A stretch of DNA of 25,581 bases. Origin: a virus. The notes below the pieces were generated by a model. It had not been told where the DNA came from and made no database searches. It was given only the letters and a program-made list of their open reading frames with translations. Every line of letters begins with the position of its first letter. Within the stretch, counting starts at the first letter, position 1. Location: positions 1 through 25,581 of the IMG/VR virus record IMGVR_UViG_3300022602_000381; one strand, given 5' to 3'. Both the position numbers and the translations under genes were made by a program. Positions 1-25,581 of this stretch are shown here, piece after piece.

Positions 1-194
1 TCAATGGCAACACGACGTTGCTGTCGCAGTCGCCATTTGTGCAGATTTTTAACATCCCCTACACGGTTCCTGTAGGCCATCCCGGCGGCACGGACATTCA
101 ATATCAAATGAAGTCCAATACGGGTGGCCCGTTTGTTGCGTCGATCTTTGCTGGTGGCTATCTTATCGCTGACGCTACATCGACAAACTTCTGA
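1..194 (+). CDS. C-terminal end of an unknown phage virion protein (partial)
   Basis: The reading frame that begins at base 3 is open from the left edge and stops with TGA at 192-194, giving the last 63 residues of a protein that starts outside the window. The tail is rich in Gly, Thr and Asn, with no Cys, no membrane segment and no catalytic motif that I can see, and it ends in DATSTNF. Such a composition suits a beta-rich structural protein. A strong ribosome site for the next gene lies immediately after its stop, so it is probably in the same transcript. I do not recognise the family. Its place just ahead of a gp4-like neck protein suggests a head or neck role, but that is inference from position only. 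Confidence 0.6.
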   Translation, partial: NGNTTLLSQSPFVQIFNIPYTVPVGHPGGTDIQYQMKSNTGGPFVASIFAGGYLIADATSTNF

Positions 195-206
195 TGAGGA
201 GCCGTT

Positions 207-1169
207 ATGACCACGAGCGGCACTTACAACTTTAATCCGTCTCTTGGCGAGCTTGTACTCTACGCATACAATCTCTGCGAAGTCAGGAACACAGCCATTG
301 CTCAGGAGCACATGGAAGCCGCTCGCATGGCCTCCAACATGCTTCTTTCAACGTGGTCAAACCGTGGCGTCAATTTGTGGGCTGTTGATCTGCAGCAGGT
401 CTATTTTGATCAGACGCCGACCATTTTGACTGTTACAGGTAACGGCACCACAACGACGCTCACCTATGCGACGCCAAACACCCCTATTTACACGGTAGGG
501 ACTGAAATCACGATCTACAATACAGGCGTCGTCGATGGTGTTCAGACTGTCACTGCATCAAGCAGTGGGTCCGTGTCGTTCTCGTCGTCCTATTCTGGGT
601 CTTTGTCGGGCGGATCGGCAACGATTGCGCCCATCACATCGTTCGGCCTTCAGACGTCGATCAGCACATATTCTGTCGACCCCAATACGGTCGTGATTCT
701 TGATGCGTATGTGACGACGACATCCAATGAGACAAACCCAATTGACAGGGTGATCTTGCCAATTTCACGCACGGAATATGCGTCATACCCCAATAAACAG
801 CAGCAAGGGTTCCCGACCGTGTTCTGGTTTGATCGTTTGGCGAGCTCGTCTCGGTCTGCGGGCTCTCCTGGCCCGTCTGTCACGCTTTGGCCAGCGCCGG
901 ATGGCACGTCATCGCAATATTTGAAGTATTATCGCGTCCGTCAAATCCAAGACAGCAACTTCACGAACGGCCAAACCGTCGAGATTCCATATCTCTGGAT
1001 GGAGGCGTATGCTTATGCGCTGGCTCACAGGCTTTCAATCATCTGGAACCCTCAGAAATCCATGATTTTGAAGCCTTTGGCCGATGAAGCGTATGAGATT
1101 GCGGCAGAACAGAACGTGGAACAAGCGCAGCAGTATATTTCACCGCAAATTCAGGGGTACTTTAGGTGA
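207..1169 (+). CDS. P22 gp4-like neck / tail accessory protein with an inserted beta module
   Basis: This 320-aa protein probably sits at the head-tail junction, where gp4-type accessory factors help close the packaged head. The first ~60 residues (LGELVLYAYNLCEV, then an AARMASNMLLSTWSNRGVNLW segment) and the last ~170 residues (a VDPNTVVILDAYV strand, a TLWPAPDG turn, then EIPYLWMEAYAYALAHRLS) follow the pattern of this family: a helical start, a beta middle and a helical C-terminal bundle. Between them, residues about 71-141 are a Thr/Ser/Gly-rich block that interrupts the normal layout and resembles a block in the nozzle protein at 15839-18106. The ATG at 207 is preceded by GAGGAG at 196-201, a strong site. 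The stop overlaps the GTG of the next gene. The structural role is likely; assignment to gp4 rather than another neck protein is from recognised pattern, without an alignment. Confidence 0.65.
   Translation: MTTSGTYNFNPSLGELVLYAYNLCEVRNTAIAQEHMEAARMASNMLLSTWSNRGVNLWAVDLQQVYFDQTPTILTVTGNGTTTTLTYATPNTPIYTVGTEITIYNTGVVDGVQTVTASSSGSVSFSSSYSGSLSGGSATIAPITSFGLQTSISTYSVDPNTVVILDAYVTTTSNETNPIDRVILPISRTEYASYPNKQQQGFPTVFWFDRLASSSRSAGSPGPSVTLWPAPDGTSSQYLKYYRVRQIQDSNFTNGQTVEIPYLWMEAYAYALAHRLSIIWNPQKSMILKPLADEAYEIAAEQNVEQAQQYISPQIQGYFR
417..629 (+). other. Inserted beta module within the gp4-like gene
   Basis: Codons 71-141 of the gp4-like protein. The landmarks are TVTGNGTTTTLTY, YTVGTEITIYN and VTASSSGSVSFSSS, which line up with VSGTGTTATITF, PVGSTIIVSG and VTASSTTSVSFAST in the nozzle module at 16298-16531. 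The family around it is normally continuous from the WAVDLQQV helix end to the STYSVDPNTV strand, so this is best read as an insertion. Confidence 0.6.
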
Positions 1170-1891
1170 GACCTCATGGACGCGCATCGGTATCAAGTAG
1201 GAATCCTCGCGCTTTCGGCATATGTGATCGCTGCGGGTTCCTATACAACCACGACAAACTGCAGTGGCAGTTTGATTATGCAGGCGCTGGCCTTATCAAC
1301 AAGCGCATTTTGGTGTGCGACCCGTGCTTGGACACTCCTCAAGCGCAATTAAGGGCTATTGTCCTGCCCGCCGATCCTATGCCGATCCAAAATCCGCGTA
1401 CGCAAGACTATTATGCGGCGGAAACGACAACGATTGCGGTGTCTCAGGGCGCTCCTAAAGACCCTGTGACCGGCATCCCGATTTATCCTGTCGTTAGCCT
1501 CGTCAACCCGAGCGGTTCCTATCCAACACCCCCACCAATCGGTGTGCCGACAGGCTTGGAGCAGAGCGCGGTCATGCCGCTCTACCAACAGACGCATTAC
1601 CGCGTCAATTTGAACCCCTTGTCTGTCATTGCAAATGGCACAAACACGATTTCCGTGACCTGCTCGTCGCTTCATGGACTTTCAACTAACAGCCAAATTG
1701 CTGTGGAAGGGCTGACAAACAATGCGGCTGACGGGTTCTATAGCGTCACCGTGACAACGGCGACCGCGTTCACTTATCAGACGCTTAATCCTGTATCTGG
1801 AGGCAATCTTCTGCAAGGGACAAGTCTGATGTTGACCGCACTTGTCGGTCTGCCTTATGGCTATACTCAGATACCGCAAACTGGGGTTTAA
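1166..1891 (+). CDS. Zinc-ribbon phage virion-associated protein
   Basis: This 241-aa protein starts at GTG 1166, which overlaps the upstream stop (GTGA), with AGGGG at 1153-1157 as ribosome site. The first 14 residues are basic. Residues 20-54 hold two CxxC pairs, CDRCG (C20, C23) and CDPC (C51, C54), with a hydrophobic and aromatic spacer, as expected for a structural zinc ribbon. Residues about 58-145 are Pro-rich and extended. Residues about 148-220 form a Thr/Ser/Asn-rich beta segment of the same general kind as the modules in the gp4-like and nozzle proteins. Similar small zinc-ribbon proteins are common in phage neck and head modules, but their role is not established. I infer a virion or assembly role. 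Zn binding is a prediction from the four cysteines. Confidence 0.6.
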   Translation: MRPHGRASVSSRNPRAFGICDRCGFLYNHDKLQWQFDYAGAGLINKRILVCDPCLDTPQAQLRAIVLPADPMPIQNPRTQDYYAAETTTIAVSQGAPKDPVTGIPIYPVVSLVNPSGSYPTPPPIGVPTGLEQSAVMPLYQQTHYRVNLNPLSVIANGTNTISVTCSSLHGLSTNSQIAVEGLTNNAADGFYSVTVTTATAFTYQTLNPVSGGNLLQGTSLMLTALVGLPYGYTQIPQTGV

Positions 1892-1893
1892 CA

Positions 1894-4800
1894 ATGGCAA
1901 ATATTACCATTCCAAACCTGCCAGTAGCACTCAATGTGAGCGGTTCTGCTCAATTGATGATTGTGCAGAACAACACGGCCTATAGCGCGACCGTCAATCA
2001 AATCTCGGCTTTCAATACCAATTCAGGAACCGTGACTTCCATCACGGCTCAATCCCCGTTGTCTGGCGGCACAATCACGACGACCGGCACCATTGGCCTG
2101 AATACCAACAGCATCAACAATACGTATCTGGCCAACATGAACGCCCTGTCAATCAAGGGCAACAACTCGGCAAGCCCGGCGCAGCCGCAGGATTTGACTG
2201 TCGCTCAGACAATGAGCCTGCTCGGGGCCGCCCCTTTGGCGTCGCCCGCTTTCACCGGCAACCCGACCGCCCCCACGCCTGCGTCGACCGACAACAGCAC
2301 GTCTCTGGCGACAACCGCTTTTGTGAAGTCCTTGAACTACGGGTTCGGCACCGTCACGTCTGTGGCGACAGGAACCGGATTGACCGGCGGTCCCATTACC
2401 ACGACCGGCACGATCTCTATTGCCAATACGGGCGTCTCGCCGCAGACATATGGTAGCGCGACAACGGTTCCGCGCATTGCGGTCAATGCCCAAGGGCAGA
2501 TCACATCTGCCAACAACGTGGCGATCTCCATCACGCCGAGCCAAGTTGTCGGCCTCGGCACAATGGCAACGCAAAACGCCAATGCGGTTGCCATTACGGG
2601 CGGCACAATAGATCAAACCACTATCGGTGGCACGACGCCCGCCGCAGGCACATTTACAAATCTCACGTCGACGGGAACGGTGTCGCTCGGCACCATTACT
2701 TCCGGAACTTGGCAGGCGACGCCGATTGCCATTCTTTATGGCGGCACCGGCGCGACGTCGGCCTTGGCAGCCCGCACAAATCTTGGGGCGGCTGCATCCG
2801 GCGCAAACAGTGACATCACATCGCTTTCTGGGTTGACGACGCCATTGTCCGCTACACAAGGCGGCACAGGGTTTCCCTCATACACCACAGGCGATCTTCT
2901 GTATGCCGATTCGTCGACGACTTTGGCCCGCCTCAATGACGTGGCCGTCGGCAACGTTTTGCTTTCTGGCGGCGTCGGTGTCGCGCCTTCTTGGGGTAAG
3001 GTAAGCCTCTCAACCGTCGTGACCGGCGTATTGCCAACAGCAAACGGCGGCACAGGGCTCACGTCATTCACTTCTGGCGGCGCTGTCTACGCAACTTCGT
3101 CGTCTGTGTTGACAACGGGCACTTTGCCGGTGGCATCGGGCGGCACCGGCGTAACGACGTCGACCGGAACTGGGTCAGTAGTGCTGTCCAATTCTCCGAC
3201 GCTTGTGACGCCGACATTGGGTGTAGCTACAGCAACAAGCTACACCGCGACACTCGCGTTGTCGGTCTCGACGCCATACAATACTGGCGCATTTAATTAC
3301 GGGACGCTTGGCTATTCTGACACAAACATTTTCTCGTCGTTTGTGAATAGCGTCAATTCATACAACCAAATGGTGCTGCAGAATACCAATGCTGGGTCTG
3401 CGGCATCGACAAACTTCATTGTGTCAAACGACCAAGGTTCTTCAACCGGATACTTTGGCGAGTTTGGCATGAATAGCAGTGCCTTCACCGGCACAAGTTC
3501 ATTCAATCTTCCCAATGCCGTCTATCTTGATGCAACCAATGGTGACCTTGTTCTCGGCACCACAACGGCCAACGCGATCCGCTTTGTCGTCAACAGCAAT
3601 TCCACCGACGCGATGTCCATCTCTTCGGCTGGCGTTACGACGATTGCAAGTTTGGCGCTGTCGACGCCATTGCCTGTCACGTCGGGCGGCACAGGAACGA
3701 CGACATCGACAGGCACCGGTTCCGTCGTCCTGTCTAATTCTCCGACACTTGTGACCCCCGCGCTCGGGACGCCTTCCGCTTTGGTGCTTACAAACGCAAC
3801 GGGTCTTCCGTTAACCACAGGCGTTACGGGTACACTTGGAACATCCAATGGCGGTACTGGTTTAACATCGTTTACGTCTGGTGGCGCTGTCTATGCTTCT
3901 TCAGCATCTGTTTTAGCGACGGGAACTTTGCCCGTAACTGCGGGTGGCACAGGAACGACAACATCAACGGGAACCGGTTCCGTCGTCCTGTCCAATTCTC
4001 CGACACTTGTGGCCCCTGCGCTCGGGACGCCGTCATCCGTTGTCCTTACAAATGCTACGGGCTTGCCATTGACCACAGGTGTCACTGGCACATTACCTGT
4101 TTCTAATGGCGGCACAGGCGCAACTACACTTACCGGTTATCTTGTCGGTAATGGCGCGAGCCCGATCACTGCGGTGTCGACGATCCCCAATGCCGGATTG
4201 ACCAATTCATCATTGACAATTGGCACGACGAATATCGCACTCGGTGCCACAACGCTCACGTTAGGCGGCCTCACGACTGTCACGGTCACACAAGACCCTA
4301 CCGCAGCCCTGCAGCTCTCGACGAAGCAATATGTGGATAATCAGGTTGCGACGGTTTCCAACCAGACATTCCACACGGCTGTTGGATACGCGACAACAGC
4401 GGACCTCGGCAGCGTTACTTACAATAATGGCGCGTCTGGTGTTGGCGCTACCCTCACCAATGCTGGCACTCAAGCCGCTTTGACCATTGACGGCTACACG
4501 TTCACCGCGACCGACGTCACAAATGCAACCCGCGTTTTGGTCAAAAATGAATCCAACGGCGCATATAACGGCGCATACACGGTCACCAACCAAGGTTCGG
4601 GATCAACCAACTGGGTTTTGACCCGCGCTACTGACTTTAACACGCCCGGCTCTGGCCCGAACTACATTGAGACAGGCGCGTCATTCTTTGTGAATAATGG
4701 GACTACAAATGGCGCAACTGCGTGGGTGATGAACACAACCGGAGCCATCACTGTCGGGTCAACTACACTTACGTTCACGCAGACATCTTCTGCCGGTAAT

Positions 4801-7347
4801 ATTCAAGTTAACTCTCCGCTGATCAAAACGGGTAACACGATCAGCCTCGGGACGGTCGGCATTGGCAATGGCGGCACGGGTCAAACCACAGCATCCGCAG
4901 CATTCAATGCGCTGTCGCCTATCACATCGACCGGCGATATCATTATCGGTAATGGAGTTAACAGCGCCACACGCCTCCCTATTGGCTCCAATGGATATGT
5001 TCTGACATCCAACGGCACAACGGCAACGTGGGCTGCTTCTACGGGCGGCGTGACGTCTTTCTCCGGCGGAACAACTGGCCTTACGCCTAATACGGCAACC
5101 ACGGGTGCAATTACGCTTGCGGGTACGCTTGCTATTGCCAACGGCGGCACGGGACTTACGGCTCTTGGCACAGGCGTTCAAACTGCTTTAGGGCAAAACG
5201 TCACTGGGACAGGCGGGATTGTACTGGCAACTTCGCCAACGCTTGTAACTCCGGCTCTTGGAACTCCGTCTGCTGCTGTTCTTACAAATGCCACAGGGCT
5301 TCCATTAACCACGGGCGTTACGGGTACGCTTGGAACTTCAAATGGTGGCACAGGTTTAACAACCTTTACTGCGGCGAATAATGCCATATATTCCACATCT
5401 GCCTCAGTGTTGACGGCGGGAACATTACCAGTTTTAGCGGGCGGTACAGGTGTTACCACGTCTACAGGTACTGGAAATAATGTTCTTTCAAACTCTCCTA
5501 CTCTTGTAACTCCAGCCCTTGGGACGCCATCCTCGGCAGTTTTGACAAACGCCACCGGCCTGCCTCTCACAACCGGCGTGACCGGCGTGTTGCCGACAGC
5601 CAATGGTGGCACTAACCTCGCGTCGTTCACGTCGGGTGGCGCTGTATATGCGACATCGACTACAGTTCTTACAACCGGCACATTACCGATAACGGCGGGT
5701 GGCACGGGCCTCACATCATTCGGTACGGGTGTTCAAACTGCTCTTGGCCAGCCTGTCACTGGTTCAGGTAGCATTGTGCTGTCAAACTCGCCAACATTGG
5801 TAACGCCGGCCCTTGGAACGCCCTCCGCGGCTGTTTTAACCAATGCAACCGGCCTTCCATTATCAACGGGGGTGACCGGAACACTTGGTGTAACCAATGG
5901 TGGCACGGGAACATCAACCGCGTTTACTGCCGGCTCCGCAATTTTTGCCGGTGCTTCAGGCGTATACACACAAAATAATGCCAAATATTTTTGGGATAAT
6001 ACCAATTATCGTCTTGGCTTAAATACTGCCACGCCGATGACAACATTGACGGTTGTGTCAGCAACTCAAACTACTACACCGTCCGCTGCGCTCCCGGCTG
6101 GAACTGACTTATATATTGTTGGCGCGAATGCTGCCAATACACGCATTACACAAGATGCTTACGGAACGGGTGCTTACGGTGTATACACGGCGCGTTCTGC
6201 TCGCGGCACCGCAGCATCACCAACAGCGTCTCAATCTGGCGACTTTTTGGCTCAATTTACGGCCCGCGGATATGGCGCGACAGCATTTGGCGCGTCATCT
6301 ACCGGCTATTTTGCTTTAACTGCGGCTGAAAATTTTACCGATACTGCCCAAGGCACATACGCGTCACTTTATACAACAGCAACAGGCACAAACAGCGCGA
6401 CTGAATCATTCCGCGTGGGGCCATCAGGACAAATTGGGGTAGGCGCTGGGGCAATTGCTTACGGCAGTTCTGGGCAGTTTCTTACATCTGGCGGCGCATC
6501 GGCATCGCCATCTTGGACAACTGTTTCTTTGTCGACATTGACCGGCACGGTTCCTGTTGCCAACGGCGGCACCGGATTGACGTCCTACACGGTCGGCGAC
6601 CTCATTTACGCATCAGGCACCACGACGCTTTCCAAATTGTCTGACGTCGCCACCGGTGCGGTTTTGGTTTCCGGCGGTGTCGGTGTTGCGCCATCCTACT
6701 CGACGACGCCAACCGTCACGTCTTTGACGACGGGCAGCATCAGCAATAGCGGCAACATCACATTTACTGGGTCTGGGTCGTTTTTCCTTGCAGACTTCAC
6801 CAATGCGACATTGACATCGCGCTTTGCCTTCCAAACCAGCACAGCCAACAGCACGACCGGCATCTATGCCCTGCCGTCCGGAACGTCGACTGCTGCGTCT
6901 TGGCAAGCGACGAACAATTCCAACCCGACCAATGCATCAAAGGTTTTGATTGCAACAAACGGCACGACCGACGTGCAATTGGTGTCTGGCATCAACGGCA
7001 CAGGCACATATTTGCCGCTGTCGTTTTACACGAATGGCTCGGGCCAGTTTGCAATTAACACGTCTGGCGCGTGGGGTATTGGCTCGGTCGCAGCAGCCAC
7101 GGTCAATTATGGCACTTCCGGTCAAGCCTTTGTGTCCGGTGGCCCGTCAGCACCCCCGACATGGACAACGATTACAGCCGGTGCGACAGGCGGCGGCACT
7201 GATGCGATCTTCTGGAACAATGGCCAGACCGTTAATTCATCCTATAGCATCCCGTCAAACACCAACGCTGGCACGTTCGGGCCTGTTACGATATCTTCAT
7301 CCGCGACAATCACAATTCCTTCGTCATCAACATGGACTGTGGTGTAA
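1894..7347 (+). CDS. Giant repetitive tail fibre protein (1817 aa)
   Basis: This is a very long, almost charge-free protein rich in Thr, Ser, Gly, Ala and Asn, with no Cys in its repeat region: the composition of a trimeric beta-rich phage fibre. Residues 1-25 look like a short attachment head (MANITIPNLPV). A stretch near residues 108-150 has the classic fibre signature PLASPAFTGNPTAPTP. About fourteen GGTG turns follow, with five full copies of a ~35-aa core (SNSPTLVTPALGTPS...TNATGLPLTTGVTG). Three non-repeat modules are embedded: residues ~462-582 (VVLQNTNAG-like, beta-rich), ~826-967 (YATTADLGSVTYNNG...TNWVLTRATDF, a widespread tail-fibre module) and ~1365-1540 (YRLGLNTATP onward). The end (AIFWNNGQTVNSSYSIPS ... 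SSTWTVV) is a familiar fibre C-terminus, so the stop is natural. It is likely to be the main long receptor-binding fibre. Receptor unknown. Confidence 0.85.
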   Translation: MANITIPNLPVALNVSGSAQLMIVQNNTAYSATVNQISAFNTNSGTVTSITAQSPLSGGTITTTGTIGLNTNSINNTYLANMNALSIKGNNSASPAQPQDLTVAQTMSLLGAAPLASPAFTGNPTAPTPASTDNSTSLATTAFVKSLNYGFGTVTSVATGTGLTGGPITTTGTISIANTGVSPQTYGSATTVPRIAVNAQGQITSANNVAISITPSQVVGLGTMATQNANAVAITGGTIDQTTIGGTTPAAGTFTNLTSTGTVSLGTITSGTWQATPIAILYGGTGATSALAARTNLGAAASGANSDITSLSGLTTPLSATQGGTGFPSYTTGDLLYADSSTTLARLNDVAVGNVLLSGGVGVAPSWGKVSLSTVVTGVLPTANGGTGLTSFTSGGAVYATSSSVLTTGTLPVASGGTGVTTSTGTGSVVLSNSPTLVTPTLGVATATSYTATLALSVSTPYNTGAFNYGTLGYSDTNIFSSFVNSVNSYNQMVLQNTNAGSAASTNFIVSNDQGSSTGYFGEFGMNSSAFTGTSSFNLPNAVYLDATNGDLVLGTTTANAIRFVVNSNSTDAMSISSAGVTTIASLALSTPLPVTSGGTGTTTSTGTGSVVLSNSPTLVTPALGTPSALVLTNATGLPLTTGVTGTLGTSNGGTGLTSFTSGGAVYASSASVLATGTLPVTAGGTGTTTSTGTGSVVLSNSPTLVAPALGTPSSVVLTNATGLPLTTGVTGTLPVSNGGTGATTLTGYLVGNGASPITAVSTIPNAGLTNSSLTIGTTNIALGATTLTLGGLTTVTVTQDPTAALQLSTKQYVDNQVATVSNQTFHTAVGYATTADLGSVTYNNGASGVGATLTNAGTQAALTIDGYTFTATDVTNATRVLVKNESNGAYNGAYTVTNQGSGSTNWVLTRATDFNTPGSGPNYIETGASFFVNNGTTNGATAWVMNTTGAITVGSTTLTFTQTSSAGNIQVNSPLIKTGNTISLGTVGIGNGGTGQTTASAAFNALSPITSTGDIIIGNGVNSATRLPIGSNGYVLTSNGTTATWAASTGGVTSFSGGTTGLTPNTATTGAITLAGTLAIANGGTGLTALGTGVQTALGQNVTGTGGIVLATSPTLVTPALGTPSAAVLTNATGLPLTTGVTGTLGTSNGGTGLTTFTAANNAIYSTSASVLTAGTLPVLAGGTGVTTSTGTGNNVLSNSPTLVTPALGTPSSAVLTNATGLPLTTGVTGVLPTANGGTNLASFTSGGAVYATSTTVLTTGTLPITAGGTGLTSFGTGVQTALGQPVTGSGSIVLSNSPTLVTPALGTPSAAVLTNATGLPLSTGVTGTLGVTNGGTGTSTAFTAGSAIFAGASGVYTQNNAKYFWDNTNYRLGLNTATPMTTLTVVSATQTTTPSAALPAGTDLYIVGANAANTRITQDAYGTGAYGVYTARSARGTAASPTASQSGDFLAQFTARGYGATAFGASSTGYFALTAAENFTDTAQGTYASLYTTATGTNSATESFRVGPSGQIGVGAGAIAYGSSGQFLTSGGASASPSWTTVSLSTLTGTVPVANGGTGLTSYTVGDLIYASGTTTLSKLSDVATGAVLVSGGVGVAPSYSTTPTVTSLTTGSISNSGNITFTGSGSFFLADFTNATLTSRFAFQTSTANSTTGIYALPSGTSTAASWQATNNSNPTNASKVLIATNGTTDVQLVSGINGTGTYLPLSFYTNGSGQFAINTSGAWGIGSVAAATVNYGTSGQAFVSGGPSAPPTWTTITAGATGGGTDAIFWNNGQTVNSSYSIPSNTNAGTFGPVTISSSATITIPSSSTWTVV
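2860..2994 (+). repeat. Long-range fibre repeat, copy A
   Basis: This 45-codon block (GGTG, then TTGDLLYADSSTTLARL, then LLSGGVGVAPSW) is matched by 6565-6699, about 3.7 kb downstream in the same gene (GGTG, TVGDLIYASGTTTLSKL, LVSGGVGVAPSY). The two copies flank the central repeat array and embedded modules like a pair of brackets, suggesting that the fibre grew by insertion between duplicated ends. Confidence 0.75.
3187..5900 (+). repeat. Degenerate in-frame repeats inside the giant fibre
   Basis: A ~35-aa core with the pattern SNSPTLVTPALGTPS followed by VLTNATGLPLTTGVTG occurs in full at 3733, 3991, 5227, 5488 and 5782, with a truncated copy at 3187. The spacing is not constant: 258, 1236, 261 and 294 bases, because a large unrelated module separates copies two and three. 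Each core is followed by an NGGTG turn. The peptide is nearly identical between copies, but the DNA differs at many third positions. These are protein-level structural repeats, not a CRISPR or an insertion element. Confidence 0.85.
6565..6699 (+). repeat. Long-range fibre repeat, copy B
   Basis: This is the partner of the block at 2860-2994. The frame, length (45 codons) and most residues are the same, with the shared landmarks GDL(L/I)YA, TTL and SGGVGVAPS. It lies just before the C-terminal region of the giant fibre. Confidence 0.75.
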
Positions 7348-7348
7348 T

Positions 7349-8143
7349 ATGGGCAATTTAACACTCAACGGATCATCGTCAGGTCAAATTACCATTTCCC
7401 CACCAGCGGTTGCGGGAACGAATACGATCACGCTTCCTGCTTCTACCGGAACAGTTCTTTTAAGCAACACTGCCAATAATCAAAGCGTAACCGGACCAAC
7501 GCAAACTGTATATACATCCGGTTCAGGCACATACACTTTACCAGCAGGTGTAAAGTGGATTCGCGTCCGCATGGTTGGCGGCGGGGGCGGTGGTGGCGGA
7601 AGTGGTTCGGGCGGCCAAAGTAATGGTGGCACAGGCGGGACAACCACTTTTGGTACGTCATTTTTAACTTGCAATGGCGGCGGCGGTGGTAGTGCTGGCA
7701 GCAACGGAGCCACTGGTGGTTCTCCCAATACGGGAGGAACGGCAACAGGCGGGGACTTTAACGCTCAGGGAGCATTTGCTCCCACACAAAGCGCGTCTAA
7801 TGCTACTGGGGGAGGAAATTTAACCAATACTTATGGACAATGCGGGGCAAGCACTATTTTTGGCTCTGGAGGAAATTCGGGGAGCAATGGCGGAGGAAGC
7901 GGAACGGCTGCACAAACAAATTCCGGTGCCGGTGGCGGCTCTGCTGGGGGCGGAAGTGGAATTTATTCTGGCCAAGCGGGTTCTGCCGGTGGGTATTTAG
8001 AAAAAATTATTACTTCTCCGTCTTCAACGTATTCTTACTCTGTTGGTGCTGGCGGCACCGCTGGGTCAGCAGGTTCAGGCGGCGGCGCTGGAGGCGCGGG
8101 CGGTTCCGGCATCATTATCATTGAAGAACATTACAACTATTGA
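7349..8143 (+). CDS. Glycine-rich tail adhesin-like protein (264 aa)
   Basis: The protein starts at ATG 7349, one base after the stop of the giant fibre. The frame stays open about 400 bases further upstream, but that part lies inside the fibre gene and is not glycine-rich, so this start is preferred. Residues ~1-45 are a small beta head (ITISPPAVAGTNTITLPAST). Residues ~53-75 have the edge pattern TYTLPAGVKWIRVRMVGGG. The rest is poly-Gly/Ser with periodic Asn and Ala, ending in a hydrophobic strand GSGIIIIEEHYNY. This edge-strand plus glycine-sandwich layout is that of the glycine-rich adhesin domain known from T-even-like gp38 tip proteins. Sitting right behind the fibre gene, it could be the fibre-tip adhesin. 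That role is inference. Confidence 0.75.
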   Translation: MGNLTLNGSSSGQITISPPAVAGTNTITLPASTGTVLLSNTANNQSVTGPTQTVYTSGSGTYTLPAGVKWIRVRMVGGGGGGGGSGSGGQSNGGTGGTTTFGTSFLTCNGGGGGSAGSNGATGGSPNTGGTATGGDFNAQGAFAPTQSASNATGGGNLTNTYGQCGASTIFGSGGNSGSNGGGSGTAAQTNSGAGGGSAGGGSGIYSGQAGSAGGYLEKIITSPSSTYSYSVGAGGTAGSAGSGGGAGGAGGSGIIIIEEHYNY

Positions 8144-8145
8144 GG
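8142..8145 (+). promoter_or_regulatory. Ribosome binding site fixing the start at 8153
   Basis: GAGG overlaps the stop codon of the preceding gene and lies 7 bases before ATG 8153. A TTG at 8147 in the same frame is too close to this site to be the start, so ATG 8153 is chosen. Confidence 0.6.
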
Positions 8146-8152
8146 TTTGATT

Positions 8153-8431
8153 ATGCAACGCTACGCAATTATCAAAAATGGAATTGTTGAGAATGTCATT
8201 GAGTATGAAAATGCTCCATCACAACCTATTCCGGGTTTTTCTAGTGAGTACATTGCCATTGCCGATGACACTTCAAGTATTGGCTGGACGTATGCCAACG
8301 GTGTGTTTACAAATCCAAATCCAAACCCACCTGCGCCACCGGCTCCTGCTCCACAACCGACACTTGCGGAATTACAAGCGCAGTTGGCCGCATTAACCGC
8401 ACAGATCAACTCATTGGCGGGGGCTAAGTAA
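8153..8431 (+). CDS. Small tail-fibre partner protein, possible assembly chaperone (92 aa)
   Basis: The N-terminal half (MQRYAIIKNGIVENVIEYE, then SSIGWTYANGVFTNP) matches the style of many small proteins coded next to phage fibres: a short beta unit, often related to tail-fibre assembly proteins, with a G-WTY-NG-F pattern. A Pro-rich hinge (residues ~58-70) then leads to a short heptad-like helix (LAELQAQLAALTAQINSLAG) that could trimerise or bind a fibre. Its stop overlaps the next ATG (TAATG). I infer a fibre chaperone or fibre-bound accessory role. There is no catalytic motif. Confidence 0.6.
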   Translation: MQRYAIIKNGIVENVIEYENAPSQPIPGFSSEYIAIADDTSSIGWTYANGVFTNPNPNPPAPPAPAPQPTLAELQAQLAALTAQINSLAGAK

Positions 8432-9486
8432 TGACCGCTACACTTCAAACCACCAACATCCAAAACGCTACCTCCTCCACGACCAATCTTGCATTGGATA
8501 CGTCAGGCAACGTGACTGTCGGCAGCAGTCTGACGGCTGCGAACAACATCACGGCCACATCTGGCACGGTGGTGATGGCGTCTTCGTTTTTGCGTAATCG
8601 CATCATCAATGGTGGTATGCAGATTTGGCAGCGTGGGACATCGTTTTCATCAGGCTACACGGCAGACCGTTGGTTTATTGGTTATGGAACAAGCCCAACA
8701 TTTTCTCAATCTACCGACGTTCCTTCTACTGGCGGGTTTCAATACTCTATGTCGGTCAGCGGAAGTGGACAACCTACCTTGGCTCAACGCATTGAATCGT
8801 TGAATTGCAAAGATTTGGGCGGTGCAACCGTTACCATTAGTTTTTGGGCAAAATTAACGTCTGGCTCAGGAAACCTTTATGCGTTTCTTGTTTATCCGTC
8901 TGCGGCAGATAATTATACGACTACCACAACAAGTTCTAATTACAGTTTCACGCCAACATCTTCGTGGGCTTATTACACTATTACGATCCCAAGCATTTCA
9001 TCCAATGCTGTAAATGGCCTTGGTCTTAGCATTACATCTGTTTCAACTTCATCAATTACATTCCTTATCACCGGCGTCCAACTTGAAGTCGGCTCCGTCG
9101 CCACACCGTTTGAACGGCGGCAGTATGGGCAAGAGTTGGCGTTGTCTCAGCGGTATTATGAAAAGACTTATGACATAACCACAGCGCCGGGAACGGTAAC
9201 AAACAATGGCATTTTGTCTATGATGTCATTTGCTTCAAAAACAATTAGAACGGTATGGAAATTTGCGGTTTCAAAAAGAACCGCTCCAAGCATTACTTTT
9301 TACAATCCTAACAATGGAAGCACAACAAATCCATTTAGAGATTTTGATAGCAGCACAAATTATAATGGCGGAACCGACGCAATTGGGACTGATAACGTAA
9401 CTGCTTCTTGGTATTATGCCGCAGGAGGCGGGAACACAAACGGTGAATGGGGCGGCGTCCATATAACTGCATCGGCGGAGTTATGA
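8431..9486 (+). CDS. Lectin-like tail fibre / receptor-binding protein (351 aa)
   Basis: Residues 1-50 are a fibre-type leader (TTNLALDTSGNVTVGSSL), a pattern that recurs in many phage fibres. Residues ~53-75 carry NRIINGGMQIWQRGTSF followed by ADRW, and residues ~205-235 carry TGVQLEVGSVATPFERR and QELALSQRYY. Together these mark a widespread phage protein with a jelly-roll, carbohydrate-binding-like domain. The remaining ~110 residues form a variable beta domain ending in HITASAEL. The gene overlaps the upstream stop by one base, so it is probably translated by coupling. The central and C-terminal thirds are visibly more AT-rich than the conserved motifs. A receptor-binding role is likely from family style; the sugar or surface target is unknown. 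Confidence 0.75.
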   Translation: MTATLQTTNIQNATSSTTNLALDTSGNVTVGSSLTAANNITATSGTVVMASSFLRNRIINGGMQIWQRGTSFSSGYTADRWFIGYGTSPTFSQSTDVPSTGGFQYSMSVSGSGQPTLAQRIESLNCKDLGGATVTISFWAKLTSGSGNLYAFLVYPSAADNYTTTTTSSNYSFTPTSSWAYYTITIPSISSNAVNGLGLSITSVSTSSITFLITGVQLEVGSVATPFERRQYGQELALSQRYYEKTYDITTAPGTVTNNGILSMMSFASKTIRTVWKFAVSKRTAPSITFYNPNNGSTTNPFRDFDSSTNYNGGTDAIGTDNVTASWYYAAGGGNTNGEWGGVHITASAEL

Positions 9487-9489
9487 TCC

Positions 9490-9660
9490 ATGTATAGCAA
9501 CGCTCAGTACACAAAAGACACGGCAGGTAATCAAAACGCCATCCGCGTTGACATCAACGGCGTGACCAGTTTCGTGCCTCTTGACCCCGCCAACTCTGAC
9601 TATATCGCACTTATGGCCCTCGTCGCAGAAGGCAAACTTACCATTGGAGCCGCACAATGA
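9490..9660 (+). CDS. Very small fibre-cassette protein (56 aa)
   Basis: This is a 57-codon frame with ATG at 9490, three bases after the previous stop, and TGA at 9658-9660 overlapping the next ATG. The peptide (MYSNAQYTKDTAGNQNAIRV ... FVPLDPANSDYIALMALVAEGKL) follows a pattern seen in small cyanophage- and freshwater-phage-type proteins beside fibre genes: a beta hairpin ending in PLDP, then a short helix. The close fit between two coupled genes and the family-like sequence support it as real despite its size. Function is unknown; a fibre accessory is the best guess. Confidence 0.65.
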   Translation: MYSNAQYTKDTAGNQNAIRVDINGVTSFVPLDPANSDYIALMALVAEGKLTIGAAQ

Positions 9661-11021
9661 CGATCACACTGTCAGGCCAAAATGGCGAAACTTTCCCGAC
9701 GTGGACAACGGCGACGCGACCTGCGACGCCTAACCAAAGTCAAATGGGGTTTAATACAACCACAGGCGCATTGGATGTGTATAATGGTTCGTCATGGACC
9801 AGCATTCCTATGCCGACCAGCCAAGGATCGTCGGGGCAAGCGTTGCTCTCTGGTGGTTCCGGTTCCGCTCCTACATGGGGGTCGGCGGGACTTTCTACTC
9901 AATCTGTTCAAACGGCAAACTTCACCGCTTCAGCAGGTAACATTTATCCTGTAAATACGACATCTGGCGCAATTACTGTTACTCTTCCTGCGTCGCCATC
10001 TACGGGGAATTTTGTAACAATTTTAGATTACGCAGGAACTGCTGCAACAAACAATATTACAATCAGCCCGAACGGAAATAAAATTCAAGGTTCAAGTGGA
10101 AGTGCTGCAATTAATCAATATTATGCAGTAATGAATTTTGTGTATGTTGATTCAACAAGAGGATGGCTTCCTTATGCAAGTTATATTGCTACATCAACTA
10201 ATCAAATTTATTCAGTTTCCTATCTCCTTGTTGCGGGCGGCGGTGGCGGCGGAAGCAGTGGCGGCAACGATGGTTCTGGGGGCGGCGGCGGAGCCGGTGG
10301 GCTTTTAACAGGAAGCACGACTGTAACTGCGGGTAATACTTATAGTTTTGTGGTTGGTAGCGGCGGCAGCGGCGGCAGTGGACAAGGAAATAATTCAACT
10401 GCGTTTGGTTTTACTGCTATTGGTGGCGGCGGAGGTGGATATGGTTCCGGAAGCGGCGGAACGGGCAGTGGCGGAGGTAGCGGCGGATCAGGCGGCGGTG
10501 GCGGCGAAGGTTCAAATGGTAACCCCATTGGTGGTGGATCAGGAACATCTGGTCAGGGTAACAGCGGCGGCCAATCCGGCGGCCCATCAGGTCACGTTGG
10601 CGGAGGCGGCGGTGGCGGCGGCGCTGGTGCTGCCGGTGGTAACGGTGTTTCGGGTAGCGGTGGTGGCAGTGGTGGATCCGGTTCATCATCTTCCATTACA
10701 GGTTCTGCTGTCACTTATGCTGGTGGTGGCGGGGGAGGGGCGGCTGGCGGTGGCGCTGGCGGTGGCGGATCAGGCGGCGGCGGTAATGGTAATAATAACG
10801 GCGGCGGCGGCGCTGGCACAGCCAATACTGGCGGCGGCGGTGGCGGGTCGGGAAGCCCGGTTGGCGGTAGTAACACTGGTGGATCGGGCGGTTCTGGCGT
10901 TGTTATCTTATCGGTTCCAACAACGAACTACTCTGGGATAACAACAGGTTTGCCAACGGTCACAACCTCTGGTAGCAATACAATTATCAAATTTACTTCA
11001 TCAGGAAGTTACATAGCATGA
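9657..11021 (+). CDS. Tail fibre protein with a large glycine-rich adhesin domain (454 aa)
   Basis: Residues 1-50 (TRPATPNQSQMGFNTTTGAL followed by DVYNGSSW) are a standard fibre head repeat. Residues ~80-175 hold a common fibre module (NIYPVNTTSGAITVTLPASP, then a VYVDSTRGWLPY strand). Residues ~185-415 are a long glycine tract, with edge strands SYLLVAGGGGGG at the start and GGSGVVILSVP at the end, matching the glycine-rich adhesin layout. The last ~40 residues (GLPTVTTSGSNTIIKFTSSG) form a small beta cap. The start overlaps the previous stop (ATGA), as does the end with the next gene. The middle module is AT-rich compared with the flanks, which suggests exchange. It is probably a second receptor-binding fibre. 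Confidence 0.75.
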   Translation: MTITLSGQNGETFPTWTTATRPATPNQSQMGFNTTTGALDVYNGSSWTSIPMPTSQGSSGQALLSGGSGSAPTWGSAGLSTQSVQTANFTASAGNIYPVNTTSGAITVTLPASPSTGNFVTILDYAGTAATNNITISPNGNKIQGSSGSAAINQYYAVMNFVYVDSTRGWLPYASYIATSTNQIYSVSYLLVAGGGGGGSSGGNDGSGGGGGAGGLLTGSTTVTAGNTYSFVVGSGGSGGSGQGNNSTAFGFTAIGGGGGGYGSGSGGTGSGGGSGGSGGGGGEGSNGNPIGGGSGTSGQGNSGGQSGGPSGHVGGGGGGGGAGAAGGNGVSGSGGGSGGSGSSSSITGSAVTYAGGGGGGAAGGGAGGGGSGGGGNGNNNGGGGAGTANTGGGGGGSGSPVGGSNTGGSGGSGVVILSVPTTNYSGITTGLPTVTTSGSNTIIKFTSSGSYIA

Positions 11022-11365
11022 GCCATTTTGCCAAAGTTCTTGATGGTAAAGTTGTTCAGGTTATCGTTGCAGAACTTGAGTTCTTTACCCATTTTGTTGA
11101 TTCTTCACCGGGGCAATGGATTCAAACATCATATAATACACGTGGCAATCAGCATCCTGAGGGCCGTCCACTACGCGGCAATTATGCTGGCATTGGCCAT
11201 ACATACGACGCAGCGCATGATGTTTTTTATGCCCCTCAGCCATATCCGTCTTGGACATTAAACCAAACAACATGGCTGTGGGAAGCACCCGTTCCATATC
11301 CTGCCGATGGTAAAATTTATCATTGGGATGAAGCCACAAAGAATTGGGTTGAGGTAACATCATGA
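11018..11365 (+). CDS. Small fibre-cassette protein, cyanophage-type (115 aa)
   Basis: The sequence (SHFAKVLDGKVVQVIVAE, GQWIQTSYNTRGNQHP, RGNYAGIGHTYDAAHDVFY, PYPSWTLN, LWEAPVPYPADGK) follows a pattern I know from uncharacterised proteins in marine cyanophages and related phages, where they also sit among structural genes. It is Trp- and Tyr-rich with short beta strands, and has no signal peptide, membrane segment or catalytic motif. ATGA overlaps link it to both neighbours. Function is not established; a virion or fibre-associated role is inferred from context. Confidence 0.7.
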   Translation: MSHFAKVLDGKVVQVIVAELEFFTHFVDSSPGQWIQTSYNTRGNQHPEGRPLRGNYAGIGHTYDAAHDVFYAPQPYPSWTLNQTTWLWEAPVPYPADGKIYHWDEATKNWVEVTS

Positions 11366-11541
11366 CCTCTCACGACAACAGCAACCTCATGATCGACAGC
11401 GCAATCGCTGCGGGGGCCATGACACTCCCTTGGTGGGCGGAGGTTATGGGGGCTTGGGCAGCGTTTTTCGTAACGCTTGGCTCGCTCGGTTTGTTGATAT
11501 TTAGAATCATGCTTGCCTATCGCGAATGGAAAAGGGGCTAA
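11362..11541 (+). CDS. 59-aa one-TM membrane protein, holin candidate
   Basis: ATG 11362 overlaps the previous stop (ATGA), and TAA is at 11539-11541. The N-terminus is short and polar (MTSHDNSNLMIDSAIAAGAM). One strong hydrophobic span follows (approximately AWAAFFVTLGSLGLLIFRIM, residues 32-51), and the end is basic (YREWKRG). This soluble-start, one-TM, basic-tail plan resembles class II holins such as T7 gp17.5 in length and layout; LPWW before the span is also common in such proteins. It sits in the fibre island about 2.5 kb upstream of the 3-TM holin and endolysin. A holin or anti-holin role is a guess from topology. Confidence 0.55.
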   Translation: MTSHDNSNLMIDSAIAAGAMTLPWWAEVMGAWAAFFVTLGSLGLLIFRIMLAYREWKRG

Positions 11542-11547
11542 CGCAAT

Positions 11548-12360
11548 ATGCCAACCCTCGTCACAAGAGGAGCAGCATCGGCAAAGGCGTTTGGGTTCAC
11601 AAGCGGCTACTCTAACCCTGTGCCTTCGCAGGTTGCCTTTACAACGCCGGGAACATACTCTTGGACCGTTCCGGCCAATGTGCGTTCGGTGTGTGTTGTC
11701 GCGGTCGGCGGTGGCGGTAGTTGCAATCTTCCCGGATACTATGCCGGTGGCGGCGGCGGTCTTGGCTGGAAAAACAATATTCGCGTCGTTCCGGGGCAGT
11801 CTTACACCGTCGTTGTAGGGGCCGGTGGCACAGGCGGTGACGGCGGAAACAGTTATTTCATCAACACGTCAACTGTGTGCGGTTTTGGCGGCAAAGGCGG
11901 CGGAAACGCTTATAACGCAGGTGGCACATACACAGGCGACGGCGGCGGCAACGGTGGCCAAGCGTCCGCAAACGGTCAGCCCAGCTCACCGGCATCAGGT
12001 GGCGGCGCGGGTGGCTACACCGGCAATGGCGGCAATGGCGGTATTGGTTATTCAACGCCCGGTTCAGGCGGTGGCGGCGGCGGCGGGTCTGCCGGTGGTT
12101 CGGATGCTGGTGGCGCTGGTGGTGGCGGTGTCGGCATCTTGGGCCAAGGGTCAAACGGTGCTGCCGGTGGCGCAGGTGGCGGCGGCTCGGGCGGACAAAA
12201 CGGCGGCGCGGGTGGTGACGGAACGCAAGGTTCTGGCGGCGCTTATGGTGGCGGAGCCGGTTCCGGATTAAACGCTAACACAACAGGCGGCGGCGGCGCA
12301 GTGCGTATTCTCTGGGGTAAGGGTCGCGCCTACCCCGCAACGAACACACAGGATTACTGA
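11548..12360 (+). CDS. Glycine-rich tail adhesin-like protein (270 aa)
   Basis: After a short head (MPTLVTRGAASAKAFGFTSG), residues ~30-56 have the edge pattern FTTPGTYSWTVPANV, then SVCVVAVGGGG. Residues ~72-92 have GLGWKNNIRVVPGQSYTVVV, and a long Gly-rich tract with Asn, Ser and Ala follows to ~255. It ends with GGAVRILWGKGRAYPATN, a typical closing strand of this family. The edge-strand plus polyglycine layout is that of phage glycine-rich adhesins. AGGGG lies before the start (11531-11537 region). This is the third protein of this type in the island, and its tract is coded almost wholly by GGC/GGT/GGN runs. Virion adhesin is the likely role. Confidence 0.75.
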   Translation: MPTLVTRGAASAKAFGFTSGYSNPVPSQVAFTTPGTYSWTVPANVRSVCVVAVGGGGSCNLPGYYAGGGGGLGWKNNIRVVPGQSYTVVVGAGGTGGDGGNSYFINTSTVCGFGGKGGGNAYNAGGTYTGDGGGNGGQASANGQPSSPASGGGAGGYTGNGGNGGIGYSTPGSGGGGGGGSAGGSDAGGAGGGGVGILGQGSNGAAGGAGGGGSGGQNGGAGGDGTQGSGGAYGGGAGSGLNANTTGGGGAVRILWGKGRAYPATNTQDY

Positions 12361-12362
12361 TC

Positions 12363-13286
12363 ATGGCTACGACGACGAATTTGGCGCTGAACGAACCCGC
12401 CTATAACAGCACGTCACCGACGTGGGATCAGCCATTGAACAACAACGCAACCATCTTGGATGCGATCTTTGGCAATACGACATCAATCGCCTTGACCAAT
12501 GCAAACGTCACGCTGACTAGCCCGTCATCGTCGGGTGGCGGCAATACGCAAGCCATGCGGATTAAATTCACCGGCGCGATCTCGGCCAACATCATCGTGA
12601 CCGTCCCCGCCATTGGCGGGTTCTGGATTTTTACCAACGCAACATCCGGTGCTTACACGGTAACGATTGCGTCAGCCGGTGGCGCAAACTCCGTCGTCGC
12701 GCCGCAAGGATACAGCGTCTTTTTGTATTCGGATGGCTCGGGCATTTATCCCGCTGACAATGGGTTGCTCAACTCGCTCACCAGTTTGGCTCTGACAGGA
12801 ACGCTTTCGGTCGGCGGCGCATCGACGTTCAATGGCACATCGGTCTTTAACGCGACTGCGACCTTGAGCGGTTCATCGTCCACGCTCGCTGCCGTTTTGC
12901 AAAACGCTGCCGAGCCGGTCACGATTGTGGGCTCTGGCGCATCAAGCACGATCAATTTTGACGTGTTGACGCAATCGATCTTGTTTTATTCGGCGAGCGC
13001 GACCGGCAACTTCACAATCAATGTGCGCGGCAATGGCTCCAATACGTTCAACTCGGTTGTCTCGACCGGTCAAGTTGTCACGATTGCCTTCTTGGCAGCG
13101 CAGGGATCAACGCCATATTACGAGACAACATTCCAGATCGACTCAACGACCGTCACTCCGAAGTGGCAAGGTGGTTCGGCACCGGTATCCGGCAATGCCA
13201 GTGGGATCGATGTCTACACCTACACAATCATCAAGACAGGTTCCGCATCCTATACCGTCTTGGCAGCTCAAACCCAGTACGCGTAA
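12363..13286 (+). CDS. Phage tail fibre-like protein (307 aa)
   Basis: The start MATTTNLALNEPAYNSTSPT and WDQPLNNN, and the end TTVTPKWQGGSAPVSGNASG and IDVYTYTIIKTG, are marks of a widespread fibre family of podo- and siphoviruses. Residues ~135-170 hold a TGTLSVGGASTFNGTSVFNA repeat of the short-fibre type. The rest is beta-rich with few charges. There is no catalytic site. It starts two bases after the previous stop. A short fibre or fibre-base role fits; which part of the tail it joins cannot be told. Confidence 0.7.
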   Translation: MATTTNLALNEPAYNSTSPTWDQPLNNNATILDAIFGNTTSIALTNANVTLTSPSSSGGGNTQAMRIKFTGAISANIIVTVPAIGGFWIFTNATSGAYTVTIASAGGANSVVAPQGYSVFLYSDGSGIYPADNGLLNSLTSLALTGTLSVGGASTFNGTSVFNATATLSGSSSTLAAVLQNAAEPVTIVGSGASSTINFDVLTQSILFYSASATGNFTINVRGNGSNTFNSVVSTGQVVTIAFLAAQGSTPYYETTFQIDSTTVTPKWQGGSAPVSGNASGIDVYTYTIIKTGSASYTVLAAQTQYA

Positions 13287-13289
13287 GCC

Positions 13290-13610
13290 ATGCAATTCAC
13301 TTGGTCGTATCCGCAATTTATCGTGAAGCCGCAAGAAGGCGATTTGCAAAATGTCGTTGTCGGCATCAATTGGGTATGCACCGGCACCGATGGCGCAAAC
13401 ACATCATCTGCATCCGGTTCGGTGAAATTGGGCGACCCTAATCCTGCCGAATTTATCCCGTATCAAGACATCACGCAGGAGATGGCGGCGAGCTGGGTGG
13501 CCTCTTTAATCAGCGTCCCTGGCGTTGAGGCACAGATTGCGGCGCAGATTGCCGCTTTGTCTCCGGCACCGATTCAACCGCAAAATCCACCGTTCTGGGT
13601 AGGTGACTAA
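13290..13610 (+). CDS. Small structural-type protein of unknown function (106 aa)
   Basis: The N-terminal ~60 residues (FTWSYPQFIVKP, QNVVVGINWVCTGTDG) form an Ig-like beta pattern. They are followed by a Pro-Tyr-Asp linker and a helix-rich part (TQEMAASWVASLI, GVEAQIAAQIAALSP). This resembles small uncharacterised phage proteins that sit after fibre genes, in which a V..I.W strand is followed by LTQE..V.W. Its stop overlaps the next ATG (TAATG). I cannot assign a function beyond likely virion accessory. Confidence 0.6.
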   Translation: MQFTWSYPQFIVKPQEGDLQNVVVGINWVCTGTDGANTSSASGSVKLGDPNPAEFIPYQDITQEMAASWVASLISVPGVEAQIAAQIAALSPAPIQPQNPPFWVGD

Positions 13611-14074
13611 TGGACCCGTTTACCGTATTGGCTGGTGCCACTGCTATCTACAACGGGCTGAAGTCTGCCGTCAGTGCAGGCGAAGACGTCGTCGACACCG
13701 CGCATCGAGTTGGCCACTTGATGTCTGAGGTCGCCAAGGTCGTTCAACTTGTGTCGATGCCGCGCAAGAAGAAGGTATTCCAGTCGCAGGCTGAGTTTGA
13801 AGCGCAGGCGATGAAGCTCTATGCCGCCAAAGACAAGGCCAACCAGATGGCGGCAGAGGCGAAGAATATGTTCGTTGCCATACATGGCCTAGCGGCATGG
13901 GACAATGTCCAGCGCAAGGTCATTGAGTTGCGGAAAGAAGCCGCGAGACAGGCTAAGGAAGAGTATGAACAGGCGATGGAAACCCGCCGCGACATGATTA
14001 TGGTTTCAAGCATTGTGGGCGGCCTTTTGGTTGTTATGGGCGGCCTTGGTATCTGGTTGTCATTAACGCACTAA
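13610..14074 (+). CDS. Coiled-coil protein with a C-terminal membrane anchor, lysis-cassette neighbour
   Basis: This 154-aa protein has a short amphipathic N-terminus (MDPFTVLAGATAIYNGLKSA), a basic patch (MPRKKK, residues ~50-55), a long charged helix region (residues ~57-128, Glu/Lys/Ala-rich) and one hydrophobic C-terminal span (SSIVGGLLVVMGGLGIWLSL, ~133-152). It has a DxxTVLA...I.G...G-DV layout that I associate with uncharacterised marine-phage proteins next to holin genes. It is not a classic i-spanin, whose anchor is N-terminal. It directly precedes the 3-TM holin by 12 bases, so a role in lysis or lysis timing is possible but unproven. Confidence 0.6.
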   Translation: MDPFTVLAGATAIYNGLKSAVSAGEDVVDTAHRVGHLMSEVAKVVQLVSMPRKKKVFQSQAEFEAQAMKLYAAKDKANQMAAEAKNMFVAIHGLAAWDNVQRKVIELRKEAARQAKEEYEQAMETRRDMIMVSSIVGGLLVVMGGLGIWLSLTH

Positions 14075-14086
14075 TAGGGGATCAAA

Positions 14087-14617
14087 ATGGACCTTTTGAA
14101 ATCATTCGGCCCACTTATTGGGTCAATTGCACCAACAATTGCGACCGCGCTTGGCGGCCCTGTCGCTGGCATGGCTGTCAAAGCTATCTCGGGCGCTTTG
14201 TTCGGCCACGAGAACGCTTCCGAAGACGACATTATGGCCGCTCTTGCCAATCCTAACGGCGATCAGCTTGCCGCGCTTAAAAAGATCGACGCCGACTTCA
14301 AGGTTCAAATGAAGTCGCTCGACATCGATCTCGAGCGCATCTCTGAGGCTGATCGCGATTCGGCCCGCAATATGGAAATCCAGACACGCGACTGGATTCC
14401 TCGCGTCCTTGCGGTTGGTGTCACGCTCGGGTTCTTTGGCATCGTGGGTTACATTTTGCATTATGGCCTGCCACCGACCGGCGGCGAAGCGCTTCTGATG
14501 TTGATCGGTACGCTTGGCACGGCGTGGACAAGCGTGATGGGGTTCTATTTTGGGTCTTCGGCTGGTTCCAAGCAGAAGACGGATGCTTTGACGGCGGCTC
14601 TCGGCAATGGAAAATAA
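14087..14617 (+). CDS. 3-TM holin of the gene-transfer-agent release type
   Basis: The N-terminus (residues ~5-38, LIGSIAPTIATALGGPVAGM) is a long non-polar Gly/Ala stretch. A charged helix follows (HENASEDDIM to RISEADRDSARNMEIQTRDW). Two clear spans come next, residues ~105-126 and ~134-156, joined by a short LHYGLPPTGGEA loop. SARN...TRDW.P just before the first clear span is characteristic of the GTA 3-TM holin family. AGGGG at 14076-14080 is its ribosome site. It overlaps the endolysin by 11 bases, the usual holin-endolysin coupling. The expected role is forming membrane lesions that let the muramidase reach the wall. Confidence 0.8.
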   Translation: MDLLKSFGPLIGSIAPTIATALGGPVAGMAVKAISGALFGHENASEDDIMAALANPNGDQLAALKKIDADFKVQMKSLDIDLERISEADRDSARNMEIQTRDWIPRVLAVGVTLGFFGIVGYILHYGLPPTGGEALLMLIGTLGTAWTSVMGFYFGSSAGSKQKTDALTAALGNGK

Positions 14618-15119
14618 TTTTGAACAGTGCTTTGCCCTCGTTCTGCGGAATGAAGGTGGCTACGTCGACAACCCGCACGATCCGGGTGGGGCAACTAATC
14701 TCGGCTGCACCAAGGACACTTGGGAGGCGTGGGTCGGCCATCCTGTGACCAAGGACGACATTAGGGCGCTGACGCCCGCCGACGTCATGCCGCTTTACAG
14801 GGCAAAGTATTGGAACCCGATTAAGGGCGACGATCTGCCATACGGAGTGGACTATGCGGTCTTTGATTTTGCCATCAATTCGGGGCCGTCGCGGGCCGCC
14901 AAAACCCTTCAGCAGGTACTCAATGTGGCAGCAGACGGACAAATCGGCCCCGCCACGCTTGCTGCTCTTGAAACGGCAAACCCTCGCGATGTTGCAACGC
15001 AAGTCTGTGACGCCCGATTAGCCTTTTTGCAAAGCCTCCCAACCTATAGTATGTTTGGCGCGGGGTGGTCGCGTCGGGTTCTTGAGGTCGAGACCGAAGC
15101 GTTCAAGATGGTAGGGTAA
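14607..15119 (+). CDS. GH108 N-acetylmuramidase endolysin
   Basis: This 170-aa protein cleaves the glycan backbone of peptidoglycan. Residues 11-30 hold the family signature LVLRNEGGYVDNPHDPGGAT, with E16 the expected catalytic acid. Residues ~40-75 (ALTPADVMPLYRAKYWNP) and ~84-110 (DYAVFDFAINSGPSRAAKTLQ) continue the muramidase fold, and the last third (AADGQIGPATLAAL to SRRVLEVE) matches the C-terminal peptidoglycan-binding part usually paired with it. The length is normal for the family. No signal peptide is seen, so release depends on the holin. The start lies inside the holin gene with only a weak GGCGG upstream, consistent with translational coupling. Confidence 0.9.
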   Translation: MENNFEQCFALVLRNEGGYVDNPHDPGGATNLGCTKDTWEAWVGHPVTKDDIRALTPADVMPLYRAKYWNPIKGDDLPYGVDYAVFDFAINSGPSRAAKTLQQVLNVAADGQIGPATLAALETANPRDVATQVCDARLAFLQSLPTYSMFGAGWSRRVLEVETEAFKMVG

Positions 15120-15121
15120 CC

Positions 15122-15835
15122 ATGTCACTGACTTATTCCACCTACGTCCAGCAGATCGCCACGATGGCCGTGGTGCCGGTCACCGACCCCAATTTCACGA
15201 TCATCATCCCGTCGATGATCGACTATGCCGAACTGCGGATGCAGAGGGATTTGGACTTTCTGTCTACCCAGACGCAGAACACGTCATACTCGTTCACAAT
15301 TGGCAATAACACTCTGACGATCCCGACGTCGGCCTACGTCACGCTTCAGACCATTGAGACATTGGATTCATCGGGCAACAGCACACCTCTTCTGCCGGTG
15401 CCAAAAGAGTTCATTCAAAATGTCTATGGCGGAAACTCGACGACCGGCGTCCCGCAATACTTTGCTGTCTATGGGGGCGACGCCGCAACGGCTGGTTACA
15501 CGTCCCAAAACATCATTGTGGGGCCAACGCCTAATCTCGCCTACACTGCCCGCCTCACTGGGACGATCCGTTCCGCGCCGCTCTCGGCCTCAAATCCGTC
15601 GACATATATCTCGACCTTCTTGCCTGATCTCTTCATCATGGCGTCGATGATTTATATCTCGGCCTATCAGCGCAACTTTGGCCGCATGAACGATGATCCT
15701 CAAATGGCTCAATCGTATGAAGGCCAATATCAGGCTCTGAAAGCAAGCGCATTGATTGAAGAAAACCGCAAGAAATTTGAAGCGGCTGCGTGGACCTCAT
15801 ACTCGCCCGCTCCGGCGGCGACACCGACGAGGTAA
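15122..15835 (+). CDS. SU10-like head-tail adaptor protein (237 aa)
   Basis: The N-terminus has YVQQIATMAVV, then a FTIIIPSMIDYAELRMQRDL helix: the PxxIxxAExRxxRDL type pattern of phage adaptor/connector proteins that bind the portal. Residues ~52-150 are beta-rich (SYSFTIGNNTLTIPTSAYV, PVPKEFIQNVYGG), and the final third is helical (LPDLFIMASMIYISAYQRN, SYEGQYQALKASALIEENRK). This is the order expected of an SU10-type adaptor ring. It lies two bases after the endolysin stop and three bases before the nozzle gene, a pairing common in short-tailed phages. The family call is by pattern recognition. Confidence 0.75.
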   Translation: MSLTYSTYVQQIATMAVVPVTDPNFTIIIPSMIDYAELRMQRDLDFLSTQTQNTSYSFTIGNNTLTIPTSAYVTLQTIETLDSSGNSTPLLPVPKEFIQNVYGGNSTTGVPQYFAVYGGDAATAGYTSQNIIVGPTPNLAYTARLTGTIRSAPLSASNPSTYISTFLPDLFIMASMIYISAYQRNFGRMNDDPQMAQSYEGQYQALKASALIEENRKKFEAAAWTSYSPAPAATPTR

Positions 15836-15838
15836 TCC

Positions 15839-18106
15839 ATGCCGCATAATATGGTCAAACTTCAACCTGGAGTCGACACCAATGCGACGTTGGCGGTCAA
15901 TCAAGCAAACTATTCTGTATCAAATTTGATACGGTTTATTTACGACCGTTCACAATTGGGCTTGGCCCAAAAGTTAGGTGGCTGGGTTGCGTATTATCAA
16001 TCTGCTTTGTCGTCAAAAATCCGCGCTCTTAAAGGATGGGCTGATCTTAATGCTATTAACCATCTTGGAATTGGCGCTGAATCTTCTTTGAATGTTCTGA
16101 CGAACAACAATTTGGTCAATATCACTCCGCAAATCACGACAACAAATTCAAGCCCTAATTTCTCAACAACAAGCGGGTCAAATATTATCCAAGTGATTGA
16201 TTATGGTTTAATCGGCTCAACGCTTGATTACGTGAATTATGTCACTCCCGTCACCATTGGCGGAATTGTGCTTACGGGTCCGTATCCATTATACACGGCA
16301 ACCGTAGCAATCACCGCTGCGACAACTGGGGTCAGCGGGACAGGAACGACGGCAACCATTACCTTTGGCGCAGTGGCCGCTGCAGCGCCTGTGGGGTCAA
16401 CCATAATTGTGTCGGGTGTCACGCCTGCGGCATATAATGGAACATGGGTCGTAACAGCATCCTCGACAACCTCGGTCTCATTTGCCAGCACCGCAACAGG
16501 CGCTCAAACGGTTGCCGGAACGGTTCAATACGGGACAAACTATTCAATCCAAGCGGCGAGCAATGCGACATCTACCGTGTCAAATGCCGGTGCGTCGTAT
16601 TACTTCACGACGGCAAGCGGCTCATCTGTTGTGAGCTGCACATTTGCAAATCATGGGTATACCGCAGGAAATCAATTTTATGTTGGTGTCCCAACAACTG
16701 TCGGCGGTGTGACGCTTTCTGGCCTCTATACGGTTTTGTCGGTTTCATCATCCAGCGTATTTACGTTCTCTGCTCAAAATACCGCGACGAGCACCGCAAG
16801 TGTGTATATCGACAGTGGAAACATCAATGCCACATTTTATGTTGCTCAAGGACCTCAGCCTACTAGCACAGGTTTCGGCGTTGGGCCATATGGCGTGGGC
16901 GGTTTCGGCGTTGGGACGACGCAACCCTCTGTGGCCGGAACGCCTATCACGACAACCGACTGGACACTCGACAATTTCGGGCAAGACTTGATTGCATGCC
17001 CGGCGGGCGGCGCGATTTATTATTGGCAGCCAAGCAGTCAATTGCAAAACGCCCAAATCGTTGGCGGCAATGGCCCTCTTGTTAACAGTGGCGCATTTGT
17101 CGCGATGCCAGAGCGGCAAGTTGTGGCGTATGGCTCATCATTCACATTATCACCCGATCCTCTTTTGGTGCGCTGGTGCGACATCGGCGACTTCACGAGC
17201 TGGAATGCAACGCCGACAAACCAAGCAGGGTCATATCGCATTCCAACCGGTTCAAAGATTGTTGCTGGCATTCAAGGTCCTCAACAAGGTTTGCTTTGGA
17301 CCGACCTCGACCTTTGGGCAATGCAGTATGTGGGTGCGCCGCTTGTTTACGGGTTCAACAAAATTGGTTCAAACTGCGGAGCAGTTTCTCGCCATTGCGT
17401 GGGGCAACTTAACGGCGGCATCTACTGGATGTCACAAAAGCAATTCTTTATGTCTACGGGATCGGGACCGCAAGCAATTCCATGCCCAATTTTTGATGTG
17501 ATATTCCAGAACATCAATACCGCATATTTTTATAAAGTATGCTGTGGCGTGAACTCGCAATTCAATGAAATCACTTGGTATTACCCATCTGCGTCCTCGA
17601 CGGAGAATGATAGCTATGTCAAGTACAACACCGTACTCCAGCAGTGGGACTTTGGTTCTCTTGGCCGCACTGCTTGGATTGATCAGTCAGTTCTCGGACC
17701 CCCCATTGGCGCTGGGTCTGACAATTACCTTTATCAGCACGAAGTAGGTAACGACGCGGCAAGCGGAACGCAAACGACTGCAATGCTGTCATCGTTCCAG
17801 ACCGGCTATTTCCAATTGAATGAAGCGGACAACTTGATCTTCATTGATCAGATTTGGCCGGACATGAAATGGGGCACATATAGCGGCAACCCCAATGCGA
17901 CGGTTCAGATCACGTTTTATGCGACCAATTATCCGGGCGACACGCCAATCCAGTATGGCCCATACAGTATGACGCAAGCGACAGAGTATATCTCCGTCCG
18001 CATCCGCGCACGTCTTATGTCAATTGCTGTATCGTCAAACGATGTTGGCACTTTCTGGCGTCTCGGCGCAATCCGCTATCGCTACCAAATTGACGGGAGG
18101 TTCTGA
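15839..18106 (+). CDS. P22 gp10-like tail nozzle / DNA-stabilisation protein (755 aa)
   Basis: Residues 1-100 (MVKLQPGVDTNATLAVNQAN, NLIRFIYDRSQLGLAQKLGG, INHLGIGAESSLNVL, NNLVNITPQ) and residues ~350-755 (NFGQDLIACPAGGAIYYWQP, MPERQVVAYG, GLLWTDLDLWAMQYVG, NGGIYWMSQKQFFMSTG, LGAIRYRYQIDGRF) follow the gp10-like beta-propeller family that forms the lower tail of short-tailed phages. Between them, residues 110-325 hold two tandem beta repeats, the first split by a separate ~78-aa module (154-231). GAGG precedes the ATG by about 8 bases, and its stop overlaps the next gene (TGATG). A tail nozzle role is likely; the inserted domains may decorate its outside. Confidence 0.75.
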   Translation: MPHNMVKLQPGVDTNATLAVNQANYSVSNLIRFIYDRSQLGLAQKLGGWVAYYQSALSSKIRALKGWADLNAINHLGIGAESSLNVLTNNNLVNITPQITTTNSSPNFSTTSGSNIIQVIDYGLIGSTLDYVNYVTPVTIGGIVLTGPYPLYTATVAITAATTGVSGTGTTATITFGAVAAAAPVGSTIIVSGVTPAAYNGTWVVTASSTTSVSFASTATGAQTVAGTVQYGTNYSIQAASNATSTVSNAGASYYFTTASGSSVVSCTFANHGYTAGNQFYVGVPTTVGGVTLSGLYTVLSVSSSSVFTFSAQNTATSTASVYIDSGNINATFYVAQGPQPTSTGFGVGPYGVGGFGVGTTQPSVAGTPITTTDWTLDNFGQDLIACPAGGAIYYWQPSSQLQNAQIVGGNGPLVNSGAFVAMPERQVVAYGSSFTLSPDPLLVRWCDIGDFTSWNATPTNQAGSYRIPTGSKIVAGIQGPQQGLLWTDLDLWAMQYVGAPLVYGFNKIGSNCGAVSRHCVGQLNGGIYWMSQKQFFMSTGSGPQAIPCPIFDVIFQNINTAYFYKVCCGVNSQFNEITWYYPSASSTENDSYVKYNTVLQQWDFGSLGRTAWIDQSVLGPPIGAGSDNYLYQHEVGNDAASGTQTTAMLSSFQTGYFQLNEADNLIFIDQIWPDMKWGTYSGNPNATVQITFYATNYPGDTPIQYGPYSMTQATEYISVRIRARLMSIAVSSNDVGTFWRLGAIRYRYQIDGRF
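16298..16531 (+). other. Inserted beta module within the nozzle gene
   Basis: Codons 154-231 of the gp10-like protein. The block (TGVSGTGTTATITFGAV, PVGSTIIVSGVTP, YNGTWVVTASSTTSVSF) splits a larger repeat: the half before it (110-153) and the half after it (232-250) together match the intact repeat at 257-325. A similar block is at 417-629 in the gp4-like gene. Phage blocks of this sort are sometimes matched to the FCCH domain of ubiquitin-activating E1; I have not run that match. Confidence 0.6.
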
Positions 18107-18453
18107 TGGCATCACCAGACGACTTTTTGACCGCCCAAAAAAACGGTGTTCAAAGCATCAGCGCCTTAAATCATACGACGCAGAACCTTGCCGGATCAGT
18201 TAACAGTCTGGAAATTTCTTCGGCGACATATTTGAAAACCCAATATGGCTGGGTGGCAAAAGTCAGCGTCATTGTTGCCGGTACGACTACGGGCATGGTC
18301 TATGATGCCAGCTCGACTGCAACCGCTACGACCGGCACCCGCCTCGCCGTCATCCCCAACACTGTTGGGATTTACACCATCGACATGCCGGTCAATAACG
18401 GCATTGTTGTCACCCCCGGTAGCGGCATGATTGTCGCCGTTTCTTATAGCTGA
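18106..18453 (+). CDS. Small podovirus-type virion protein (115 aa)
   Basis: The protein begins MASPDDFLTAQKNGVQSISA, a helical start typical of a small uncharacterised family found behind nozzle or portal-region genes in short-tailed phages. The second half (YGWVAKVSVIVAGTTTGMVY, then RLAVIPNTVGIYTIDMPVNN) is a compact beta domain ending in MIVAVSYS. The ATG overlaps the upstream stop. There is no membrane span. A virion decoration or tail-tip role would fit; function is not known. Confidence 0.65.
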   Translation: MASPDDFLTAQKNGVQSISALNHTTQNLAGSVNSLEISSATYLKTQYGWVAKVSVIVAGTTTGMVYDASSTATATTGTRLAVIPNTVGIYTIDMPVNNGIVVTPGSGMIVAVSYS

Positions 18454-18461
18454 GGTCCGTC

Positions 18462-19100
18462 ATGCCATTGCAGAAAGGTACATCACAGAAGACCATCAGT
18501 GCAAATATTCGCGAAATGGTACAATCTGGACACCCCCAAAACCAAGCAATTGCGGCTGCATTGAACACAGCTCGCCACACAAGGGCAGAAGGCGGCCCTA
18601 TGGCGATGTCTGGGACCGGCGTCCGCCAAGCCCCTAAAGTGCAATATGCCAAACCCGCTCACATGCTCCATACAGGCCCTATCCATAGCCCTGTCGCTGG
18701 CCGCACCGATCATTTGCCCATGAACGTCAAAGCGGGATCGTATGTGATCCCCGCCGACATCATCGGCGCTATGGGTGAAGGCAACACGATGGCGGGGTTC
18801 AAAATCGCTCGTCGCATGTTCTCGTCGCAGCCATACTTCCAAGAAGGCAAGCAGCCCTATACCGAGCAGGCGCAGCCCTATGCCGAAGGCAAACCATACG
18901 GGGCCCGAGCGGATGGCGGTGCGACGCCGGTCGAGATCGTTGCCGCCGGTGGTGAATATGTTATTGACCCCGAAGATGTCACCGCACTCGGTGGCGGCGA
19001 TATGGATCACGGGCATGAAATCCTTGACGAGTTCGTTAAGGGATACCGCAACAAAACCATTGATACCTTAAAGAAATTGCCGGGGCCAAAAAGGGATTAA
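18462..19100 (+). CDS. Phage morphogenesis-region protein with a duplicated G-YVI-P-D motif (212 aa)
   Basis: Residues 1-38 (PLQKGTSQKTISANIREMVQ, GHPQNQAIAAALNTAR) match a short basic N-terminal motif common in phage structural-region proteins, with the order KG.S..T.S.NI, then G.P..QA.A.AL. Residues ~92-110 (AGSYVIPADIIGAMGEGN) and ~163-180 (GGEYVIDPEDVTALGGGD) are two copies of one motif. The end is DEFVKGYRNKTIDTLKKLPG. This layout is known from proteins next to nozzle and ejection genes in podo-like phages, but I know of no proven role. GAGG overlaps the upstream stop 6 bases before the ATG. It is probably a virion or assembly protein. Confidence 0.65.
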   Translation: MPLQKGTSQKTISANIREMVQSGHPQNQAIAAALNTARHTRAEGGPMAMSGTGVRQAPKVQYAKPAHMLHTGPIHSPVAGRTDHLPMNVKAGSYVIPADIIGAMGEGNTMAGFKIARRMFSSQPYFQEGKQPYTEQAQPYAEGKPYGARADGGATPVEIVAAGGEYVIDPEDVTALGGGDMDHGHEILDEFVKGYRNKTIDTLKKLPGPKRD

Positions 19101-19101
19101 A

Positions 19102-19590
19102 ATGGAACCTAAAATCAGACTTGGAACGCCAGAGGACGAAGCCGCAATGCTGGAATTGGCAATGCGGGCATGGGAAGAAAACGGCATTAAAGACGTCAAC
19201 CCGACCAAGATGTTGGGCATGATTCGTCCCGCACTTTATCTTTGGCAGGGCCTTGTCGGCATTATTGGGGAACCGGGTAAAAAGATTGAAGGCGCGGTCC
19301 TTTTAAGAATGAGCCAAATGTGGTATTCCGACAGTTGGATGCTTGAGGAAAAGGCCATTTTTGTTGACCCAGAGTTCCGCAGCGCAAAAGGGGGCCGCGC
19401 TCGCAAACTTTGTGAGTTCTCAAAGAAGGTGGCCGATGAGTTGAACATTCCGTTGATTATCGGCGTTCTGTCCAATCACCGGACGGAATCCAAAGTTCGC
19501 CTTTATGAACGCTCTTTTGGCCCCCCAGCCGGAGCTTTCTTCCTGTACAATGTCCGCACCGGACACGAAGAGCATATGACGGAGCATTAA
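19102..19590 (+). CDS. GNAT-like N-acyltransferase in the virion module (162 aa)
   Basis: The start KIRLGTPEDEAAMLELAMRA is a typical GNAT first strand and helix. The central strands (LVGIIGEPGKKIEGAVLLRM, LEEKAIFVDPEFRSA) lead to RSAKGGRA at residues 93-100, a degenerate form of the acyl-CoA pyrophosphate loop, then the helix RKLCEFSKKVADELNI and strand PLIIGVLS. The length fits a single GNAT domain. It sits between two structural genes with 1-base gaps, as GNAT genes do in several SU10- and P22-like phages. The substrate is unknown: it could modify a virion or host protein, or it may be a fold reused as a structural part. An AGGGA ribosome site lies upstream. Confidence 0.7.
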   Translation: MEPKIRLGTPEDEAAMLELAMRAWEENGIKDVNPTKMLGMIRPALYLWQGLVGIIGEPGKKIEGAVLLRMSQMWYSDSWMLEEKAIFVDPEFRSAKGGRARKLCEFSKKVADELNIPLIIGVLSNHRTESKVRLYERSFGPPAGAFFLYNVRTGHEEHMTEH

Positions 19591-19591
19591 A

Positions 19592-22500
19592 ATGGGTGGC
19601 AAGACCGGCACGACGGCCCAGAGCGTTCAAATTCCACCAGAGGTTCTGGCTCGGTATAATGCCGTCAATGCCAGTGCTCAAAACGTCGCGCAGACGCCGT
19701 TCCAACAGTATAGCACAAATCCTAACGCTTTTGTTGCACCTTTGAACGAGCAGCAAAATGCGGGCATCGCGAATATCAACCAATACGCCGGTGCCGCACA
19801 GCCAGCTTATAACGCCGCTATGCAAGGCACGGCGCAAGCCTATGGCGGGTTGACACCGCAAGGCTTCCAGCAAGGCGTTGCGGGATATATGAACCCGTTC
19901 GTCAACCAAGCTATGGGCGCGACCGCTGCACAGCTCCAAAATGTGAACCAGCAGCAGCAACAGCAATTGCTGGGCAACACAATCCAGCAAGGCGCATTTG
20001 GTGGCGACCGTGGCAACATCGCGCAGGCCGCGCTGATGAACCAGCAGAACCTCGCTCTTGGTAACACGTTGTCCAATATGGCCAACCAAGGCTACCAAAA
20101 TGCCGCGCAGAATTATCTTGCTGGCACCGCGCAGCAGGGCGCTTTGGCAAACCAATTGGGCAATCTCGGCACCGGCGCACAGACCGCAGGACTCGCAGGA
20201 GCGCAGGCTCAAATTGGCGCTGGCACTCTCGGCCAACAGACGCAGCAGGCTGGCCTCACCGCCCTCTACAATCAGTTCTTGCAGCAGCAAGCCTACCCAT
20301 TCCAGACGGCGCAGTTCCTCGCGAACATCGCCGAAGGCACTGGCGCGTTGTCTGGCTCGACGACGACCACGACGCAACCGATGCCGTTCTTCTCGGACCG
20401 CCGCTTGAAAGAAGACATCAAGCGCATCGGCGAGACGGACGAGGGCTTGCCGATTTACAAGTTCAAATACAAGGGCGATCCGTCCGAGCAGACCCATGTC
20501 GGTTTCATGGCCGACGAGGTCGAGAAAATTCATCCAGAAGCGGTCGGCGAATCGCATGGATACAAGACGGTCGATTACAACCGCGCGGCGAAGTATGCCG
20601 GTGGCCTTGTTTCAGAAGGCGGCGCAGTGGGCCCGCAGCATGAAGGCATGGGATTTGCGGCTGGCGGCCCTGCATATGATTTTTCATATGACCCCCAATA
20701 CAGCCCTTACGATCCCGATAACATTCGGAATATCATTGCCCGCCAACAAGCTATTTATCAAAATGCAAGTTCTGGGCAAAACGCGGGAAGGAATATTTCA
20801 GGTACGCCCGGTTTGGCGTCTTATGTCCCGCAATCCCAGCCGCAGCAGTATCAATTGAAGACTGCTGGCGCTCCTCCCGCAAATCCGCAATCCGGTTTGT
20901 CGCAAGTGATGAATGCGGCCAATGCAGCCCAAGAGGGCGCTGACTTCTTTGGCACAGACAAGTCGGGTCATGAGGGTCTTGGCGCGGCGGCATACAATGC
21001 GCTTAAAAAGTTCCAACAGGATCGTCAGCAAAAAGCTAATTCTGCTGCAACTGCTCAAGATGCCCAGCGCTATGACAGCGTAAATCAACAAGCCCGTGGC
21101 GGCCTCGTTGGTTACGCAGATGGCGGCGATGTCCCGTATGAGAAAGACGAAGACAAAAAGCTCGACATTCCAGAAGAAAACAATACACATGGCCTTGTCA
21201 CGGCGTCTAATCCAACAGGCGCGACGTCGCAAAGCGGTTTAGGGCTGGGTCAGGCAGCCGGTCTTGCAAAAGGACTTGGGACTCTTGGTGCAGACGTAAT
21301 CGGGGGGACCGCTTCTCTTGGAACAATGGGCGGCGATCTTCTTTCTATTTTGCCGTTCTTGAGCACTGGCGGCGTCGCCGGTCGCGAGCACCATGACGGG
21401 AGTGACGGCAATGTGGTTGGCGACAGCGCACCACAAGACCCTTCTGATGAATTTGTGAACCGTTACTGGAACCGCCACGTACAGCAAGAAAGCGGCGGCA
21501 AGCAGTTTGATGCGAACGGCGCACCGTTGACGTCTTCTAAGGGCGCTGTCGGCGTTTCTCAAATCATGCCTTCTACAGGGCCCGAAGCTGCAAAGCTCGC
21601 TGGCGTCGACTGGGACGAGAACAAGTTTGCCAACGACCCTGAATACAATCAGACGCTTGGCAAGGCTTACCTGAAATCGCAATACAACAAATATCATGAT
21701 CCAATTCTGGCGTCCGCCGCGTATAACGCAGGCCCCGGAAACGTCGACGCGGCACTGGCAAAAGCGTCGTCGCAAGGCGGCTCGTATATGGACTACCTTC
21801 CTCCGGAAACGCAGAAGTACGTCTCGTCGATCTATGGCATGAAAGCGCCAAAGAGCGGTGGCCTTTCCCTTGGAAATTTGTTTGGAATTAACGAGGCCAA
21901 CGCGCAGGAAGCGCAGCCGCAGGGCGGCCTCTATCAACCATACAAGCCTTCCAATTCAGACATTCTCTTGTCGGTGCTTGGCGGCATCGGTTCAATGGCG
22001 TCGTCAAACAGCCCTTATCTTGGAGCCGCTTTGTTGCAAGGCATTGGCGGTGGCGCAAAAACATACGCAGGCTTGCAGCAGCAGGGCATTGAGCGCATGA
22101 GGGCTCAATCCGAAGTGCAGGCGCGTAACCTTGAAGTCCTCAAATATTATCAGGGCAATTTTGTCCCCGTTCCTGGACCGAATGGCGAGAGGATGTATCA
22201 AAACAAAGTCACCGGAGAAAAAATTACGCCGGATCAATACAATTCCATCATGAGTGGAATTGCCACCCAAGTTACAGGCGGCGGCGGTCTTCCTAATGCT
22301 GCTGCGATGGCCGGAAAAACTGGCCAAACCGCGACAACGCAAGCGCAGCCTGCTGGCGCGACAACAACACAGGCGCAACCTGCCGGAGCTACGGCCACGA
22401 CAAATGCGTCGCCACAGGCACCGAGCCCTGAAGAGATCGCGCAACATCAAAACGATTATAATTGGCTCGCAACGCAGGCTAACAAGTATCGCACGGAAGC

Positions 22501-23626
22501 GCCCAACTGGATCGGCGTAAACCCAGAGTATGCCACTTGGCTCACAAGCCAAGCCAAGGAGTTTCAAGATAGGGCGAACGCTCTTGCTAGTACTGAGCAA
22601 GCTACACCGTTTGGGTCCAAATTTGTTAACCGTCCTGGTTCCAAAGCTCCGCAAGATAATGAACCCGCTCCGATTACTGCGGATACACCTCGCTCGACTG
22701 TTGATCCAAACACGGGCAAAGTCATGACTAATGGCAAGATTGATTTGGGGCATCAAAGGACAGGTGGATACGCCCCTGATATTTATCCTGACAATGCTTT
22801 GCCGACCGGAGAGGACGCTAAAGTTAAACTTCAAGCGACAACAAGTTTGCCTCTTGAAGAAGAATTTTTGGCGACATCGCAAAATACCCAAATGGGTATT
22901 CAGCCTCTTTTAAAATTTGCTGCGGCATCCAAAAGGATTGAATCAGGTGGAACTCGTCTGACACAGGCGGAGTACGCCAATATTCTTTCTGGCCTTGGGT
23001 TAACAAATGCGGCCAATGATGTAATGAGCAAGCCTAATGTTGAGGCCGCATACACTGCAACAAAAGCGGCATTGGACAGCGCTATTACGCAATCTCAAAC
23101 AGCGTTCTCCAAACCCACTCAATCTGAATTTGCTAAAGTTCAGGACAAAGGGTCGCCCAACATTGATAACCCATCGGGGTCAAACCACAGCCTTATCGCC
23201 AGTCGGCTGGGCGCTCAACTTTGGCAGAACGCTCTTCGCCATGATTGGCTGCAAGCAAAAGCGCAAGGCGTTCAAAACTTTGCGGGCTTCCTTGATCGCT
23301 GGCGCGTTCTTAATCCAATGGAACAGTTTGAAGATTCCGCAGACAGGCTTATTGGCAATTTCAAAGGCATGGATTTGCCTTCGCCTGATCGTATCACGGA
23401 AGGTTCTGTCTATGTTGTTCCAAGCGCAAAAAGCAAAGACAATAAAAGCGAGACAACACGCCAATATGCTCTTAATCAAGGTTTGAAACCTGGAGATATT
23501 TTTGTCGCGCACAATGTTCAGCATGATTCCAAAAAAGGAAAAGTGCTTTTTGACTTCGCGCCTGTAAATCCGGACGATACTTATAGGACAATGTTGAGTG
23601 CGCCTAGCGTTCAATACGGAGAATAA
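19592..23626 (+). CDS. Large ejection protein with internal S74-like autoprotease and lytic transglycosylase domains (1344 aa)
   Basis: Residues 1-260 are Gln/Asn/Ala/Gly-rich and helical (NQQQQQQLLGNTIQQG), like internal virion proteins. Residues ~267-335 hold an S74 intramolecular-chaperone signature: S268 in FSDRRLKEDIKRIG, then HVGFMADEVEKIHPEAVG and TVDYNRAAKY. Residues ~548-600 are Gly-rich and hydrophobic (ADVIGGTASLGTMGGDLLSI). Residues ~625-747 are a GH23/SLT lytic transglycosylase: E633 in QQESGGK, GAVGVSQIMPST, and YNAGPGNV at 711-718. Residues ~787-830 are hydrophobic again, followed by a coiled coil. A TTQAQPAGAT repeat lies near 920. It probably enters the cell envelope during ejection and opens peptidoglycan. 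CGGAG precedes the ATG. Whether S74 cleaves here is unknown. Confidence 0.8.
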   Translation: MGGKTGTTAQSVQIPPEVLARYNAVNASAQNVAQTPFQQYSTNPNAFVAPLNEQQNAGIANINQYAGAAQPAYNAAMQGTAQAYGGLTPQGFQQGVAGYMNPFVNQAMGATAAQLQNVNQQQQQQLLGNTIQQGAFGGDRGNIAQAALMNQQNLALGNTLSNMANQGYQNAAQNYLAGTAQQGALANQLGNLGTGAQTAGLAGAQAQIGAGTLGQQTQQAGLTALYNQFLQQQAYPFQTAQFLANIAEGTGALSGSTTTTTQPMPFFSDRRLKEDIKRIGETDEGLPIYKFKYKGDPSEQTHVGFMADEVEKIHPEAVGESHGYKTVDYNRAAKYAGGLVSEGGAVGPQHEGMGFAAGGPAYDFSYDPQYSPYDPDNIRNIIARQQAIYQNASSGQNAGRNISGTPGLASYVPQSQPQQYQLKTAGAPPANPQSGLSQVMNAANAAQEGADFFGTDKSGHEGLGAAAYNALKKFQQDRQQKANSAATAQDAQRYDSVNQQARGGLVGYADGGDVPYEKDEDKKLDIPEENNTHGLVTASNPTGATSQSGLGLGQAAGLAKGLGTLGADVIGGTASLGTMGGDLLSILPFLSTGGVAGREHHDGSDGNVVGDSAPQDPSDEFVNRYWNRHVQQESGGKQFDANGAPLTSSKGAVGVSQIMPSTGPEAAKLAGVDWDENKFANDPEYNQTLGKAYLKSQYNKYHDPILASAAYNAGPGNVDAALAKASSQGGSYMDYLPPETQKYVSSIYGMKAPKSGGLSLGNLFGINEANAQEAQPQGGLYQPYKPSNSDILLSVLGGIGSMASSNSPYLGAALLQGIGGGAKTYAGLQQQGIERMRAQSEVQARNLEVLKYYQGNFVPVPGPNGERMYQNKVTGEKITPDQYNSIMSGIATQVTGGGGLPNAAAMAGKTGQTATTQAQPAGATTTQAQPAGATATTNASPQAPSPEEIAQHQNDYNWLATQANKYRTEAPNWIGVNPEYATWLTSQAKEFQDRANALASTEQATPFGSKFVNRPGSKAPQDNEPAPITADTPRSTVDPNTGKVMTNGKIDLGHQRTGGYAPDIYPDNALPTGEDAKVKLQATTSLPLEEEFLATSQNTQMGIQPLLKFAAASKRIESGGTRLTQAEYANILSGLGLTNAANDVMSKPNVEAAYTATKAALDSAITQSQTAFSKPTQSEFAKVQDKGSPNIDNPSGSNHSLIASRLGAQLWQNALRHDWLQAKAQGVQNFAGFLDRWRVLNPMEQFEDSADRLIGNFKGMDLPSPDRITEGSVYVVPSAKSKDNKSETTRQYALNQGLKPGDIFVAHNVQHDSKKGKVLFDFAPVNPDDTYRTMLSAPSVQYGE
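20390..20596 (+). other. S74 (endosialidase-type chaperone/autoprotease) domain
   Basis: Codons 267-335 of the 1344-aa protein. The SDxRLKxxI motif is intact (S268, D269, R271, L272, K273, I276), followed by Y.F.Y.GD, H302-VGFMADEV and P315-EAV, and it closes with VDYNRAA. In fibres this domain is normally C-terminal and cuts itself off at the Ser-Asp bond of the motif. Here about 1009 residues follow it. Confidence 0.8.
21464..21832 (+). other. Lytic transglycosylase (SLT/GH23) domain
   Basis: Codons 625-747 of the 1344-aa protein. The expected catalytic Glu is E633 in QESGGK. The family blocks GAVGVSQIMPST (651-662) and ASAAYNAGPGNV (707-718) follow in the right order and spacing. The domain cuts the MurNAc-GlcNAc bond of peptidoglycan with anhydro-sugar formation. 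Confidence 0.85.
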
Positions 23627-23628
23627 AG

Positions 23629-25581
23629 ATGGGTGTTCTTAATTATGACGGCTCTCCGGTAACCGATGACACGACGGCATCGATTGGCCCAGATTACATT
23701 GCTCCTGCTGCGCCGGTGTCATCATTCCCGTCTGTAAAAACAGAACGCGGAGAATTGTCTTATAACCCTCCTCCTCAGCCCGAGAAGGATTGGTCGCAAG
23801 TACCTTGGAGTGAAGTCGCGTCCAGCGGGTGGAATAATGCTTATGAGAGCGCCAAAAAACAACTCATGGCTATTCCAGAGGCCATTTATAATTACCCGCA
23901 GACTGGCGAAGCGTTGAGCCAGATCGGAACTGGTATTAATTCTTTGGCGCGTGAAGCCGGATCAAAAGACCCGCGCAACATTGCGTTGAGGGCCGCCATG
24001 GGCGTCCCTCCAGCGGTGCCTGATAGTCCTGAAAAGAAAGAGGCGGATCGCGCTGCATTGTATGCGGCAGGAAAATCGGTAGCTGAACCCTTCACAAATA
24101 TTTATCAGGCTACGCAAGGGAACACGGGGCCATTAAAGAAATCTCTTGGCACCGATCCTTTTTCAACGATTGCCCCGGTTGCGGAGTTGGCGTCTATGGG
24201 ACTTGGCGCTGCTGGAGAAGCGGCTGAAGGGCTGTCTAACGCCGCGCTTGGGGCGAGAACATTGAAAGGACTTAGCACGGCAACGAGCGCCCTTGATCCG
24301 GCGCAAGCAATTTTTGGCACGACAGGGTGGGCAGCGTCAAAAGTTGGCGGCCCTTTGGCAAAGTCTGTTGTTTCCACTGCGGCGAACATTCCTCCTGAAT
24401 CGCTTGATTTTGCTTACGCAGCAGGAAAAATGACGGGCAAAGATGCGGATGCCGCTCAGAACGCTTACAGAAGTTGGGCAAACGGACAAGGCAATTTGAA
24501 TGACTTTTCGGGCAGCGTCAGGAACGCATTTCAATCATTGAAAAATGATGCCTACAATCAGTTTGCATCAAAAAAACAAAATTTGATGGCGCTTTCTCAA
24601 GATGCTGATTTGGACCCAATTTATGGTTCAATAGCAGACGCTCGCGCAAAATTGAGCGCACAAGGCGAGGGGCTTGAGGCTTCCGATCAGGCACATGATG
24701 CACTCACTAACGTACAAAACAATATCAATGAAAGGTTTTTGAATACTGATCCAAATTATCAAGGGCGGAAAATTCAGAGCCTTGATAATTTGAAACAAGA
24801 CCTTTGGGAACAGATTCAATCATATCCGCCAGGCAGTCGTGCGCGGAATGCTTTGTCTCAGGTTTATGATGGTATCAAAAAATCAATCCGGAGCGTTTCT
24901 CCGGAATACGATGATTTGATGAGTGACTATCAGTCTTTGCAAGACAACTTGAACACAATCGCAAAGTCGCTCGGGACGAATGACAAAGTTTCTGCCACTA
25001 CGGAGCTGAATAAATTTGTTAACAACATCAAAACCGACAAGGGACGTCAGTTAATCGGGCAGCTCTCTCAGAAAGACCCGACAATCCCCTTTGCTGTCGC
25101 AGGAGCAATTCACAATGCTGGCCATACTGGGGGCATTCTCGGCGGCGTTGAAGCTGCTGCATCATCGGGGCTCACAACTGGCGCTCTGTATCATCTTATG
25201 AATGGGAACTATGCAACCGCCGCTGCTTTGGCTGCTGCTATCCCACCTTCAATCGTGATGCAGTCACCACGCACTTTGGGGAAAATCTCTTATGGTGCGG
25301 GCAAGTTTGCTGGCTCGGCACCAGGGCAAGCGGCAGGATTGGCAAAGGACGCTGCGTCAAAAAGTGTTGGAGCGTCTCCATATGTTCAATCTTTTGAACA
25401 AGCAAACCCAGCTATTACCGGAAATGAAAATCAACAAGCCGCAGGCGGTCGCATTGGCCGTGCTACAGGGGGCAAAATCGGAAAATTAAGCGCGTCAGCC
25501 AAAGCAGCAAGATTGATCGCTATGGTCGACCGCATTAAAAAGGAACAGGGCAACGAAACGAAGCCCTTGTTAAACCTTGAC
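23629..25581 (+). CDS. Large ejection-like internal virion protein (partial, 651+ aa)
   Basis: ATG 23629 lies two bases after the previous stop with GGAG about 8 bases upstream, and the frame stays open to the window edge. The start is MGVLNYDGSPVTDDTTASIG, then WSQVPWSEVASSGWNNAYES. Long helical, Ala/Gln/Asn-rich segments fill residues ~60-480. Residues ~485-545 are hydrophobic and Gly/Ala-rich (GAIHNAGHTGGILGGVEAAA, ATAAALAAAIPPSIVM), a plausible membrane-entering region. The last ~45 residues have GGRIGRATGGKIG, then AKAARLIAMVDRIKKEQGNE and LLNL. That closing pattern recalls ejection-type proteins of alphaproteobacterial prophages, so the true stop is probably close beyond the edge. No enzyme motif is seen. 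Confidence 0.7.
   Translation, partial: MGVLNYDGSPVTDDTTASIGPDYIAPAAPVSSFPSVKTERGELSYNPPPQPEKDWSQVPWSEVASSGWNNAYESAKKQLMAIPEAIYNYPQTGEALSQIGTGINSLAREAGSKDPRNIALRAAMGVPPAVPDSPEKKEADRAALYAAGKSVAEPFTNIYQATQGNTGPLKKSLGTDPFSTIAPVAELASMGLGAAGEAAEGLSNAALGARTLKGLSTATSALDPAQAIFGTTGWAASKVGGPLAKSVVSTAANIPPESLDFAYAAGKMTGKDADAAQNAYRSWANGQGNLNDFSGSVRNAFQSLKNDAYNQFASKKQNLMALSQDADLDPIYGSIADARAKLSAQGEGLEASDQAHDALTNVQNNINERFLNTDPNYQGRKIQSLDNLKQDLWEQIQSYPPGSRARNALSQVYDGIKKSIRSVSPEYDDLMSDYQSLQDNLNTIAKSLGTNDKVSATTELNKFVNNIKTDKGRQLIGQLSQKDPTIPFAVAGAIHNAGHTGGILGGVEAAASSGLTTGALYHLMNGNYATAAALAAAIPPSIVMQSPRTLGKISYGAGKFAGSAPGQAAGLAKDAASKSVGASPYVQSFEQANPAITGNENQQAAGGRIGRATGGKIGKLSASAKAARLIAMVDRIKKEQGNETKPLLNLD

Follow-up and report, generated by a model that had tools for sequence, protein, structure and literature searches.

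A short interior S74 domain with an invariant Ser-Asp-Lys motif in fused phage ejection proteins, and its possible self-cleavage

S74 domains are known from the maturation of trimeric fibres and of MYRF. In the viral stretch analysed here (the window: 25,581 nucleotides, IMG/VR record IMGVR_UViG_3300022602_000381), such a domain lies in the middle of an ejection-type protein, ahead of a lytic transglycosylase, and the question is whether it cuts the chain in which it sits. A sequence-only reading of this DNA had proposed that it does, as the autocatalytic maturation of an internal virion protein and not of a fibre. The observation behind this proposal is confirmed. Pfam places Peptidase_S74 (PF13884) on residues 268-318, beginning at Ser268-Asp269, with 45.8 bits and an E-value of 7.3e-12 (cut-off 22). 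Further downstream, SLT (PF01464) matches residues 631-729 with 54.7 bits and an E-value of 9.1e-15, also above the Pfam cut-off, and this profile match and the presence of the catalytic Glu motif (ESG at 633) together make the domain a predicted lytic transglycosylase. The proposal's coordinates and arithmetic were likewise right: the span 20390-20596 corresponds to residues 267-335 and leaves 1009 residues downstream of residue 335, Gln and Ala each make up 18% of the head, and a cut after Ser268 would divide the 141-kDa full-length protein into products of 268 aa (27.6 kDa) and 1076 aa (114.0 kDa). The interpretation built on this observation is, taken as a whole, partly supported.

The gene order in the window, consisting of adaptor, gp10-like protein, GNAT and ejection genes, is as expected for the P22 gp7 position (Table 1). 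Positions 4-385 of the 392 positions of PHROG 4287, annotated 'DNA ejection protein' and representing a protein family with S74 at its end, align to residues 1-331 of the window protein (E 1e-13), and PHROG 6121, 'virion structural protein', matches residues 80-334. The assignment of the window protein as an ejection-type virion protein is supported, and a protein of this type whose interior S74 retains both residues of the Ser-Lys dyad bears out the earlier exclusion of a fibre. The presence of a separate endolysin-like gene fits the SLT as a virion enzyme, not a lysis enzyme. Elsewhere in the window, a 1817-aa ORF (1894-7347) has no match in Pfam or PHROG, and an antisense ORF of 366 aa that overlaps the head region (19457-20557, minus strand) is probably spurious, arising from coding bias.

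Table 1 Features of the fused ejection protein and of its neighbourhood in the window.
Feature	Position	Strand	Basis or remark
Separate endolysin-like gene	14607-15119		PHROG 315
SU10-type adaptor protein	15122..15835	+	Pfam
P22 gp10-like packaged-DNA stabilisation / tail protein	15839..18106	+	PHROG 3287
GNAT-like gene directly upstream, as in related podoviruses	19102..19590	+	
Fused ejection protein, 1344 aa	19592..23626	+	ORF and Pfam domains; relatives
Gln/Ala-rich head, residues 1-267	19592..20392	+	Related to PHROG 4287 and 6121; predicted all alpha-helical
Short-class S74/ICA domain, residues 268-335; alpha4 cut down to 8 residues (329-336)	20393..20596	+	
Putative scissile Ser268-Asp269 (TCG GAC)	20393..20398	+	Invariant in 164/164 distinct domains
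Lys273, catalytic-dyad Lys by position (S+5)	20408..20410	+	Spacing as S587/K592 of MYRF
Gly/Ala-rich linker with GG[LV] motifs, residues 336-630	20597..21481	+	
SLT lytic transglycosylase domain (predicted), residues 631-729	21482..21778	+	ESG 633, GVSQIMP 654, AYNAG 710
C-terminal region, residues 730-1344	21779..23623	+	No known domain (Pfam, PHROG)
Next gene, 651 aa up to the window end, in the place of a further ejection protein	23629..25581	+	No family match

In cultured podoviruses, head and S74 form a separate gene of 270-480 aa that stops just after S74. PAE2, EBPR podovirus 2, phiGT1, RHph_I3_18, H6/1, AH02 and Vibrio phage 199E37-1 all carry, at the gp7 position, an S74 gene ending no more than about 20 residues past the domain. 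The gene that follows is a 'peptidoglycan hydrolase' in EBPR podovirus 2 (gp28, after the S74 gene gp27), a protein with a FlgJ-like domain (peptidoglycan hydrolase) in phiGT1 (phiGT1_18, after phiGT1_17), and an annotated 'internal virion protein/exolysin' in phiM5 (phiM5_28, after phiM5_27); at locus L134, the SLT itself is carried by the ORF following the S74 gene. According to its annotation, phiM5_27 was detected in the phage particle proteome. Since the stand-alone S74 gene in podoviruses often precedes a separate hydrolase or injection gene, the window protein is best read, from these comparisons, as two adjacent genes fused into one, the first for head and S74 and the second for wall hydrolase or injection. 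Residues 1-335 would correspond to the stand-alone head and S74 protein, and the remainder to the next gene in those phages, the ejection gene with the wall hydrolase.

The fused architecture is common to dozens of environmental phages. Relatives are encoded on 45 IMG/VR contigs, and the fused form is also found in MW202675; a search of genome contigs for relatives returned two loci only. An assembly artefact or a wrong frame was ruled out, as dozens of independent contigs have the same architecture. The complete S74-bearing ORFs collected, counted once per distinct domain, comprised 51 fused forms, 14 of which have two S74 copies, and 32 stand-alone forms, of which about 30 belong to the ejection type. 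Across 35 fused representatives, counting the window protein, S74 was present in 35/35, SLT in 5/35, and another hydrolase in a further 5/35 (Phage_lysozyme2 in two, Glyco_hydro_108 in two and Hydrolase_2 in one), with no enzyme domain that Pfam recognises in the remainder. Because S74 is universal in this set but SLT is not, the enzyme part appears to be swapped among relatives while head and S74 stay constant. The sequence-only reading had held that the fused SLT is what makes cleavage functionally meaningful, and this part of it is not supported in that form: SLT belongs to a set of exchangeable wall hydrolases, and its fusion is not conserved across homologues. A linker motif, GG[LVA] and often GG[LV]xxRxxYxxGG, recurs in these proteins (window 20597-21481, L030, L038, L094 and L195), usually right after S74 and ahead of the enzyme, and is a possible assembly or packaging signal. 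One fused relative lies in a cultured bacterium: in a prophage-like region on a 185-kb contig of Bradyrhizobium cenepequi CNPSo 4026 (L136), an ejection-type protein of 1141 aa joins S74 to Phage_lysozyme2, which offers a practical test system.

The number of S74 copies varies within the family. In the two-copy fused relatives (L030, L034, L036, L039, L042, L078, L085, L089, L094 and others), the second S74 stands before the enzyme region. SDxxxK is intact in both copies, and the two-copy state changed at least eight times on well-supported branches of a larger head tree. A head-only search, combined with the earlier loci, yielded 124 distinct head-bearing ORFs, of which 117 have S74, four are cut by a contig end and three are complete without S74. 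The S74-less clade comprises L193, L195, L197 and L209 on four contigs, all with the head joined directly to the linker. In its three complete members (L195, L197 and L209), the STTTTQ tail of the head runs directly into the GG linker, the long downstream region is kept, and no S74 was found elsewhere on the stretch examined; L197 carries Phage_lysozyme2. The support of this clade is 100/100; on the head tree it joins L172 (97/92), which has S74, within a larger clade of S74 carriers. Given this nesting, the absence of S74 is most simply a secondary loss. In view of this clade and the repeated two-copy changes, S74 behaves as an insertable and dispensable module, present in 0, 1 or 2 copies. 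As the nested clade keeps the fusion without S74, cleavage is not required throughout the family, and the fusion seems to work uncut in these members.

Where S74 is present, its catalytic residues are strictly kept. The earlier reading had pointed to the Ser-Asp motif in homologues as a check, and this check came out in its favour: S-D-x-x-x-K was invariant in 164/164 distinct full domains of S74-bearing homologues, second copies included, a count in which part of the later locus set was found with a pattern containing the motif, and the 45-contig loci were found by patterns without S268, so that the invariance there is no selection effect. Loss of the Ser was looked for in S74-bearing homologues and none was found. 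Among 103 diverse domains, S268, D269, K273 and G280 were the only fully invariant well-filled columns. The Ser codon itself varies among relatives (TCC, TCG, TCT, TCA and once AGC; TCG at 20393 in the window). Given that the full S74 domains of the 45 contigs all keep the motif and were found independently of S268, the S74 match in the window is far beyond chance. A profile search of 398 Pseudomonadota genomes served as a control set, and here too nearly every full-length S74 domain had retained S and K, with one apparent K loss (L264, possibly decayed) and a change of D to S or G in about ten domains. Since Ser and Lys are near-universal among cellular S74 domains too, their constancy does not prove that the window protein cuts itself and may be a trait of the whole S74 family, not a sign of activity. 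The cellular S74s with Ser or Gly after the catalytic Ser (L228, L233, L239, L240, L244, L247, L262, L263, L277 and L279) would, if active, cut Ser-Ser or Ser-Gly, and several of them have a long C-terminal helix-like tail. The same short, alpha4-less S74 class also ends bacterial chromosomal proteins (L270, L272, L275, L280-L282, L284 and L285), most of which have a basic or Gly-rich stretch before S74 (GGGGRR-SDIALKHD).

We also modelled the domain. AlphaFold2 (AF2) gave a confident S74 core over residues 268-330 (pLDDT 92-96), limited alpha4 to residues 329-336, and predicted, with low to middling confidence, a long all-helical head without beta-helix. A profile built from the short domains matched the solved S74/ICA proteins 6f45 (E 4e-5), 3gud and 7dc3, and the best Foldseek match of the S74-only model was the MYRF ICA domain 7dc3 (probability 0.96, TM 0.54, E only 0.1). 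The PDB search with a single S74 sequence gave chance matches only, the PDB profile search with the whole fused protein gave no matches, and the fold search with a 345-residue head and S74 model gave only chance matches to long helices. From the model and the profiles, the window domain is predicted to have the S74 fold with the trimerisation part absent. In every ejection-type S74, beta4 is followed within 25 residues by the end of the chain or by a break of the type GG, GxG, GS or Pro, and the C-terminal trimerising coiled coil (alpha4) is absent from the window protein and from all ejection-type relatives found. As an internal control, the tail-fibre S74s encoded on these phages' own contigs (L020 and L071) do have the alpha4 helix. 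The S74 signature, which had earlier been called complete, is therefore complete in its Pfam core but not in its alpha4 coiled coil, and the beta-helical stalk that usually precedes such a domain is lacking too. In MYRF, the precedent for interior ICA cutting by a Ser-Lys dyad (S587/K592), the alpha4 coiled coil drives trimerisation, cutting occurs only in trimers, and alpha4 mutations block cutting (PMC8326128).

Because the Ser-Lys dyad is never lost, we favour self-cutting as the likeliest explanation, and we put the probability that the short-class S74 cuts its own chain at S268/D269 on assembly, once several copies have assembled, at about 0.5. Self-cutting is plausible but not obligatory; the literature searched yielded neither cleavage data on a short-class S74 nor a paper testing or discussing S74 cutting in ejection proteins. 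The cut between S268 and D269 would yield two products, a helical head of 268 aa and a chain of 1076 aa comprising S74, linker, transglycosylase and C-terminal region, and in stand-alone relatives the same cut would trim only a C-terminal chaperone of about 65 residues. We infer that cutting would need assembly, with trimer contacts from the helical head, or assembly on the portal or ejection complex, replacing alpha4. P22 ejects about 12 copies of gp7 (PMC8402733), so neighbouring chains would be at hand. If cutting happens, it would probably be tolerated or useful rather than essential. More tentatively, the short S74 could be, as a class, a coiled-coil-independent self-cutter of fused ejection polyproteins during assembly, one copy giving two parts and two copies three, with its activation tied to assembly of the ejection complex and not to fibre trimerisation.

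The missing coiled coil can also be taken at face value. On this main rival reading, S74 may be a folded assembly module that does not cut, serving in self-association, in chaperoning the low-complexity head or in docking near the portal, with the protein acting at full length. The copy number of 0, 1 or 2, shifting repeatedly on the head tree, and the persistence of the S74-less clade as one chain agree with such a module, to which we assign a substantial though minority chance; an invariant Ser and Lys in ejection-type domains are hard to explain on structural grounds alone, but both residues are near-universal in the cellular controls too.

A variant of the self-cutting explanation accepts the same cut and differs in its purpose: cleavage would be part of a cycle of quality control or chaperoning of the head, as in fibres, with the enzyme as a passenger that gives the cut no special role. 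This would suit an S74 that is more constant than the enzyme (35/35 fused representatives, versus five with SLT and five with other hydrolases) and that a cut would free alone in stand-alone relatives. In the fused proteins, however, the cut would also part head from enzyme, unlikely to be without consequence, and the S74-less clade does without any such cycle; we give this purpose a chance slightly below that of the non-cutting module. Production of the enzyme part from an internal start, without proteolysis, is very improbable. A GTG at 21413 (residue 608) does stand just before SLT with a GGAG-like site upstream, but the 4-base site occurs at six start codons of the ORF, the true one included, and looks like chance. 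What sets this locus apart is a short interior S74 that lacks the trimerising helix, keeps a fully conserved dyad and, across the fused proteins, occurs in 0, 1 or 2 copies. If it cuts, phages self-process ejection polyproteins, and ICA cutting can be independent of the coiled coil; otherwise the conservation of the dyad calls for some other reason.

T7 gp16, which is not known to carry an S74, and other virion transglycosylases resemble the window protein in placing a wall hydrolase on an internal or ejection protein. The transglycosylase of T7 gp16 is at the N-terminus (PMC8954989), unlike that of the window protein. The stand-alone podovirus S74 ejection or structural proteins (PHROG 4287/6121; phiGT1_17, phiM5_27, EBPR podovirus 2 gp27 and PAE2_13) share with the window protein the gene position, the low-complexity head, the short S74, SDxxxK and the absence of alpha4; these proteins end with S74 and leave the wall hydrolase to a separate gene, whereas the window protein is one chain. 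The fibre S74/ICA domains (K1F endosialidase, GA-1 gp12, the T5 L-shaped fibre and others) have the same catalytic core, SDxxxK and beta1-beta4 fold, yet they sit at the C-terminus behind a triple beta-helix and finish in a trimeric coiled coil; the window S74 has none of these features. The MYRF ICA domain (7dc3), the best structural match, is like the window S74 interior in a larger protein and has a Ser-Lys dyad at S+5, but in MYRF the alpha4 coiled coil is of full length and the stalk is beta-helical, where the window protein has an 8-residue alpha4 and a helical upstream part.
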